DNA from: Pseudomonadota bacterium
Lineage (GTDB): Bacteria; Pseudomonadota; Alphaproteobacteria; Micavibrionales; CSBR16-224
Direction: 5' to 3'
Assembly: GCA_013285465.1 (NCBI GenBank)
Contig: CP053449.1
Span: 805,540-869,539 of the forward strand
DNA length: 64,000 nt
Shown here: positions 1 to 64,000 of the stretch, one piece after another
How the letters are laid out: each line of letters begins with the position of its first letter
Numbering within the stretch: position 1 is the first letter of the stretch
Notes under the pieces: model-generated
The model's database searches: none
Told to the model about the DNA's origin: nothing
What the model saw: only the letters and a program-made list of their open reading frames with translations
Program-made: the position numbers and the translations under genes

Positions 1-2
1 TT

Positions 3-245
3 ACCGCACCGCAATTTCTGGATCATTTCGGCCTGACAGGGCTGGATGAATTGCCGGGGCTGGAGGAAATGAAGGAAGCCGGATTGCTCGACAGCCGCGC
101 GGCGATTGATACGCTGGGGCAATCGGACATGTTCCAGGGCGCGGATGACGAGGCGGATATCAACCCCGATGAAGGGGAAGATATAGATATTGAACACGAG
201 GTCGATATTATCGAGCTTGATGCAACAGAAGAGGAGAAAGTCTAA
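3..245 (+). CDS. scpB: ScpB C-terminus (partial, cut by window edge)
   Basis: The frame is open from the window edge to a TAA at 243-245, so only the last 80 residues are visible. They include FGLTGLDELPGL and KEAGLLD, which match the second winged-helix domain of segregation and condensation protein B, followed by a strongly acidic tail (Asp/Glu-rich, about 35 residues). ScpB works with ScpA and SMC in chromosome condensation and partition in the cytoplasm. The stop overlaps the tatA start by one base, and scpB directly before tatABC is a common alphaproteobacterial order, which supports the call. The N-terminal half lies outside the window. Confidence 0.8.
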   Translation, partial: TAPQFLDHFGLTGLDELPGLEEMKEAGLLDSRAAIDTLGQSDMFQGADDEADINPDEGEDIDIEHEVDIIELDATEEEKV

Positions 246-472
246 TGAGTATCGGAATTTGGCAGATTATACTAGTCTTGGTGCTGGTGCTGGTCTTGTT
301 CGGTGCGGGGAAACTTCCGCGCGTGATGGGCGATCTCGGCAAAGGCATGCATAATTTTAAAGACGGGTTAAAAGGCGGCGAAGACGATAAAGACAAAGAA
401 AATAAAGATGCCGATATTGCAGAAGCCGCAGGCGAAGACGGCGATAAAAAAGACGATAAAGATAAGGCGTAA
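245..472 (+). CDS. tatA: Twin-arginine translocase subunit TatA
   Basis: This 75-residue protein begins with one hydrophobic segment (about residues 5-20, rich in Leu/Val), then the FGAGKLP hinge, an amphipathic helix (VMGDLGKGMHNFKDGLKGG), and a soluble Asp/Lys-rich tail. That is the full TatA architecture. TatA oligomers form the conducting part of the Tat system, which exports folded proteins across the inner membrane. The start overlaps the scpB stop by one base, giving translational coupling, and tatB follows after 9 bases. Confidence 0.95.
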   Translation: MSIGIWQIILVLVLVLVLFGAGKLPRVMGDLGKGMHNFKDGLKGGEDDKDKENKDADIAEAAGEDGDKKDDKDKA

Positions 473-481
473 ATATATCCC

Positions 482-886
482 ATGTTCGGTATCGGGGCAG
501 TCGAATTTTTGCTGATTGCGGTTGTGGCCTTGCTGGTAATCGGGCCGCAGCAGATGCCGCGTGCGCTGTATCTGCTGGGGCGCGGCTTGGGGAAACTGCG
601 CCGCTTCAGTAACGACATTCAGACGGGGCTGGATAAATTCACGGAAGAAGCGGCGCTGGAAGATATCGCGCGTGAGGCCAATCAGGCGGGTGACGCCTTG
701 ACGGAATTCCGTATCGAACAGCAAAAGGCGCTGGAAATACGCGATGCGCCGCAAAAGAAAAAAGCGCCCGCAAAGAAATCACAGGCAAAGAAAGCATCGG
801 CAAAAAAGAAAGCGGTAAAAAAAACCGCTGCAAAGAAATCTTCCGCGAAAAAAACGTCACCTAAAAAGAAAAAGGCGGCGACATGA
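482..886 (+). CDS. tatB: Twin-arginine translocase subunit TatB with Lys/Ala-rich tail
   Basis: TatB forms the twin-arginine signal-peptide receptor with TatC. The N-terminus has MFGIG then a single hydrophobic helix (about 8-20), the IGPQQMPRALYLLGRGLGKL hinge and amphipathic helix typical of TatB, and an acidic helix to about residue 85. The last 40 residues are an almost pure Lys/Ala/Ser tail with repeated AKKS, AKKA and VKKT units, resembling histone H1 tails; this is odd for a Tat subunit and its role is unknown. The stop overlaps the tatC start by 4 bases. Length (134) is normal for the family. Confidence 0.93.
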   Translation: MFGIGAVEFLLIAVVALLVIGPQQMPRALYLLGRGLGKLRRFSNDIQTGLDKFTEEAALEDIAREANQAGDALTEFRIEQQKALEIRDAPQKKKAPAKKSQAKKASAKKKAVKKTAAKKSSAKKTSPKKKKAAT

Positions 887-1638
887 GCAGCAGCGGCGCA
901 GAGATGAATCTGGTCGACCATCTGACCGAACTGCGGCGGCGGCTGCTCTGGTGTACGGCTGCCGTCTTGATTGCGGCGGGGTTTTGTTACGCCGTGGCGG
1001 ATGATCTTTACGCATTTCTGGTACGACCGTTGGCTGAAACGCTGGATGGCGAGGGACGACGGCTGATTTATACGGGGCTGGCCGAGGCTTTTATTACCTA
1101 TCTGAAACTCTCGCTGTTTGCGGGGCTGTTTGTGTCTTTTCCGGTCATTGCCGTACAGCTCTGGAAATTCGTTGCGCCGGGATTATACCGCGAAGAGAAA
1201 AAAGCCTTTTTGCCCTTTATTGTGGCAACGCCTGTACTGTTCCTGATGGGCGCGGCATTTGCCTATTATGTGGTTTTTCCGCTGGCATGGGCGTTTTTCA
1301 CAGGGTTTGAACAACCGGGCGGCGGCGATGGCCTTGCCATTGTGCTGGAAGCGCGGGTCAGCGAATATCTGTCGCTGGTGATGAAGATGGTTTTCGCCTT
1401 CGGACTGTGTTTCCAACTGCCTGTTCTGCTGACATTAATGGGGCGCGCAGGCATGGTCACGGCGGAAGGGCTGAAACAGAAACGGCGTTACGCGGTTGTG
1501 CTGACTTTTGTCGTCGCGGCGGTTTTGACGCCGCCGGATGTCATCAGTCAGGTGGCACTGGCCTTCCCGGTATTGCTGCTGTATGAATTGTCGATTTATC
1601 TGGTCGGTTTCTACAACCGCAAAAAATCAATCATGTAA
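883..1638 (+). CDS. tatC: Twin-arginine translocase subunit TatC
   Basis: TatC is the polytopic receptor that binds twin-arginine signal peptides. This 251-residue protein has the family's N-terminal MNLVDHLTELRRRLL motif, the FKLS-like first loop (YLKLSLFAGLFVSFPV), WKFVAPGLYREEKK, and the C-terminal LTPPDVISQ motif, with six predicted membrane segments. The first few residues (MSSSGAE) precede an alternative ATG at 904, but the ATGA overlap with tatB favours 883. The C-terminal coding end overlaps the convergent thpR gene by 12 bases. Confidence 0.96.
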   Translation: MSSSGAEMNLVDHLTELRRRLLWCTAAVLIAAGFCYAVADDLYAFLVRPLAETLDGEGRRLIYTGLAEAFITYLKLSLFAGLFVSFPVIAVQLWKFVAPGLYREEKKAFLPFIVATPVLFLMGAAFAYYVVFPLAWAFFTGFEQPGGGDGLAIVLEARVSEYLSLVMKMVFAFGLCFQLPVLLTLMGRAGMVTAEGLKQKRRYAVVLTFVVAAVLTPPDVISQVALAFPVLLLYELSIYLVGFYNRKKSIM

Positions 1639-2187
1639 TCCGGCATCCTGTGCCTGATATGTGCCGATAATCTGATATTCCGGTCCGTCTTCGTGCAGAA
1701 AACTTTCATAGACATGGAATTCCGTCAGCGGAATATCGCGGATTTTGAACAGCGCATTATGTTCCAGAAAGGATGTCACATCCTTCATCTCCCGTTTTTT
1801 CGGGCGCGCCAGCGTAATATGCGGCTTGTAATTGCGGGCGAATTTTTGGGCCGTAATACCGGGTTCAAAATAGGCGTTGACGCTGCGGGCAAATTCCATG
1901 AAATCTTCATCCGGCGCAATCCCGGCCCAAAGATGGGTGCAGTATTTTCCTTTTTTGAAATAGCCGATACCGTTGATGCTGTAATGCATCGCGGCAAAGC
2001 TGATACTGCCAAGATGGTAATCCAGCTCGGGCAGCGAAGCTTCATCGACATTGCCCAGAAAACGCAACGTGATGTGAAAGCTTTCCGGCGGTACCCAGCG
2101 GATATCGGGTAAGCCGTATTCCAGACGCAGCAGGGCGCTTTTGATATCTTCGGGCGGCTCTACGCCGATAAAAAGCCTGCGGGACAT
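1627..2187 (-). CDS. thpR: RNA 2',3'-cyclic phosphodiesterase (ThpR/LigT family)
   Basis: The protein is 186 residues, the usual length for 2H-phosphoesterases of the ThpR/LigT type. Both catalytic HxT motifs are present: HITLRFLG (His38) and HITLARPKK (His123). The N-terminal RLFIGVEPP is also characteristic. The family opens 2',3'-cyclic phosphates on RNA ends; the physiological substrate here cannot be read from sequence. The gene follows the aldo/keto reductase on the minus strand with a 15-base gap, so the two are probably co-transcribed. Confidence 0.88.
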   Translation of the reverse strand: MSRRLFIGVEPPEDIKSALLRLEYGLPDIRWVPPESFHITLRFLGNVDEASLPELDYHLGSISFAAMHYSINGIGYFKKGKYCTHLWAGIAPDEDFMEFARSVNAYFEPGITAQKFARNYKPHITLARPKKREMKDVTSFLEHNALFKIRDIPLTEFHVYESFLHEDGPEYQIIGTYQAQDAGLHD

Positions 2188-2202
2188 GGGCTGTGTTTCC
2201 TT

Positions 2203-3252
2203 CTACGGGCAGGGGTTGGGAACATCACTGTGAACGGCCTCGATTGCCGCAATCACATCATCCGTCAGCGTCAAATCTGCGGAGGCGATATTCGTCTTCA
2301 GCTGTTCCATCGTGGTGGCACCGATAATATTCGCTGTCAGGAAACGGCGGCTGTTTACAAAGGCCAGCGCCATCTGTGCGGGATCAAGTCCGGCCTCTTT
2401 GGCAATCTCGACATAGCGGGCGATGGTGCTTTCGGCATGCGGTTTCTGATAGCGCGATCCGCGCGGGTCAATATCGCGGCGCGAACCTTTCGGCACCTGT
2501 CCGTTCAGATATTTTCCGGTCAGTGCGCCGCCTGCCAGCGGTGAATAGGCCAAAAGCCCGCATTTTTCCTGTAAGGCAATCTCCGACAGCCCGACTTCAA
2601 AACTGCGGTTCAAAAGATTATAGGGGTTCTGTACGGAAACGACACGGCTTAAACTGTGTTTTTCCGCAAGCTGCAGAAAGCCCATGACACCCCAGGGCGT
2701 TTCATTGGAAAGGCCGATATGGCGAATAACGCCTTTATCAATATATTCCTCCAGAATCTGCAGCGTGCCCAGCATGCGGTATTCTTCATCTTCACGGATT
2801 TCCGCAGCGTCGGGAAAGTCCAGCTTGCCGAAACTATTGACCTCGCGTTCGGGCCAGTGCAGTTGGTACAGGTCAATATAATCGGTTTGCAGACGTTTCA
2901 GGCTGCCTTCGATTGCGGCGGTAATATGCTCGCGGTTGTAGCGGCGCTCACCGTTTCTGATCCATGAAAGATGCGCACCCGGACCGGCGATTTTAGTCGC
3001 CAGAATAATTTTGTCGCGGCATTTGCGGCTGGCAAACCAGTTGCCGATCACCTCTTCGGTTTTGCCGCAGGTTTCAGCCGTGGGCGGAATGGCATACAGC
3101 TCTGCCGTGTCGAAAAAATTGACGCCGTTTTCGACGGCGTAATCCATCTGCTCAAAGCCTTCATCCTGCGTGTTTTGTTGTCCCCAGGTCATTGTCCCCA
3201 GACAGATCAGGCTGACCTCAAGGCCGGTTTTTCCAAGTTGTCTTTTTTCCAT
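2203..3252 (-). CDS. tas: Tas-like NADP(H)-dependent aldo/keto reductase
   Basis: This is a cytoplasmic TIM-barrel aldo/keto reductase of 349 residues, closely resembling E. coli Tas. Visible family blocks are LGTMTWGQQNT, the catalytic Asp/Tyr segment FFDTAELY, the Tas-type insert IPPTAETCGKTEEVIGNW, LYQLHWPER, GLSNETPWG, QNPYNLLNRSFE, and IGATTMEQLKTNI near the C-terminus. The start at 3252 is chosen over the longer frame because GGAGGG lies just upstream of this ATG and the family homology begins with MEKRQLGKTG. The natural substrate is unknown. It is divergent from the HAD phosphatase gene and probably heads an operon with thpR. Confidence 0.88.
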   Translation of the reverse strand: MEKRQLGKTGLEVSLICLGTMTWGQQNTQDEGFEQMDYAVENGVNFFDTAELYAIPPTAETCGKTEEVIGNWFASRKCRDKIILATKIAGPGAHLSWIRNGERRYNREHITAAIEGSLKRLQTDYIDLYQLHWPEREVNSFGKLDFPDAAEIREDEEYRMLGTLQILEEYIDKGVIRHIGLSNETPWGVMGFLQLAEKHSLSRVVSVQNPYNLLNRSFEVGLSEIALQEKCGLLAYSPLAGGALTGKYLNGQVPKGSRRDIDPRGSRYQKPHAESTIARYVEIAKEAGLDPAQMALAFVNSRRFLTANIIGATTMEQLKTNIASADLTLTDDVIAAIEAVHSDVPNPCP

Positions 3253-3344
3253 CACGCCCTCCGTGTATCCTTGTTTTGCGGCATAGAAAGTGCCAATATG
3301 TTTTTGCGTGTCTAGCATAAACGACAAAACAAGGGTGTGACAAT

Positions 3345-4010
3345 ATGGTAGAAATGGTTATTTTCGACTGCGACGGTGTGATCGTTGACAGTGAAATCGT
3401 CGTGAACCGCAGCAATGCGGCGGTGAAAACGGAACTCGGCTATCCGATCACGATGGAGGAACATATCCGCGTCTTTTGCGGACAGGGGCCGGACAGTCCC
3501 GTCACGAAAGAGGCATGGGCAAAACTGCCGCCGGAATATCCGCAAATTTCCTATGAGCGCAGTCTGGTTTATCTGGAGCAGGAGCTTGAGGCCATCCGCA
3601 ATATCAAGCAGGTTCTGGAAGGTTTGGAGGTTCCGTTCTGTATGGCCTCCAACAGCGCGATGAAAAAAATCGACTTCATGCTGAATAAGACGGAGATCAT
3701 GCCGCTGTTTGAAGGACGCATTTTCAGCAGTGAAATGGTCGCACGCGGCAAGCCGGAGCCGGATGTTTATCTGCATGCCGCGGAAACGATGGGGGTTGAT
3801 CCCGCACGTTGCCTCGTGGTGGAAGACAGCATCCCCGGCGTGACGGCAGGGGTTGCGGCCGGAATGACTGTTTTGGGTTTTACCGGCGGCAGCCACCATG
3901 ACCATATGGATGTAAAAGATCTGCTGCTGGAGCTTGGCGCGCGCGAATTATTCGATGATATGACCAAACTGCCGCAGTTAATCGCGCATTACCGCCAGAA
4001 ACAGGCGTAA
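3345..4010 (+). CDS. HAD-superfamily phosphatase (beta-phosphoglucomutase/YieH-like)
   Basis: The 221-residue protein carries all four HAD motifs: FDCDGVIVDSE with nucleophile and acid Asp residues near positions 8 and 10, the motif II serine in MASNS, Lys in GKPEPDVY, and the acidic pair in VVEDSIPGV. The cap helical insertion after motif I places it with the subfamily I phosphatases such as YieH and beta-phosphoglucomutases, acting on small sugar phosphates in the cytoplasm. Exact substrate cannot be assigned. It stands alone between the divergent reductase and dnaN. Confidence 0.87.
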   Translation: MVEMVIFDCDGVIVDSEIVVNRSNAAVKTELGYPITMEEHIRVFCGQGPDSPVTKEAWAKLPPEYPQISYERSLVYLEQELEAIRNIKQVLEGLEVPFCMASNSAMKKIDFMLNKTEIMPLFEGRIFSSEMVARGKPEPDVYLHAAETMGVDPARCLVVEDSIPGVTAGVAAGMTVLGFTGGSHHDHMDVKDLLLELGARELFDDMTKLPQLIAHYRQKQA

Positions 4011-4106
4011 TCTGGCCTAAAATGGCTTTTCTTTTCGGGCTGAAGTGCTAGAATACCGCATTACATTTTCAGGACAGGATTCATTTGCAAGGAGAGACCA
4101 AAAGCC

Positions 4107-5231
4107 ATGAAGTTTTCTATTGACCGTTCCGACCTGCTGCGCGCTTTGAGCCATGTTCACACCATTGTTGAACGCCGGAATACCATTCCCATTCTGGCGA
4201 ATGTGCTGCTCCGCGCCGAAGACGGTATTCTGTTTCTGAACACCACCGATATGGATCTGGAAATTGCCGAAAGCGTTCCCGCAAGCGTGGAACGCGCGGG
4301 CGCAACGACGGTTCCGGCCAATACGCTCTATGATATCGTGCGCAAACTGCCCGATGGCAGCAGCGTCAGCATGGATATCCCCGAAGGCGATAACAAAATG
4401 CTGGTCAAGGCCGGACGTTCCGACTTCCGCCTTGGTTGTCTGCCGGTTGATGATTTCCCGCAAATGTCCCGCGATGGCGATTTGCCGCATCAGTTTGAAA
4501 TTCCGGCCTCGCAGCTGCGGACATTGATTGATCGCACACGCTTTGCGATTTCAACGGAAGAAACGCGTTATTACCTGAACGGTATTTTCATGCATGCAAC
4601 GGAAAGCAAAGGCCAAAAGGTTCTGCGCGCTGTTGCGACCGATGCGCACCGTCTGGCACGTTTTGAAATTCCGCTGCCCGATGGCGCGGAAAACATGACA
4701 TCCGGCGTAATTATTCCGCGCAAAGCCGTCGGTGAAATCCGCAAATTGATCGAGGAAGCGGGCGACACCATCAAAATCAGCCTGTCGGATACGAAAATGC
4801 AATGCAGCTTCGACCATATCACGCTGACGACGAAGCTGATCGACGGCACGTTCCCCGATTACGAACGCGTCATTCCGAAAAACAATGACAAGGTGCTGGA
4901 AATCAATCCGGCGATTTTCGCAGGTGCGGTTGACCGTGTGTCAACGATCGCGACGGAAAAATCCCGCGCTGTGAAAATGGCGCTGAACGGCAAAATGATG
5001 ACCTTGTCGGCAACCAGCCCCGAAAGCGGTAGCGCAACCGAGGAACTGGAAATCGTCTTTGACGCAGACCCCGTTGAAATCGGCTTTAACGCTGCCTATC
5101 TGATGGATGTTGCCAAACAGATCGAAGGTGACGGCTGCCGTATGACGCTGGCCGATTCCGCATCCCCGACCATCATTCAGGATGTCGGCGATGATAATGC
5201 GCTTTACGTGCTGATGCCGATGCGCGTCTGA
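4107..5231 (+). CDS. dnaN: DNA polymerase III beta subunit (sliding clamp)
   Basis: DnaN forms the dimeric ring that tethers polymerase III to DNA and is a hub for repair enzymes. At 374 residues the protein has normal length and shows the three-domain clamp signatures: MKFSIDRSDLLRAL at the N-terminus, RNTIPILANVLL, FRLGCLPVDDFPQM, YYLNGIFMH, ATDAHRLAR, and the C-terminal LMPMRV ending that contributes to the peptide-binding pocket. A good ribosome-binding site (AAGGAGAG) lies about 10 bases before the ATG. dnaA and recF are not beside it, as in many alphaproteobacteria. It ends just before a strong terminator. Confidence 0.98.
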   Translation: MKFSIDRSDLLRALSHVHTIVERRNTIPILANVLLRAEDGILFLNTTDMDLEIAESVPASVERAGATTVPANTLYDIVRKLPDGSSVSMDIPEGDNKMLVKAGRSDFRLGCLPVDDFPQMSRDGDLPHQFEIPASQLRTLIDRTRFAISTEETRYYLNGIFMHATESKGQKVLRAVATDAHRLARFEIPLPDGAENMTSGVIIPRKAVGEIRKLIEEAGDTIKISLSDTKMQCSFDHITLTTKLIDGTFPDYERVIPKNNDKVLEINPAIFAGAVDRVSTIATEKSRAVKMALNGKMMTLSATSPESGSATEELEIVFDADPVEIGFNAAYLMDVAKQIEGDGCRMTLADSASPTIIQDVGDDNALYVLMPMRV

Positions 5232-5251
5232 TGGCGGACAAGATAAAGTAC

Positions 5252-5283
5252 AAAAAGCCGGATCAAATGATCCGGTTTTTTTG
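5252..5283 (+). terminator. Bidirectional rho-independent terminator between dnaN and ppsR
   Basis: A near-perfect inverted repeat GCCGGATCA / TGATCCGGT closes on a short AA loop, with a run of A before it and seven T after it. Because both sides carry the A/T tract it can end the plus-strand dnaN transcript and the minus-strand ppsR transcript, which converge here. Confidence 0.9.
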
Positions 5284-5296
5284 TGGGCGCAATATT

Positions 5297-6181
5297 TCAG
5301 GATTGGCTTTTCTGTTCCTGCGGGGCGGCATGTTGCGCTGCTTTTTTTGCGCGGGCTTCTTCTTCCAGTTCGCGTTTGCGGCTCAGCAATGTCAGAATTT
5401 CCGCCGCGGTTTCCTCGACGCTGCGGCGGGTGACATCAATCACGGGCCAGCCCATACGGGTGTAAAGCTGCCGCGCCTGTGCGACTTCCTCTTTCACTTT
5501 TTCCAGTTCCAGATAATCGGTGCGGTTGTTCTCGCCCATATGCTGCAAACGGTTGCTGCGGAGCTCGACCAGCCGCGCGGGGCTTTCGGTCAGTCCGACG
5601 AAAAGCGGTTTTTTTAATTCAAAGACTTCCTGCGGCGGCGTGATGCCGGGAACCAGCGGTATATTTGCCGTTTTTATCCCGCGATTGGCCAGATAAAGGC
5701 TGGTCGGTGTTTTCGAGGTGCGCGAGACACCCAGCAAGACGACATCCGCCTCGGCAAGGCTGCGCCCGGTGCGCTGGCCGTCATCATGATGCAGGGCGTA
5801 ATCCATCGCATCAATACGGCTGAAATAATCTTCATTTAAGATATGCTGCAAACCGGGCATGGAACGGCTTTTCAGGCCAAGATATTCGCTCAGGCTGTTC
5901 ATAATCGGTTGTAAGACAGGGATGGCGGGAATGCCTGCTTCACGGCATTTTTCCTGCAAATAATGCGCCAGCATATCATCGACCAGCGTGAACAGCACGG
6001 GGCCCGGCATTTCCGCAACGCTTTTCATCAGATTGTCGATCTGCCGTTTTTCGCGCACCAGATTCCACAAATGCTCGACAGGCAGGACTTCCGAAAATTG
6101 CGCAATACAGGCTTTAACCACGCCATGCAATGTGCCGCCCGTTGAATCGGAGACCAGATGAAGGTTTATTTCGCGTGCCAT
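5297..6181 (-). CDS. ppsR: PEP synthase / PPDK regulatory kinase-phosphotransferase (DUF299)
   Basis: Members of this family phosphorylate a threonine of phosphoenolpyruvate synthase or pyruvate phosphate dikinase using ADP, and remove the phosphate with Pi, switching gluconeogenic PEP synthesis off and on. The 294-residue protein has the N-terminal HLVSDSTGGT block, the P-loop GVSRTSKT (151-158), and the IPLVPG and GLTESP motifs of the family. Its C-terminal 25 residues are charged and variable. It lies 23 bases downstream of the CinA-domain gene in the same direction. Whether the target here is PpsA or PPDK is not decidable from this window. Confidence 0.92.
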   Translation of the reverse strand: MAREINLHLVSDSTGGTLHGVVKACIAQFSEVLPVEHLWNLVREKRQIDNLMKSVAEMPGPVLFTLVDDMLAHYLQEKCREAGIPAIPVLQPIMNSLSEYLGLKSRSMPGLQHILNEDYFSRIDAMDYALHHDDGQRTGRSLAEADVVLLGVSRTSKTPTSLYLANRGIKTANIPLVPGITPPQEVFELKKPLFVGLTESPARLVELRSNRLQHMGENNRTDYLELEKVKEEVAQARQLYTRMGWPVIDVTRRSVEETAAEILTLLSRKRELEEEARAKKAAQHAAPQEQKSQS

Positions 6182-6204
6182 AGCAGCCGTTTCTTTATTA
6201 TTGT

Positions 6205-6990
6205 TCAGCCCGTTTCGCGGTTTTTGGTTTCATTGCCGCGGATATTCACGGCGCTGGCCGTTCCGCCAAGCGCTTCGATGACGGCGATCACCTCATCGGT
6301 CGCATTGTCTAAAAGCGCTGCATCCGTTGCGCGCAGCACAAGGCTCAACCCCAATATGCCGCCGCGGTATTGCGGATAGCTGCCGATGGAGACATCGGGA
6401 TATTTATCCTGCAGGCTTCCGAGGTCTTTGGCAACCTGACTTTCGTAAAGGTCGCAGGTAATAGTATTGGACAGCATCGGGTCACCGCCGATCAGCCCGT
6501 CGATAAAGCCTTCCAGCATGCCCTGCATAATGCGCGGCACACCGGCCAGCACATAGACATTCTCCATTTTAAAACCGGGGGCACCGCTGACAGGATTATC
6601 GATCAATACCGCCCCTTCGGGGACGGCGGCCATTTTCAGCCTTGCATCATTCAGCTCACGCGTGCCGTAATAATCCTCCAGAATTTTGCGGGCATCCGGG
6701 TCTTCTTTCACAGGAACGGCAAAAGCCTGCGCAATGGCGGCGGCAGTGATGTCATCATGGGTCGGCCCGATGCCGCCTGTGGTAATCAGATAAGTGTAGT
6801 GGGAGCGGAGCGCATTCACGGCATTGATGATATCCGTATAATCATCCGGCACCACGCGCACCTCGCGCAGTTTGATGCCGTGTTCGGCAAGTTTTTCCGC
6901 AATCCAGGGCGTGTTCTGGTCAACCGTACGGCCGGACAGAATCTCGTCTCCGATAATCAGAATAGCGGCTGTGTAGGTCTCGGCGCTCAT
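6205..6990 (-). CDS. CinA-type molybdopterin-binding domain protein (MoCF domain only)
   Basis: The protein starts with AAILIIGDEILSGRTVDQN and has TTGGIGPTHDDITAAAIAQAF, the signature of the MoaB/MogA/CinA N-terminal domain, and then a shorter region ending near residue 261. The C-terminal nicotinamide-nucleotide amidase domain of full-length CinA (about 400 residues) is absent, so this is the short form, which is common in alphaproteobacteria and related to NMN/ADP-ribose pyrophosphatase domains. Function is therefore only assigned to family level. It precedes ppsR in an apparent two-gene operon and is divergent from map. Confidence 0.85.
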   Translation of the reverse strand: MSAETYTAAILIIGDEILSGRTVDQNTPWIAEKLAEHGIKLREVRVVPDDYTDIINAVNALRSHYTYLITTGGIGPTHDDITAAAIAQAFAVPVKEDPDARKILEDYYGTRELNDARLKMAAVPEGAVLIDNPVSGAPGFKMENVYVLAGVPRIMQGMLEGFIDGLIGGDPMLSNTITCDLYESQVAKDLGSLQDKYPDVSIGSYPQYRGGILGLSLVLRATDAALLDNATDEVIAVIEALGGTASAVNIRGNETKNRETG

Positions 6991-7077
6991 CTGCTCTTTA
7001 TTACGCTCCTGTTCTGTGGTATTTCCTAGTCTTTCAACAGACGATGATTATACTGGAAAAGATAACCCGAGTCCTTA

Positions 7078-7926
7078 ATGAAAGGCAAGCAGGCAATGAA
7101 CACGAAATCGGAATACAAAACAGTACATGATACGGAAGAAGGACAGATTTTGATCCATGATGCCGCAGCATTTGAAGGCATGCGCGTTGCGGGGCGTCTG
7201 GCGGCGGAAACACTGGATTACATCACCGATTTTGTAAAGCCCGGTGTTACGACGGAATATCTGGATGATCTGTGCCATAAATTCATTGAAGACCATGATG
7301 CGATTCCCGCGCCGCTGGGCTATAAAGGCTATCCCAAGGCGACCTGTATTTCGGTTAATCACGTTGTTTGTCACGGCATTCCCAGCGAAAAACCCATTCA
7401 AGAAGGCGATGTGCTGAATATTGATGTGACGGTGATTGTCGATGGCTGGCACGGCGATACCAGCCGCATGTATTACTGCGGCGAGAAAATTCCCGTCAAG
7501 GCGCAGCGTCTGGTCGAAACGACTTATGAGGCGATGATGCTGGGGATTGAGCAGGTCAAACCCGGTGCGACGCTGGGCGATGTGGCCGCCGCCATCCAGA
7601 AACATGCGGAAGGACGGCGTTTTTCGGTCGTGCGCGATTTCTGCGGCCACGGCATCGGACAAACTTTCCATATGCCGCCCTCCGTTCTGCATTACGGCAA
7701 GGCAGGTGAGGGGCTGGTACTGCAGCCGGGTATGTTCTTCACGATTGAGCCGATGATCAATACCGGCAAATATGATGTGAAAATTCTGGATGACGGCTGG
7801 ACGGCTGTAACACGTGACAAATCGCTGTCAGCGCAATTTGAACATTCTTTGGCGGTGACGGAAGACGGGTTTGAAATTTTCACCCTGTCGCCGAAGGGCT
7901 ATACTTTTCCGCCCTATACTTCCTGA
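7078..7926 (+). CDS. map: Type I methionine aminopeptidase
   Basis: This enzyme removes the initiator methionine from nascent proteins. The pita-bread fold metal ligands are visible in INHVVCHGIP, LNIDVTVIVDGWHGDTSR (two Asp), GHGIGQTFH (His), FTIEPM (Glu) and SAQFEHSLAV (Glu). Length with the first ATG is 282; an in-frame ATG at 7096 (MNTKSEYK) is preceded by AAAGGCAAG and may be the true start, as the first ATG lacks a clear ribosome-binding site. A TATACT hexamer at 7049-7054 is a possible -10 box. radC follows after 13 bases. Confidence 0.95.
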   Translation: MKGKQAMNTKSEYKTVHDTEEGQILIHDAAAFEGMRVAGRLAAETLDYITDFVKPGVTTEYLDDLCHKFIEDHDAIPAPLGYKGYPKATCISVNHVVCHGIPSEKPIQEGDVLNIDVTVIVDGWHGDTSRMYYCGEKIPVKAQRLVETTYEAMMLGIEQVKPGATLGDVAAAIQKHAEGRRFSVVRDFCGHGIGQTFHMPPSVLHYGKAGEGLVLQPGMFFTIEPMINTGKYDVKILDDGWTAVTRDKSLSAQFEHSLAVTEDGFEIFTLSPKGYTFPPYTS

Positions 7927-7939
7927 TCGGGCAACGGAC

Positions 7940-8653
7940 ATGACGCAGCAAAAGGCAAAAAAGACCGTTCTAAATCCGGACAAGCTGCCCCATGCAGGGC
8001 ATCGTGACAGGTTGCGTCAGCGTTTTCTGGAATCGGGCGGTGACGGTATGCCCGATTACGAAATTCTTGAATTACTGCTTTTTACCGCCATCCCGCGCCG
8101 CGATGTCAAACCGCTGGCGAAAAAACTGATCGATCATTTCGGCAGCTTTGCCGATGTGCTGGCGGCGGATCCGAAAAGCCTGGCGACCGTGACGGGGGTC
8201 AGTGAAAACACGGCGGCCTTTCTGAAAACCGTTTATGCGGCAGGCGGGCGTTTGCTGAAACAGAAAATTTCCGATGCGCCGGTTCTCAGCTCGTGGAAAG
8301 CCCTGCTGGATTACTGCATGGCGACGATGGCACATGAGAAAAAAGAACATTTCCGCGTCCTGTTTCTAAACCGCAAGAACCGCCTGATCCGCGATGAGGT
8401 GCAGCAGAGCGGAACGGTTGACCATACGCCGGTCTATCCGCGCGAGATTGTGAAGCGTGCGCTGGAGGTCGGTGCAACGGCTGTGATTTTAGTGCATAAC
8501 CACCCCAGCGGCGACCCGACGCCGAGTAATGCGGATATTGAAATGACGAAAGAAATCGTCCGTGCCGTGACACCGATTGATGTCATTGTGCATGACCATC
8601 TGATTATTTCCGCGACCGGTCATTACAGTTTTAAAGCGCATGGCCATTTGTGA
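7940..8653 (+). CDS. radC: RadC-family JAMM/MPN+ protein
   Basis: The protein has an N-terminal helix-hairpin-helix region (DYEILELLLFTAIPRRDVKPLAK, about residues 35-60, split here by family blocks) and a C-terminal JAMM metallo-domain with HNHPSGDPTPSNAD and the upstream Glu in the strand before it. RadC proteins were named for a DNA-repair phenotype that was later attributed elsewhere; their real role is not settled. The start at 7940 (MTQQKAKK) avoids a 56-base overlap with map, and homology begins after it. Its stop overlaps the next start (GTGA). Confidence 0.9.
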   Translation: MTQQKAKKTVLNPDKLPHAGHRDRLRQRFLESGGDGMPDYEILELLLFTAIPRRDVKPLAKKLIDHFGSFADVLAADPKSLATVTGVSENTAAFLKTVYAAGGRLLKQKISDAPVLSSWKALLDYCMATMAHEKKEHFRVLFLNRKNRLIRDEVQQSGTVDHTPVYPREIVKRALEVGATAVILVHNHPSGDPTPSNADIEMTKEIVRAVTPIDVIVHDHLIISATGHYSFKAHGHL

Positions 8654-8937
8654 GCCGCGGCATGGGACAAATTACCGATTTACAAACGGAACGTCTGAAA
8701 CAGCTGGAAAAAAAGCTGAACGCTTTGCTGCGGCAATCCGCAATTTCCGATACTGATTTTGCGCAGGCTCTCTATGATATTGTCAGCAGCGGCGCGGTCA
8801 GCGAACAGCAACTGCGCGATGAATTCGGCTTGACGGGCGGTGCGGTGACGCGCTGGACAACGGGCAAAAACCTGCCGCAGCCCGATATCCGTCCGATTAT
8901 CCTGCGCTGGACATTATCTGTTCTGGCGGGTGCTTAA
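8650..8937 (+). CDS. Small helical protein, possible HTH, unknown function
   Basis: This 95-residue product is translationally coupled to radC through a GTGA overlap; an ATG at 8662 is an alternative start. The middle (VSEQQLRDEFGLTGGAVTRW) reads like a winged or Xre-type helix-turn-helix, with a following TTGKNLPQPDIRP segment reminiscent of the end of an HTH_3 domain. I recognise no specific family. It may bind DNA, but that rests on pattern alone. Confidence 0.6.
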   Translation: MSRGMGQITDLQTERLKQLEKKLNALLRQSAISDTDFAQALYDIVSSGAVSEQQLRDEFGLTGGAVTRWTTGKNLPQPDIRPIILRWTLSVLAGA

Positions 8938-8943
8938 ACCGGT

Positions 8944-9537
8944 TTATTCCTGATTCTTGCGGTGTTCACGCAATTTGCGCAGCTTTTCAAAGCGGCGCAT
9001 ATCCTTGTTGCGCTCACCTGTTTCCGCATCACCATGCATGCCGCCGTTGCGGGCTTCGCGGTAGCGGGACAGGCGATCCTCCATTTTTGCCAGCGCACGG
9101 CGCCCTTCGGGGGACAGGGAGGCCGCCATATTACGGCGCGTCGTGTTCAGAGCGCCATGCAGGTTCTGGCGTGCGTTGCGCTCATCGGCCAGCGCCTGGT
9201 CCAGCGCGGATTGATCGAAAGGCTCGGCATACATCGCATTGCGGACGGCACGCTGGGCATTATCCAGCGCGTCTTTTTGGGCGCGCAGCGTGCTGCGGCT
9301 TTCCTGCATGCGGCTGCGGATGATTTCCTTATCCTGTTCGGGCAGCAAATCGCTGAATTCACGGTCAATCTGTTTGATCTCGCTTGCGGCATGGATATTG
9401 CCGCTGACATGGGTGGTTTCCGTGACGCCTTGCTGTACCGAGCTGCCCAGCCAGATGCCGAGAAAGAACATATTTCCTGCCAGCGAAATAAACAGCAGAA
9501 CGGAAACGGTTACCAGTATTTTATGGATGGCGGTCAT
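8944..9537 (-). CDS. Membrane-anchored periplasmic Metal_resist/CnrX/Spy-like protein
   Basis: An N-terminal hydrophobic segment (about residues 8-30, VSVLLFISLAGNMFFLGIWLG) anchors a periplasmic helical domain. The helices LLPEQDKEIIRSRMQ, an A/R/N-rich long hairpin with QALADERNARQNLH, and LSPEGRRALAKMEDRL resemble the metal-sensing or chaperone four-helix fold of CnrX, CpxP and Spy (Pfam Metal_resist). The C-terminal 40 residues are very basic. It is the last gene of a sigma-factor operon, 4 bases overlapping the preceding membrane protein, which recalls the CnrY-CnrX-CnrH sensing module. Metal ligands are not obvious, so the stimulus is unknown. Confidence 0.72.
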   Translation of the reverse strand: MTAIHKILVTVSVLLFISLAGNMFFLGIWLGSSVQQGVTETTHVSGNIHAASEIKQIDREFSDLLPEQDKEIIRSRMQESRSTLRAQKDALDNAQRAVRNAMYAEPFDQSALDQALADERNARQNLHGALNTTRRNMAASLSPEGRRALAKMEDRLSRYREARNGGMHGDAETGERNKDMRRFEKLRKLREHRKNQE

Positions 9538-10070
9538 TCTTCCATTCCTCCTTCCGTGCCGTAGAGCAGTAATGCGTCTCCCAATGCGGGGTCGGAGACA
9601 TTTTGATAAAAGACCGGATCAAGCAACAACCCGTTTGCCGCTGTTCCGTCCGGCGGCGCAACGGTACCGCTGAAACTGAGCCAGAAACCGAAAACCGCCG
9701 CCATCGCCAGCCCGCCGCTGGGCGCAAAGATATGCATCGGGCGGAACTGCAATCCGGGGAATAAGATTTGCCAAAAGCTTTGCTTCACCTTTTCCGCAGA
9801 AACGGGACTGCTGCGCAGCTGCGGCGTGGCGCGCGCCTCGGCCAGAATACGGCTTTGCAGATTGTCCAGCGCCGGAATGTCCAGATGATAGTCGCGCAGC
9901 AGCGCATCTTCTTTCTCCGCCTGTTGCAGCAGTGCGGCAATTTCGGGAAGGGCGGCGGCGGTTTCATCGGCAAAATCACGGACTGTTTCGGGCCACAGCT
10001 GACGGTCGGCACCGTAAGCCGCCACCATTTCCCTGATCTGTTTCGCCTGTTTTGCCAGTTTTTTGCTCAT
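9534..10070 (-). CDS. Probable membrane anti-sigma factor
   Basis: No clear database-level motif is visible, but layout and context suggest an anti-sigma factor. The 178 residues comprise a cytoplasmic helical domain (about 1-110, with KQIREMVAAYGADRQLWP and leucine-rich helices), a single hydrophobic segment near residues 115-132 (GGLAMAAVFGFWLSF), and a short periplasmic tail. The gene lies between an ECF sigma factor and a CnrX-like periplasmic protein, overlapping the latter by 4 bases and following the former by 14. Anti-sigma identity is an inference. Confidence 0.6.
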   Translation of the reverse strand: MSKKLAKQAKQIREMVAAYGADRQLWPETVRDFADETAAALPEIAALLQQAEKEDALLRDYHLDIPALDNLQSRILAEARATPQLRSSPVSAEKVKQSFWQILFPGLQFRPMHIFAPSGGLAMAAVFGFWLSFSGTVAPPDGTAANGLLLDPVFYQNVSDPALGDALLLYGTEGGMEE

Positions 10071-10084
10071 TTTAGCTGTTTCCT

Positions 10085-10684
10085 CTAATTTCCTGCCTGC
10101 ATACCGTCGCGGATGTCATCCGCATCCATCGTGTCACGTAAACTGCGTCTTGCCCGTACCAGCAGCGATTCCAGCGCTTTGACGCTAATATCCATGATCT
10201 CTGCGGCTTCCTTATTGCTCATTTCCTCGTAAAAACAGAGGGTCAGGGCAGTGCGTTGCCGCTCGGGCAGGGCATCCATATGGGTTTTTAGCGTCTGGAA
10301 CGTGTCGGCGCGTTCCAGCTTTTCCAGACCGCTTTCATCCTCCGCTTCCTGCTCGGCGATGTTTTCCAGCGCGATACCGCGTTTTTTGCGCGTGTAATCA
10401 ATACACAGATTGGTCACAACACGGTAAAACCATGTGGTGAATTTAGCGCCGTGATTGGCTTCCGGCTCCCAGTTTTCCGCATGTTTCCAGACGCGGATAA
10501 AGGCATCCTGCGCTGCATCTTCGGCATCGGCCTGATTGCCGAGAATACGCATGGCGGTCCGCACGGTTCTGCCCAGATGTTTCTGTACCAGCATGGCATA
10601 GGCCCTTTCATCGCCCCCGGCGATGCGCCGCATCAGCGCATCATCCTCATCCAGCCCGGCAGTATCCTCTTCTTTCGGCGTCAC
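10085..10684 (-). CDS. ECF-type RNA polymerase sigma factor
   Basis: This 199-residue protein contains sigma-70 region 2 (AMRILGNQADAEDAAQDAF, then IRVWKHA, and a WFYRVVTNLCIDYTRK helix) and region 4 (ALPERQRTALTLCFYEEMS with the helix-turn-helix NKEAAEIMDISVKALESLL). There is no region 1.1 or 3, which is the ECF layout. It is the first gene of a three-gene minus-strand operon with a likely membrane anti-sigma protein and a periplasmic Metal_resist-like protein. A long dyad upstream at 10778-10838 may be part of its own control. Target genes are unknown; the divergent repeat protein is a candidate. Confidence 0.9.
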   Translation of the reverse strand: MTPKEEDTAGLDEDDALMRRIAGGDERAYAMLVQKHLGRTVRTAMRILGNQADAEDAAQDAFIRVWKHAENWEPEANHGAKFTTWFYRVVTNLCIDYTRKKRGIALENIAEQEAEDESGLEKLERADTFQTLKTHMDALPERQRTALTLCFYEEMSNKEAAEIMDISVKALESLLVRARRSLRDTMDADDIRDGMQAGN

Positions 10685-10777
10685 AGCAGTCTTTCATCCT
10701 TTTTTCCTGTATCATGCTGTTCACATGCTTTTAGAAGCATACTGCTTTTCACTGTCTATGACACGTTCCGTTTTAGG

Positions 10778-10838
10778 AAAACCCTGCGCTTTTTTATAAA
10801 TTTTTTTCATTTTTTTTCGATTTTTTGCGCAGGGTTTT
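10778..10838. repeat. 12-bp inverted repeat around a T-rich spacer, candidate operator
   Basis: AAAACCCTGCGC at 10778-10789 and its perfect reverse complement at 10827-10838 flank 37 bases that are almost all T on the plus strand. The dyad sits in the 228-base gap between the divergent sigma-factor operon and the secreted repeat protein. The loop is too long for a terminator, so paired binding sites or divergent promoter elements are more likely. A TATAAT at 10853-10858 lies just downstream on the plus strand, but I could not pair it with a convincing -35. Confidence 0.6.
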
Positions 10839-10912
10839 GATAATCTGTCCCGTATAATAATTAGACAGGCCGGTTGGCTGCACATGAACGTCATGGATAG
10901 GAAGGTACGGAC

Positions 10913-11764
10913 ATGTTGAAAAATAAAGGATTTTTATCGGTTTTGGCCGTTTGCGGCGTAATGGCCGGGCTTGCGGGCATGCCTGCGACGGCTTATGCGC
11001 AGGGCGAAAATATGGCCCCGATGGCGCAGGATCGTGTGTTGACAGCAGATGAACGGCGTCTGCTGGACAGCCGCGAAGCGATAGAGGCACGCAAACGTAT
11101 CGAAGCCTTTAAAAACAGCGGCGGCGGGGAAGAAAATGCCCGTCGTGGAGAAATCTGGGACAAGTTGCAGAATATGCCGCCGGAGGAACGCCGCGCATTT
11201 ATCGAAAAACACCGCGGCCAGATGAAGGAACGCTGGGAGCAAATGCCGCCGGATGAGCAGGACAGTTTTATTGATAACAAATTCGGTGAAACGCGGAACT
11301 TGCGTGAAAAATGGCAGAATATGTCGCCGGAGGAACGCGCACAGATGAAGGCGAAAATCCAGAAACAATGGGAGAATGTCGCACCGGAAGATCGCAAGCA
11401 AATGCAACGGGAATTGCGCAACCGCTGGAAGGACATCGACCCGAAAGAGCGGGAGGCCATTCGCTCCAAGCTGAAAGAACGCTGGGATCAGATGCCGCCG
11501 GAGCAAAAAGAAAGATTGAAAAGCAATATGCAGCAGCGCCTGAACAATCTGACGCCGGAGCAAAAGGCGCAGATGAAACGCCGCGCACAGGAAGAATGGC
11601 GGGGTCTGGGTTCGGAGAAAAAGAGACGTCTGAGCGGCGAGATGCAGCGCGGTGCGCGTGAGCTGTCAACGGATCAGAAACGCGAAATCTATAAACGCTG
11701 GAAAGGGTTCGGCAAGGAGGGCGGCGGTGAGAGACGTGCGCCGCAACGCCGCCGCGAAAGATAA
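10913..11764 (+). CDS. Secreted protein of about nine 19-residue Trp/Pro repeats (DUF3106-like)
   Basis: A signal peptide (about residues 1-29, ending ATAYAQ) is followed by a charged linker and then repeats of roughly 19-26 residues with the pattern W-x-x-M-x-P-E-x-(R/K)-x-x-(M/L)-x-x-(K/R). Clear units include WQNMSPEERAQMK, WENVAPEDRKQMQ, WKDIDPKEREAIR, WDQMPPEQKERLK and LNNLTPEQKAQMK. The pattern resembles DUF3106. The protein is very rich in Arg, Lys, Glu and Gln, and probably forms a helical rod in the periplasm or outside. It is divergent from the ECF operon. Role unknown; an envelope-stress effector is one guess. Confidence 0.8.
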   Translation: MLKNKGFLSVLAVCGVMAGLAGMPATAYAQGENMAPMAQDRVLTADERRLLDSREAIEARKRIEAFKNSGGGEENARRGEIWDKLQNMPPEERRAFIEKHRGQMKERWEQMPPDEQDSFIDNKFGETRNLREKWQNMSPEERAQMKAKIQKQWENVAPEDRKQMQRELRNRWKDIDPKEREAIRSKLKERWDQMPPEQKERLKSNMQQRLNNLTPEQKAQMKRRAQEEWRGLGSEKKRRLSGEMQRGARELSTDQKREIYKRWKGFGKEGGGERRAPQRRRER

Positions 11765-11787
11765 TAAGCTGCTGCAAAGATAATCGG

Positions 11788-11825
11788 AAAAAGCCGTGCC
11801 GCTGAAAATGCGGGCGGCTTTTTTT
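11788..11825. terminator. Bidirectional terminator between the repeat protein and hydroxylase gene
   Basis: A hairpin with arms starting AAAAAGCCG and ending CGGCTTTTTTT, slightly mismatched in the middle, lies between the two convergent genes. The A tract on the left and T tract on the right allow termination from either direction. Confidence 0.85.
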
Positions 11826-11831
11826 CTTGTT

Positions 11832-12671
11832 TCAAGTTTTCGGCTTTGTCAGCAAGCCGCGTATCTTTCGCCCCTGTTCCACGAAAGGCAGAAAGAATTT
11901 GCCGATCATGCCGCCGGGTATTTGCGGCTGGAATATGCCGTATTTTTCCGGCTCGGGCTTGGGGCAGTAAAAGGTGCCGAACAGCAAATCCAGAAACGGG
12001 AAGACGATGCAGAAGTTTTTATCAATGGCGTCTTTTGCTTTGGCGTGATGCCAGTGATGGAAATGCGGACTGGTCAGCAGATATTTCAGCGGCCCCGGCC
12101 ATGACAGGCGTGTATTGAAATGCGTGAAGTTTGACATGATATGCACGGCAAAGGAGGCAAAGAAAATCGACTCCGCCGGATAGCCGACAAAATATAAAAT
12201 CAGCAATGTGAAAAAACTGATGATGATGTCCAGCGGATGGAACCGCCATGATGTCGACCAGTTTACATTCTCGGTTTCGTGATGGACGGCATGGAAGGGC
12301 CACAGCCAGGCATGCATCATACGGTGATACCAGTATAATCCGAAATCCAGCAGAACCGCGGCGCTTATCATTTGCAGCCAGAGCGGCCAGCTGCGTACGG
12401 TGCGCGAGGTAAAGTCATAGGTAAAGGCATTTTGCAGGGCATCAAGAAAGAAGGTGTTGATACAGTAAAGCGCCAGCGGCCAGACCGTCAGGGTGATGAT
12501 AAAAACATTCAGCAATTCAAAGGGTGTTTCCCGATGATACATCGGAATGTTTTTGGACGCCGGGCGCAGTTTTTCAAACAGCAGGGCAATCAAAAAAGTC
12601 GCAAGCATGGCCTGCGTAATAAAGGAAATCTGAAACAGAACCGGTTCGGCAAGTTTTAAAAATTCATGCAT
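11832..12671 (-). CDS. Sterol desaturase / fatty acid hydroxylase family protein (second of tandem pair)
   Basis: This integral membrane non-haem diiron family oxidises lipids at C-H bonds. The 279-residue product has the three histidine clusters HRMMH, HAVHH and HHWHH with multiple membrane helices between them. The start at 12671 (MHEFLK) is preferred because the 27 further upstream residues of the longer frame overlap the neighbouring gene and are not family-like. It is a paralog of the adjacent upstream gene: both share the HFN-L-W-P-L-YL--SP--H-WHH stretch and the DKNF--VFPF-D--FGTFY block. Substrate (sterol, fatty acid, hopanoid or carotenoid) is not readable. Confidence 0.87.
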   Translation of the reverse strand: MHEFLKLAEPVLFQISFITQAMLATFLIALLFEKLRPASKNIPMYHRETPFELLNVFIITLTVWPLALYCINTFFLDALQNAFTYDFTSRTVRSWPLWLQMISAAVLLDFGLYWYHRMMHAWLWPFHAVHHETENVNWSTSWRFHPLDIIISFFTLLILYFVGYPAESIFFASFAVHIMSNFTHFNTRLSWPGPLKYLLTSPHFHHWHHAKAKDAIDKNFCIVFPFLDLLFGTFYCPKPEPEKYGIFQPQIPGGMIGKFFLPFVEQGRKIRGLLTKPKT

Positions 12672-12694
12672 AATTTTATATTCGCCGTTGCTGT

Positions 12695-13546
12695 TTACTT
12701 TTTCGGTTTCGATGAATTTGGCGCATTGTAGTCCTTGTAAGTGGCGCTCCATTTACGGATGGGGTAAGCGATTTTCCCCCAGAAATCATCCGGAACCTGA
12801 CATTTGAAAATACCGTAGGCCTTCGGCAGACGCTGCGGATAATAAAAGGTGCCAAAAGCCATATCAATAAAGGGGAATAAGACGCTGAAATTTTTATCCA
12901 CGGCCTCTTTTTCCAGACCGTGATGCCAGCGGTGGTAATTCGGTGACGCAATCAGATAGCGCAGCGGTTTTCCCCAGTCCAGATCAATGTTGAAATGGGA
13001 CAATATGCCGACGCCGTAAACGATTGTGGCAGCGTAAATAATGACCGGATGCGGAAAGCCGAACAGATGCAACAACAAAGGATCCAGCAGAAAAGATGCG
13101 GCAAGGTCGCCCGGATGCACGCGGAAGGCTGTTGTCCATGTAATCGCCTTGGCATCATGGTGGATGGAATGGAATAGCCAGCCCTTTTTATTCACATGCA
13201 TAAAACGGTGCCGCCAATAAGTCGAGAAATCGGCGACCAGCAACGCTGCCGCCAATTGCAGCCAGACAGGCCATGAGGCAATTAGTTTTTCACCACCCGC
13301 ATGTACGAAATTATCCTGCACAAAATAAAAGATGATCAGCAACAGCAAAAATTCCAGAAACGGCCGCAGGGCAATCATGGACAGATAATACAGTGTCAAT
13401 TCCAGCTTTGTCGCATCCGTGACAAAAGCGCGGTCTTTATGTGCCGGGCGGATTTTTTCAATAAAAAAAGCCAGAATGCCCCAGCCTATTAACGGCAGGG
13501 TGATCAAATAGGCATCTTTCAGGATATTCAGCAGTTCGGTCTGCAT
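12695..13546 (-). CDS. Sterol desaturase / fatty acid hydroxylase family protein (first of tandem pair)
   Basis: The 283-residue membrane protein carries HRFMH, HSIHH and HRWHH histidine boxes, which bind the diiron centre in this family, separated by hydrophobic segments. It precedes its paralog by 23 bases in the same direction, so the pair probably arose by tandem duplication and is co-transcribed. The conserved block DKNFSVLFPFIDMAFGTFYY is nearly the same in both. The two may act on successive positions or on different lipid substrates; the sequence does not say. Confidence 0.88.
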   Translation of the reverse strand: MQTELLNILKDAYLITLPLIGWGILAFFIEKIRPAHKDRAFVTDATKLELTLYYLSMIALRPFLEFLLLLIIFYFVQDNFVHAGGEKLIASWPVWLQLAAALLVADFSTYWRHRFMHVNKKGWLFHSIHHDAKAITWTTAFRVHPGDLAASFLLDPLLLHLFGFPHPVIIYAATIVYGVGILSHFNIDLDWGKPLRYLIASPNYHRWHHGLEKEAVDKNFSVLFPFIDMAFGTFYYPQRLPKAYGIFKCQVPDDFWGKIAYPIRKWSATYKDYNAPNSSKPKK

Positions 13547-13667
13547 GTCGGCGTATCACAGCCCCTTTGATGTTTGCGGGATATTCTTGCTTTTGCTTAT
13601 CTTCGTATATTATATCATAACTGTACAATAAATTCTTAGAGAATGGCTGAAACAAGAGGGTGCCCTA

Positions 13668-14459
13668 ATGAGAAAACACAAGACTGTTCCGGTAAAATTT
13701 CCCAACCGTCACGGCGATTTGCTGTCCGGGCGGCTGGAACTTCCCGTAGATCGCGATATCACGCATTTCGGATTGTTCATGCACTGTTTTACCTGCAGTA
13801 AGGAATTTTTTGCCCCGGCAAAAACCTGTAAAGCGCTGGCGGATCGCGGTATTGCCATGCTGCGTTTTGACTTTACGGGGCTGGGGGAAAGCGGTGGCAG
13901 TTTTGCTGACAGCACTTTTTCGACCAGTCTGGGGGATGTGCTGTCCGCAGCGGCTTTCTTGCGGGAGAATTATCAGGCACCGTCATTGCTGGTCGGGCAT
14001 AGTATGGGCGGCGCGGCGGCGCTGGCGGCAACGCGTGAGCTGGGCGCGGATATCAAGGCCGTGGCGACGATCGGCTCCCCGCGTGACCCCGGTCATGTAC
14101 TGCGCCATTTTGAAGATCACCAGCAATTGCTGGAAACGGACGGCAAGGTCGAGCTGATTGTCGCAGGGCGGCAGTATTTCCTGAAAAAAGAATTCTTCTC
14201 CGATATGGCCAGCCATGATGTGGCGCAGGATACGCGTGATTTCGGCGGTGCCGTCTTTGTGTTCCACGCCCCCGAAGACGATATGGTGGATTTTTCCAAT
14301 GCGCAGGTCATTTATGATCGCGCAACGGGGCCGCGTTTTCTGATTTCCATGGATGGCGCAACGCATATGCTCGACAAAGCCGAGGACGCGGCGCTGGTGG
14401 CGGATATTCTGTCCGGATGGTTGCAGGAAGGGCAGGAGCCTTTACAAAAAACAGCCTAG
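13668..14459 (+). CDS. Alpha/beta hydrolase (OsmC-fusion N-domain type)
   Basis: The 263 residues fold as a serine hydrolase: nucleophile elbow GHSMGGAAAL, an oxyanion-region HCFTCSKEF near residue 35, DFTGLGESGG, the acid in HAPEDDMVDF and the histidine in DGATHMLDK. The CFTCSKE segment and general layout match the hydrolase half of the two-domain hydrolase-OsmC proteins, but no OsmC domain follows. Substrate is unknown. Its stop overlaps the convergent ankyrin gene by 4 bases. Confidence 0.85.
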   Translation: MRKHKTVPVKFPNRHGDLLSGRLELPVDRDITHFGLFMHCFTCSKEFFAPAKTCKALADRGIAMLRFDFTGLGESGGSFADSTFSTSLGDVLSAAAFLRENYQAPSLLVGHSMGGAAALAATRELGADIKAVATIGSPRDPGHVLRHFEDHQQLLETDGKVELIVAGRQYFLKKEFFSDMASHDVAQDTRDFGGAVFVFHAPEDDMVDFSNAQVIYDRATGPRFLISMDGATHMLDKAEDAALVADILSGWLQEGQEPLQKTA

Positions 14460-15067
14460 CGGCGGCGCGGTCTGTGCAGGTAACTGCGCAGATTCCCTTG
14501 ATTGCTGTGCGCGGCTTTTTCTTTTTTCCGCGTTTGTGCTTTTTCAAAAGCAAGACGATTGTCCGTTTCTTCTTTTTGCAGTTTTTGCTGCAGAGCCTCT
14601 TCAATGAGCGTGATTACGTTTTCATGTTTCTTACTGCGGGCGATGTCCAGCGGTTTGTTATCACGGCGCGGTGCGCGTTCCGGGTCGGCACCGTGTTTCA
14701 GTAATAATTTTGCCATCTCCGGATAATCGTATTTTGCAGTGTAAATCAGCGGTGTTTCACCGTAATTATTGACATGGTCGGCATCGCTGCCATGCGCCAG
14801 TAACAGGCATGCGGCTTCTTGCCGGTTATAGAAGACGGCGATACTGATGGGGGCGTTGAAAAAATTGTCCACGACATGCACATCCGCATTGTTTTTCAAC
14901 AAATGGTGCAGAATTTTAGGATGTTTATGAACGGCACGTATCAGCAGTGTTTCACCAAAACCGTCATGGGCATTGATATTGGCGCCATCTTTCAGCGCGG
15001 CATCAATGCCCGCGATGTCTTCATCTTCCACGGCCTGAAACAGCCGTTTTTTTAAGGTTTCATACAT
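14456..15067 (-). CDS. Ankyrin repeat protein with basic NLRSY tail
   Basis: Four to five ankyrin repeats are visible (GANINAHDGFGETLLIRAV, KILHHLLKNNADVHVVDN, GSDADHVNNYGETPLIYTA, KLLLKHGADPERAPRRDNK), then a coiled charged helix and a basic C-terminus NLRSYLHRPRRR. There is no signal peptide, so it should act in the cytoplasm in protein binding. The tail and the upstream promoter are shared with the neighbouring paralog at 15158-15787; the tail also occurs in the ankyrin gene at 56552. Partner unknown. Confidence 0.87.
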   Translation of the reverse strand: MYETLKKRLFQAVEDEDIAGIDAALKDGANINAHDGFGETLLIRAVHKHPKILHHLLKNNADVHVVDNFFNAPISIAVFYNRQEAACLLLAHGSDADHVNNYGETPLIYTAKYDYPEMAKLLLKHGADPERAPRRDNKPLDIARSKKHENVITLIEEALQQKLQKEETDNRLAFEKAQTRKKEKAAHSNQGNLRSYLHRPRRR

Positions 15068-15098
15068 GATCTGTAACTGCTTTAAAATTGACAGTTAA

Positions 15099-15128
15099 AA
15101 ATTACCATAATGGAAAGGCGGGTGTCAA
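15099..15128 (-). promoter_or_regulatory. Sigma-70-like promoter of the 14456-15067 ankyrin gene
   Basis: On the minus strand TTGACA is followed by 18 bases and TAATTT, with a TGG extended -10 just before it. The same arrangement, including the TTATGG before the -10, is found upstream of the neighbouring ankyrin paralog. Confidence 0.55.
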
Positions 15129-15157
15129 TATTTATGAAAATGCCTTGCGAGAGATGT

Positions 15158-15787
15158 CTAGCGGCGGGGGCAGCGTTTGCGGGTATAGCTGCGCAGATTG
15201 CGCTGGCATTCCAGCTGGCGGTCTTTCCGTTTTTGTGCGGCGGCTTTTTGAAAAGCAAGCTTTGCCTCCACATCTTCACGCGCCCGTTTTTTGACGATGG
15301 CGGCGTCAATGATATCGACAACGGTGTAAAAACTGTTGAGCCGGGCGATGGCCAGCGGTTCTTTTTCAATCAGGGGGGAGAATTCCGGATCGGCACCTTT
15401 GTCCAGCAGTTCCCGCGCCATTTCACTATAACCGTATTTGGCGGCGTAAATTAACGGGGTTTCGCCGTAAGCATTGGCATGGTTCGGATCGGCGCCGTGG
15501 GCAATCAGCAGACGCATTCCCTCGATATTATTGCGGAAGGCTGCAACACCGATGGCGCGGCTTTTGAATTCGTTTTCCGCTTTTGCATCCGCACCTTTTT
15601 CCAGTAAATGACGCAAGACGGCGTTTTTGCCTTCATAGGCGGCGTTCATCACGGCGGTATTGCCGTTTTCGTCGCGCGCATCAAGCTGTGCGCCACCGGC
15701 AAGCGCGGTGTCGATCGCGGCAATATTGCCCGATGCTACGGCATTGAAAAGTTTTGCGGTCGGCTCGTCGATGATACACCCCGTCAC
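15158..15787 (-). CDS. Ankyrin repeat protein with basic NLRSY tail (paralog)
   Basis: The 209-residue protein has about five ankyrin repeats (GAQLDARDENGNTAVMNAA, VLRHLLEKGADAKAENEF, LLIAHGADPNHANAYGETP, ELLDKGADPEFSPLIEKEP), then a charged helix and the C-terminus RNLRSYTRKRCPRR. No signal peptide or membrane segment is seen. It is a tandem paralog of the gene at 14456, with about 90 bases between them that hold a separate promoter for the other copy. Likely a cytoplasmic protein-interaction module of unknown partner. Confidence 0.87.
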   Translation of the reverse strand: MTGCIIDEPTAKLFNAVASGNIAAIDTALAGGAQLDARDENGNTAVMNAAYEGKNAVLRHLLEKGADAKAENEFKSRAIGVAAFRNNIEGMRLLIAHGADPNHANAYGETPLIYAAKYGYSEMARELLDKGADPEFSPLIEKEPLAIARLNSFYTVVDIIDAAIVKKRAREDVEAKLAFQKAAAQKRKDRQLECQRNLRSYTRKRCPRR

Positions 15788-15809
15788 GGCGGCAAATTGA
15801 TAAGCTGTT

Positions 15810-15839
15810 AAATTGCCATAAGATAAATATAGATGTCAA
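15810..15839 (-). promoter_or_regulatory. Sigma-70-like promoter of the 15158-15787 ankyrin gene
   Basis: On the minus strand TTGACA, an 18-base spacer and CAATTT, preceded by TTATGG, mirror the promoter of the adjacent paralog. Confidence 0.55.
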
Positions 15840-15927
15840 TCTTTATCAAAAGAGATTGGATTCCGCGCCTGCGTTGTACTATGATGAAATCCGCCGAATG
15901 TTATAGTATTTAAAGGTTTTTTTCCGC

Positions 15928-17436
15928 ATGAGCGACCCGCTGTCCAAAATGATGCGCATGCCCGCAAAACGTCTTCCCGCTTCGGAGGTTCCGCCGCCGC
16001 AGCCGGAGGTCGAAGATATGGCGCAATCCATGGCGGAGCTGCAGGACAAGCAGGATACCTCCATTATTCAAATCAAAGGCGATATCGACCTGCATGAAAG
16101 TGCGCAGGGCATTTGGGTGCAGATACAGGATTTCTTTGAAGCGGGCAGCCTGTTCCAGCTGGCAATCATTCTGGGTCTGTCCTCACTGGCTTATACGATT
16201 TCCGTGATGTGGCAGAAAAAGTTCCGCAAACTGGTTGATGAGGCGGAAAAGCCGATTTTCTCCGAAACCGGAAAATTATGGATCCGGCGGGTGAACCGTG
16301 TGTTCTTTCCGGCGATTCTGGCCGTCTTTTTGCTGACCTGCACACAGGTGGCCGCATGGCTGTCCTGGCCGGCGGATTTGCTGCGTATTGCCATGAATCT
16401 GGCCGTTGCGGGGACGGTCATCCGCTTTATTTCCACATTGATTCAGTCGCGGGTGATTGCGAAATGGGTCGCAGGGGTTATCTGGGCCATTGCCGCCTTG
16501 CAAATTCTCGGCTGGTGGGGGCCGACAACATCGGTTCTGGACAGTATCCAGTTTGGCATCGGCACCAATAAAATATCGCTGCTGACCGTTATCAAAGGAT
16601 TGTTCTATTTTGTGCTGTTCCTGTGGACCGCGACGATTTTGTCACGGGTCAGCGAAAAACATGTGAAACGGATCGAGGAAATGACACCGTCATTGCGCGT
16701 GTTGCTGACCAAGCTGATCCGTATTTCGCTGATGGTGGCGGCCTTCCTTCTCGGCCTGAACGCCATCGGGGTTGATCTGACCTCCTTCGCGATCCTTGGT
16801 GGTGCCATCGGTGTCGGTATCGGTTTCGGTTTGCAGAAAGTCGTTTCCAACTTTGTCAGTGGTATTATCCTGCTGCTGGACCGTTCCATTAAACCGGGCG
16901 ATGTCATTGCCGTGGAGGGCAGTTTCGGCTGGGTGAATACGCTGGGCGCGCGCTATGTCTCGATTATCCAGCGTGACGGGCGCGAACATCTTATTCCAAA
17001 CGAGCTGCTGATTACCGAAAAAGTGGAAAACTGGTCGTTCAGCAATAATGACGTCCGTATTCCGATCAAGGTCGGCGTCTCCTATAACAGCGATGTCCGC
17101 AAGGCGATGGAGCTGTGTCTGGAAGCGGCGGTGGAAGAACCGCGCGTCAAACAATTCCCCAAACCCGTCGTGCGTCTGACGGGCTTTGGTGACAGCGCCG
17201 TCGATCTGGAAATCCGCGGCTGGATCAATGATCCCGTCAACGGCATCGGTAATATCGTGAGTGATGTGTTGTTGCGCGTCTGGGATAAATTCCACGAAAA
17301 CGGTATTGAAATTCCCTATCCGCAGCGTGATTTGCATCTGCGGACACTGCCTGCCGATATGATGGCGCATCTAAAAGCGGATGTGAAAAATGATCTGCGT
17401 CAGGAAATGGCGGCGGAAGCGCAAGCGAAGAACTAA
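15928..17436 (+). CDS. MscS-family mechanosensitive ion channel
   Basis: MscS-type channels open under membrane tension to release solutes during osmotic downshock. The 502-residue protein has a soluble N-terminus of about 65 residues, several membrane helices (from about 70), and the pore-lining Gly/Ala-rich helix FAILGGAIGVGIGFGLQKVV near 285-305, followed by the cytoplasmic beta domain with IKPGDVI and a C-terminal alpha/beta domain (VGVSYNSDVRKAM). It is longer than E. coli MscS because of extra N-terminal helices. The stop overlaps a small convergent ORF by 4 bases. Confidence 0.92.
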   Translation: MSDPLSKMMRMPAKRLPASEVPPPQPEVEDMAQSMAELQDKQDTSIIQIKGDIDLHESAQGIWVQIQDFFEAGSLFQLAIILGLSSLAYTISVMWQKKFRKLVDEAEKPIFSETGKLWIRRVNRVFFPAILAVFLLTCTQVAAWLSWPADLLRIAMNLAVAGTVIRFISTLIQSRVIAKWVAGVIWAIAALQILGWWGPTTSVLDSIQFGIGTNKISLLTVIKGLFYFVLFLWTATILSRVSEKHVKRIEEMTPSLRVLLTKLIRISLMVAAFLLGLNAIGVDLTSFAILGGAIGVGIGFGLQKVVSNFVSGIILLLDRSIKPGDVIAVEGSFGWVNTLGARYVSIIQRDGREHLIPNELLITEKVENWSFSNNDVRIPIKVGVSYNSDVRKAMELCLEAAVEEPRVKQFPKPVVRLTGFGDSAVDLEIRGWINDPVNGIGNIVSDVLLRVWDKFHENGIEIPYPQRDLHLRTLPADMMAHLKADVKNDLRQEMAAEAQAKN

Positions 17437-17558
17437 AGCGCCGACAGTTTCTGCATCACGCCATAGATGACAAGCCCCAGCATTGCAAACATCAGAATGC
17501 CAAGGAAAATAACCACGGTCATCAGGCGTTTTATCTTTTTCTCTTCTTCCTTTGTCAT
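17433..17558 (-). CDS. 41-residue single-pass membrane protein (short ORF)
   Basis: Reading the minus strand from ATG at 17558 gives a 41-residue product beginning MTKEEEKKIKRLMTVV and ending VMQKLSAL, with a hydrophobic segment of about 20 residues (roughly 14-33, VVIFLGILMFAMLGLVIYGV). The charged N-terminus suggests it faces the cytoplasm. Its stop overlaps the mscS stop region by 4 bases. No strong ribosome-binding site is visible (GGGATAA lies upstream). Function unknown; the coding call rests on the coherent charged-plus-hydrophobic pattern. Confidence 0.55.
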   Translation of the reverse strand: MTKEEEKKIKRLMTVVIFLGILMFAMLGLVIYGVMQKLSAL

Positions 17559-17715
17559 GTCTTGTTGATTATCCCAAAACTTTGCCGAAAACAACTGCAA
17601 AAGGGAAAATTTTTCCCCGCCTTACGTCTTTGTCTATGGCGCAGGCAGAAAATGACCACGCTTCCAACTGGTTTAAATCTCATTAACCTATTGATTAAAA
17701 ACAATATATAAAAAC

Positions 17716-17731
17716 TGGCACGGAATCTGCA
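17716..17731 (+). promoter_or_regulatory. Sigma-54 (RpoN) promoter of the flgFGAH operon
   Basis: TGGCACGGAATCTGCA matches the RpoN consensus TGGCAC-N5-TTGC with one change; the invariant GG (17717-17718) and GC (17729-17730) are separated by the required 10 bases. It lies 82 bases before the flgF start. Sigma-54 control of rod and ring genes is established in Caulobacter. Confidence 0.85.
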
Positions 17732-17813
17732 TTATAAAGGGGTAAGGCGGCACAAAAAAATACCGCCATTAAAGAATAAAGAGACGATTTGAGTTAGATA
17801 AGGTGAGAAGCCC

Positions 17814-18554
17814 ATGGAAAACATTGCATATGTTGCATTGTCGCTTCAGACGGTATTAAACCGCCAGATGCAGGTTACGGCGAATAACGTCGCTAATATG
17901 TCGACCGCCGGATACAAGGCGCAGGGCGTCTTATTCAACGAAGAACTGGCAAAAGCGCAAGGACAGGCGGAAAACAACGGCAAACTGTCGATGGTTCTGG
18001 ATCACGGCACGTTCCGCCGTGTAGAGCAGGGGCCGTTGCAGCAGACGGGTAATCCGCTGGATCTGGCGCTGGAAGGCAGCGGTTTCTTTGAAATTGAAAC
18101 GGCAAACGGTCCGCGCTATTCCCGCGCCGGGAATTTTTCTCTGGATCGTGAAGGGCAGATCGTCACGCAAAACGGCAATCCGGTTTTATCCGATGGCGGG
18201 CAGGCGATCACCATTCCGCAGGGCGACACACAGATTATGATCGCCAATGACGGCACGATTTCCACAGCGGAAAGCGGCATTCTGGGGCGTATCGGCGTTA
18301 TGCGTTTTGATGACGAGCAGAAAATGCTGGAAAACGGTAACGGGCTGTATGACGCGAATGGCGAAGTCGCAATCCCTGCGGAAAATACCAATGTGCTGCA
18401 ATTCATGCTGGAAGGTTCGAATGTGCAGCCGATTTTGGAAATGAACAAGATGATCGAGATTGTACGGAACTATCAGCAAACGCAGCGTTTGCTGCAGACC
18501 GATCACGAAAGGCAGCGCAATGTTATCAGCCGCCTGACGCAGAATGTGAATTAA
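17814..18554 (+). CDS. flgF: Flagellar basal-body proximal rod protein FlgF
   Basis: FlgF is one of the rod proteins that connect the MS ring to the hook through the periplasm. The 246-residue protein has the rod/hook N-terminal heptad region with the ANNVANMSTAGYKAQ motif, the central DLALEGSGFFEI block, and the C-terminal coiled region (EIVRNYQQTQRLLQTDHERQ) needed for axial assembly. There is no signal peptide, as expected for export by the flagellar type III route. It is the first gene behind a sigma-54 promoter, with flgG 49 bases downstream. Confidence 0.93.
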   Translation: MENIAYVALSLQTVLNRQMQVTANNVANMSTAGYKAQGVLFNEELAKAQGQAENNGKLSMVLDHGTFRRVEQGPLQQTGNPLDLALEGSGFFEIETANGPRYSRAGNFSLDREGQIVTQNGNPVLSDGGQAITIPQGDTQIMIANDGTISTAESGILGRIGVMRFDDEQKMLENGNGLYDANGEVAIPAENTNVLQFMLEGSNVQPILEMNKMIEIVRNYQQTQRLLQTDHERQRNVISRLTQNVN

Positions 18555-18603
18555 AAGCCGCTAAGAAAATAAGTTAAGAGCTTTCAATAAAGGAGAATAA
18601 ACC

Positions 18604-19392
18604 ATGTCCATTACATTAAGCACCGGCGCAACGGGAATGTTGGCACAGCAGCTGAATGTCGACGTGATTTCCAACAACATCGCCAATATGACGACAACAG
18701 GCTATAAACGCCAGCGCGCGGAATTTCAGGATCTGCTGTATCAGAATAAAATCCGCCCCGGCTCAACATCTTCGGATGCCGGCACAACGGTTCCGGCGGG
18801 TATCCAGCTGGGGCTGGGCGTGAAGACCGGATCGGTCTACCGCATCAATGAACAAGGCCCGCTGCAAAACACGGATAATGAATTTGATCTGGCGATTGTC
18901 GGTTCCGGCTATTTCCAAATCACGCTGCCTTCGGGCGAAACGGCTTATACCCGTGACGGCTCGTTTCAGATTAATGAAAACGGCGAGGTTGTGACCTCGG
19001 AAGGCTATCTGCTGGAGCCGAGCATCAGCGTGCCGGATGACGCGATTGATGTGACGATTAACGGCAGCGGCGAGGTGCTGGTCAAAATTCAGGGACAGGT
19101 CGCTTTAAGTAATCTCGGCCAGCTGGAACTGGCGGTCTTCCAAAACCCTGCGGGTCTGGAAGCGGTCGGTGACAACTTGTTCATGGAAACCGAAGGCTCC
19201 GGCGCGGCTGTCATCGGCACACCGAATACGGAAGGTTTCGGCAAGCTGCAGCAAGGCGCATTGGAAACCTCGAATGTGAATGTGGTGCAGGAAATCACCA
19301 ATCTTATTCAGGCGCAGCGCGCCTATGAAATGAATGCCAAAGTCATTCAGGCGGGTGATGAAATGCTGAGCACGATTAACCAGCTTCGTTAA
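18604..19392 (+). CDS. flgG: Flagellar distal rod protein FlgG
   Basis: FlgG forms the distal rod. At 262 residues the length is exactly usual. The N-terminal motif ISNNIANMTTTGYKRQRAEF, the FDLAIVGSGYFQITLPSGE block, and the C-terminal SNVNVVQEITNLIQAQRAYE then KVIQAGDEML sequence are diagnostic of FlgG. AAGGAGAATAAACC gives a strong ribosome-binding site. It follows flgF and precedes flgA, with A-rich linkers between genes. Confidence 0.96.
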   Translation: MSITLSTGATGMLAQQLNVDVISNNIANMTTTGYKRQRAEFQDLLYQNKIRPGSTSSDAGTTVPAGIQLGLGVKTGSVYRINEQGPLQNTDNEFDLAIVGSGYFQITLPSGETAYTRDGSFQINENGEVVTSEGYLLEPSISVPDDAIDVTINGSGEVLVKIQGQVALSNLGQLELAVFQNPAGLEAVGDNLFMETEGSGAAVIGTPNTEGFGKLQQGALETSNVNVVQEITNLIQAQRAYEMNAKVIQAGDEMLSTINQLR

Positions 19393-19459
19393 GAAAGCTA
19401 AGTAAATAAAAAGCAAAGTTAAAGTAAAAAATAAAAAGAGAGATGTCAGGAAAAACGCG

Positions 19460-20425
19460 ATGAAAACGAAAAACAACAAGGTGAAAAAGAAATTGTGGCT
19501 GACCGCAGCGACCCTTTCCTGCGCCGTGATGCTTTTCGGTGCGACGGCAAAGGCGGATGTTGCGCTGCCGCCGCAGAACGAGGTCAGACTCGCAGGTGAT
19601 GTCTTGACGTTGGGCGATGTTTTTCAGGATGTCAAAAACAATGCCGGACATGTCTTGGCACCTGCACCCGCACCGGGAAAAACGATCATTCTGACAGCCG
19701 CTGATTTACAGCGCATCGCCGATGCCTTTCATATCTCATGGCAGCCGGACAGCAGCTATACGCGCTTGATTGTGCGCCGTGATGCCGCGCCGGTTTCGCC
19801 GGCAAAAATCAGCGAAGCCTTGAAGAAAAAACTGGCAAGCATCGTCGGCGGCAGCAGTTACGAAATTGACCTTGATAAGCGCTTCGGTGAAATCTATATC
19901 AACGGCACGACCGCGCCGGAAATCAGTGTCACCAATATGGATGTCTCACCGGCGGGCGGACGTTTCGCCGCCAATCTGTCGCTGACAACGCCGCAATTGA
20001 CCAAAAACGTCAATATCACCGGCATGGCGCACCGTGTTCTGGACGTGCCGGTCTTGAACCGTCGCTTGCGTAACGGAGATGTGATTGAGGCAAGCGATAT
20101 CGAATTCATCCGCATGCGCGCGGATAATGTGGCGGAAAGCGCCATTCTGGATCCGGAAAAACTGATAGGTCAAACACCGCGCCGCGTACTGGACGCAATG
20201 GAAACGGTTCTGCCGGACAATATCGCAGCACCGCTTGCCGTGAAAAAAGGTGAATATGTGACCCTGTTCCTGACGCAAGGCGGTCTGCATCTGACGGCAC
20301 GCGGCAAGGCGCTTGAAAACGGTGCGGCAGGTGATGTCGTACGGGTGGTAAATACGGCTTCCAGCCGGATTATCGAAGGCGAGGTTGTCGGCGCGCAAAG
20401 TGTCCGCATCGCTGCTGCAATGTAA
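19460..20425 (+). CDS. flgA: Flagellar P-ring assembly chaperone FlgA
   Basis: FlgA is a periplasmic chaperone for FlgI P-ring assembly. The 321-residue protein starts with a basic N-terminus and hydrophobic signal segment (LTAATLSCAVMLFGATAKA, cleavage after about residue 32), and ends with the SAF/FlgA domain: VLNRRLRNGDVIEASDIEF, IGQTPRRVL and VRVVNTASSRIIEGEV. It is longer than the E. coli protein, typical of alphaproteobacterial FlgA. It lies between flgG and flgH. Confidence 0.9.
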   Translation: MKTKNNKVKKKLWLTAATLSCAVMLFGATAKADVALPPQNEVRLAGDVLTLGDVFQDVKNNAGHVLAPAPAPGKTIILTAADLQRIADAFHISWQPDSSYTRLIVRRDAAPVSPAKISEALKKKLASIVGGSSYEIDLDKRFGEIYINGTTAPEISVTNMDVSPAGGRFAANLSLTTPQLTKNVNITGMAHRVLDVPVLNRRLRNGDVIEASDIEFIRMRADNVAESAILDPEKLIGQTPRRVLDAMETVLPDNIAAPLAVKKGEYVTLFLTQGGLHLTARGKALENGAAGDVVRVVNTASSRIIEGEVVGAQSVRIAAAM

Positions 20426-20502
20426 TAAAAAAGAAGACGACTATAAAAATAAAAACAATAAAAATAAGACGATAAAGAGAGAGATTGAGAAGGAGATAAA
20501 AT

Positions 20503-21270
20503 ATGAACAGGATTTTCGACGGAAAAATTGCCAAAATCGCCGCAGTCAGTTTTCTGGCACTTAGCCTGACGGCTTGCGGCAGTACGCGTGACAGACTCGC
20601 CGCCGTCGGGCAGGAGCCGCCGCTCAGCCCGATTGAAAACCCGAAAGAAATGTCCGGCTATCGCCCGGTCAGCTTGCCGATGCCCGAACTGGAAGACGTC
20701 GAGAAAAAAGCGAATTCACTCTGGACATCAGGACGTCAGGCATTCTTTAAAGACCAGCGCGCCAATGCGGTCGGCGATATTCTGACGGTGACGATTGATA
20801 TCAAGGATAAAGCCAATCTGGAAAACACGACCAGCCGTACCCGCAATAATGCGGAAAATGTCGGCTTGCCGAATGTGCTGGGGCTTGAAACCCAGCTGAC
20901 GGATAAATTCCTGCCCGAAGCCTTTGATCCTGCCGCCGCAATCGGTGCGACCAGTGACAGCAATTCGACAGGGCAGGGCACGATCGAACGCGATGAGGAA
21001 ATCCAGACAAAAATGGCGGCAATGATTACCGAGGTCCTGCCAAACGGCAATTTCGTGATCTACGGGCGTCAGGAAACACGCGTTAATTTCGAAGTGCGCG
21101 AGCTGAAAATCGCGGGCGTTATCCGCCCCGAAGACATCTCGACGCAAAATTCCATCAGCTATGATCAAATCGCCGAGGCGCGTATTTCCTACGGCGGCCG
21201 GGGACAAATCACGGATGTTCAGCAGCCTCGCTATGGCCAGCAGGTGTTCGACATTCTGTTCCCGTTCTAA
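20503..21270 (+). CDS. flgH: Flagellar L-ring lipoprotein FlgH
   Basis: FlgH builds the outer-membrane L ring around the rod. A lipobox LALSLTAC places the lipidated cysteine at residue 25. The mature part shows the FlgH pattern: SLWTSGRQAFFKDQRANAVG, DILTVTIDIKDKANLENTT, NGNFVIYGRQETRVNFEVRE, GVIRPEDISTQNSI and the C-terminal GRGQITDVQQPRYGQQVFD. The ribosome-binding site AAGGAGAT is strong. It is the last flagellar gene of the operon, followed by a hairpin-rich stretch and a terminator. Confidence 0.95.
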   Translation: MNRIFDGKIAKIAAVSFLALSLTACGSTRDRLAAVGQEPPLSPIENPKEMSGYRPVSLPMPELEDVEKKANSLWTSGRQAFFKDQRANAVGDILTVTIDIKDKANLENTTSRTRNNAENVGLPNVLGLETQLTDKFLPEAFDPAAAIGATSDSNSTGQGTIERDEEIQTKMAAMITEVLPNGNFVIYGRQETRVNFEVRELKIAGVIRPEDISTQNSISYDQIAEARISYGGRGQITDVQQPRYGQQVFDILFPF

Positions 21271-21274
21271 AAAC

Positions 21275-21448
21275 CAGGTAACCCTGCCGGAGAATCCGGT
21301 TCTCTCGGAGCAGAAGCTCCTCCCTCCTTTGAAGACCACACGGAATTATTCAAGTTTACTACTCACCTCTCATCTCTCTTGGGGAGACTATTATCCCCAA
21401 AACTTATACGGTCGGTTTTCGCTTTTGCGGCAACCGGCCGCTTTTTTT
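21275..21448 (+). ncRNA. Candidate structured RNA downstream of flgH with anti-SD motif
   Basis: The non-coding stretch contains three short hairpins in a row: GAGAA/TTCTC, GGAGC/GCTCC (loop AGAA) and GGGGA/TCCCC, and then a terminator. The second hairpin is directly followed by CTCCTCCCTCC (21317-21327), complementary to a Shine-Dalgarno sequence and like the CCUCCUCCC motif of alphaproteobacterial trans-acting small RNAs. It could be a 3'-UTR-derived sRNA of the flagellar operon or an independent transcript. No start site is defined; the boundaries are approximate. Confidence 0.45.
21409..21448 (+). terminator. Rho-independent terminator of the flgFGAH transcript
   Basis: CGGTCGGTT pairs with AACCGGCCG (one G-T wobble) around a 14-base loop, followed by CTTTTTTT. 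It lies about 140 bases after flgH and 76 bases before the next gene. Confidence 0.85.
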
Positions 21449-21524
21449 CTTACTCTTGGCATAGGCGGCGCACGGCTTTATACTGTTTTGTACATAGAAA
21501 ACATAAAGGGAAGGACGGGCAGGG

Positions 21525-22040
21525 ATGAGTGCTGTCAAACAGGTTGAAACACCGGAACCGCTGAAACAAAAACTGGATGCGCTGGGCATTGCGGCAAAAA
21601 CCGTAGAACATGCACCGCTGTTTACGGTGGAGGATGGCGCGGATATCCGTCATCACTTCCGCGGCGGCCACACAAAGAACCTGTTTTTGAAAGATAAAAA
21701 AGGCCAGCTTTGGCTGGTGGTGGCGGAACACGGCACAAAAGTGGATATGAACTGGCTGCAGAAACGCCTTCCCTCGGGGCGGCTGTCATTCGGCAAACCG
21801 GATCTGATGCTGGAGGTGCTGGGCGTGACGCCGGGGTCGGTGACGCCGTTTTCACTTATGAATGATACGGATTGCCGTGTGATTGCGGTTCTGGATAAAA
21901 AACTGCTGGATGATTTCGAGGTGCTGAATTTTCACCCGCTCAGCAATGACAAAACCACGGAAATCACGCCGCAGGATTTGCTGAAATTCATTGACTCCTG
22001 CGGCCATAAAACTGTTATTGTAGATTTTCTCAAAGGATAA
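21525..22040 (+). CDS. Prolyl-tRNA deacylase (ProXp-ala / YbaK-EbsC family)
   Basis: Free-standing INS-like editing proteins hydrolyse mischarged Ala-tRNA(Pro). The 171-residue protein carries the YbaK/EbsC fold signatures: TVEHAPLFTVEDGADI, GGHTKNLFLKDKKGQLWLVV with the conserved lysine, LSFGKPDLMLEVLGVTPGSVTPF (shown in blocks), and NFHPLSNDKTTEI. The GVTPGSVTPF and NFHP blocks match the ProXp-ala/PrdX subgroup that is frequent in alphaproteobacteria. It lies 17 bases before the CnoX-like gene. Confidence 0.85.
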   Translation: MSAVKQVETPEPLKQKLDALGIAAKTVEHAPLFTVEDGADIRHHFRGGHTKNLFLKDKKGQLWLVVAEHGTKVDMNWLQKRLPSGRLSFGKPDLMLEVLGVTPGSVTPFSLMNDTDCRVIAVLDKKLLDDFEVLNFHPLSNDKTTEITPQDLLKFIDSCGHKTVIVDFLKG

Positions 22041-22057
22041 GACGGAAGGCGATAAAG

Positions 22058-22999
22058 ATGGATGATAATGTGCATTTATTCCCGATGACGACAGGCGATG
22101 ATGCCGCTGCCGCAGGCGCGATTATTGATGTCGACACGATGGATTTTGAAAAAAACGTGCTGGAAGCCTCCTTAAAAAAACCGGTCATTGTTGATTTCTG
22201 GGCGCCGTGGTGCGGCCCGTGCAAACAGCTGATGCCGGTGCTGGAAAAGGCGGTTGCCGCAGCGGGCGGCACGGTCATTCTGGCAAAGGTCAATATCGAT
22301 AATAATCAGGCATTGGCACAGGCGATGCAGGTGCAATCCGTACCGACGGTTCTGGCCTTTTTTCAGGGGCAGCCGGTGGACGGATTCATGGGGGCGAAAC
22401 CGGAAAGCGAAGTGAAGGCGCTGGTTGACCGTCTGGTGAAACTGGGGGGCGAGGAAGTGCCGCAAAAACAGGCCGCCGTTTCCGCCGAACATATCCAAAG
22501 CTTTCTTGATAAGGCGGCGGAACTGTTATCGGTAGGCGACACGCAGGGGGCGCAGACGCTTTATGTCCGTATCCTGCAGGCCGATCCGGAAAACGATCAT
22601 GCCGTGGCAGGACTGCTGCGCACGCATATTGCCGCAGGAGAAATGGATGAAGCCAAACGGATATTGAGCGGCTTTCAGGAAGAACTGACCAAAATGCCGC
22701 CGCCGGTGAAAGCGGTTGAGGATTTTATCGCGCTGATTGATGAAGCTCCTGCAAAGGGGAGTGACGCGCTGGGCAAAGCCAGCGGCCATGAGGAGCTTTT
22801 TGATTTGGCGATGGCCTTTTTCAAAGAAGGGCGTTATGAGGATTGCGTCACGACTTTGCTGGAGAGCATCCGTCAAAATAAAGAATGGGAAGACGGCAAA
22901 GCGCGCAAACAGCTGCTCCGTATTTTCGAAGCGCTGGGCAATGACCATGAGGTCACAATGGATGGGCGGCGCAAATTATCATCACTGCTGTTTTCGTGA
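22058..22999 (+). CDS. cnoX: Thioredoxin-TPR chaperone CnoX/YbbN-like
   Basis: An N-terminal thioredoxin domain (about residues 25-130) has the complete active site WAPWCGPCK, plus the cis-Pro block SVPTVLAFF; a C-terminal half (about 150-310) is built of TPR-like helices with AAELLSVGDTQGAQTLYVRI and DHAVAGLLRTHIA. This two-part layout is that of CnoX (YbbN), a redox-regulated holdase that hands substrates to GroEL. The active-site CxxC is intact, unlike E. coli YbbN, so it may be redox-active. It precedes the Trm112-like gene by 9 bases. Confidence 0.85.
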   Translation: MDDNVHLFPMTTGDDAAAAGAIIDVDTMDFEKNVLEASLKKPVIVDFWAPWCGPCKQLMPVLEKAVAAAGGTVILAKVNIDNNQALAQAMQVQSVPTVLAFFQGQPVDGFMGAKPESEVKALVDRLVKLGGEEVPQKQAAVSAEHIQSFLDKAAELLSVGDTQGAQTLYVRILQADPENDHAVAGLLRTHIAAGEMDEAKRILSGFQEELTKMPPPVKAVEDFIALIDEAPAKGSDALGKASGHEELFDLAMAFFKEGRYEDCVTTLLESIRQNKEWEDGKARKQLLRIFEALGNDHEVTMDGRRKLSSLLFS

Positions 23000-23008
23000 G
23001 GCGGCGTC

Positions 23009-23191
23009 ATGGCGAAGAAAACAATCAAGCCTGACGGAAAATTGCTGGAACTTCTGGTGTGCCCCGTGACCAAGATGCCGCTGGAATATGATGCGGAAAA
23101 ACAGGAGCTGATCAGCAAATCCGCAGGGCTGGCTTTTCCCGTTGTGGAGGGGGTTCCGGTGATGCTGCCGGATGAAGCGCGGCGATTGTGA
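23009..23191 (+). CDS. Trm112/UPF0434 family protein with lost zinc cysteines
   Basis: The 60-residue protein matches the YcaR/UPF0434 type of Trm112 fold: [35 protein letters not shown] and [12 protein letters not shown]. Eukaryotic Trm112 activates methyltransferases; the bacterial short form has no settled role. In E. coli YcaR the corresponding positions hold several Cys (CPVC, LICK); here only the first remains (CPVT, LISK), so it probably does not bind zinc. It sits immediately after the CnoX-like gene. Confidence 0.85.
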
Positions 23192-23251
23192 CAGCCTATG
23201 CTATTGTGCTAAAATCAACTCGCATCAACTTGTGAACGGTTTATATCTCCC

Positions 23252-24040
23252 GTGTTATTTTTAAAAAAACGTGCCCCGAAACCTCCTCCTGACAGCAAAC
23301 CGGTTCTGGACTGGCTGCCGCAAAACCTTGCTGCCTCGCTTGCTGAGGCGGGGTTTGATGCCGAACAGGCTTTGGCCGTGAAACACAGCACGCGCGCACG
23401 GCGTTTATCTCTGCGCACCAATGTCAAAGCGCGGCAGATTGTGCTGACCTTTCCGGCTGCGGCAACATGGCGGCAGGCACAGGAATTTGTCGCAGATCAG
23501 CAAAGATGGATTTTGTCGCAGATTCGTCAGATCAGCGCGGCGGCAGTGATATTGCAGGATGGTGAGACATTCCCTTTTCTGGGAGAGCCGCATCTGATTT
23601 CCGCCACCGGAAAATTGCGCGGCGCGGCGGAACGGCGCGACGGTATTCTTTATATGGCCGGGGCGCCCGAACATATTCCCCGCCGCGTACGCGATTATCT
23701 GACGGCGCAGGCGCGGGAGGAAATTTCATGGCGGGCGCGGGAAAAGGCCGAAAGCATCGGGCGTAAAATCTCCCGTATCCGTATCGGTGACCCGCATAGC
23801 CGCTGGGGCAGCTGTTCTTCGCAAGGCGTGTTGTCTTTTTCCTGGCGGCTGGTGATGGCACCGGAAGAAATGCTGGATTACGTTGTCGCGCATGAAGTTG
23901 CCCATCTGCGGCATATGGATCACAGCCGCGCATTCTGGACGCTTTGTCAAAGCCTGACCGAGACAAATGTTTCAAAATCCCGAAAATGGTTTAAAGTGGA
24001 GGGTGCAAAACTTTTTTCGTATCACGGGGGAGCGATATGA
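23252..24040 (+). CDS. YgjP-like zinc metallopeptidase (SprT/DUF45 family)
   Basis: The 262-residue protein has the gluzincin motif VVAHEVAHLRHMDHSRAFW, where HEVAH supplies two zinc ligands and the following His the third, with the RWGSCS block (SRWGSCSSQGVLSFSWRL) upstream. This is the YgjP-like M48-related family (DUF45). Translation starts at a GTG (23252); no other start is available before the homology. It overlaps the next gene by 4 bases (ATGA). Confidence 0.87.
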   Translation: MLFLKKRAPKPPPDSKPVLDWLPQNLAASLAEAGFDAEQALAVKHSTRARRLSLRTNVKARQIVLTFPAAATWRQAQEFVADQQRWILSQIRQISAAAVILQDGETFPFLGEPHLISATGKLRGAAERRDGILYMAGAPEHIPRRVRDYLTAQAREEISWRAREKAESIGRKISRIRIGDPHSRWGSCSSQGVLSFSWRLVMAPEEMLDYVVAHEVAHLRHMDHSRAFWTLCQSLTETNVSKSRKWFKVEGAKLFSYHGGAI

Positions 24041-24594
24041 GCGACGATTTTCAAAACGGTAATAACGCAGGCGGCACGGAAGAATCTGTCGGGCGGGAAC
24101 GGCAGCAGGTGCAGAGCTCCTCTGCAACGCCGCAATCACAGCAGCATAAACCCGCGCCGCAAGCTGTAGAAGAAAACCCGAAACTCAGGGCTTTGAAACG
24201 CACGGCAAAGGCGGAAATTTATCTCAGCACATTGAAAGAAGGCCGCCTGCTATGGGCGATGCTGGATATGGCGGTTGTCTGGCTGATTATCACAATGTTC
24301 CAGATGGGATGGGATAAGGATATTTCACTGTTTTCGGGGGTCGGCATTATTTATGTCTCTGCGGGGCTAACCTTTTTTATCGAGATTTTCGGCGTGTTGA
24401 ATTATATGACGCGTGAGGCGATTTTCAAAAGCATGGTCGATAAGGCTGTGCGGCGGGGGCAAAATTATAAAATCCCGAAAAAGACACTGCTGACGGTGCG
24501 CTGGGGCAGCAATGCTTTTTGGTTTATCGTGCATTTCATTCTGTCTTTTTACACGCTGGAGGTAACAAAAAATGTTGCCTCGGCCATGTTCTGA
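24037..24594 (+). CDS. Multi-pass membrane protein, unknown (paralog A1)
   Basis: I recognise no family. A Gln/Ser-rich cytoplasmic N-terminus of about 50 residues is followed by a helix, two adjacent hydrophobic segments (MLDMAVVWLIITMF and IIYVSAGLTFFIEIFGVLNY), a basic loop and a third C-terminal segment (FWFIVHFILSFYTLEV). The block EIFGVLNYMTREAIF recurs as EVFGVLNYLTRKMFF in the next gene, so the two are paralogs. The start overlaps the YgjP-like gene by 4 bases. Confidence 0.75.
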   Translation: MSDDFQNGNNAGGTEESVGRERQQVQSSSATPQSQQHKPAPQAVEENPKLRALKRTAKAEIYLSTLKEGRLLWAMLDMAVVWLIITMFQMGWDKDISLFSGVGIIYVSAGLTFFIEIFGVLNYMTREAIFKSMVDKAVRRGQNYKIPKKTLLTVRWGSNAFWFIVHFILSFYTLEVTKNVASAMF

Positions 24595-25018
24595 TTGCGC
24601 TTTGATGCCGACAAAGAAAAACCGCGCGATCAAACGGACATCGGATGACGAAATTCTTCTGCATAGTTTAAGGCAGGTCAATCTGATGCTGGCCTTGTCT
24701 GATACAAGCTGGAGCTGGTTTGCGATGACTGTCGGGCTGTTCTGGTATTATGATGATCTGGTCTTTCTCAGCAGCGCAGGGCTGACCTTTACCGCCTGCG
24801 GTCTTCTGATGTTTGTCGAAGTGTTCGGCGTGTTGAACTATCTGACGCGCAAAATGTTCTTCGGACGGATGTTGCGCCGGATCAAGCGTAACAAAACAGC
24901 GGCAAAAAATATTGTCGGCGAAATGCGGCGCTTTGGCTGGATGGTGGATATGTTCTGGCTGCCGCTGCTGTTCCTGTGCTGCTTTTTCACGGCGGATTTT
25001 CTAAAAACGACAATGTGA
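24572..25018 (+). CDS. Multi-pass membrane protein, unknown (paralog A2)
   Basis: The 148-residue protein has three hydrophobic segments (WFAMTVGLFWYY, LSSAGLTFTACGLLMFVEVF, MFWLPLLFLCCFFTADFL) and the shared block EVFGVLNYLTRKMFFGRML. The ATG at 24572 is chosen although it overlaps the previous gene by 23 bases, because GGAGGT lies 8 bases before it inside that gene; an ATG at 24605 would avoid the overlap but has no ribosome-binding site. It lacks the long polar N-terminus of its paralog. Confidence 0.7.
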   Translation: MLPRPCSDCALMPTKKNRAIKRTSDDEILLHSLRQVNLMLALSDTSWSWFAMTVGLFWYYDDLVFLSSAGLTFTACGLLMFVEVFGVLNYLTRKMFFGRMLRRIKRNKTAAKNIVGEMRRFGWMVDMFWLPLLFLCCFFTADFLKTTM

Positions 25019-25029
25019 TAGCGCGCACC

Positions 25030-25058
25030 GCTTGACATAGTAAAAATGCTTTGCTATT
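25030..25058 (+). promoter_or_regulatory. Sigma-70-like promoter before the 25101 gene
   Basis: TTGACA, a 17-base spacer and TATTTT lie 43 bases before the start. A similar TTGACATA(A/G)T element precedes the paralog at 25827. Confidence 0.6.
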
Positions 25059-25100
25059 TTCGCCGCCTTATTCTTTTAAGCGCTGGAAAGGCATCACATC

Positions 25101-25730
25101 ATGGATATGAAATATCAGGCGGAACAGGCACGGCACACGGCATCGAAAAAACTGTTGAAGACCGATATGTGGGATGTCTGGCTGACCGGTGCGCTGCTCG
25201 GGCTGGCCATTGGCACGGGCGGCGGCGCTTTGCTGGATACGAATGCCGATGAACAACTCACACCGCAAAGCACGGAAATTGTTGCCAATTATCAGCAGGA
25301 TTTCAATCTGCTGGCGATGGATTACAAAGCTGCGGAAAATAATGCCGAAAAAGGCGTGGTGCTGGATCAAACAGCTGACAAAATCGGTCAAATTCTGATG
25401 GATGAAAGCATTTCCGAAAGCAATGTCGAAACACTCTTTGACGGTTTAAGCGAACATATGCTGCCGCCGCAGGAACTGGTGGATTACAAAATCGGCAATA
25501 TCGGCGATCTGCGCGAATGCCGCGCGGAAATCGGTGCAGAGGCTACCGCGCCGCAAGTGGCAGCCTGCACGGTCGAGGCGGCGCAGGATGAAAATATGGT
25601 GCGCGGTTTCGGCTCTGACATCATGTTTTTTGCGCTGCTGCTGGCATTGGCGGGCGGTACCATAAAAATGACAGGGCGGAAAAAACTGCGCGAATGGTCG
25701 GAAGCCGCACCGAAACGCTTCAAACATTAA
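25101..25730 (+). CDS. Two-TM protein with IGDLRE motif, unknown (paralog B1)
   Basis: No known family is recognised. The layout is a basic N-terminus, one hydrophobic segment (WLTGALLGLAIGTGGGALL), a mostly acidic domain of about 120 residues likely outside the cytoplasm, the motif YKIGNIGDLRECRAE, a second hydrophobic segment (DIMFFALLLALAGGTI) and a basic tail ending KRFKH. Two cysteines in the outer domain could pair. The IGDLRE motif and the FKH terminus are shared with the next gene. Confidence 0.75.
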   Translation: MDMKYQAEQARHTASKKLLKTDMWDVWLTGALLGLAIGTGGGALLDTNADEQLTPQSTEIVANYQQDFNLLAMDYKAAENNAEKGVVLDQTADKIGQILMDESISESNVETLFDGLSEHMLPPQELVDYKIGNIGDLRECRAEIGAEATAPQVAACTVEAAQDENMVRGFGSDIMFFALLLALAGGTIKMTGRKKLREWSEAAPKRFKH

Positions 25731-25742
25731 GCGCGATTTCGT

Positions 25743-25771
25743 TTGACATAATTCGTAAATATGAGTAGACT
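25743..25771 (+). promoter_or_regulatory. Sigma-70-like promoter before the 25827 gene
   Basis: TTGACA, a 17-base spacer and TAGACT lie between the two paralogs, so the second gene may be transcribed on its own. Confidence 0.55.
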
Positions 25772-25826
25772 ATCATCAGTTTTTAATTTCTGAAAAAAGA
25801 ACCCCGCACGGGGGCGGAGCGAAGTA

Positions 25827-26441
25827 ATGGACGGTCGTGACCTGTCACATGAATTTTCAAAAGCGCGGCATGGTATTGCAAAAAAGCTGACCAAAAAGCC
25901 GAAACGCAAAATGAGTGATGTTTACTGGGCGATGTTCGCACTGACGCTGGTGGCTGACCCCGTTCACATATTTTGTGACCGCAGTATGGATGATCAAACA
26001 ACGGCGCAAACCGTTGAGGTGCAACAACAGTTTCAGCAGCAGTTATCGGTCTTGACAGCGGAAAGCGCTGCGGAAGAGAAATATGATTTTGTTGCCAATC
26101 TGCTGCTGGCGGAAGATTTATCGGAAGAGCAGGCGGGTGATTTCCTGAAAAGCTTTAAGAAAACGGTGGGCGATCCGGAAACTGCACTGGGTTATAGAAT
26201 CGGTGATATCGGCGACCTGCGTGAAAGTCGTGCGGAAAATCCCGGTAATGTGCGGGCAATTGCCAAGGCAACGGTTGATGCGGAAAGACCGGAGAATATC
26301 GCACATGTCGCAGATTTTGCCCTGACGATGGTGTTTCTGCTTTGGCTGATGGGACGCGGCACCAATTATCTGCTGCGCCGCAGCGACACCCTAAAAGACT
26401 GGGCCAAAGAAAAACCCCGCAACCCGAAATTTAAACACTGA
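25827..26441 (+). CDS. Two-TM protein with IGDLRE motif, unknown (paralog B2)
   Basis: The 204-residue protein has the same plan as its neighbour: a basic N-terminus (KKLTKKPKRK), a hydrophobic segment (VYWAMFALTLVADPVHIF), a helical Gln/Glu-rich domain, YRIGDIGDLRESRAE, a C-terminal hydrophobic segment (FALTMVFLLWLMG) and a basic tail ending PKFKH. Outside the shared motif the sequences differ widely, suggesting fast divergence. Function unknown. It converges on prfB with an 11-base gap. Confidence 0.75.
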   Translation: MDGRDLSHEFSKARHGIAKKLTKKPKRKMSDVYWAMFALTLVADPVHIFCDRSMDDQTTAQTVEVQQQFQQQLSVLTAESAAEEKYDFVANLLLAEDLSEEQAGDFLKSFKKTVGDPETALGYRIGDIGDLRESRAENPGNVRAIAKATVDAERPENIAHVADFALTMVFLLWLMGRGTNYLLRRSDTLKDWAKEKPRNPKFKH

Positions 26442-26452
26442 TTTTTCAGATT

Positions 26453-27587
26453 TTACGCAGTTTTCTCTTTCGCGGCCTTATCGTCCAGCCCGCCGAGTTT
26501 TTGGGCCAGCGCGGCTTCTAAAAACATATCAATATCACCGTCCAGCACGGCGGCGCTATTACCGGTTTCCACACCGGTACGCAAATCCTTGACCATCTGA
26601 TAGGGGTGCAGCACATATGAGCGGATTTGATGTCCCCAGCCGATATCGGTTTTTTGCGCCTCGCGTTCGGCTTTTTCCGCATCCTGTTTTTGCAGTTCCA
26701 GCTCATAAAGCTTGGCACGCAGCATATTCATCGCCGTATCGCGGTTCTGGTGCTGTGAACGCTGGTTCTGGCAGGAAACGACAATCCCCGTCGGAATATG
26801 GGTGATACGGATGGCGCTGTCTGTGGTGTTGACGTGCTGGCCGCCCGCGCCGCTGGAGCGAAACGTATCGACGCGCAAATCCTTGTCATCAATCTGCACC
26901 TCGATATTCTCATCGACAACGGGAGATACGGAAACCGAACAGAAACTGGTATGGCGACGCGCCGCTGAATCAAAGGGGGATATCCGTACCAGACGATGCA
27001 CGCCGCTTTCGGTTTTCAGCCAGCCATAGGCGTTTTCGCCTTCAATCTGCAGGGTGGCGGATTTAATGCCGGCCTCGTCGCCGTCATTCATCTCAAGAAC
27101 CGTGGTTTTAAAACCGCTTTGATCGGCCCAGCGCATATACATGCGCAGCAAAATCGACGACCAGTCGCAGGATTCCGTGCCGCCCGCACCGGCATTGATC
27201 TCAAGATAGCAGTCATTGCCGTCAACAGGGCCGGAGAGCAGACTTTCCAGCTGCTGCTTGGCGACATTTTCCTGCAATTTGGCAATAGCGGTTTCGGCTT
27301 CTTTCATGATCTCCTGATCATCTTCCAGCTCGGCGAGCTCAATCAGGCCGATATTGTCTTCCAGCGTATTTTCAATACTGCGGATATTATCGATTTGCCG
27401 TTCCAGACGGCTTTTGTCGCGCATGACTTTTTGCGCACGCGTGGAATCGGACCATAATTCAGGGTCTTCGGACAGGGCGGTCAGTTCCGAGAGTTTTGTG
27501 AGGGCATTATCCCAGTCAAAGACGCCTCCTCAGAAGCACAAGTGCGCTCCTAATCTCTTCAGCCAGATTTTCGGTTTCGGCCTTCAT
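26453..27587 (-). CDS. prfB: Peptide chain release factor 2, with programmed +1 frameshift
   Basis: RF2 reads UGA and UAA stops and releases the peptide. The main frame holds GGQ ([17 protein letters not shown]), the SPF tripeptide ([15 protein letters not shown]) and the full C-terminal domain. The real start is the ATG at 27587: 23 codons ([12 protein letters not shown] onward) end in CTT TGA, and after a +1 shift at CTTTGAC (27516-27521 region) the frame continues [15 protein letters not shown] into the main ORF, giving 377 residues. An internal AGGAGG stimulates the shift three bases before CTT. The gene converges with the unknown paralog pair and is divergent from kdsA. Confidence 0.96.
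27516..27530 (-). promoter_or_regulatory. RF2 programmed frameshift site with internal Shine-Dalgarno
   Basis: On the minus strand AGGAGG (27525-27530), a 3-base spacer and CTT TGA (27516-27521) match the classic autoregulatory +1 shift: scarce RF2 slows termination at the in-frame UGA, and the SD-like element promotes slippage on CUU U. Confidence 0.93.
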
Positions 27588-27701
27588 GTTTTTTCGTCCT
27601 TATGCATGTGTTTTTTCTGCCTTATAACACGGTTTTATTTTGCAGGCAAATATGCTATTGATAACGCGTTCAACAAAGATTGCACAAAGGAAAAGACACT
27701 C

Positions 27702-28553
27702 ATGCATATGCATCATATTACGCTGAAAAACGGAATTACCATCGGCAATGACATGCCTTTCACACTTTTGGCAGGCCCCTGTGCGCTGGAAAGCCGTAAT
27801 CACGCCCTTGAAATGTCGGCGGCTTTGAAGGAAATAACCGGTAAACTGGGCATCGGGCTGATCTATAAAACATCTTTTGATAAAGCCAACCGCACGGCGC
27901 TCGGCGCAGGTCGCGGCCTCGGTCTGGAAAAGGCGCTGCCGATTCTGGCGGAAGTCAAAGAAACAACGGGTTGCCCGATCGTTACCGATGTCCATGCACC
28001 GGAACAATGCGCGATTGTTGCCGAAGTCGCTGATGTGCTGCAAATTCCGGCCTTTTTGTGCCGTCAGACCGATCTGCTGGTCGCGGCTGCAAAAACAGGC
28101 AAACCCGTCAATGTCAAAAAAGGCCAGTTTTTGGCACCCTGGGACATGAAAAACGTTGCGCAAAAACTGATTGATAGCGGCAACCCGCATGTGATGCTGT
28201 GCGAGCGCGGCGTTTCTTTCGGTTACAACACGCTGGTCAATGATATGCGCGCTTTGCCGATTATGGCGGAAACCGGCCTGCCGGTCGTGTTTGACGCAAC
28301 CCATTCGGTACAACAGCCGGGTGGCGCAGGCAGTTCGACAGGCGGTGACCGCCGTTTCGTACCGCCTTTGGCGCGCGCGGCGATGGCAATCGGTGTGGCG
28401 GCGCTGTTCGTGGAAACACATGAAAACCCTGACAGCGCACCGTCGGACGGCCCGAACATGGTTTATCTGAAAGATATGCCCGCGCTGCTGGCGGAGCTGC
28501 TGGATATTGACCGCTTGATCAAACCCGCAGCCTATGCGGCAAAAGCGGCTTAA
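27702..28553 (+). CDS. kdsA: 3-deoxy-8-phosphooctulonate synthase
   Basis: KdsA condenses phosphoenolpyruvate with arabinose 5-phosphate to make KDO-8-phosphate for LPS inner core. The 283-residue TIM-barrel enzyme shows [83 protein letters not shown] and [12 protein letters not shown]. The start (MHMHH) is set at the first of two close ATGs; AAAGGA lies about 10 bases upstream, and a longer in-frame extension has no family similarity. cysS follows by 24 bases. Confidence 0.97.
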
Positions 28554-28577
28554 AGAACGAAGGGTGAAAAAGCGGTA

Positions 28578-30008
28578 ATGCGGACGGTCTATCTTTACAA
28601 TACGCTGACGCGCAAAAAGGAAGAATTTGTGCCGCTGGAAGCCGGAAAAGCCGGAATCTACAGCTGCGGCCCGACCGTTTATGCCTATGCCCATATCGGC
28701 AATATGCGCGCCTATGTTTTTGCCGATATTCTGCGCCGTATCATGGAATATGCCGGATATGACGTCACGCATGTGATGAATATCACCGATGTCGGCCATC
28801 TGGTCAGCGACGGCGATGACGGCGAGGACAAGATGGAAGTCGGCAAGCGCCGTGAAAATCTTGATGCCTGGGGGCTGGCGGAAAAATATACGGACGCGTT
28901 TTTCGGTCATGCCGCGAAACTGCATATCCGAAAGCCGCAAATCGTCTGCAAGGCAACCGACCATATCCCCGAACAGATCGCGATGATTGAAAAACTGGAA
29001 GCGGGCGGTTACACCTATGTCACCGATGACGGTGTCTATTTCGATACGACGAAATTCGCGCAATACGGTGATATGGCGAAGCTGGATATCGAAGGGCTGC
29101 AATCGGGCAAACGTATTGATGACAGCGGCAAGCGCAACAAAACCGATTTCGCGCTGTGGAAGTTCTCTCCGAAAGATGCGCAGCGCGATATGGAATGGGA
29201 CAGCCCGTGGGGCAAAGGCTTCCCCGGCTGGCATATTGAATGTTCCGCCATGTCCAGTAAATATCTGGGCGAACAATTCGACATCCATACCGGCGGCATC
29301 GACCATATTCCCGTGCATCACACCAATGAAATCGCACAAAGCGAATGCGCCAGCGGTCATGCGCCTTTTGTGAAATACTGGCTGCATTGCGAATTTCTCA
29401 GCATGGATGACAGCGTGAAGATGAGCAAATCCAAAGGCGATGTCTTCACCGTCGATACGTTGATTGAAAAAGGTTATGACCCGCTTGCCCTGCGTTACCT
29501 GTATCTGACCAGCCATTACCGCAATCCGGTCAAATTCAGCTATGCCTCGCTGGGTGCGGCGGCGGTGACGCTGAAAAAATTGACGCGCAATATCCTTGCT
29601 ATGCGTGGTGTAATGAATATGCGCGGTTTGAAAAGAGAAGATGTATTGCTTTCAGAGGCTGCAAAAGCATATAGAGAAAGGTTTGCGACAGCGGTTTGTG
29701 ACGATTTAAATACCGCTGTTGCTTTAGCTGAGTTGCACGCCCTCTTATCAGATGATGTTTTGTCTGGTGAAGAAAAATACGCACTGGCAACGGAGTTTGA
29801 TCTGGTCTTTGGTTTTGATTTCGCCGATATGGCGGATGACAGCAAGGAAGAGACACCGCCCGAGGTACTGGATCTTGTCGCCAAACGTGACGCGGCGCGG
29901 CAGGCAAAAGACTGGGCCGAGGCGGATCGTTTGCGTGCGGCAATCGCCGAAAAAGGCTATGCTGTCGAAGATACCGCCGATGGCGCGAAAATCGTCAAAG
30001 CTTCATAA
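28578..30008 (+). CDS. cysS: Cysteinyl-tRNA synthetase
   Basis: CysRS charges tRNA(Cys). The 476-residue class I enzyme has the zinc-binding Cys30 in YSCGPTVYAYAHIGN, with the HIGH-type sequence HIGN at 39-42, the KMSKS loop at 281-285 (VKMSKSKGD), and the HIECSAMSSKYLGEQFDIHTG block (in parts). The C-terminal helical domain follows. A stretch at about 29600-29780 has noticeably different codon use (TTA, AGA, GTT, GCT) from the rest. kdsA precedes it and a zinc-finger gene follows by 22 bases. Confidence 0.97.
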   Translation: MRTVYLYNTLTRKKEEFVPLEAGKAGIYSCGPTVYAYAHIGNMRAYVFADILRRIMEYAGYDVTHVMNITDVGHLVSDGDDGEDKMEVGKRRENLDAWGLAEKYTDAFFGHAAKLHIRKPQIVCKATDHIPEQIAMIEKLEAGGYTYVTDDGVYFDTTKFAQYGDMAKLDIEGLQSGKRIDDSGKRNKTDFALWKFSPKDAQRDMEWDSPWGKGFPGWHIECSAMSSKYLGEQFDIHTGGIDHIPVHHTNEIAQSECASGHAPFVKYWLHCEFLSMDDSVKMSKSKGDVFTVDTLIEKGYDPLALRYLYLTSHYRNPVKFSYASLGAAAVTLKKLTRNILAMRGVMNMRGLKREDVLLSEAAKAYRERFATAVCDDLNTAVALAELHALLSDDVLSGEEKYALATEFDLVFGFDFADMADDSKEETPPEVLDLVAKRDAARQAKDWAEADRLRAAIAEKGYAVEDTADGAKIVKAS

Positions 30009-30030
30009 GATAAAAATAAGGAAAAAAAAC

Positions 30031-30237
30031 ATGGCCACCGATCATCCTGAAATTTTTAAAGTTGATGCCGACACCCACCGCATTTCCTGCGACGGCGGTA
30101 AAGGCGCATTGGGGCATCCGAAAGTCTATTACAGCTTTGACGGGGCGGATGAAGTCACCTGCGGTTATTGCGACCGTCTTTTTACAAAAAAGAACCGCAA
30201 GGGCGCAGAACCGTATAAATCTACGAAAGCGGCCTAG
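30031..30237 (+). CDS. Zinc-finger domain protein (zf-CHCC, NDUFS6-like)
   Basis: The 68-residue protein carries the CHCC zinc site: Cys in RISCDGG, His in ALGHPKV, and the pair CGYC in EVTCGYCDRLF, exactly the pattern of the complex I accessory subunit NDUFS6 and its alphaproteobacterial homologues. The ATG at 30031 follows AAGG in an A-rich leader; the longer frame from 29752 lies inside cysS and is not real. It may assist complex I assembly, known for the family, not shown here. The IscU-like gene starts 4 bases later. Confidence 0.87.
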   Translation: MATDHPEIFKVDADTHRISCDGGKGALGHPKVYYSFDGADEVTCGYCDRLFTKKNRKGAEPYKSTKAA

Positions 30238-30241
30238 GCCG

Positions 30242-30679
30242 ATGAGCGGGGAACTTTACAGCCCCGCGCTGCTGGCGCTGACGGCAGATGTCGGTGCAGC
30301 GCATCATCTCACTAATCCCGATATTGTCGAAACGGCGCATAGCGCCGTTTGCGGCAGCACGGTGACGGTGGAGCTGAAAATCAACAAGAAGAATCAGACA
30401 GTCGCGGATTTCGGTTATGACGTTGAGGCCTGCGCCTTGACCAAGGCGGTACTCGCCGTGATGAGCCGCGCAATTATCGGACAAAGCTTCGCACAGATTA
30501 TGGAGGCGGGCGGGCGTTTGCAACGTCTGCTGGACGAAGATGAAACCGTGTTGTCCGAGGATTGGGGCGTGTGGGAAAAACTCAAGATTCTCGAAACTGC
30601 GCAGGATTATACAATGCGTCATCACAGCATCACGCTGCCCTTTCAGGCTGTGGCAAATATCGCAGGAATAAATACTTGA
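30242..30679 (+). CDS. Iron-sulfur cluster scaffold-like protein (NifU_N/IscU-type)
   Basis: IscU/NifU scaffolds assemble Fe-S clusters from cysteine-derived sulfur. The 145-residue protein shows the AHSAVCGSTVTVELKI block with the first Cys, and the segment GYDVEACALTKAVLAVMSR with a second Cys, typical of the shortened alphaproteobacterial NifU_N proteins. The third Cys expected in the LxxC region of canonical IscU is not visible (MRHHSITLPF near the end instead), so a scaffold role is likely but not proven. It lies immediately after the NDUFS6-like gene. Confidence 0.8.
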   Translation: MSGELYSPALLALTADVGAAHHLTNPDIVETAHSAVCGSTVTVELKINKKNQTVADFGYDVEACALTKAVLAVMSRAIIGQSFAQIMEAGGRLQRLLDEDETVLSEDWGVWEKLKILETAQDYTMRHHSITLPFQAVANIAGINT

Positions 30680-30736
30680 TTTAAAATCAATAATACCATT
30701 CCCGCATCTTTTTTGCATTTTAGTTATGTCAAATTA

Positions 30737-30766
30737 TTGACGAAACCCCCTCAATTATAGTATACT
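30737..30766 (+). promoter_or_regulatory. Sigma-70-like promoter before the 30853 gene
   Basis: TTGACG, an 18-base spacer and TATACT stand 86 bases before the start, leaving a sizeable leader. Confidence 0.65.
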
Positions 30767-30852
30767 TAATATATTCGCGTGTTATGAGAACAAAGGCGTT
30801 GCTGTCTTTTGGTACAAGGCAGTCAGACCTGTGAATTTAAGGGGGAAGTGTT

Positions 30853-32139
30853 ATGACGGATTCGGCATCAGCTACGGTAGAACAAGAAAAACCGGATATT
30901 ACGGCTGACACACAGGCGCAGGATAAAAAGCGCCGCCAAGAAGAAGAGGCTGAAAACGCAGCAGCGCAGCAGCGAAGCCGTGAACAGGAAGCCATTCAAA
31001 AAGCTCACGCCAAAAGTGAAGAAGAAAAGAAAAAGCGCGAACAGCAGGAAACGGCTGAGCAAACGGCGCAGCGCATGAAGCGTCTTGAAGTCCAGCGTGA
31101 AAAAGCGGATCAATTTATCCGTGACCGCATGAAAAACTCCGAACAGACCCAAAAGAAAAACCGCATTGAATATAAATTCAGCGGCGCGGATGGTGCGGAA
31201 CACACGGTTTTTGAAAGCCAAATCAAAAAAGGCAATGAATCAACAGCCTTCTTCGGTTATTACGGGAAAAAGGTTGATAAGGAAGCCTCTCTGGCGGCTG
31301 TGTTGAAAGCGGCGGATGCCGGTCTGGAATCCGTCGATGTGCACGGCACGGAAGAACAAAAAGAATATCTGGCAAGGCTGGCGCATGAACATGGGTTGAA
31401 AGTCGAAAATTACGACATGTCCAAGCTGGGGATTGATCAGGATAAGGATGCCGATAAAAAGAACGAAGCCGGTCTGACGGGAAAACCCGCCAGCAAATTC
31501 GGCAATGACGAAAAGCCCGATGCTGATGCGGCAGCGAAACCGGAGCCGGATAAGCCCGACCCGAAAACGCCGGGCGGCGGTGAGCTGGTTGTTGCAAAAG
31601 GGCAGGATCCGGATATTGCTGCAAGGCAGCAAATGGAAGATTTCAACAATAAGCTTCTGGAAAGCGTGAAGTCCGGCGAGGTTGTCGTGGCGGAAAATAC
31701 GGATGGTCAGAAGCTGTTTGTAAGCTCGCGCTATGCTGAAGAGCGGCGTGAACCGAAAGATATCACCGGTGAAGTCATCGTGGTGGATGTCACGGATGGT
31801 CAAAAACAACTGCCGGGCAACGGGCAAAAACTGCTGGAAGGGCCCAGCACATCATTTGCCCCGCAATTGCTGGCAGGCGAAGAGCTGAAACAGTTGCCCG
31901 CACCGCAGGAAGAGAAACCTGCGGCAGAGCAGAAATCCGAAGTGAAAAAAGACGGTGCCGCAAAGCCGAAAAAAAGCAAATCGCAAACAAAGGGAACAAG
32001 ATATAGCGGCCGCGGACAGGACAAGCACAATACGGCGCATAAAACACCTGCCGGTAAAAACGGTACGGCGGCTTTTAAAGCCAACAAACATAACAGCTTT
32101 AACAGACGCAGTAACAGTACGCATCGCCCCGGCCGCTAA
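30853..32139 (+). CDS. Charged low-complexity protein with LPD7-like core
   Basis: Residues 1-100 are a Glu/Lys/Gln coiled coil (QEEEAENAAAQQRSREQE pattern). Residues about 105-190 form a compact region, including FFGYYGKKVDKEASLAAVLK and ESVDVHGTEEQKEYLARLA, then HEHGLKVEN; this resembles the LPD7-type accessory domain that occurs in conjugative relaxases. The rest is Pro/Lys/Ala-rich and ends in a very basic Asn/Arg/Ser tail (NSFNRRSNSTHRPGR). There is no signal peptide. The LPD7 resemblance is a pattern reading only. Confidence 0.65.
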   Translation: MTDSASATVEQEKPDITADTQAQDKKRRQEEEAENAAAQQRSREQEAIQKAHAKSEEEKKKREQQETAEQTAQRMKRLEVQREKADQFIRDRMKNSEQTQKKNRIEYKFSGADGAEHTVFESQIKKGNESTAFFGYYGKKVDKEASLAAVLKAADAGLESVDVHGTEEQKEYLARLAHEHGLKVENYDMSKLGIDQDKDADKKNEAGLTGKPASKFGNDEKPDADAAAKPEPDKPDPKTPGGGELVVAKGQDPDIAARQQMEDFNNKLLESVKSGEVVVAENTDGQKLFVSSRYAEERREPKDITGEVIVVDVTDGQKQLPGNGQKLLEGPSTSFAPQLLAGEELKQLPAPQEEKPAAEQKSEVKKDGAAKPKKSKSQTKGTRYSGRGQDKHNTAHKTPAGKNGTAAFKANKHNSFNRRSNSTHRPGR

Positions 32140-32208
32140 AAAACATTGTTCGCCGTGAGATAGAGGTCTACACTGCCTTGAAAAAAGAATAAAGCAAGGT
32201 GGTGTACG

Positions 32209-33084
32209 GTGATTATACCGTGGTGGGGTTTCGCCCTCTATGTCAGCGCGGGTAACGCAATCCGCTCCAATCTCAACAGTCATTACAAGGCCGATGGCGT
32301 CCGCGTTCGTTTGTGGAGCAGCCTTGTCAGCGCCGTTATTTTGTCGCCTTTTCTGTTTATCGCCCGCTGGCCGGAAAATATCGAATTTTATATCAGCCTT
32401 GCTTTGGGCTGTTTCCTTGTCAGTACGCTCAGTATCAAACTTCTTGATCTCAGCGCAAAATACGGCGGCCCGGTGGCAACGCTCAGCCGCCCGTTTCATG
32501 TTTTCTTTTCCTTCACACTCTGGGGGCTGGTGGCTTTTGACGAGACGGTGCAAATAATGTCCGATCCGAAAGTTCTGACCGGAGTGATGATTGCCTTTCT
32601 GCTCGCGACGGCATCGCAGTTTTCCCTGTATCGCAACGGTGTGGATTTGAAACATGCGCTTAAAGAGCTGCTTTTCGTGGCTGTGTGCGGGGCGATCATG
32701 TCCGTTGTCATCAAATACGGGATGATCTTTACCGAAAGCTATGAACAGGCGTTGCTCTGGGGGTGTCTGACGCAGACGGGCGTTTGTGTGATTTCCGCAA
32801 TCCGCTCAAAACTGCGCCACTCCGTCAAGGAGATTGCCGACCGTCACATTATGAAGGCAGGTCTGGTAATGGGCATTATGAATGCGGCGGTCGTTCCGGC
32901 GGTGATCCTGTCATTGCGCGAAACACCGAATCCGGCTTTTACCTCGATTATCTTTATGCTCTCGACCGTCTGGCTGATGATTTATTATAAATTCCGCGGC
33001 CTTGATGCGCGCGTCCGCCCGATGCAGATTGCTTTTCTGCTGCTCTCGGCGGTTATCCTGATTGCGGCAACGCATAAGCTTTAA
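32209..33084 (+). CDS. EamA/DMT-superfamily membrane protein
   Basis: The 291-residue protein has about ten hydrophobic helices with small charged loops, the two-repeat plan of drug/metabolite transporters: LWSSLVSAVILSPFLFIA in the first half and VMGIMNAAVVPAVILSL in the second. The start is GTG at 32209, with AAGGTGG about 9 bases upstream. The substrate is not readable. Its end overlaps the convergent autotransporter gene by 4 bases. Confidence 0.75.
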   Translation: MIIPWWGFALYVSAGNAIRSNLNSHYKADGVRVRLWSSLVSAVILSPFLFIARWPENIEFYISLALGCFLVSTLSIKLLDLSAKYGGPVATLSRPFHVFFSFTLWGLVAFDETVQIMSDPKVLTGVMIAFLLATASQFSLYRNGVDLKHALKELLFVAVCGAIMSVVIKYGMIFTESYEQALLWGCLTQTGVCVISAIRSKLRHSVKEIADRHIMKAGLVMGIMNAAVVPAVILSLRETPNPAFTSIIFMLSTVWLMIYYKFRGLDARVRPMQIAFLLLSAVILIAATHKL

Positions 33085-35963
33085 AATTTATGTGACAGCT
33101 GGAACATGCCGATTGCTTCGGCATCTGCCTGTTTGACATGGCCGGGCTGATGACGGAAGGCGGCACCGATTTTCAATCGACTGTCTTCGCCGTTCTCGCT
33201 TAAGGGTAATCCGTACCATGTCTGCAAATTCAGCTCACGCCCCGTTGCGGCCAAAGAGGCATTTTGCGCGCTCTGAAGAATATTTCCTGCGGCATCGCGC
33301 ATGGCGGGGGTTGTGATATGGGCACTTCCGCTGCTGACACGCAAAGGTTGGCTGAACAAAAACCCGAAACGGTCATGTTTATAGGCCAGATCTGCGCCGG
33401 TCACGCCGATGGAGAAACTGTCTGAGGCGACATTTTCAAACCCGCCGATCAAGGATCCTTCCGCGCCCCGCATGGAGGATAAACCATATTGATAATCGGC
33501 AATCAGCCGCAGACCGGAGCTGAGTTCATAATCAAAGCCGATACCGGCAAAACCCGTTGTGCCGCGTCCCGTGGCAAAAGCTCCCGTACCGGCCAGTCCG
33601 AACAGACCTTGCGATTCCGTCATCGCACCAGCTTGAAAACGGCTACGCAGCTTTTCACCAAGCGGCAGCCCGTATTCCGCGACAGAGGCGAAAGCGGCAC
33701 CGCTGTCTTCCGCAGATGTCACGGCACCGTAAGTGCTGCCAAGTGTGAACGTGCCGACTCCCCATGATGTGCGTCCGGCAAAGCTGATATTGTCATCATC
33801 GGCAAACAGGTTGAAATAGCTGTTGCCAAGGGCACTGTCGATCACCATATCCGCTGCGGCAATGCCATAGCTGTTGTAACCGTCAAGGCTCTGCGCGGCG
33901 GGGGCGTTATATCCGGCGGTAAAACCGTAGGCGCCTTGCGTCGATGTCAGGCGCAGATCCCGCAGCGACGGCGCAGCGTCCGTGCTTTCATTGCGGAATA
34001 ATGTCTCCGTATCCGCCGTTGTGCGGAAACCAAGTGATGTGCCTTCTCCCAGATAGACCTTGCGCGCTTTCTCGCGAGTGAAATTCAGGAAGGAGCGGCT
34101 GGCGCTGAAACTGTCATAACCGTCATGCAGATATTGTCCGAGATTTCCGGCAAACGCACGGTTATAGGAATCAAGCGTTATGACCGGTGCATCGGCCAGC
34201 GCAGCATTCAGAGTGCTGCCGAAAACAGGGGAACCGGACAGGGAAGATGAGGCCGCAGCAAATCCGGCACCGCCGACAGAGAGACCGGCAGGGATGGAAA
34301 CGGGGCCGACTGCGACAAAGGCGGCATCCAGATCAAGAACGCCCTGACCGTGGATATTGATGTCATATCCGGCAAAACCGTCATTCGCCGTTGCCAGCAG
34401 GATATCAATCGCTTCGGGTACTGTCAGACCGAGGAATTCGTCAAGCAGCAGCGCCAGCGCGCCCGATACATGCGGCGCGGCCATCGATGTTCCTGAAAAA
34501 GCCGCCAGACCGTCGAGCACGCGGTCTTCCGTGGCGGTATCATAAGGTATGGTCGAGATAATATTAACGCCGGGCGCCGCCAGACAAAAATCCTGCGCCG
34601 TGCCGCAATAATTACTAAAAGGCGCAATCGTATTGGTATTATCAACGGCAACAACGGTCAGCCAGTTGTCTTCCAGCGCGGGGAATAAAAGCGGCATACC
34701 GCTGATAGAGCCGACTTCCGGATTGTTATCATCATTTCCTGCGGCAAAAACCACGGCAGCATCGCCGACGGTGACGGCATTTTGCAAGGCTGTGGATAGC
34801 GGGCCGAAAGCCAGATTAAAAGCGGTTTGATCGGCGATATCATTAATAAAGATGCCTTCGGTATTCCAGCTGTTATTAATGATATTGGCATTGCCTGTGA
34901 GATAGGCATAGTTAATGGCATCAGCCAGATCATTCGTATCAACGGGATCGTCCTCATCCGCAAAGGCGCGCAGCGGCAGAATTTGCGAATTATAGGCAAC
35001 CCCCTGAATGCCAAGCCCGTCCCGGGTCGCCGCGATAATACCCGAAACATGGGAGCCGTGGCCCGTCAGATCGGTTGTCACCCCGCCGCCGTCAATATAA
35101 TCAACACTGCCTGCGGCGATGCGCCCGGCAAAATCGGCATGATCCGGCATGATGCCGCTATCAACAACGGCGGTAATAACGCCGGAGCCCGTACTGCGGC
35201 TATAGGCGGCATCGGCGTTGATTTGCCCCAAACCGCCGGATAAAACAAATTCCAGATCAACCGCAAAATCAGGGTCGGCGCTGCTGGTCGGAGCGGCTGC
35301 ACCGCCTGTGCTGTCACCGCTGCCGGCTGCCGCACCCAGCAGCGCGGCACTACCGCCGGCAACCAGCGCGGCACCGCCAAGGCTGAGGTAAAGTCCGCTG
35401 CTGCCGATGGCGGAGGCTTCGGCAATCGCCGATGTTGTTACGGCTGCACCCATACCCATGGTTTGCGTCAATCCGGCCGCTTCGGCAACGATGGCTTCCG
35501 CCATTTCAGGATGATAATAGCTAAGCGCTTTCACAGCTTCCAGCAGGGTTTTGTCACCTTGCGCCGCGGCTTGCGCCAGTTGCCGTTTTACCTGCGGTGA
35601 CAGCGGTTGTTGCGGCGCATAATCCCAGACCTGAAATCCGGGGCGCGGCGACACTTCGGCGGGGTTCCACTGTGTGCGCGGGTCGATTTTCGGCTGCGGG
35701 CGTGACTGCACCTGTATTTGCGGGCGCTGCTGCGGTTGATATTGAGGTTGCGGTTGCGGTTGCGGTTGGGGCTGGGGCTGATATTGCGGCGTTGCGGCGG
35801 GTTGCGGGTTGTTTATTTGCGGCAGCTTTTCCGAAACGGGAGAGCTGTAATAACTGCCGTCACCCGTAATAATCAGGGTTTGCGCTTCCGCCTCCGATGG
35901 CAAGGCGGCGCGCAATAGCAGACCGCAGGCAAGGATCGCGGTTGTTAGTTTTTTTGATGTCAT
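33081..35963 (-). CDS. Autotransporter with subtilisin-like (S8) protease passenger
   Basis: The 960-residue protein has a signal peptide (about 1-27, ending SEAEA), a Pro/Gln-rich linker (about 45-75), a Gly/Ala-rich hydrophobic stretch (about 180-220), a subtilase domain with all triad residues (Asp268 in VVDSGIMPD, His302 in TGHGSHVSG, Ser493 in FSGTSMAAPHVSG), and a C-terminal beta-barrel from about 690 that ends in Phe (QLSHKF). The start at 35963 (MTSKKLTT) is preferred; the 82 residues before it in the longer frame are not signal-like. It is divergent from the alpha-2-macroglobulin gene. Confidence 0.93.
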   Translation of the reverse strand: MTSKKLTTAILACGLLLRAALPSEAEAQTLIITGDGSYYSSPVSEKLPQINNPQPAATPQYQPQPQPQPQPQPQYQPQQRPQIQVQSRPQPKIDPRTQWNPAEVSPRPGFQVWDYAPQQPLSPQVKRQLAQAAAQGDKTLLEAVKALSYYHPEMAEAIVAEAAGLTQTMGMGAAVTTSAIAEASAIGSSGLYLSLGGAALVAGGSAALLGAAAGSGDSTGGAAAPTSSADPDFAVDLEFVLSGGLGQINADAAYSRSTGSGVITAVVDSGIMPDHADFAGRIAAGSVDYIDGGGVTTDLTGHGSHVSGIIAATRDGLGIQGVAYNSQILPLRAFADEDDPVDTNDLADAINYAYLTGNANIINNSWNTEGIFINDIADQTAFNLAFGPLSTALQNAVTVGDAAVVFAAGNDDNNPEVGSISGMPLLFPALEDNWLTVVAVDNTNTIAPFSNYCGTAQDFCLAAPGVNIISTIPYDTATEDRVLDGLAAFSGTSMAAPHVSGALALLLDEFLGLTVPEAIDILLATANDGFAGYDINIHGQGVLDLDAAFVAVGPVSIPAGLSVGGAGFAAASSSLSGSPVFGSTLNAALADAPVITLDSYNRAFAGNLGQYLHDGYDSFSASRSFLNFTREKARKVYLGEGTSLGFRTTADTETLFRNESTDAAPSLRDLRLTSTQGAYGFTAGYNAPAAQSLDGYNSYGIAAADMVIDSALGNSYFNLFADDDNISFAGRTSWGVGTFTLGSTYGAVTSAEDSGAAFASVAEYGLPLGEKLRSRFQAGAMTESQGLFGLAGTGAFATGRGTTGFAGIGFDYELSSGLRLIADYQYGLSSMRGAEGSLIGGFENVASDSFSIGVTGADLAYKHDRFGFLFSQPLRVSSGSAHITTPAMRDAAGNILQSAQNASLAATGRELNLQTWYGLPLSENGEDSRLKIGAAFRHQPGHVKQADAEAIGMFQLSHKF
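35746..35781. repeat. Hexamer tandem repeat in the autotransporter linker
   Basis: Six in-register units of GGTTGC and close variants (GGTTGG, GGCTGG, GGCTGA) encode the Gln-Pro repeats of the passenger linker. The unit is a multiple of three, so copy-number change would lengthen or shorten the linker without shifting the frame. Confidence 0.7.
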
Positions 35964-36108
35964 GGCTGCTCTTTTCCGTTCGCAAATTATATCAGGCTTT
36001 TCCAGCATAGAAAAAAACCCGCATTCCCGCAATAGAATGGGGTTACGCAAAAATAAAAAATACCGTATTGTGGAAGCCATTCTTATTGATATTTTCAGGG
36101 AATTGATC

Positions 36109-39100
36109 ATGCGTATTTGCCCCCGCCTTGTTTTTCTTTTTATTTTCGCGGTATGTTTGGTGTTTTTGCCGCGGTCCGTGCAGGCGCAGGAAATGGATGC
36201 CGCCCGCAATGCGGCGAAAAATTATTACGCGGAGCTGGTGCAGGAACATCATACGACGCGGGATACCGCAACAATCCGTCAGGATATCAGTGCGGAATTG
36301 TCACGCATCAAAGGCAAGAAAAATTACAACCATTCCCGTTTGATCGATTACGGCTATGAGCTGATCGCCAATGAAAAGACACCTTCGGTCAAGGACTGGC
36401 TGCTATTGATGGATGCCCCCCATTACGGATGGCAGCGCGGGAAGGCACAGTCATATCTGCCCGGTGCGCCGTATTTCTGGGAACCATCGAAAAATACCCT
36501 GGTGCTGATCGGCTTTAACGCACTCGCTGCGGCAAAAACAACCTCGGAAGGGGATAAAGTCTATCGTGAATTGCTGGATTATTTAAAGGAAGTGAATGAC
36601 CACCCGCAGGCAGGCAAAGGCGGTTATAAACTCTTCGCGCTGGAGGCGGAGATCGCAGGCGTCGTTGCGGAACGTGACGATATCGTGCTGCGCGCATTGG
36701 CAAAAGAACGGCAAAAAGCGCTGGACGTGCTGCTGACGCAAAAGCTGCTGGATCACGAACAAAAGAAAGAAAGCGACGTAGCGCAGCTATGCCTGCAGTT
36801 TCGTCTGCCCCTGCCTGCACGCGGCGTAACCTATGAAGATTATATCCGTGTGTCGCCATCGGCAAAAATAACGGCAATTCCGCTGGGGGAAGATAAACTG
36901 TGCCTGCGCGGGATGAGCTATGCCGCTGATTACACGGTACGGATTTTGAAAGGTCTGCCGACATCGCTGGCCATCGGCAAAAACATGACGGCAGATGACA
37001 AGCTGACCGTCAATTTCGGTGACCGCGATCCGGTTGTTCGTATGAGCAGCGGCAAATATATTCTCTCCCGTGATGTTGTCTCCGGCATTCCGGTGGAAAC
37101 CGTCAATCTTGATAAGGTCAAATTGCGTGTTGCCAAGGCGCTGACGGAACGTGCTTTGCCGCATGATGTCAATACGCTGGACCGCGAACTCTATTCCTAT
37201 AAATTCGATCAGTATTTCCGCATTGACGGCGAACCGGTCTGGGAGGGGGAAATGGATATTGCCTCTATCCCGAACAAAGCGGTCACGACATATTTTCCGG
37301 TACAGGATGTCTTGAAAAATCCCGCTCCCGGCGTTTATGCGGTGGAAGCGGAATACCGGAAGGATAACCGCCGTATTGCCGATGCACGGCAGTTTTTTGT
37401 CGTCACGGATATCGGGCTGACGACCTTGACGGCGGAAAACGGGTTTTATATTTTTGCGCGTTCCCTGAAAACGGCAAAACCGCTGGCGGGAGCGGCGGTG
37501 AAATTGATCTCGCGCAACAATACGGTGCTGGGCAAGGGCGTCACGGATCAGGACGGCAAATTCCGTTTTGACGGCGCGCTGGCAAAAGGCAAGGCAGGGC
37601 TGGAGCCGCTCTTGGCAACGGCGGTGCAGGGGAATGATTTCGCTTTGATCCGTCTGGATGTGTCCGCTTATGATTTCAGCGACCGCGGCGTTTCCGGACG
37701 CAGCTATCCGGGGCCGGTGGATGCTTTTGTCTATACGGATCGCGGCGTCTATCGTCCGGGGGAAGATGTGCAGCTGTCGCTGGTGATGCGCGATGATAAC
37801 GGTTATGCGCTGCCTGATCTGCCGGTGACGGTAAAGTTTTTCCGCCCCGACGGCATAGAGCATCTGCAAAAAACATTTGCAAAAACGACGCTGGGCGGTG
37901 CAACGCTGTCTCTTCCCTTGCCGCCGAATGCGCGGATGGGGATGTGGAGCGTCAGCACCTATGTCGATCCGTCCGGTGCCGCGGTGGGGACGGCCTCATT
38001 CCGGGTTGAGGAATATGTGCCGCCGCGCATCTCTGTGGAGCTGACGGCAAAAGATGATGTTTTTATGCAGGGTAAGAGCTATGAATTGCCGCTGCAAAGC
38101 GATTATTTATACGGCGCACCGGCGGCAGGATTAAAAATTGCGGCAGAGGCGGTGTTGCTGAAAGATGACACGCCGTTCCCGCAATTCAAGGATTACAGTT
38201 TTGGCCTTGTGCAGGATGATTATAAGCCGAAACGCTATACGTTAGCTGCCGCGGAAACGGATGAAAAAGGCGCGGCCACAGTAACGGCAGAGATCAGTGA
38301 TGCCGCTTTGGCGGATGTGAATGCGCCGCTGAAGGCACGTATCCGCGCCAGCGTTTTTGAAAAAGGCGGACGCGCCGTTTCCGCAGTTATTGACCGCCCG
38401 TTCCGCCACCGCCCTGTTTATCTGGGCATCCGCGAGGTCAAAGACGGCGGCGGTTATAACGCGCCGAAAAAATTTGAAGTGATTGCGCTGAATACGCTGG
38501 GTGAGCGTGTCGCGCTGGATGGTGTGGAATACAGGCTTGTGCGCGAAAATTACTATTACAACTGGTACAACGCGTCCGGCGGCTGGCGTTACCGCCGTCA
38601 ATATTTTGATGAAGAGCAGGAACGCAATATCATTGCCGTCTCGGCGGATAAGCCGCAGATTATCAAGACGCAACCGCTGAACGGCTGGTGGGGACACCGT
38701 CTTGAAATCCTGCACAGCAAAACAGGCACGGCGGCAAGCATCCGTTTGCAAGGCTATTGGGGCGACCGCGAGGAGGATACGCCCGATACCGTGGCGGTGG
38801 CGGCAAAAACCGGTACGGCAAAAACCGGCACGGAAACCGAAATCGCCATCAAGCCGCCCTATGCGGGTGAGGCAATCATCACGGTTGTGAATAATAAGGT
38901 ACTGTTCACGAAAAACGTGACAATCGAAGAAAAGGGCGCAACCGTGTCCGTCCCTGTAACCGAAGACTGGGGGGCAGGCGCTTATGTGCTGGTCAGTCTT
39001 GTTCGTCCGACACCCGATGCGGCGGGACAGCATGACGGCACGCGTGCCATCGGTCTGGCATGGATCGCCGCTGACAGGGCGGATAAAAAACTGGATGTCT

Positions 39101-41445
39101 CTTTCGGTATCCCTGAAAAAATCCTGCCGCGGCAGCGTTTTGCCCTGCCGGTTTTTGTGAAAGGTCTGGATAAAGGCGAGGAAGCCTATATCACGATATC
39201 CGCAGTGGATGAGGGCGTGTTGCGTCTGACGGATTTCAAAACACCCGACCCGTTCAAATTCTATTTCGGGCAGCGCCGTCTGGGGGCAATGCTGCATGAT
39301 ATTTACGGCAAGCTTCTGAAAGGCGCGGAAGGCGGCGTTGGAAAAATCCGTTCGGGCGGTGACGGGCGCGAACGCAGCGAAGCGGATGATGCTTTCCGTC
39401 CCGAAACTTATATCAAAACGGCGGCATTGTTTTCGGGAATTGTAAAACTCGGCGCGGATGGTAAGGCCGATATTGATCTGGATATTCCCGATTTTAACGG
39501 GCAGCTGCGCCTGATGGCCGTGGCATGGTCGGGGCAGAAAACAGGCAATGGCGAAGACCAGTTGATTGTGCGCGATCCGGTGATCGTGCAGGCGACATTG
39601 CCGCGTTTCCTTGCTCCGGAAGATAAAACCACTTTCAATCTGCGTCTGCACAATCTTGACGGCGCAGCGGGGGAATACCGCCTGACACTGCGCAGCAAAG
39701 GCGTGACATTCGAAGATACGGCTTTGACCCGGCTTTTCAATCTGGCGGCAGGAGAAGAAAAAACCATGGCATTGCCGCTGACGGCTTTGCCGGAAACAGG
39801 TATCGCCGCCGTCACACTGGAGCTGTCCGGGCCGGAGCAATTCTCCGTAAAAAAAGACTGGCGTTTTTCCGTGCGTCCCTATCAGATTTTGCGCACAAAT
39901 GACCTGCTGGCAAAAGTCGGTCCCGAGGGAACATGGCGCGCCCCCGACCTGACAAAGGATTACTGGCCGGGAACGATCACGGCCTCGGCTGTGATGGCAC
40001 CGCGCAATATGCTGAACATGACGGCGCTGGTTGATAGTTTGCAGCGTTACCCTTACGGATGTACCGAGCAGCTGGTTAGTTCTTCGCTGCCGCTGCTGCA
40101 TATGGATGAGCTGCATAAGAAATGGGATCTGCGCTGGCGGGATGATGCCGATCTGCTGCGTCTGCGTGCAGCGGCCTCCGTTGCGCGCGTCATCAATAAT
40201 ATGCGCGGTGACGGCAGCTTCGGTTACTGGACGGCACATGATGACAGCAATCTGTGGCTCAGCGCCTATGCAACGGAATATCTGATGGAGGCGCATGAAA
40301 ACGGGTTGAATGTTCCGGCCTCGGTTCTGGAGCGCGCACTATCCTATCTGACACGCAAAACGCAAAATCCCGATAACACGCCGGAAGGGCTTTCCGCAGC
40401 AAGCTATGCCTTCTATGTGCTGGCGAAGGCGGGGAAAAGCGATGCGGGGCAGCTGCGTTATTTCTATGACCAGAACGCGGAAAAACTGCAGCCGAACTGG
40501 TCGCTGGCAATGATCGGCGGCGCATTGGCGCGTTACGGCGAAACCTCCCGCGCGAAAGCCGCTTTTGAAAAGGCGCTGACCCGCGTTGAAGAGGAACGCA
40601 AATCACATCATTACTGGTATTACGGTTCGCGCCTGCGGAACAAGGCAGTGCTGCTGGCGCTGGCAGCGGAATATCCTGATTTGTCACTGAAGACGGATGA
40701 TCTGTTCGACAAGCTGGTCGCCGCCTATGATAAACAGACATATTTCAGCACGCAGGAACAGATATGGCTGACACGTGCGGCGATGCGCATGCCTGCTGAA
40801 AAATCGCAAAAGATCAGCTTCACTTTCGCACCGCCTTTGCAGATGGTGGAAACGGAAAAACCGCATAATGTGAAAATCGCCGAGAATGCGTCACGGATTG
40901 ACGCTTTCGAAATGACCAATATGGGTGACAGCAATATCTATCTGCGCCTCAGCCTGCTGGCCGCACCGCGTGCGACACTGCCGGAGGAGGAACAGGGCTT
41001 TAAAGTGACGCGCCGCTATTACAATATGGACGGTTCGCTCGCGCTGGAAGACGGCAAGGTCGCCAAAAACACGCTGCTGGTCGCCGTAATCGACGGCCAG
41101 CTGGGGCAGTATCAGAACCGCAGCGGCGAAAACTTGCTGGTCGATATGCTGCCTGCGGGGTTTGAGTTGGAAAATGCCGAACTGGCCGGCGGTACGGGAA
41201 CGGATGAACTCGGCTGGCTGCTCAAAAATGATAATCTGACAGAGCTGGCACATAAAGAGCTGCGGGATGACCGCTATGTCGCCTCTTTCCGTCGCGGTAG
41301 CGGGCAGGAATTTCACGCCGCCTATCTGGTGCGTGCGGTGACGCCGGGGGTTTATGCGCATCCGGCGGTGTATGTCGAGGATATGTATCACCCCGGCCTG
41401 TATGGACGCGGCGCGGCAGCAACGGTGACCATTACCGATGAGTAG
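36109..41445 (+). CDS. Alpha-2-macroglobulin family protein (YfhM-like)
   Basis: Bacterial alpha-2-macroglobulins trap proteases in the periplasm or at the membrane. The 1778-residue protein has a signal peptide (about 1-26, ending SVQA; no lipobox Cys), repeated macroglobulin domains including PVDAFVYTDRGVYRPGEDVQ, the VQATLPRFLAPEDK block and the thioester motif YGCTEQ with Cys1318. The family thioester is therefore intact. The ATG at 36109 follows AGGGA and begins the signal peptide; the upstream in-frame extension is spurious. It overlaps pbpC by 8 bases, the usual partner. Confidence 0.95.
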   Translation: MRICPRLVFLFIFAVCLVFLPRSVQAQEMDAARNAAKNYYAELVQEHHTTRDTATIRQDISAELSRIKGKKNYNHSRLIDYGYELIANEKTPSVKDWLLLMDAPHYGWQRGKAQSYLPGAPYFWEPSKNTLVLIGFNALAAAKTTSEGDKVYRELLDYLKEVNDHPQAGKGGYKLFALEAEIAGVVAERDDIVLRALAKERQKALDVLLTQKLLDHEQKKESDVAQLCLQFRLPLPARGVTYEDYIRVSPSAKITAIPLGEDKLCLRGMSYAADYTVRILKGLPTSLAIGKNMTADDKLTVNFGDRDPVVRMSSGKYILSRDVVSGIPVETVNLDKVKLRVAKALTERALPHDVNTLDRELYSYKFDQYFRIDGEPVWEGEMDIASIPNKAVTTYFPVQDVLKNPAPGVYAVEAEYRKDNRRIADARQFFVVTDIGLTTLTAENGFYIFARSLKTAKPLAGAAVKLISRNNTVLGKGVTDQDGKFRFDGALAKGKAGLEPLLATAVQGNDFALIRLDVSAYDFSDRGVSGRSYPGPVDAFVYTDRGVYRPGEDVQLSLVMRDDNGYALPDLPVTVKFFRPDGIEHLQKTFAKTTLGGATLSLPLPPNARMGMWSVSTYVDPSGAAVGTASFRVEEYVPPRISVELTAKDDVFMQGKSYELPLQSDYLYGAPAAGLKIAAEAVLLKDDTPFPQFKDYSFGLVQDDYKPKRYTLAAAETDEKGAATVTAEISDAALADVNAPLKARIRASVFEKGGRAVSAVIDRPFRHRPVYLGIREVKDGGGYNAPKKFEVIALNTLGERVALDGVEYRLVRENYYYNWYNASGGWRYRRQYFDEEQERNIIAVSADKPQIIKTQPLNGWWGHRLEILHSKTGTAASIRLQGYWGDREEDTPDTVAVAAKTGTAKTGTETEIAIKPPYAGEAIITVVNNKVLFTKNVTIEEKGATVSVPVTEDWGAGAYVLVSLVRPTPDAAGQHDGTRAIGLAWIAADRADKKLDVSFGIPEKILPRQRFALPVFVKGLDKGEEAYITISAVDEGVLRLTDFKTPDPFKFYFGQRRLGAMLHDIYGKLLKGAEGGVGKIRSGGDGRERSEADDAFRPETYIKTAALFSGIVKLGADGKADIDLDIPDFNGQLRLMAVAWSGQKTGNGEDQLIVRDPVIVQATLPRFLAPEDKTTFNLRLHNLDGAAGEYRLTLRSKGVTFEDTALTRLFNLAAGEEKTMALPLTALPETGIAAVTLELSGPEQFSVKKDWRFSVRPYQILRTNDLLAKVGPEGTWRAPDLTKDYWPGTITASAVMAPRNMLNMTALVDSLQRYPYGCTEQLVSSSLPLLHMDELHKKWDLRWRDDADLLRLRAAASVARVINNMRGDGSFGYWTAHDDSNLWLSAYATEYLMEAHENGLNVPASVLERALSYLTRKTQNPDNTPEGLSAASYAFYVLAKAGKSDAGQLRYFYDQNAEKLQPNWSLAMIGGALARYGETSRAKAAFEKALTRVEEERKSHHYWYYGSRLRNKAVLLALAAEYPDLSLKTDDLFDKLVAAYDKQTYFSTQEQIWLTRAAMRMPAEKSQKISFTFAPPLQMVETEKPHNVKIAENASRIDAFEMTNMGDSNIYLRLSLLAAPRATLPEEEQGFKVTRRYYNMDGSLALEDGKVAKNTLLVAVIDGQLGQYQNRSGENLLVDMLPAGFELENAELAGGTGTDELGWLLKNDNLTELAHKELRDDRYVASFRRGSGQEFHAAYLVRAVTPGVYAHPAVYVEDMYHPGLYGRGAAATVTITDE

Positions 41446-43495
41446 CGTGAAAAAAGCGCTGCTGCTGTGCGGCTTGTCGTTTTTTATTTTCTGCGCGGCT
41501 CTGCCGGGGGCGGCTGTCATGCTTGACCGTGCTTCCCCGCCTGATTTATCCCGCTATCACAATGTGTCACCTGTCGTGCTGGACGCAGACGGAAAAATCC
41601 TGCGTGCCTTCACGGTGGAGGATGGCATCTGGCGCTTGCCTGTGAAGACCGCAGATGTCTCACAGGATTACCGTGCGCAGCTGATGGATTTTGAAGACAA
41701 GCGTTTTCCCGCGCATCACGGCGTTGATTTTCTGGCGCTGGCGCGGGCGGTGGTACAGCTTGTACAAAACGGGCATATTGTCTCCGGCGGCTCGACCCTG
41801 ACAATGCAGACGGCCAGATTGCTGGAGCCGCGTCCGCGCAGCATCGCCGCGAAATTTATTGAAATGCTGCGGGCATGGCAGCTGGAAGCGCATTTCAGTA
41901 AAGATGATATATTGCAAATCTATCTGACACTGGCACCGATGGGCGGCAATATCGAAGGCATCCGCGCCGCAACGATGTTGTACTTTGGCAAGGAGCCGTC
42001 AAATCTGACACCGGCGGAAGCCGCTTTGCTGGTGGCATTGCCGCAATCACCAACGGCACTGCGCCCCGATCTTTATCCCGCACGGGCAAAAGCCGCACGG
42101 AACAAAGTGCTGATGCGGGTACTGCCGCAGCAGATGGCGGCAGAGTCGCTGGATGATCCGCTGCCGCAAAGACGAAAAGATATGCCGTTTCTTGCGCCAC
42201 ATCTGGCGCGCCGTCTGATAGCGGAAAACTGCCCGACCCCTTGCCGCAGCTTTATTCAACGTGATTTGCAATCCGCCCTTGAACAAGAGACGCAAAAATT
42301 TGTGGCCGAACTGCCGCGGCAGGTTAGTGCGGCGCTGGTGGTGGTTGAAAATGACAGCGGCAATGTCATCGCCTATGTCGGCAGTGCCGGATTTTTTAAC
42401 ACCGCGCGGGACGGGCAGGTTGATATGGCGGCGGCTGTGCGCTCGCCGGGCTCGTCTTTGAAACCTTTTATCTATGGTATCGCTTTTCAGGACAGGCTGG
42501 TGCATCCCGCCACGATGATCCATGACGCTCCGGCGATGTTCGGCGGCTATGCGCCGCGCAATTTCCTGCGCGACTATGCGGGTGATGTGACGATTGCCAA
42601 AGCTTTGCAACTTTCCCTGAATGTGCCTGCGGTAAAGGTGCTGGACGGCATTAGCCCGTCGCGTTTCGCCGATCTGCTGGCACGGGCAGGGGGCATGCTT
42701 GTCATGCCTGCGGGCGACGCTGCACCTGCATTGCCGCTTGCGCTGGGCGGGGCAGGCATCCGGCTGGAACAGCTGGCGCAGCTTTATGCCGCCATTGCGC
42801 GCGGCGGTGATGCGTTGCCGCTGCGTTATCATGCAGGACAGGCGCAGGGGACAGCACAGGAATTTCTATCTCCGGAATCCGCCGGCTGGCTGACGACAAT
42901 TCTGCGCGGCGTGGAAAATCCGTCAGGGTTTCTGGCGCAGCGTTTTGCAGAGAAACAGCACCGTATTGCATTTAAAACAGGAACCTCCTACGGCTTCCGC
43001 GATGCGGTTGCGATTGGCTTTTCCGCACGCCATACGGTGGCCGCCTGGGTCGGCAGACCGGATGGCGCGCCGCATGATAATTTTATCGGGCTGGATACGG
43101 CGCGGCTGATGCTGCGCGGCTTTGATTTGATTTGGAACGCTAATCCGGCGGCAGAGGAAGAATTGCTGCAGGAACGCCGTTTCGGAAAACCGCCTGCGGC
43201 GCTGCGGCGTTATCCCGCGCCGCCTGTTAGTGCGGCAATCGGGCAATCAAAAAATTTCCGCATTCTGTTCCCGCCGAAAGATGCGGTGGTATCGGCTGGG
43301 AACAGCAAACCCGTTACACTTGAGGCCGATGCGGGCAGACGTCCTTACACATGGCTGGTCAATGGCGCACCCGCAGGACAAAGCCTGCTGTCGGGCAGCT
43401 TGTCATGGCGACCTGCAGGTGCGGGAGCTTACCGCATCACCGCCATTGATGCGACAGGCGCGCATGACAGTGTTGAAATCTGGCTGCAAAACTGA
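41438..43495 (+). CDS. pbpC: Penicillin-binding protein 1C
   Basis: PBP1C is a bifunctional peptidoglycan enzyme. After an N-terminal membrane anchor come the GT51 glycosyltransferase (EDKRFPAHHGVD, GGSTLTMQTARLL, about 55-225), the transpeptidase domain with SSLK at 339-342, the SLN-type motif and KTGT at 513-516, and a C-terminal BiPBP_C-like beta domain from about 600. All catalytic signatures are present. Coupling with the upstream alpha-2-macroglobulin through an 8-base overlap matches the known yfhM-pbpC pairing, thought to guard repair of damaged envelope. Confidence 0.96.
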   Translation: MSSVKKALLLCGLSFFIFCAALPGAAVMLDRASPPDLSRYHNVSPVVLDADGKILRAFTVEDGIWRLPVKTADVSQDYRAQLMDFEDKRFPAHHGVDFLALARAVVQLVQNGHIVSGGSTLTMQTARLLEPRPRSIAAKFIEMLRAWQLEAHFSKDDILQIYLTLAPMGGNIEGIRAATMLYFGKEPSNLTPAEAALLVALPQSPTALRPDLYPARAKAARNKVLMRVLPQQMAAESLDDPLPQRRKDMPFLAPHLARRLIAENCPTPCRSFIQRDLQSALEQETQKFVAELPRQVSAALVVVENDSGNVIAYVGSAGFFNTARDGQVDMAAAVRSPGSSLKPFIYGIAFQDRLVHPATMIHDAPAMFGGYAPRNFLRDYAGDVTIAKALQLSLNVPAVKVLDGISPSRFADLLARAGGMLVMPAGDAAPALPLALGGAGIRLEQLAQLYAAIARGGDALPLRYHAGQAQGTAQEFLSPESAGWLTTILRGVENPSGFLAQRFAEKQHRIAFKTGTSYGFRDAVAIGFSARHTVAAWVGRPDGAPHDNFIGLDTARLMLRGFDLIWNANPAAEEELLQERRFGKPPAALRRYPAPPVSAAIGQSKNFRILFPPKDAVVSAGNSKPVTLEADAGRRPYTWLVNGAPAGQSLLSGSLSWRPAGAGAYRITAIDATGAHDSVEIWLQN

Positions 43496-43501
43496 CGGTG
43501 C

Positions 43502-44266
43502 CTAGCGGTTAAAAACGCTTTTTTCCGCAACCCCCGTCATATCGCTGCTATGCATAAAAACACCGTGTTTTAAGAAATGCTCCGTTTGTGCAATGACGCG
43601 GTTATTCATCATCATAAAAGTATGGGTGGTCGGAAGGATGATGTGGTCTTTCATACCTTTCAGCTTTGTGCGTTCCACCGTGACCTTGCCGTCATCTTGT
43701 CCCGGCAGCATGGCGGAGGAGAACGGGTCAATGCTGCGTGTTCCGGCAATAACGCCAAGGTCGAAATCAATGGGACCCAGCAGATTGGCGATGCCGCGTT
43801 GATCGGTCACAAGCTGCATTCCCGCGGGGCCGTAAAAATTCTGGAACAGAACATTATTGGCAAGGAAATCGGCCACTTCGCTGCCTTGATTGGGCGTTCC
43901 CAGCATGACGACACGCCCCAGATTGTCAGGGCGGTGGCGTTTGATGATGGCGCGTGTGACAAGCCCGCCCATGGAATGACCGACAAAATGAATTTTGTAA
44001 TCAGCGGTTTTCGTAAAAGGTTTGATCTGCGCATAGATATTATCCGCCAGACGGTCAATCGTATATTGCTGTGATTGATAATCAATATTAATGACATGAT
44101 AGCCCGCCTGCGTAAAACGTGCGGCCATTTTTTCCATGGATTTGCTACTGCGCTGAATGCCGTGCAGCAAGACGATATAATCGCCGTCAGCATTTGCGGC
44201 GCGAACCGGGGTTGCGGTAAAAAACAAGACTGCAAACACCGCCCCGAAAATCATTTTTTTAAACAT
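43502..44266 (-). CDS. Secreted lipase-like alpha/beta hydrolase
   Basis: The 254-residue protein has a signal peptide (about 1-23, FAVLFFTATPVRAA) and the serine-lipase elbow VGHSMGGLVTRA, preceded by the oxyanion-region VLLHGIQRSSKSM, then GTPNQGSE, which is common in lipases and PGAP1-like hydrolases. The acid and His probably lie in GQDDGKV and TTHTFMMM. It is likely periplasmic or secreted. It sits directly after the tetR gene on the minus strand (1-base gap), so it may belong to the same regulated unit. Substrate is unproven. Confidence 0.85.
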   Translation of the reverse strand: MFKKMIFGAVFAVLFFTATPVRAANADGDYIVLLHGIQRSSKSMEKMAARFTQAGYHVINIDYQSQQYTIDRLADNIYAQIKPFTKTADYKIHFVGHSMGGLVTRAIIKRHRPDNLGRVVMLGTPNQGSEVADFLANNVLFQNFYGPAGMQLVTDQRGIANLLGPIDFDLGVIAGTRSIDPFSSAMLPGQDDGKVTVERTKLKGMKDHIILPTTHTFMMMNNRVIAQTEHFLKHGVFMHSSDMTGVAEKSVFNR

Positions 44267-44267
44267 G

Positions 44268-44861
44268 TTATTGCAGCCCTTTCATGTAATTTTCAATCAA
44301 TGTATCTGTCAGGGATTGCACGGGATCAGCACCCGTTATATCCAACCGTCCGTTTAATCCCAATACGCAAATACCGTGTACGCTGGCCCAGAGAATTTTT
44401 GCAGAGCGCTCGGCCTTGGCGGCGGTTTTGCAGACGGGGGCCAGATGTGCTTCCACCATGCGGAACAGCTGCGCGGTTTTTCCCATGTACCAATCAGGGC
44501 GGTCTTCCTCCGTCATCTGTTCGTAATTTGTCAGCACATTCCACAGGTTGAAATTTTCCGTGGCAAAACGGATATAGGTTTTCGCAATTTTTTTCAGAGC
44601 GCGGGTCGCATTCTTTTCCGTTTGCGGCACGTCTTTTTCCAATGCCTCGTAAAGCGAATCCAGCGTTGCCGCATTGATATGCATCATCAAATCATCCATA
44701 TCCTCGAACACATTATAAAGCGTCCCGACCGTATAGCCGATATCGCCTGCGATGCGCCGCATGTTCAGATTGCTTAATCCCTGTGCTGCGATAATCTTGC
44801 GTGCCGAAATAACGGACATCTCTTTCAGCTCTTCCCGTGTGTGGTCTTTTCTGCGTGCCAT
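44268..44861 (-). CDS. TetR-family transcriptional regulator
   Basis: The 197-residue protein has an N-terminal TetR helix-turn-helix: ARKIIAAQGLSNLNMRRIAG and DIGYTVGTLYNVFEDMDDLM; the rest is the helical ligand and dimer domain (TetR_C-like). The start at 44861 is chosen because GGGA lies six to seven bases upstream of it, while the ATG at 44867 is almost on top of that sequence. It is divergent from the eight-gene acyl-metabolism block, with palindromes between them, and is its most likely repressor; an acyl ligand is an inference. Confidence 0.9.
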   Translation of the reverse strand: MARRKDHTREELKEMSVISARKIIAAQGLSNLNMRRIAGDIGYTVGTLYNVFEDMDDLMMHINAATLDSLYEALEKDVPQTEKNATRALKKIAKTYIRFATENFNLWNVLTNYEQMTEEDRPDWYMGKTAQLFRMVEAHLAPVCKTAAKAERSAKILWASVHGICVLGLNGRLDITGADPVQSLTDTLIENYMKGLQ

Positions 44862-44885
44862 TTCCATTCCCTGGTTTATATCTTC

Positions 44886-44915
44886 AGTATAGCATATTTT
44901 TTAAACAATGTTCAA
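44886..44915 (-). promoter_or_regulatory. Probable tetR promoter
   Basis: On the minus strand TTGAAC, an 18-base spacer and TATACT give a good sigma-70 promoter whose -35 is part of the repeated TTGAAC palindromes, so binding there would block it. Confidence 0.65.
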
Positions 44916-44939
44916 TAAAATATTGAACGATGTTCAATA
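44908..44939. promoter_or_regulatory. Candidate TetR operator, repeated half-sites
   Basis: ATGTTCAATA occurs at 44908-44917 and 44930-44939, with its inverse TATTGAAC at 44921-44928, making the perfect palindrome TTGAACGATGTTCAA (44923-44937) and a second overlapping dyad. Position between tetR and the divergent operon, over both -35 boxes, fits autorepression and control of the operon. Confidence 0.75.
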
Positions 44940-44951
44940 TTATGTTATAGT
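44923..44951 (+). promoter_or_regulatory. Promoter of the lplT-led operon
   Basis: TTGAAC (44923-44928), a 17-base spacer and TATAGT (44946-44951) form a sigma-70 promoter whose -35 is the left half of the palindrome, 73 bases before the first gene. Confidence 0.7.
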
Positions 44952-45023
44952 AGTAATATAAACAAAAAAATGCGATGATTCGTACGGGATAACAGATAGA
45001 TGACATCGGTAAAGGAAGACAAA

Positions 45024-46418
45024 ATGTCTCACTCTCAATTCGCGCTTTTAAAGACGCGAAGATTCGCGCCGCTTTTCTGGGCGCAGTTCCTTGGCGCATT
45101 CAATGATAATGTGTTCCGCAACGCGCTGGTGATGCTGATTACTTTTTACGCGGCGGAAAAGGTCTCAATGGATCCGCGCATTCTGGTCACAGCGGCAGCA
45201 GGGATTTTCATGCTGCCGTTTTTTCTATTTTCGGCACTGGCCGGACAGATTGTTGATGCGAATGAAAAATCCGCTTATATCCGCCGCTTGAAAAAAATCG
45301 AGATCGGTCTGATGCTGGTCGCTGCGCTGGGTTTCTATCTGCAAAGCGTACCGCTGCTGATGGTGGTGCTGTTTTTGATGGGAACGCAATCGGCATTTTT
45401 CGGCCCTGTAAAATACAGTATCCTGCCGGATCATCTGCATGAGGACGAGCTGATCGGCGGCAATGCCGTGGTCGAGGCGGGGACATTTCTCTCCATCCTG
45501 CTTGGCACGATTATCGGCGGTATCCTGATTATGCGCGAAGGCGGGGTGGAAATGGTATCCGTCATTATCGTGGCAATGGCGGCGGTCGGCTATTTTGCCA
45601 GCCGCTCCATTCCCGAGGCCAAAGCCGCCGACCCGGATTTGAAAATCAGCTATAATATCGTGACGGAAACATGGCGCATTGTCCGCCATGCCGCCCGCAA
45701 TAAGGATGTGTTCTTATCCATCATCGGCATTTCATGGTTCTGGCTGGTCGGTTTTGTATTCCTGTCACAATTTCCCGTTTACGGCAAAGATGTCATCGGC
45801 GGGAATGAGATGATTGTGACCTTGTTCCTGACAACTTTTTCCATCGGTATCGCCTTTGGCTCTTTGCTTTGTGAAAAGCTTTTGAAGGGGGAGGTCAGCG
45901 GGCTGTATGTGCCGCTTGGTGCCTTCGGTATGACGGCGGCGATTTTACTGCTTTGGCTGGTCAGTCCGAAAACCGGCGCTGTTGTTGATGAAGATGCGCT
46001 GATCGGCATTACGGCGTTTTTGTCCAATCCGCAATATTGCGCCGTGTTGGGTGCGATGTTGCTGGTCTCGATTTTCGGCGGTATTTATATCGTGCCGCTT
46101 TACGCCATCATGCAAAGCCGTGCTGATAAGGCGCACCGCTCGCGCACGATCGCGGCGAATAATATTCTCAACGCGCTGTTTATGGTGGCCAGTTCCCTGC
46201 TGGCAATGGGCATGCTGTCGCTGAATATGCGCGTTGTCGATATTTTCCTGACAGTGGGAATTGTCAATATTCCCGTCGGTTTTCTGGTACGGCGTATCGT
46301 GAAAAAACGCCGCGCCATCAACGAAGATATAGAAAAAATGATTTCCGCACCGCTGGCGAAAAAACGTAAAGCCGCAAGCAGCCCGCCGAAATCCGCGAAA
46401 AGGAGAAAAAAATCATGA
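45024..46418 (+). CDS. MFS transporter, LplT-like lysophospholipid flippase
   Basis: The 464-residue protein has 11-12 membrane helices and the LplT-like starter block FLGAFNDNVFRNALVMLI, the SAFFGPVKYSILPDHL motif, and a Lys-rich C-terminal tail. LplT imports lysophospholipids for re-acylation by Aas; in E. coli the two genes are adjacent, as here. The start is at 45024 (MSHSQ), where AAGGA lies seven bases upstream, rather than at 45000. Its stop overlaps the next gene by 4 bases. Substrate is inferred from the partner. Confidence 0.87.
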   Translation: MSHSQFALLKTRRFAPLFWAQFLGAFNDNVFRNALVMLITFYAAEKVSMDPRILVTAAAGIFMLPFFLFSALAGQIVDANEKSAYIRRLKKIEIGLMLVAALGFYLQSVPLLMVVLFLMGTQSAFFGPVKYSILPDHLHEDELIGGNAVVEAGTFLSILLGTIIGGILIMREGGVEMVSVIIVAMAAVGYFASRSIPEAKAADPDLKISYNIVTETWRIVRHAARNKDVFLSIIGISWFWLVGFVFLSQFPVYGKDVIGGNEMIVTLFLTTFSIGIAFGSLLCEKLLKGEVSGLYVPLGAFGMTAAILLLWLVSPKTGAVVDEDALIGITAFLSNPQYCAVLGAMLLVSIFGGIYIVPLYAIMQSRADKAHRSRTIAANNILNALFMVASSLLAMGMLSLNMRVVDIFLTVGIVNIPVGFLVRRIVKKRRAINEDIEKMISAPLAKKRKAASSPPKSAKRRKKS

Positions 46419-48574
46419 TGCGCAAATTCGTCAGATATATTCTTGAAAAACTCTATGATGTAGAGGTTGAGGGCGCGGATAATTTCGCCAAGGCGGGCGA
46501 GCGCGTATTGATCGTCGCCAACCATTTGTCATTTCTGGATGCGCTGCTGCTGGCGGTGTTTCTGCCGGAAAAGCCGCTTTTTGCCATCAATACCTTTATT
46601 GCGCAGAAATGGTGGATCAAACCTTTTCTGGTACTGGCCGATACTTTCGCGCTGGACCCGACCAACCCCTTTGCGACCAAGGCGCTGATCTCGGAAATTA
46701 AAAAGGACCGTAAATGCGTTATCTTTCCCGAGGGACGGATTACCGTGACAGGCTCATTGATGAAAATCTATGAAGGCCCCGGCATGATCGCCGATAAATC
46801 CGAAGCCATGCTGCTGCCGGTGCGGATTGACGGTGCACAATATTCGCCGTTGTCGCGCTTGAAGGGCAAAGTGCGCCTGCGCTGGTTTCCGAAGGTAACG
46901 ATCCGCATTCAGGAACCGCGCCGTTTCGACGTGCCGGATGATGTGTTTGGCCGCGCCCGTCGCGCGGTGATGGGGCGCAAGCTTTACGATATTATGAGCG
47001 AAATGCTGTTCCAGACATCCGACCGCAACAAAACGCTGTTCCAAAGCCTGCTGGATGCCCGCCACACACATGGCGGCAATAAAAAAGTCGTGGTGGATAT
47101 GGAGCGTGCGCCGCTGGGCTACCTCGCCTTGATGCAGCGCAGCTTTATCATCGGCCGCCATATTGCAGGACAGACGGAACGCGGCGAATATGTCGGATTG
47201 CTGCTGCCGAATATGGTCGGAACGATTGTACTGTTTTGCGGGTTGCAAGCCTTCGGGCGCGTTCCGGCAATGCTGAATTTTTCAACGGGATTAAAGAACA
47301 TGCTTTCGGCCTGTAAAACGTCAGGTATCAAACATGTCTATACCGCCCGCCGCTTTGTTGAAATGGGTAAACTGACCGAGATGGTCGCAGGGCTTGAGAA
47401 AAAGGGCATCAAGGTCATCTATCTGGAAGATCTGCGCAAAGAGATCGGCTTTGTCGACAAGATGCGCGGCATGCTGGCGGGGGCGTTTTTTCCCGGTCTG
47501 TATTATAAAATGATTGGTCCGGCTGATCCCGATGATGCGGCGGTGGTGCTGTTCACCTCCGGCTCGGAAGGTGCGCCGAAAGGGGTTGTGCTCAGCCATG
47601 TCAATATTCAGGCGAACCGCTATCAGCTTTCCGCCCGTGTCGATTTCGGCCCGACGGATAAAATCTTTAATGCGCTGCCGATCTTCCATTCCTTTGGTTT
47701 GACGGCGGGAACGATTTTGCCGCTGCTGTCGGGGATTGAAGTTTTCTTTTACCCGTCGCCGCTGCATTACCGCATCGTGCCGGAGCTGGTTTACGATACC
47801 AATTCCACAATCGTTTTCGGCACCGATACGTTTCTGGCCGGTTATGCGCGTTTTGCCCATCCTTATGATTTCTACGCCGTGCGCTATATTTTCGCAGGGG
47901 CGGAAAAACTGAAAGATGAAACCCGCCGTATCTATGCGGAAAAATACGGCGTGCGCGTTTTGGAAGGTTACGGCGCGACGGAAACCTCTCCGGTGCTGAC
48001 GACAAATACGCCGATGCAGAACAAGGCCGGAACCGTCGGGCGTTTGTTGCCCGGCATTGAATATCGTACCGAGGATGTTCCCGGCATTGACGAAGGCGGC
48101 CGCCTGTTCGTTAAAGGGCCGAATATTATGAAGGGCTATCTGCTGTCGGATAAACCGGGAAAATTGCAGCCGCTGGAAGACGGCTGGTATGACACGGGCG
48201 ATATCATCGCCTTTGATGATGAAGGTTATGTGATGATTAAAGGCCGTGCCAAACGCTTTGCAAAAATCGCGGGCGAGATGGTGTCGCTGACGGCGGCGGA
48301 ATCGCTGGTCGCGGCAACCTATCCCGGCTTTGCCCATGCTGTTCTGGGTATTCCCGACAAAAAGAAAGGCGAGGCATTACTGCTGATTACGGAATGCACG
48401 GATGCCGATCCGTCGGAAATTGTCAAACACGCCAAAAAACGCGGCGCGTCCGAGCTGACTGTGCCGCGCCAGATCAAGGTTGTGGACAAAATTCCCGTTC
48501 TAGGCACAGGTAAAACCGATTACGTCACCCTGCAGGATATGGTCGCCGATAAAAAAGGCAGAAAGGCAGCGTAG
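46415..48574 (+). CDS. Bifunctional acyltransferase / acyl-ACP (CoA) ligase, Aas-like
   Basis: Residues 1-220 form a glycerolipid acyltransferase (NHLSFLD, the HX4D motif; FPEGRIT) and residues 230-719 an AMP-binding ligase (VLFTSGSEGAPKGVVLSH, GYGATETSP, DTGDIIAFD, then KRFAKIAGEMVS). The same two domains make up Aas, which activates fatty acids and re-acylates lysophosphatidylethanolamine at the inner membrane. In this operon the ligase could also feed acyl groups to the KAS III-like enzyme two genes later; that is inference. Confidence 0.9.
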   Translation: MMRKFVRYILEKLYDVEVEGADNFAKAGERVLIVANHLSFLDALLLAVFLPEKPLFAINTFIAQKWWIKPFLVLADTFALDPTNPFATKALISEIKKDRKCVIFPEGRITVTGSLMKIYEGPGMIADKSEAMLLPVRIDGAQYSPLSRLKGKVRLRWFPKVTIRIQEPRRFDVPDDVFGRARRAVMGRKLYDIMSEMLFQTSDRNKTLFQSLLDARHTHGGNKKVVVDMERAPLGYLALMQRSFIIGRHIAGQTERGEYVGLLLPNMVGTIVLFCGLQAFGRVPAMLNFSTGLKNMLSACKTSGIKHVYTARRFVEMGKLTEMVAGLEKKGIKVIYLEDLRKEIGFVDKMRGMLAGAFFPGLYYKMIGPADPDDAAVVLFTSGSEGAPKGVVLSHVNIQANRYQLSARVDFGPTDKIFNALPIFHSFGLTAGTILPLLSGIEVFFYPSPLHYRIVPELVYDTNSTIVFGTDTFLAGYARFAHPYDFYAVRYIFAGAEKLKDETRRIYAEKYGVRVLEGYGATETSPVLTTNTPMQNKAGTVGRLLPGIEYRTEDVPGIDEGGRLFVKGPNIMKGYLLSDKPGKLQPLEDGWYDTGDIIAFDDEGYVMIKGRAKRFAKIAGEMVSLTAAESLVAATYPGFAHAVLGIPDKKKGEALLLITECTDADPSEIVKHAKKRGASELTVPRQIKVVDKIPVLGTGKTDYVTLQDMVADKKGRKAA

Positions 48575-48576
48575 CT

Positions 48577-51330
48577 ATGGAATTCATCTTCGGAGTCGCC
48601 GGAATTGCGTTTGCCGTATGGCTGTTTTGGACCACGCTGGTTTTGCCGTGGAAAAATTCGAAGGCGGTCAAAGAACTGCACGAAGAAATCCAGCGCTTGA
48701 AGGCTTTACTGCTCAGCGGCGCGTCTTTATCGCCGGAGGAGATCGCGGCGCTGGAGAAGCCTGCAGAAAAACCTGTGGAAAAACTGCCGGAGCCCGCAGA
48801 AAAAACTGCTGTTGCGGCAATGGATATCAAGCCGGAAAAACGCATAGCAAAAGAAGAGAAAAAAGAAGAAGAAAAACCGGCCCCTGCGAAAGAAAAGAAA
48901 AAAGAAGAACCAAAAAAGGCGCAGGACCGCGCCGGTTGGGAACAGCAATTCGGCGCAAAACTGCCTGTCTGGATGGGCGGTATCGCAATTGCTTTTGCCG
49001 GTATTTTCTTTGTGAAATATTCGATTGAACACGGGCTGCTCAGCCCTAGCATACGCGTGATATTGGGGATTGTCTCAGGTGTTGCACTACTGTGGGTCGC
49101 GCGTTTCCTGCGCGAGAAGAAGCCCGATCTGGCCAATGGTGAACGTATCACGCAATCGCTGTCAGGTGCGGGGATTATCGTACTCTATGCCAGCATCTTT
49201 GCCGCAGCCAGCCTTTATAGTTTGATTCCGCCCTTGCTTGGCTTTGTCGGCATGGCGGCGGTGACGATGGCGGCGGTGCTGCTGTCGTTGAAATACGGTG
49301 CGGCGATTGCGCTGCTCGGCCTTGTCGGCGGTTTTGCGACCCCTGCGCTGGTTAGCACCGGCAATGCGTCGGCAGCGGGGCTGTTTGTTTATCTGTTCTT
49401 TGTCTTTACGGGACTGATGATTGTGATGCGCCGTCAGGGTTGGTGGCTGTTGTCGCTTCTGGCTGTCGGTGCAGGTTTCTTGTGGGTCTTTGTCTGGATG
49501 GCCTTTATGTTTCATGCGGGCGACGGTATATGGCTGGCGCTGTTCCTGGCAGGGATTGCAGGTGTGTCGGTGATGACGGCATGGAATATTCCCGCAGCGG
49601 AGAAAAAAGACGGGGAAGAGAAAAAAGGCATTTTCTCCTTTGCGGCACAGCCGGAAAAAATCGTCAATTACGCAGGTCTCGGCGGAGCGGCATTGCTGAT
49701 GGCCGCTGTGCTGGATCGTGCCGATTACGGCATACTGGAATGGGGTATGTTCTGGTTGCTGGCGGCGGGAACGCTGGTTCTGGCATGGGGGCGGCCGCAT
49801 CTTTATAAAGGCGCAAGCTATGTCTCGCTGGGGCTCAGTTTGCTGATGTTCCTGAATTGGCACAATCCGCCGCAGGACATGCTGGCACCGCTGCTGTCGC
49901 TTTTCGCACTGCTGTTCTGTGGCTTCAGCGCGGTCATTCTGTTCCGCGTGCCGCAAAAACTGTTCTGGAGCCGGATGCTCACCATCGCCGCTTTCGGTTA
50001 TTTCTGGACGGGGTATAAGTTGCTTTATCTGGATATTTCCGCCCGCACGGTCTCGGAATGGGTCTGGGGCGGCGGCGCATTGGTGCTTGGCACGCTGGCA
50101 GTCTTTGTGCTGGAACGACTGCAGAATATCGTGGGTGAAGATGATGCGGAACTGCCAAAATTGCAAGCCGTTTACGCGTTGGCAACTGTCGGCTTTATTT
50201 CTCTGGGCGCGAGTATCGTGCTGGAAATGAAATGGTGGGGACTGGTGCTGGTAGCGGAAGTGCTGGCGCTGCTCTGGATGAATAACCGTCTGGCGGTGGC
50301 TTCATTGTCGCGTCTGGCCAAAATTCTCACAGCTCTGTTTGTGTTGTCTATCATGCCGTTGATACTGCTGAGCATCGGTATGATGGTCTTCGGCGTGACG
50401 GGGCAGGATCTGCAGGAATTCTCCGATGGTAAAAAATACATCGAACTGCCTTTACTGCGGATCGGTCTGCCGGGACTGCTGCTGGTAGCGGGCGGATATT
50501 TTTACCGCCAAACGCAAAAGGCGGAAACGGGTTTCGTGAAATTTCTGGAAGTCTTCGGCCTGATTATCTTTTCCGCCGCGGCTTATTTCGCACTGCGGAC
50601 GGTGCTGTATAGCGGCAGTGATATTCTGGCGATCACCGCAGGGTTTGCCGAACGCGGTATCGGCACGATGCTGTTCTTCGCACTTGCCTTCCTGTTTCTT
50701 GCAGCAGGCGGAAAATGGGAGCGCAGTGCTTATAAGCTTGCCGCACTTTGGGTCGGCTGGTTTGCGGTACTGCGTGTGGTCTATTTTGATCTGATTGTGA
50801 TGAATCCCTATTGGGCGGATCAGTCGATTTTCGGAACGAAAATCTTTAATACGCTGTGGCTGAACTATGTCGCCGCAGGTCTCGCCATCTGGTTCTTCCG
50901 CCGCGAAATTATGAAGATCGGTGTCCGGCGCGGAACAGGATTTCTGAATAAAATCATGCTGCTATTGGGCATTGCTTTCGTCACATTGCAAGTGCGCCAT
51001 TTCTATCACGGTGCTGATTTAAGCGGCGGCGGTGCCAGTAATGCGGAGATTTATACCTATTCCGCCGTCTGGTTGCTGACAGGTTTTGCTGCACTCGGCG
51101 TCGGCGTTATCCGCAACAATGCGATGCTGCGTTATGCCTCGCTGGCGATTGTCACGCTGACGGTCGGTAAGGTGTTTTTATATGATGCCTCCGCATTGGA
51201 GGGGCTGTACCGTGTCTTCTCCTTCTTCGGATTGGGTGTCAGCCTGATCGCGCTCAGCTGGTTCTATACGCGCTTTGTTTTCCAAAAACAGGATGCGGAA
51301 AAACTGGCTGCGGAACAGGAGAAAAAATGA
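48577..51330 (+). CDS. DUF2339 multi-pass membrane protein
   Basis: The 917 residues start with one membrane helix, a coiled segment and a long Glu/Lys/Pro/Ala linker (about 60-120), and then run into more than 20 hydrophobic helices with the DUF2339 sequence features GWEQQFGAKLPVWMGGIAIA, FFVKYSIEHGLLSP and GGFATPALVSTG. The family is widespread and has no settled function. It lies 2 bases after the Aas-like gene and overlaps the next by 4, so it belongs to the operon and may be part of the membrane machinery of the pathway. Confidence 0.87.
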   Translation: MEFIFGVAGIAFAVWLFWTTLVLPWKNSKAVKELHEEIQRLKALLLSGASLSPEEIAALEKPAEKPVEKLPEPAEKTAVAAMDIKPEKRIAKEEKKEEEKPAPAKEKKKEEPKKAQDRAGWEQQFGAKLPVWMGGIAIAFAGIFFVKYSIEHGLLSPSIRVILGIVSGVALLWVARFLREKKPDLANGERITQSLSGAGIIVLYASIFAAASLYSLIPPLLGFVGMAAVTMAAVLLSLKYGAAIALLGLVGGFATPALVSTGNASAAGLFVYLFFVFTGLMIVMRRQGWWLLSLLAVGAGFLWVFVWMAFMFHAGDGIWLALFLAGIAGVSVMTAWNIPAAEKKDGEEKKGIFSFAAQPEKIVNYAGLGGAALLMAAVLDRADYGILEWGMFWLLAAGTLVLAWGRPHLYKGASYVSLGLSLLMFLNWHNPPQDMLAPLLSLFALLFCGFSAVILFRVPQKLFWSRMLTIAAFGYFWTGYKLLYLDISARTVSEWVWGGGALVLGTLAVFVLERLQNIVGEDDAELPKLQAVYALATVGFISLGASIVLEMKWWGLVLVAEVLALLWMNNRLAVASLSRLAKILTALFVLSIMPLILLSIGMMVFGVTGQDLQEFSDGKKYIELPLLRIGLPGLLLVAGGYFYRQTQKAETGFVKFLEVFGLIIFSAAAYFALRTVLYSGSDILAITAGFAERGIGTMLFFALAFLFLAAGGKWERSAYKLAALWVGWFAVLRVVYFDLIVMNPYWADQSIFGTKIFNTLWLNYVAAGLAIWFFRREIMKIGVRRGTGFLNKIMLLLGIAFVTLQVRHFYHGADLSGGGASNAEIYTYSAVWLLTGFAALGVGVIRNNAMLRYASLAIVTLTVGKVFLYDASALEGLYRVFSFFGLGVSLIALSWFYTRFVFQKQDAEKLAAEQEKK

Positions 51331-52439
51331 CGGCGGTTTATCTGAACAGTCTGGGGGCGTTCCTGCCGGGTGCGCCTGTTCCCAATAGCGAGATGGAAGA
51401 TTATCTCGGGCTGGTTGGCGGTAAAAAATCGCGCAACCGTGCCATTGTTCTGCGCCAGAATAAAATCCGCACACGTCATTACGCGCTGGATAAAAACGGT
51501 GTACCGCAACATAGCAGCGCGGGAATGGCGGCGGCGGCTGTGCGCCGTGCTGTGGAAAGCTCGGAAAATATTCTCGATGACATTACCTATCTGGCATCCT
51601 CGGCAACGCTGGGCGATATGCTGGTGCCGGGGCTGGCCTCGCATATTCATGCGGAGCTCGGGCTGGACGCGATCGAGATTGCGAATTTTCAAAGCGTCTG
51701 CGCCTCTTCGATCATGGCGCTGAAAGCGGCATGGCTGCAAATCCGTGCAGAGGAACATCAATGCGCCGCCGTCAGCGGCAGCGAATTTGCCAGCCGTTAT
51801 TTCCGTCCCGGTTTTTACGAGAACAGCCGTGCCTATCTTGAAAACGGTGAAGTGCCGCTGGAGGCGGATTTTCTGCGCTTTACCCTCTCCGACGGGGCAG
51901 GGGCAGCCATCCTTGAAAACAGGCCGAATGCCCACCGTCCGTCTTTTAAAATTCTTTGGGTTGATATCCGTTCCTATGCCGGGCGCTTTGACAGCTGTAT
52001 GACGGCAGGCATCGCAGATGGAAAAGTCTGGAGTGAATTTGAAAGCCCGCAACTTGCCGCCGCGCAGGGCGGCTTGATGCTGGTGCAGGATTTTGATTTG
52101 CTCAAGAAAATGATTCCGGTCTGGATTTCGCATTATCTTGATCTGATTGATCTTGAGAAAATCGATCCGGACGACATCACATGGCTGTGCAGTCATTATT
52201 CCTCGCATTCGCTCAGAGAGGAAGCCATCGCCCTGCTGGAAAAAACCGGCGCGATGATTGACGAGGAGCGCTGGTTCAGCAATCTGCCGCAAAAAGGCAA
52301 TACCGGCACGGCCTCGATTTTCGTTATTCTGGAAGAACTGTGGCGCGAAAAGAATTTGAAACCCGGTCAGAAGGTGTTATGCCATGTACCGGAAAGCGGG
52401 CGCTGCCTGAACGGATTTATGATGCTGGAGGTTGTTTAA
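51327..52439 (+). CDS. Beta-ketoacyl synthase III-like condensing enzyme
   Basis: FabH-type synthases join an acyl starter to malonyl-ACP. The 370-residue thiolase-fold protein has Cys125 in FQSVCASSIMAL, and a His290 (LCSHYSSHS) and Asn325 (KGNTGTASIFV) that fit the Cys-His-Asn triad. The longer length than FabH (about 320) and the divergent N-terminus place it with specialised KAS III homologues such as those in secondary metabolism. The block LTLSDGAGAAILE is a typical dimer-tunnel segment (here FTLSDGAGAAILE). The next gene is an oxidase 3 bases away. Confidence 0.87.
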   Translation: MTAVYLNSLGAFLPGAPVPNSEMEDYLGLVGGKKSRNRAIVLRQNKIRTRHYALDKNGVPQHSSAGMAAAAVRRAVESSENILDDITYLASSATLGDMLVPGLASHIHAELGLDAIEIANFQSVCASSIMALKAAWLQIRAEEHQCAAVSGSEFASRYFRPGFYENSRAYLENGEVPLEADFLRFTLSDGAGAAILENRPNAHRPSFKILWVDIRSYAGRFDSCMTAGIADGKVWSEFESPQLAAAQGGLMLVQDFDLLKKMIPVWISHYLDLIDLEKIDPDDITWLCSHYSSHSLREEAIALLEKTGAMIDEERWFSNLPQKGNTGTASIFVILEELWREKNLKPGQKVLCHVPESGRCLNGFMMLEVV

Positions 52440-52442
52440 AAA

Positions 52443-53108
52443 ATGAACAGTAAGCAGGTGATGCGCGGATTGGTGAAGGTTTGGACGGATTTTGACAGCA
52501 GCCTGTCGTCCGTGCCGCTGATTGATAAGCTGGAGCGCAAAAAATTTCGTATTGAAGATTACCGCATGCTGCTGATCAATCACCGCCAGCAGGTGGTGGA
52601 AGGTTCGCGCTGGATTGCACGGGCGGCCTCCAGTATCTCCGCACCTTATCTGGATCAGCGTTCGATGTTTCTGCGCCATGCGGTCACCGAACACCGCGAT
52701 TACAAAATGCTGGAAGATAACTATGTCGCCGCAGGCGGTAAACGCAAAGACATCCAGACGGCAGAGAAAAATATCGGCAGCGAGGCGTTGCACGCCTTTA
52801 TGTATCAGCGCGCGAGCGAGCCGAATCCCTTTGACCTTCTGGGGGCGATGTTTATCATCGAAGGTCTTGGCGAAAGAAAAGCCGGAACATGGGGACGGAT
52901 GATTCAAAAACAGCTGAAGCTGGATGATGATGCCGTCAGCTTTCTGGTCTATCACGGTGAACATGATGAAGATCATATGCAGCAATTTGCCGACACGCTG
53001 GAAAGCGGTATTCTGGAGCTCCCCGATATGGGGAAAAAGATTGTCAAAACGGCGAAAATCGTTGCGCGGCTTTACCGTTTGCAACTGGAGGAATTAGGAA
53101 ATATCTGA
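52443..53108 (+). CDS. Haem-oxygenase-like diiron oxidase (HDO/iron-containing redox family)
   Basis: The 221-residue all-helical protein has no haem-iron histidine signature but carries carboxylate and His residues at regular spacing: EGSRWIAR, TEHRDYKML, EGLGERKAGTW and HGEHDEDHMQQF. This matches the haem-oxygenase-like diiron oxidases, a family including fatty-acid decarboxylase UndA and N-oxygenases that use O2 on acyl or amino substrates. Coupling to a KAS III-like gene suggests its substrate is a fatty-acyl product. Reaction unknown. Confidence 0.82.
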   Translation: MNSKQVMRGLVKVWTDFDSSLSSVPLIDKLERKKFRIEDYRMLLINHRQQVVEGSRWIARAASSISAPYLDQRSMFLRHAVTEHRDYKMLEDNYVAAGGKRKDIQTAEKNIGSEALHAFMYQRASEPNPFDLLGAMFIIEGLGERKAGTWGRMIQKQLKLDDDAVSFLVYHGEHDEDHMQQFADTLESGILELPDMGKKIVKTAKIVARLYRLQLEELGNI

Positions 53109-54088
53109 TGGCGGAAACAGCAAAGAAAAAGCCGGTCAAAAAAAAGACCGCCGTAAAGAAAACCGCAGCAAAAAAGAAAACGGTAAAGAAAACGCTGCCG
53201 AAAATCACGCCTTATGTGCCGCAGCATGATGTGAAAGACCCTGATCCGTGGCAGGCGCTGCTACTGGATCACAGCACCTTTATTGATGACAAGGCCAAGG
53301 CCGCATTGCTGCGTAATAATGCGACACGGGCGCGGCAGTTTTTGTTCCCGATTGTGCGGCCGCTGGCGCGGCTGACAATTGTGCTGGTGCAGCTGCTGCG
53401 GATTGTTTTGCCCAACAGCCTGACCTCCTCACGCATATTGCACCGCCTGATCTGCTGGGGCATGCGCAATTTCGTCAGCAAGGATGCCAATTACCTGATC
53501 CTGCGCCACTTTCATATCGGCAGCCAGATATTGGGTTTTCTCAATGCCAATGCGGCGCAGGGGGCTTTGCCGTCCAATCCGCTTTTGCCGCGCGTTATTG
53601 ATGATTTGAAAGATGATGTTTTTGTACAGCATGATCTGAACCTGTTTAATTTCGTGATTTCCTTCAATGATTATTTGCGCACACATGGCGGTGATATCCA
53701 TACCAAACCGCTGAAGCAGGTCGATTTTTCGATGATCAAAGACCCTGATGCCGCGATTGATGTTGACGGCTTGCCGGATAAATGGACGAATGTGCTGGAT
53801 TTGCAAACGGCGGTGGAAATGTACACGCCGATGTTCGGGGTGTTTTTATCTGATGCCGATTTCTGGCGCGCCAGTAATTCGCTGCAACTGGACGAAACCG
53901 TTGCCGTTTATGTTGCCAAATTGCTGGGGCAGGATATGATCCTTGCCATGGTGAATAACAAACATCCGATGATCCCGCTTTCAACAATGGAGGCGGGATT
54001 CCGCCTGATGCTGCACGGGCTGGATGCGGAAAACCTGCACGGCTTTATCCGTTATATCGGACAGCACGGCATGCCGCTGCAAGAATAA
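53108..54088 (+). CDS. Unknown protein with Lys/Ala-rich N-terminus
   Basis: The first 35 residues are a repeating Lys/Ala/Val/Thr sequence (VKKKTAVKKTAAKKK) like the TatB tail in this window, followed by about 290 residues of mainly helical sequence without membrane spans or signal peptide. Visible blocks are ARQFLFPIVRPLARL, LRHFHIGSQILGFLN and NFVISFNDYLRTHGGD. I recognise no family. The start overlaps the oxidase stop by one base, and it is likely a partner of the oxidase or condensing enzyme. Confidence 0.8.
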   Translation: MAETAKKKPVKKKTAVKKTAAKKKTVKKTLPKITPYVPQHDVKDPDPWQALLLDHSTFIDDKAKAALLRNNATRARQFLFPIVRPLARLTIVLVQLLRIVLPNSLTSSRILHRLICWGMRNFVSKDANYLILRHFHIGSQILGFLNANAAQGALPSNPLLPRVIDDLKDDVFVQHDLNLFNFVISFNDYLRTHGGDIHTKPLKQVDFSMIKDPDAAIDVDGLPDKWTNVLDLQTAVEMYTPMFGVFLSDADFWRASNSLQLDETVAVYVAKLLGQDMILAMVNNKHPMIPLSTMEAGFRLMLHGLDAENLHGFIRYIGQHGMPLQE

Positions 54089-54100
54089 GGAGGGGCGAAT

Positions 54101-55021
54101 ATGTCGCGCCTGCGCGCCGATCTTTTGCTGCTGCTGGCGGCTTTCCTTTGGGGAACGACTTTCGTTGCGCAAAAACTGGCGGCGGCGGATATCGGGGCGT
54201 TTCTGTTTGTCGGCAGCCGCTTTCTGATTTCCGCCATGATCCTCACCCCCTTTGCCTATTGGGAACGATCGCGCCGGAAAAAATCCGTCACGGCATCCGT
54301 GAAAACGCTCAAAAAACATCTGGCGGCGCTTTATGTGGTCTTTCTGGCGGGAGTCGCGGCACAGCAATTCGCCATGCAAACAACCAGCGTGACCAATGCC
54401 GGATTTTTGACAGGGCTGTATGTTCTGCTGACGCCTTTTGCGGCATGGGCAATTTTCCGGGAGCGCCCTGCGGCTATCAGTTGGATTGCGGCAGTGCTAT
54501 GCCTGCTGGGGGTTTTTCTTCTGGGTGACGGTTCCTTATCGCGCCTGACGCAAGGGGACTGGCTGGCGATTTTCGGGGCGGCGATGTTTGCCGTGCATAC
54601 GGTGCTGATTACGCTGATTGTTGTAAAATCCCGCGCACCGCTGACACTGGCCTTTCAACAATATGTGGCCTGCGCATTGTTCGGTTTGGTCTGTGCCGGT
54701 ATTTTCGAGACGTTTGATTGGTCTTTGATTGTCAAAAGCCTGCCGGAAATTCTTTATGCCGCCGTGATGTCGGGCGCGATTGCCTATACGCTGCAGATTG
54801 TTTCGCAACAGCATACGCCGCCTTCGGATGCGGCAGTGATTTTGTCGGGTGAGGCACTGTTCGCGGCGCTGGCAGGGGCATGGCTGATGGGCGATCGTCT
54901 GTCATGGCTGGGATGGACGGGATGCGGTTTGATTTTCGCCGCCATCCTGATGGTACAGCTTGCGCCCTATGCGAAGAAATATTTATTGCTTGCAAGGCAA
55001 AGGAAAATCATCTTAAAATAG
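54101..55021 (+). CDS. EamA/DMT-superfamily permease
   Basis: The 306 residues contain ten hydrophobic helices with the two EamA repeats (LLLLLAAFLWGTTFVAQKLA at the start, and GAIAYTLQIVSQQHTPPSDA then ILSGEALFAALAGAWLMG in the second half). AAGGAGG lies just before the ATG. It is placed between the unknown protein and the FNR-like gene with gaps of 12 and 4 bases, so it may export the product of this operon or a related metabolite; the substrate is not readable. Confidence 0.87.
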   Translation: MSRLRADLLLLLAAFLWGTTFVAQKLAAADIGAFLFVGSRFLISAMILTPFAYWERSRRKKSVTASVKTLKKHLAALYVVFLAGVAAQQFAMQTTSVTNAGFLTGLYVLLTPFAAWAIFRERPAAISWIAAVLCLLGVFLLGDGSLSRLTQGDWLAIFGAAMFAVHTVLITLIVVKSRAPLTLAFQQYVACALFGLVCAGIFETFDWSLIVKSLPEILYAAVMSGAIAYTLQIVSQQHTPPSDAAVILSGEALFAALAGAWLMGDRLSWLGWTGCGLIFAAILMVQLAPYAKKYLLLARQRKIILK

Positions 55022-55025
55022 CATT

Positions 55026-56459
55026 ATGGCAAAAAAGAAAACGCTTCGCGAGATTTTTCAGGATAAGGCTGCTGCGGTAAAACGCGGTTTTGAAGATGCT
55101 GTCCCGGCATGGCGCGAACGCAAGCATGATGTGCTGACCGGCACAGTGACGGCTGTCGAAGAAGACGGCGGCACAAAAAACATCACAATTCTGCTGGAAA
55201 AAGGCGCAAAAATGGATTTCCAACCCGGCGGTGCCGTCGGCGTTCCAGGGCGCGTCGATAAGAGGCTGGCGGATGAGATTACGGCAGTACTGCTCACACG
55301 GAATGATGAAGAAAAACAGCTGGCGGCAGTCTTGTTGCAGCCGACGGCTCCTTACCCTTCCGTTCTGCTGACCGCCCCGTCGCGGGAATTACTGGAAATG
55401 GTCGATCAAAAACTGGATGCCTTGCCGCGCACCGATCTGGCCGCGCATCATAAAAGCCTGAAAGCAATTTTGCAGGATGATAAAAAATTCGCGGAATTTC
55501 AGGCGGCATATGATGTCAGTGACTTCCTGAATCTGTTCCCGCAAATGGTGACGGCGGAAGAGTTGCTGGCAAAACAGGGCCCCGCCCATGGCAATAAAAC
55601 CTATTGTCTGATTGATTACGGCGAGATGCAGGATGCGGAGGGGGAGACCAGACAATATCTGAAACTTTCCGTTCTGCCCGAGGCCGGACTGCATAGGCAA
55701 AAACTCTTCGGCGAACAGGAAGAGGTGCTGCATTTCGGCGAAACCTCGCATTATCTGGCGGGGCTGGCGGTCGGCGATGAGCTCCATATTACCGCGCAGC
55801 CGAAAAATAAAGCTGATTTTAGCCTGCCGGATGATCTGTCAGGCGGCGTTGTGATGATCGGTCAGGGCAATGGTGCCGTGCCCTTTATGACGCTGTTGAA
55901 AGAAATCAAGCGCCGCCGCGAAGCGGGGGAGGAAACGGGTAATGTCCATCTGATACTGGCAGCGCGGGATGAAGGCGCGGTATGGGGCGTCAAAGAAATC
56001 CAGCCCTATCTGGATGACGGTACGATCACGCGCGTGGATGTCGCTCTGTCGGATACGGAAGCATCACGCGGCATTGAACAAAATTCCGGAAAACTCTTCC
56101 CCGGTAATCATCAGGCAGATGTGCTTTTACATCATGCGACAAGACTGGCGGACAGGGACGGCGATTTTGCAACTGCGGAAAGCGGCCTCTTTCATCCCGA
56201 TGTCGAAAAAAGCCTTTACGGTGCTTTGGTGCGCGGCGGCGATATTTTTATCTCCGGCGGCGAAGGATTTAAAAACACGATGGAAGCAGCGGTTGACGGT
56301 ATCGCAGCGCGTCAGGGTAAAAAGCGCGAGGATTTGCAAGGCCGGCTGTCCACCAGTAAATCAACCATGCGCATTCAGGGCGAGAGCGAAGGCTGGAGCC
56401 GCCGCATCGCCGGAAAATTCCTCGCCGGATATTTGAAATCCGCCGGATATAAAAAATAA
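55026..56459 (+). CDS. Divergent ferredoxin-NADP-reductase (CPR/CysJ)-like protein
   Basis: The 477 residues have a coil N-terminus, a beta-rich centre and a C-terminal region that follows the order of the NADPH-cytochrome-P450/CysJ reductase module: YDVSDFLNLFP, GETSHYLAGLAVGDELHI (FAD domain shape), GGVVMIGQGNGAVPFMTLLKE (matching MIGPGTGIAPFRAFLQ), HLILAARDEGAVWG and IFISGGEGFKNTMEAAVDGI. The FAD-binding RxYS-type motif is not conserved (KTYCLIDY), and no flavodoxin domain is present. It may be a reductase for the diiron oxidase or a catalytically altered relative. Confidence 0.65.
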   Translation: MAKKKTLREIFQDKAAAVKRGFEDAVPAWRERKHDVLTGTVTAVEEDGGTKNITILLEKGAKMDFQPGGAVGVPGRVDKRLADEITAVLLTRNDEEKQLAAVLLQPTAPYPSVLLTAPSRELLEMVDQKLDALPRTDLAAHHKSLKAILQDDKKFAEFQAAYDVSDFLNLFPQMVTAEELLAKQGPAHGNKTYCLIDYGEMQDAEGETRQYLKLSVLPEAGLHRQKLFGEQEEVLHFGETSHYLAGLAVGDELHITAQPKNKADFSLPDDLSGGVVMIGQGNGAVPFMTLLKEIKRRREAGEETGNVHLILAARDEGAVWGVKEIQPYLDDGTITRVDVALSDTEASRGIEQNSGKLFPGNHQADVLLHHATRLADRDGDFATAESGLFHPDVEKSLYGALVRGGDIFISGGEGFKNTMEAAVDGIAARQGKKREDLQGRLSTSKSTMRIQGESEGWSRRIAGKFLAGYLKSAGYKK

Positions 56460-56551
56460 TCTTTCCGCTCTTGTCAAAGCCATCCTTCTGTCATAGTCTC
56501 TTGCGATAGCAAATATTCAACCGCATACCTCATATGTCAGGAGGCAACGCT

Positions 56552-57100
56552 ATGGATCCGCATAGTCCCGATACGCTCAGCCACAGACTGCTTGATGCCG
56601 TTATTCAGGGCGATTTGAAAAAAATCGACGCATATCTCGATCAGGGCGCGGATATGAATTTCCAGCTGGATGCACCCGCGACCGTTGCCGCGCATCACGG
56701 CCAGCTTGAAGCCCTGAAGCTGTTGCATCAGCGCGGTGCGGACCTCCATACTTTCGAAGAATATCTGCTGCGCAAAGCGGCCTCTGAAGGGCATGATCAT
56801 GTCGTGTCTTATCTTGTAGAAAACGGCGCTGATGTGCATGCGATGAATGATCTGGCGCTGCAATGGGCGGCGCGTGCCGGACGCGAAAGCACGGTGCGGC
56901 TGCTGATTGAAAAGGGTGCGGATTACCGCCATCTGGATGTGGATATTCAGGAACAATGCGCCGAGATCAAACAGCGCCTTGATGCCGAAGAGCAAAAACG
57001 CGTATCGGAAGAGCGCGCACGCAAAGCTGCGGATACACGCGACAATCACCGCAATTTCCGCAGCTTCTTGCGCAGAAGAAACGGCCCCGGCAACCGTTAA
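56552..57100 (+). CDS. Ankyrin repeat protein with basic NFRSF tail
   Basis: The 182-residue protein has four repeats (DAYLDQGADMNFQ-type, LLHQRGADLHTFEEYLL, YLVENGADVHAMNDLAL, LLIEKGADYRHLDVDI), a coiled charged helix and the C-terminus HRNFRSFLRRRNGPGNR, close to the tails of the two ankyrin proteins at 14456 and 15158. The start at 56552 is chosen because AGGAGG lies eight bases upstream, whereas the ATG at 56534 precedes that sequence. No signal peptide. It converges on the ArsB/NhaD-like permease gene. Confidence 0.87.
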   Translation: MDPHSPDTLSHRLLDAVIQGDLKKIDAYLDQGADMNFQLDAPATVAAHHGQLEALKLLHQRGADLHTFEEYLLRKAASEGHDHVVSYLVENGADVHAMNDLALQWAARAGRESTVRLLIEKGADYRHLDVDIQEQCAEIKQRLDAEEQKRVSEERARKAADTRDNHRNFRSFLRRRNGPGNR

Positions 57101-57108
57101 GGCGTTTT

Positions 57109-58452
57109 TTAAATCGGCGATGCAAAGAAACCGAAAAATGCCCACATCGCCAGACTGCACACAATCAGCGTAACAAGCATGACGGGCGTTCCCTTACGGA
57201 GCCAGAGGCCGGGCGTGATCCGCAGGCTGGGGTCATCTTCACGCAGGGCGAGGCGCTCCGTCAATGTAACGATAAACACATTTGCCGTTGATCCCAGATG
57301 TGATCCGTTTCCGCCCATGCCGACACCGATGGCGAGTGACCACCATAGCGGCGTGACGTCAATGCCATTCGTACTCATCCCCAGAATGATCGGGATCATG
57401 GCGGCGGTGAAGGGAATATTATCAATCATTGCCGAAATAACGGCAGATCCCCACATCAGTACCAAACAGGCCGTTAGCATATCATGTTCGACCAGCGGCT
57501 GCACAAAATGCCCGATCCATCCCAGAAAATGACTGTGTTCAACACCGCCGATGATCACAAAAAGTGATACAAAGAACAGCAGTAGCGATAATTCCGTTTC
57601 TGCCAGATATTTATCGGGCGATCCTTTATACGTGACCAGCATCATCACGGTCAGTCCCAGAACCGCCACAACCCATGCCTCCCAATGCAACGAGCTGTGC
57701 AGAATAAACAACACCACCATAACGGTCAAAACAGCCAGCGATGCATACCATGTCCGTTTATCTTGCAGGACATGTTCGGCGGTCATATGCAACGCGTTTT
57801 TCGGTTTTTCCGCCAGATTCTTTCTAAACAGGAAACGCAGTGCAAAAAGCGTGGCGAGCCATGAGGCACAGACGATTCCACCCATGCGCAGGAAGAAGGT
57901 GTTAAAATCAATTTCTGCGGCAGAACCGATCATCAGATTGGGAGGGTCACCGACCAGCGTGGCGACTCCGCCCGTATCAGACAGCAGCGCAATCGCCAGC
58001 AGATAGGGGATCGGATTGACGGCGAGCGCATGACAGATCAGAACAATCAGCGGGCCAAAAATAATGACAGTGGTCACATTGTCCAGCAGCAGGGAAATAA
58101 CTGTTACGGCTGTGCCCAGCAAGATCATTAGAAAAAACAGATTACCCTTGCAGATTTTGGCAATCCAATAAGCCAGCGCCTGAAAACCGCCTGTTGGGAT
58201 CATGATGGAGACAATGGTCATCATGGCACCCAGCAAAATCACGACATTCCAGTCAATCGCTTCCAGCCCCAATTCAGGGTTATAAAAACCGAAATACTGC
58301 CCTGTCAGCACCATGACGGCGGCACCCAGCATCGCTACTTTTGTCCGGTGGATATGATGCAGCCCTTCCGTAAAGATGGCGGCGAATGTCACGGCTAGAA
58401 TAACGGCGGATGCCAGCATCGGCGTGTTGAAAATAAGATCTGTGTTCGGCAT
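57109..58452 (-). CDS. ArsB/NhaD-family membrane permease (SLC13-like)
   Basis: This 447-residue protein has about 12 membrane helices and the ion-transporter motifs LLDNVTTVIIFGPL, ALLSDTGGVATLVGDPPNLM and MIDNIPFTAAMIPIIL. The two DN-containing re-entrant regions are shared by NhaD antiporters, ArsB and the P-protein group. Arsenite, Na+/H+ or organic-anion transport cannot be told apart from this sequence. It follows the CBS gene on the minus strand by 67 bases, and the pair may be co-regulated. Confidence 0.85.
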   Translation of the reverse strand: MPNTDLIFNTPMLASAVILAVTFAAIFTEGLHHIHRTKVAMLGAAVMVLTGQYFGFYNPELGLEAIDWNVVILLGAMMTIVSIMIPTGGFQALAYWIAKICKGNLFFLMILLGTAVTVISLLLDNVTTVIIFGPLIVLICHALAVNPIPYLLAIALLSDTGGVATLVGDPPNLMIGSAAEIDFNTFFLRMGGIVCASWLATLFALRFLFRKNLAEKPKNALHMTAEHVLQDKRTWYASLAVLTVMVVLFILHSSLHWEAWVVAVLGLTVMMLVTYKGSPDKYLAETELSLLLFFVSLFVIIGGVEHSHFLGWIGHFVQPLVEHDMLTACLVLMWGSAVISAMIDNIPFTAAMIPIILGMSTNGIDVTPLWWSLAIGVGMGGNGSHLGSTANVFIVTLTERLALREDDPSLRITPGLWLRKGTPVMLVTLIVCSLAMWAFFGFFASPI

Positions 58453-58519
58453 GACGGTGTCTTCCTTCGTGTTTTTGTTTTTTTAGGAGCCGTGCGCGTC
58501 TTGATACGCTTTTTTGTAT

Positions 58520-59032
58520 TTACTCCGGAACCTCTTCGCCCTTGTCGAGCAATTCGGAAATTTTGTAAAGCGCCGCGAGGGCGGTTTGCGAGGAAATAAG
58601 GCCCGATAGTTCTTTATTGTCATCTTTTACAACCGGCAGCGGGCTGCCATATTTGACCAGCAAACGGATGCCTTCACTTAAAGGGGTTTCAGGATGAACC
58701 ATATGAATGTTTTTAATCATGACATCGGCCAGTTTTTTGGGTAATTCGTGGCTCAGGCGTTTGGCGACCCATGGAGATGTGTCGGAAAAGTAATCAAGGC
58801 TGATCTCCATGTTTTTCATACGTCCGAGTTTTTCATCATCTCCGGCGGGCGGAACAGGAAGAATATTTTCCATCAGATGGGTAAAGTTAAACAAGCCAAC
58901 GACACGGTTCTGTTCATCAACAACAGGAACGGCACGAATCTGATTTTTGTAAAAGATGGCCAGTACCTCTGCGACCGTCTGGTCAGGTCGGGCTGTAATG
59001 ACATCGGTTATCATGGCATCTTGGCAGGGCAT
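58520..59032 (-). CDS. Tandem CBS-domain protein
   Basis: The 170 residues hold two CBS domains: one starting at MITDVITARPDQTVAEVLAI with the GLFNFTHLM ending, and one from ADVMIKNIHMVHPETPLSEG with VVKDDNKELSGLIS. Such proteins bind adenosyl nucleotides and regulate partners, often transporters. It lies upstream of the ArsB/NhaD-type permease in the same direction, so it may regulate that permease; this is inferred from position. Confidence 0.9.
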   Translation of the reverse strand: MPCQDAMITDVITARPDQTVAEVLAIFYKNQIRAVPVVDEQNRVVGLFNFTHLMENILPVPPAGDDEKLGRMKNMEISLDYFSDTSPWVAKRLSHELPKKLADVMIKNIHMVHPETPLSEGIRLLVKYGSPLPVVKDDNKELSGLISSQTALAALYKISELLDKGEEVPE

Positions 59033-59188
59033 GCGCGTCTCCTTAATTTTTGTTATGTCTGCGGGTGCAAGCTCTATTGGCCGATCCGTTTTCTCTTAAA
59101 ATAGATACTGTGCAAAGGCAACATAGCACATTGTCACAGGATTATAGAATAGCTCTTTGTATCGTAATATATGCCGTCAAAAGCGGCG

Positions 59189-60184
59189 TTACGGTGCAAT
59201 TTGCAGCACAACCGGCAAATGATCCGATCCTATTTCCGCCCCCGTTTTTATGCCGCCGGAAAAACCTTCAAATCCTTTTATCAAGGCATGGTCGATCTGT
59301 AAACGCAGCGGTGCAGGAAAAGCCGTCGGCCAGGTATTCTGCAATCCGCTACCGATGCTGCGCAGACCGCTTTTCCCGAGAAATTTTTGAAAATTCCGTG
59401 ACCAGACCGTATCATTCAAATCGCCCATGACGATGATATCTTTGTCGGCTGTTGCGGCGATTTCTGCGGCGATCTGCTGCATCAGCTCATCACGGCAGGT
59501 GGCATATTCCTCTGCAACGGGCGGGGTTGTGTGAATGCCATAGAAGACCAGCGGGCGGTTATGCACATTCAGCGGCGTGTCTTTGAATTCCACCTTGATA
59601 TAAGGCACGGTCAGAGCCGGATAACGCGGCGATGTGAAATTTTCAACGCCGCCGTTAAAAGCATATTTGCTGTAAAATAATATGCCGAAATTATCGGCAC
59701 GCGCTTCCGAGATGGTGTAAGGAAAACGCTCTTTTAAATAGGCGGTTTCCCGTACCCAGTCTGCCGTTGTTTCCAGCATCAGAAAAAGATCGGCATCAAA
59801 ACGCTGCAGCAGTGCATCGGCAAAACGGTAATGCCGGTTGATCGACAGAATATTGGCGGAAACAACGGTAAAAACAGGCGGCGCTTGCAGCGCGGGGCGG
59901 GACATATGCGGCACAAGAACCGCGGCAATGATGAGCGTGTTGACCAGAAGGACGGCAAGGTTCAGCCAGATTGTTTTTCTCATTTTTAAAAACAGTGCCG
60001 CCGCCGCCAGCAAAAAGGCGCAGGGAATATAATAAGGTCTGAAATGGGAAAACAGGTCGAAAAACCAGTACAAACCGCCAAGGAAACCGCTGATTGTGCA
60101 GGCGGCAAGCCCGACGGACGCAATGCTGCAGGCATCTGTGGCAAGTTTGAAAAAGGCGGGTTTTGCAGCGCTTGTTGCTGTCAT
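59189..60184 (-). CDS. Membrane-anchored endonuclease/exonuclease/phosphatase family protein
   Basis: Three hydrophobic helices (about residues 20-95) precede an EEP-fold catalytic domain with FTVVSANILSINRHYRFA, FLMLETTADWVRE, HTTPPVAEE, IVMGDLNDTVWSRNF and the terminal GSDHLPV motif. The EEP fold binds Mg2+ and cleaves phosphodiesters or inositol/sphingolipid phosphates, so a periplasmic phosphodiesterase is likely. Topology would place the catalytic part on the outer face. The target is unknown. Confidence 0.87.
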   Translation of the reverse strand: MTATSAAKPAFFKLATDACSIASVGLAACTISGFLGGLYWFFDLFSHFRPYYIPCAFLLAAAALFLKMRKTIWLNLAVLLVNTLIIAAVLVPHMSRPALQAPPVFTVVSANILSINRHYRFADALLQRFDADLFLMLETTADWVRETAYLKERFPYTISEARADNFGILFYSKYAFNGGVENFTSPRYPALTVPYIKVEFKDTPLNVHNRPLVFYGIHTTPPVAEEYATCRDELMQQIAAEIAATADKDIIVMGDLNDTVWSRNFQKFLGKSGLRSIGSGLQNTWPTAFPAPLRLQIDHALIKGFEGFSGGIKTGAEIGSDHLPVVLQIAP

Positions 60185-60313
60185 AGCATGTCCTTGGATG
60201 TTCTACGCGCGGCCATTGTTACGCAGAGCGGTAAAATATGTCAATATGGATTTGCGCTGGCATAATTTGAAAACGGCGCTTATAGTTTTGTAAAACAACA
60301 AGAATGAGACACA

Positions 60314-60877
60314 ATGACATCAATCTCCTCCCCCGTGGATTTTCTGACAAAAACCGAATGGATTGTGATTACCGGTGCGCCGTCATCGGGGAAAACTTCT
60401 GTTTTGATGGAACTGGCTGAACGCGGCTACCACGTTGAACATGAGGTCGCGCGCAACTATATTACCGATCTTTTGACCAAGGGAAAAAAGCTGGAAGATA
60501 TCCGCGGTGATGAAGGTGTCCTGCAGCGCGATATTCTGAATTTGAAAATCGGACGCGAGAAAATCCTGCACCCGCATGACCGTATTTTCATTGACCGCGG
60601 CGTGCCGGACAGTATTTCCTATTACCGCATTGCCGGGCTTGACCCGGTGGAGGCGCGGCGTGAATGCGGCCACTTCTCCTATAAGGCGGTGTTTATTTTT
60701 GACCGTCTGCCGCTGGTACGGGACGGTGTACGTTCCGAAACCGAAGAAGTTGCCGTGCAGCTTGATAGCATGCTCGAGGCGGATTACACCGCATTGGGCT
60801 ATCACCCCGTGCGTGTGCCGGTGCTGTCAATCGCGGATCGTACGGATTTTATCCTGCAGCATCTGGGGCTGCTCTGA
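60314..60877 (+). CDS. AAA_28-type P-loop ATPase/kinase-like protein
   Basis: The 187-residue protein has Walker A GAPSSGKTS (about residues 21-29), a second block with FIDRGVPDSISYYR and HFSYKAVFIFDRLPLVRDG, which are characteristic of the AAA_28 predicted ATPase family that resembles nucleotide or deoxynucleoside kinases. The DRG block can provide catalytic and base residues. Substrate is unknown. It stands alone between the divergent EEP gene and the next small gene. Confidence 0.87.
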   Translation: MTSISSPVDFLTKTEWIVITGAPSSGKTSVLMELAERGYHVEHEVARNYITDLLTKGKKLEDIRGDEGVLQRDILNLKIGREKILHPHDRIFIDRGVPDSISYYRIAGLDPVEARRECGHFSYKAVFIFDRLPLVRDGVRSETEEVAVQLDSMLEADYTALGYHPVRVPVLSIADRTDFILQHLGLL

Positions 60878-60886
60878 CCCAAATTA

Positions 60887-60916
60887 TTGACATAAGATAT
60901 CGGTCTGTATTATAGT
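60887..60916 (+). promoter_or_regulatory. Sigma-70-like promoter before the 60951 gene
   Basis: TTGACA, an 18-base spacer and TATAGT, placed 34 bases before the start and just after the preceding gene ends. Confidence 0.65.
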
Positions 60917-60950
60917 GGTGCTCTTCAAATTGAACCGCGAAAGATGATGC

Positions 60951-61508
60951 ATGACCGGATTTGCCGCGATCAAAAAAGCGATTATCGACAGCCTGTCCTA
61001 TGATTTGCTTGAGCCGAAATACCGTGCAACGCTTGCGCCGGATGATCCGCCGGAAACCGGACATTGCGCCGTGGCCTCCGAGGCTTTCTATCACATGGCA
61101 GGCGGGCGTGAAGCGGGATATATGCCCGTGGTTTGCGGCTATGCGGTGCTGCCGTCGGGAGAAATGGTCTTTGATAAAAAAGCCAGACAGCAGGCGGAAC
61201 AAAACGGCGCCCGCCGCGAAACCCATTGGTGGATACGCGGCCCGCAAAAAGATCAACGCGGCAAAGGCACGATTTTCGATGTGACAGTCAAGCAATATGC
61301 GCAGCCATTCCCTTACGAAAACGGGCATAATACCGGCTTTATGCAGCCGCAGCAGAAACCCTCGCGCCGGGCGCAAATCATCATCGACCGTGTCACGGAA
61401 AAACTGGGCGCGGAAAAACTGGCGGCATTCCGCCGCGCGAATATTGAGAAATTCCGTAAAGCAGGCGGGGCGCTGCCGCAGCCGCGCCGTAAAAAGCCGC
61501 AGCCATGA
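60951..61508 (+). CDS. Hypothetical protein, possibly YunG-like
   Basis: This 185-residue protein is not assigned to a firm family. The motif ETGHCAVASEAFYHMAGG (Cys near position 39), the later RRETHWWIRG and FDVTVKQYAQPFPY are placed like the Cys-His-Asp residues of YunG-like proteins, which have a papain-type fold. The C-terminus is basic. It has its own promoter and converges on the MFS gene. Confidence 0.7.
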   Translation: MTGFAAIKKAIIDSLSYDLLEPKYRATLAPDDPPETGHCAVASEAFYHMAGGREAGYMPVVCGYAVLPSGEMVFDKKARQQAEQNGARRETHWWIRGPQKDQRGKGTIFDVTVKQYAQPFPYENGHNTGFMQPQQKPSRRAQIIIDRVTEKLGAEKLAAFRRANIEKFRKAGGALPQPRRKKPQP

Positions 61509-61509
61509 T

Positions 61510-62808
61510 TTATGTCGCCGCCGGTGCGGCACTCATATAGGTTTTACGGTGATTATTTGCCGCAAAGACCAGCAAGGCAATCGCCACAACCAGATAAACG
61601 GCAAAGCCGCCCGCAATGGCGGCAACGGAAATGCCGTGGTCAATCATAATGCCCATGGCCGGCGGCGTCAGGGAGGTAATGAACACCATAATCGCCATGA
61701 TCCCTGCACGGATCGCACCCAGATGTTTTGTGCCGTACAGGTCAGGCCATAACACGCCGTAAACGCCGACCGTGCCGCCATTGGACAAACCGTGCAGCAA
61801 CATAAAGACCAGCGCGGTAATAGGCGGGGTAAAGGAGAAGAGGGCGATCATCCCCAGCACCATCGGCATCAGGTAAAAGGGCAGGATTTTAAAAAATCCG
61901 AAACGGTCGACAAGCGACCCCGAAACAATCGAGCCGACAACGCCCGCAACGGCAAAAGCGCTAAAGGTCAGCGCGAACCATGCCGCACTCCAGCCTTTTT
62001 CTGCAACCAGTACGGCCTGATGAAAAAAGATTCCCGTGGAAATCAGGGCGGGGGCGGTAATGGCGGGCAGCAACAGATAAAACCGCCAATCCGACAAAAC
62101 CTGTTTCCGCGTCCAGTGCTTCACACGGCGTTTTTTCGGCGCATCGGGGCTTGCCGCTTCCGCTTCGTCTTCCGCCAGCGCGGCAGCCTCTTCGGCGGCA
62201 AGGCGGATTGTATAGGCATCATGCCGTTCCTTATGATTGCGCAACAGCCAAAGCAGCCAGGGCAGCACGGCCAGCAAAACAAAAATACCGATACCGGTCC
62301 AGCTTTGCCGCCAGCCGAATTCGGTAATCAGAATAACGGCAGGAACAGGCATTAAAACTTCACTGAGCTGATGCCCCGTTGCGGAAATGCCGGAGGCCTT
62401 GCCGCGGTGGTCGGGCAGATAACGCGCCATGCTGGTCATGGTCGTGTGTCCCATCAAGCCCTGTCCCGTCATGCGCAGCATATAGATCGCCAGCGTCAAA
62501 CCAAACAATGTTGCGGCGGCGCTCATCAAAAAACAGGCGGCCACCATGCCCAGACAAATCAGACTGGCATAAAGCCGCAGATCAACATGGTCGATCATTT
62601 TTCCCAGCCAGATAATCGACACGGCGGAGGCAAAAGTCCCCACGGAATACAACGTCCCGAAACCGCCATGTGACAAGCCGAATTCATCCCTGATTTCCGC
62701 GCCGAAGATTGAAATAAAGAATGTCTGTCCAAAGCCGGACAGGCATGTAAAAGACAGGCCGAAAATCAGCAGGCGCCATTCGGCGCGCAGCAGACGAAAA
62801 TATGACAT
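61510..62808 (-). CDS. MFS transporter (oxalate/formate-antiporter-like topology)
   Basis: The 432-residue protein has 12 membrane helices with a long cytoplasmic central loop (EEAAALAEDEAEAASPDAPK, then KKRRVKHWTRKQ). First-half motifs are SLTGFGQTFFISIFG-type and GKMIDHVDLRLYA (motif A-like); the second half includes GSIVSGSLVDRFGFFKILPF. The start at 62808 (MSYFRLLR) has GGGGTGG just upstream, while the longer frame begins with no homology. Substrate unknown. Confidence 0.85.
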   Translation of the reverse strand: MSYFRLLRAEWRLLIFGLSFTCLSGFGQTFFISIFGAEIRDEFGLSHGGFGTLYSVGTFASAVSIIWLGKMIDHVDLRLYASLICLGMVAACFLMSAAATLFGLTLAIYMLRMTGQGLMGHTTMTSMARYLPDHRGKASGISATGHQLSEVLMPVPAVILITEFGWRQSWTGIGIFVLLAVLPWLLWLLRNHKERHDAYTIRLAAEEAAALAEDEAEAASPDAPKKRRVKHWTRKQVLSDWRFYLLLPAITAPALISTGIFFHQAVLVAEKGWSAAWFALTFSAFAVAGVVGSIVSGSLVDRFGFFKILPFYLMPMVLGMIALFSFTPPITALVFMLLHGLSNGGTVGVYGVLWPDLYGTKHLGAIRAGIMAIMVFITSLTPPAMGIMIDHGISVAAIAGGFAVYLVVAIALLVFAANNHRKTYMSAAPAAT

Positions 62809-62958
62809 GAGCCACCCCTTGGAAAGAAACTGCGGCATTATCCTATGATATGTGCCGCCCGCTGACAACGGCAAGATACGGCCTCCGGCAAAAAAATGTC
62901 GTGAACATTAAAAAGTGTTTTAAAACAAAATTTTAGCAAGATAAAAACGTCTTCTCAA

Positions 62959-62988
62959 TTGACAGAATCAAGCCTGCTCCTGTATAAT
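62959..62988 (+). promoter_or_regulatory. Strong sigma-70 promoter before the 63018 gene
   Basis: Consensus TTGACA and TATAAT are separated by 18 bases, 29 bases before the start codon. Confidence 0.8.
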
Positions 62989-63017
62989 ATAAGGATTAAA
63001 ACAGGATTGAGGACGGA

Positions 63018-63920
63018 ATGGCAAAAAAAACGGAAGACCCTTTCCAGGCCGGTATCGGCGGCAGAAACCCGGATGAGTTTCTGAAAGCACCGCCAAGCTA
63101 TGCCGATGCGGATGAAGGCGGTAAAAAAAGCAAAGACATTCCGCCGCAGGGTAAGAAATATCCGCGTGTCTCCATTCAGGGTGCCGGTATTCTCAGCCGT
63201 CTCAGCTATCGGCAGATGCTTGGTGTCTTGATTGCAACAGGTGTTTTGGGCTTCGGCTATGCCGTTTACAATGACCTTGATAACCGTGAAAACCCGCCCA
63301 GCGCCGATCTGACGGAGCTGACGGAACGTGCGGTGACGAAATTCTCGCCATTGATGCAGGGATACGAAAAACATGACTCGTTTTTCGAACGCTCGCCGCA
63401 TCTGGCGGAGCGGGCAGGGCACCGTTCGGTTTTTGCTACACCGGAAAGCCTGAATGACTTTTGCAGCGATGTCGAAGATTACATCAAGGATAAATATATC
63501 GGTAAGGACGGTATTGCCGATGTCACATGCAGCGCGACGGAAATTAAAATAACGACCGATGACGGCACTGTTGTGACCGCAACACCGAAAGGCACAAGCA
63601 TCAGCGGACCGGGGGCAAGTCTCAGTGCGGATTTCCGTGCCGTGGTCGATCACGCCATCCGTACACATTCCACAGCCGATGATTTTTTTGCCGAAACCGG
63701 TTTTACAACACCTTTCTATACGGGCAAGGATGGTGATACGGTCTGCAATAATATTATCAACGAGATTAATCAGCGCTTTGCCGAAGAGGTCAAATCATCG
63801 CAATGCGACCCCTATACAATGCGCTTCACTTCGGAGAGCGGTGAAACAATCACCGCCACACCCTATCGGGGTATTACCGTAAAAACGGACAGACCGCCGC
63901 CGAAAAAGCCCGGTTCTTAA
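63018..63920 (+). CDS. Membrane-anchored hypothetical protein
   Basis: A polar N-terminus of about 70 residues is followed by one hydrophobic segment (MLGVLIATGVLGFGYAVY) and a likely periplasmic domain of about 210 residues. That domain has two related halves, each with a Cys pair and a short beta hairpin (CSATEIKITTDDGTVVTATP and CDPYTMRFTSESGETITATP), so it seems to be an internal duplication. I know no family. It has its own strong promoter and ends just before a hairpin. Confidence 0.8.
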   Translation: MAKKTEDPFQAGIGGRNPDEFLKAPPSYADADEGGKKSKDIPPQGKKYPRVSIQGAGILSRLSYRQMLGVLIATGVLGFGYAVYNDLDNRENPPSADLTELTERAVTKFSPLMQGYEKHDSFFERSPHLAERAGHRSVFATPESLNDFCSDVEDYIKDKYIGKDGIADVTCSATEIKITTDDGTVVTATPKGTSISGPGASLSADFRAVVDHAIRTHSTADDFFAETGFTTPFYTGKDGDTVCNNIINEINQRFAEEVKSSQCDPYTMRFTSESGETITATPYRGITVKTDRPPPKKPGS

Positions 63921-63941
63921 AAAATAACATCCATAAAAAAA

Positions 63942-63963
63942 CGGCGGTATTTTTATACCGCCG
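63942..63963. terminator. Hairpin terminator at the window end
   Basis: CGGCGGTAT pairs perfectly with ATACCGCCG around TTTT. Seven A stand on its left, so on the minus strand it is a strong terminator; on the plus strand it is followed only by CTTTC. It would best serve a minus-strand gene entering from beyond the window as well as the gene ending at 63920. Confidence 0.75.
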
Positions 63964-64000
63964 CTTTCATATTCGGAAACCGCAAATCTTAATAGCGGTA

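Follow-up and report, generated by a model that had tools for sequence, protein, structure and literature searches.

What does the non-coding DNA behind the flagellar gene flgH do, and is it simply the end of an mRNA or the source of a trans-acting small RNA (sRNA)? The stretch in question (21275-21448) lies in a 64,000-nucleotide piece of DNA, called the window here, from a genome of 2.67 Mb in a single contig. Throughout, the order is the one to which GTDB assigns Micavibrio, a placement that we infer; NCBI places the genus Micavibrio under Bdellovibrionota.

The stretch follows four flagellar genes on the forward strand. These are a flgF-like (17814..18554; Pfam Flg_bb_rod, LlgE_F_G_D1 and Flg_bbr_C) and a flgG-like (18604..19392; Pfam) basal-body rod gene, flgA for the P-ring chaperone (19460..20425; Pfam ChapFlgA) and flgH for the L-ring protein (20503..21270; Pfam FlgH, 2e-56), whose stop codon occupies 21268-21270 and whose mRNA bears the element as its 3′UTR. 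Ahead of flgF, TGGCACGGAATCTGCA (17716..17731, forward strand) differs at one position from TGGCACN5TTGCA, the sigma-54 (-24/-12) type consensus, at a distance of 83-98 nt from the gene. Counterpart sites before flgF in the related genomes G001, G002 and G003 have one, two and one mismatches, respectively, and a promoter of this type is common to four genomes of two genera, the window's included. Since matches to the sigma-54 consensus across the whole window are no more frequent than expected by chance, the assignment relies on position and conservation, which suggest that flgF-flgG-flgA-flgH is under RpoN control. The next gene after the terminator encodes a tRNA-editing domain protein (21525-22040; Pfam tRNA_edit), and its sigma-70-like promoter (21456..21484, forward strand; 10/12 consensus positions) shows where the flagellar transcription unit ends. 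The stretch that the initial annotation had placed after a flagellar operon is the conserved 3′UTR of flgF-flgG-flgA-flgH. Read by eye, many other alphaproteobacteria (L068, L074, L098, L099 and others) have an apparent convergent dksA-like gene after flgH, whereas the neighbour in the window's genome is the tRNA-editing gene.

Does the 3′UTR possess a promoter of its own? A consensus scan detected neither a sigma-70 nor a sigma-54 promoter directly ahead of it, and synonymous sites at the end of flgH are not consistently more conserved, as a conserved promoter there might have made them. Any sRNA would therefore derive from the operon mRNA.

Three small hairpins, the C-rich sequence CTCCTCCCTCC and a strong intrinsic terminator are found between the flgH stop codon and 21448, all on the forward strand. 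Hairpin 1 (GCCGGAGAATCCGG, 21286..21299) has the loop GAA, hairpin 2 (GGAGC-AGAA-GCTCC, in RNA GGAGC-AGAA-GCUCC; 21307..21320) the loop AGAA and hairpin 3 (TTGGGGA...TCCCCAA, 21379..21400) the loop GACUAUUA; the terminator (21409..21448) combines a stem at 21409-21440 with a T7 run (U7) at 21442-21448. The minimum free energy of -54.6 kcal/mol compares with a shuffle mean of -41.1 (sd 3.9; z -3.43), and 0 of 200 shuffles were equally stable, with the terminator supplying much of the excess. This confirms the three hairpins and strong terminator that had been read earlier in this non-coding stretch.

The position of the C-rich stretch CTCCTCCCTCC (CUCCUCCCUCC as RNA; 21317..21327, forward strand), the candidate seed judged from sequence, fold and relatives, needs some refinement. 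It had been described as lying just behind hairpin 2, which is true of TCCCTCC (UCCCUCC, 21321-21327), predicted to be exposed with an unpaired probability of 0.81-0.96, but not of the first CTCC, which is the 3′ arm of hairpin 2 itself (0.01-0.02). CTCCTCCCTCC has one copy in the 2.67 Mb genome, about the chance expectation for an 11-mer; it is therefore weak by itself, and its credibility comes from conservation. A DNA search of the same genome, which encodes Hfq, returned no paralogue of the element, and Rfam reported no family at gathering score over the whole window.

In G001 (93% identical), G002 and G003 the architecture after flgH is identical. Three congeners have 138, 139 and 132 nt from stop codon to terminator, and because the length differences are not multiples of three, the stretch is non-coding. 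Since MAFFT misaligned the short hairpins, the hairpin arms were aligned by hand before base pairs were counted, a procedure that leans towards the named structure; on this alignment of few sequences, every compared pair is retained in the relatives for all four hairpins. Two of the four compared pairs of hairpin 1 are swapped for other pairs with both sides changed. In hairpin 2, three of five pairs have substitutions in both arms in G003 or G006, with the AGAA loop end unaltered; hairpin 3 shows such double substitutions at four of seven pairs in G002; and in the terminator, two of nine stem pairs differ in both arms in G003, and a further pair has changed in one arm. The position of the seed reads ACCCCUCC in G002 and G003. 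A lack of covariation had been named beforehand as grounds for giving up the sRNA proposal, and compensatory changes are what the relatives present. To judge from them, the hairpins and the terminator are under selection in the window's genus and its sister genus. Given the few sequences and the by-eye alignment, this is evidence for selection on structure, not for function.

What might the structure be selected for? The stretch may be no more than the operon's terminator with additional protective hairpins at the 3′ end that shield the flagellar mRNA from 3′ exonucleases, in which case the C-rich stretch would have no partner in trans. We take this as a serious possibility of clearly less than even probability. 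Stable hairpins with a terminator are usual at 3′ ends, the stretch is flanked by flgH and a gene that has a promoter to itself, and it has neither a separate consensus promoter nor a paralogue in the genome. However, protection leaves unexplained the retention of hairpins 1 and 2, which lie at a distance from the terminator, and the persistence across genera of a C-rich motif ahead of the flgH terminator that is rare at the other terminators of the order.

This last point comes from the flgH 3′UTRs of about 30 genera, in which a UUACCCACCCAACU-like motif recurs just ahead of the terminator. Of the 14 positions of the UUACCCACCCAACU consensus, at least 10 agree in 29 flgH 3′UTRs, almost all of them belonging to the order, and no more than 9 agree in the flgH UTRs of Rhodospirillales, Rhizobiales and Thalassospira; in a FlgH tree, 27 of the 28 labelled rows fall within the half containing the order. 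Within the order, the motif is absent or diverged in many genomes. A G-free 8-mer with at least six C is present in 17/24 flgH UTRs as against 3/46 other terminators of the order's genomes, with a Fisher p of 3e-8 that is optimistic for sequences related by descent; the background was drawn from a loosened terminator finder, and several of its terminators are doubtful. When only longer UTRs are compared, the counts are 17/22 and 3/27 (p 5e-6). The background counts rule out that the motif is a general property of terminators. A genome-wide repeat is likewise rejected: the exact ACCCACCCAACT occurs just four times in 55 genomes, once behind flgH. The order-wide motif is mostly unpaired (mean 0.69), and an upstream hairpin is clearly above shuffle stability in 8 of the 29 UTRs only. 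Across much of the order, then, flgH 3′UTRs retain a C-rich motif, predicted to be mostly unpaired, directly before the terminator.

How does the window relate to this motif? The order-wide form is CCCACCC, whereas the window's genus has CUCCCUCC / ACCCCUCC. In this genus the position held by UUACCCACCCAACU elsewhere is occupied by UCCCCAAAACUUAUA, which comprises the 3′ arm of hairpin 3 plus a linker and is half buried in that hairpin, and hairpin 2 is followed by a second C-rich stretch. A covariance model, R1, was built from nine flgH 3′UTRs and run on 55 whole genomes. With E up to 1 it recovered the flgH 3′UTR in twelve genomes (G014, G017, G020, G037, G040, G042, G045, G046, G048, G049, G052 and G053), as its best match in seven of them (G014, G017, G037, G040, G042, G045 and G053). 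G039 and G051, which are training sites, and G018, perhaps close to one, are set aside from this count; the G040 sequence is the same as that of the training locus L114, and by sequence check eleven genomes are independent of the training. The covariance search in related genomes that had been proposed for this RNA thus reached flgH 3′UTRs beyond the training set. On the window's own genome R1 did not recover the element. For this reason, and because UCCCCAAAACUUAUA is half buried in hairpin 3 and a second C-rich stretch is present, the window's version is a derived form, and it is position and composition that suggest a link between CUCCUCCCUCC and the order-wide motif. The anti-Shine-Dalgarno label of the initial annotation fits this genus and the sister genus, but does not carry over to the order, whose motif resembles CCCACCC and not CCUCC.

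Comparable sites were also seen behind other genes. In G048, a flgH-like UUUACCCCCCCAAA with a terminator lies directly behind a lysozyme-like gene (C27; L194 around 1501-1552) and has an R1 score slightly above that of the flgH site of the same genome; in G012, CUUUACUCACUCACCC with a terminator lies behind an RpoH-like sigma factor gene (C6; L196 around 1501-1550).

The C-rich motif might also serve to bind a protein or Hfq, acting as a sponge or as a stability or localisation signal on the flgH mRNA rather than as a pairing seed; E. coli FlgO, which binds Hfq strongly and has few targets, would be a parallel (PMC10578931). The motif is short, mostly unpaired and near the terminator, and the drift between CCCACCC and CCCUCC with C-richness kept is what a site read by composition would allow. 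To our knowledge, no protein of such a motif-binding type has been described for these bacteria, which counts against a binding site, and we regard it as rather improbable.

Does the element belong to a known sRNA family? The nearest in layout are the alpha-r8 sRNAs (MmgR of Sinorhizobium meliloti, SisA-D of Caulobacter crescentus; RF00519, suhB), with a hairpin, an exposed C-rich or anti-Shine-Dalgarno stretch and a Rho-independent terminator in an Hfq-encoding alphaproteobacterial host. Unlike them, the element is located in a flagellar operon 3′UTR without a recognisable promoter of its own, and a further hairpin separates its C-rich stretch from the terminator. In alpha-r8 sRNAs, a single-stranded 10-nt UUUCCUCCCU is found downstream of a weak hairpin, together with a terminator (PMC12559287). 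The element has the Rho-independent terminator, and what comes closest to the core is GCUCCUCCCU at 21316-21325, half paired in hairpin 2, a position at which the relatives read ACCCCUCC or ACCCACCC. For a diverged member of the MmgR/SisA family one can point to the matching order of hairpin, C-rich stretch and terminator, to the window's UCCUCCCU, which has 8/10 letters of the alpha-r8 core, and to a full-length but weak RF00519 match of 21.5 bits (21368-21455). The gathering score, however, is 41, the match spans hairpin 3 and not CUCCUCCCUCC, and the 10-mer UUUCCUCCCU is absent, so that membership is largely refuted and a diverged member is highly improbable. The gathering score (41 bits) was reached by 0/55 genomes of the order under stricter filters and by 1/14 controls. 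Similarly weak suhB matches are scattered over 52/55 order genomes and 13/14 controls, and since they occur in nearly all of them they are dismissed as terminator noise, with an unusual number right behind flgH. A weak ncS025 match was also rejected as family membership.

In SmelA075 and SmelA099 of Rhizobiales, every hairpin loop carries CCUCCUCCC (PMC3927594). The element has CUCCUCCC-type anti-Shine-Dalgarno letters like these RNAs (PMC3927594), but its motif overlaps a stem and the 3′ flank, and none of the loops of hairpins 1-3 has CCUCCUCCC, which excludes membership. The comparison with known alphaproteobacterial sRNA families, which had been held out as a check, accordingly gave membership neither in RF00519 nor among the CCUCCUCCC-loop RNAs. 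The CUCCUCCC-type motif of SmelA075/099 is carried by CcsR RNAs as well.

CcsR1-4 of Rhodobacter sphaeroides are cut from an mRNA 3′UTR (PMC8625941), and UdsC of Rhodobacter is a further precedent for 3′UTR processing (PMC8625941, PMC9779115). In E. coli, FlgO and FliX are processed from the flagellar mRNAs of flgL and fliC, respectively, and their expression is tied to flagellar gene control (PMC10578931). The origin in the 3′UTR of a flagellar gene is shared with the element; flgL and fliC, however, are under sigma-28 whereas the element's operon is sigma-54-type, and FlgO and FliX have been shown experimentally whereas the element is predicted from sequence.

We favour, at close to but somewhat short of an even chance, that the stretch is the structured 3′UTR of the sigma-54-type flgF-flgG-flgA-flgH operon and that its tail is processed to a trans-acting Hfq sRNA. 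By fold and conservation, it is a conserved, folded 3′UTR closing a flagellar operon, with its C-rich part predicted to be exposed; as a lineage-specific flagellar 3′UTR, it is probably the source of a 3′UTR-derived sRNA of Hfq type. As in 3′UTR-derived sRNAs generally, it lies within an mRNA 3′UTR, ends at the operon's intrinsic terminator and has a conserved structure and exposed segment, the latter derived in the window's genus. The layout, with an upstream hairpin in some genera, a C-rich stretch and a terminator with a U-run, is that of terminator-ended Hfq-type sRNAs. Following transcription of the operon, the 3′ tail would be cut from the mRNA by RNase E type processing, the likeliest route because the UTR has no recognisable promoter, and would persist as a terminator-ended RNA of roughly 60-175 nt on Hfq. 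The exposed C-rich stretch would then pair with G-rich sites of other mRNAs, which in the window's genus may include Shine-Dalgarno regions such as GGAGGGAG, and pairing would lower translation of the targets during flagella building. Given the order-wide form CCCACCC, Shine-Dalgarno pairing is not expected there.

Which mRNAs might be paired? The anti-Shine-Dalgarno target scan gave 19 sites as against 8 for the reversed control, and the candidates include GAGGGAG at Shine-Dalgarno distance from seven credible genes, with predicted duplexes of -14 to -22 kcal/mol. Cytochrome c1, ferredoxin, HlyD-like and NarK-like genes are among the candidates with GAGGGAG. The scan returned ordinary Shine-Dalgarno sites of unrelated genes and no flagellar set, and we count the GAGGGAG candidates as Shine-Dalgarno-like matches only. 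The shift of the motif between the genus (CUCCCUCC / ACCCCUCC) and the order (CCCACCC) fits poorly with a single conserved target set. Counting further against the processed sRNA, the motif is absent from a sizeable share of the order's genomes, R1 misses the element in the window's own genome, the UTR has no consensus promoter ahead of it, few of the 29 UTRs have a clearly stable upstream hairpin, and the terminator by itself would explain part of the structure. A bolder version seems unlikely to us: that the flgH 3′UTR encodes a new family of sRNAs, found only in Micavibrio-like alphaproteobacteria, which stands in for the alpha-r8 sRNAs missing there and uses its C-rich seed to pass the flagellar programme on to metabolic and surface genes.

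Members of the order are often known only from metagenome assemblies, RNA regulation in them is little known, and a literature search for Micavibrio and small RNA found no dedicated work. An sRNA processed from the tail, if there is one, would link the building of flagella to the expression of other genes in a group with predatory members, and would suggest a separate origin of flagellar 3′UTR sRNAs in alphaproteobacteria. Elsewhere in the window, two adjacent open reading frames of 185 and 148 aa (24037-25018) look like tandem paralogues, each coding for a small membrane protein (FIEIFGVLNYMTR / FVEVFGVLNYLTR).
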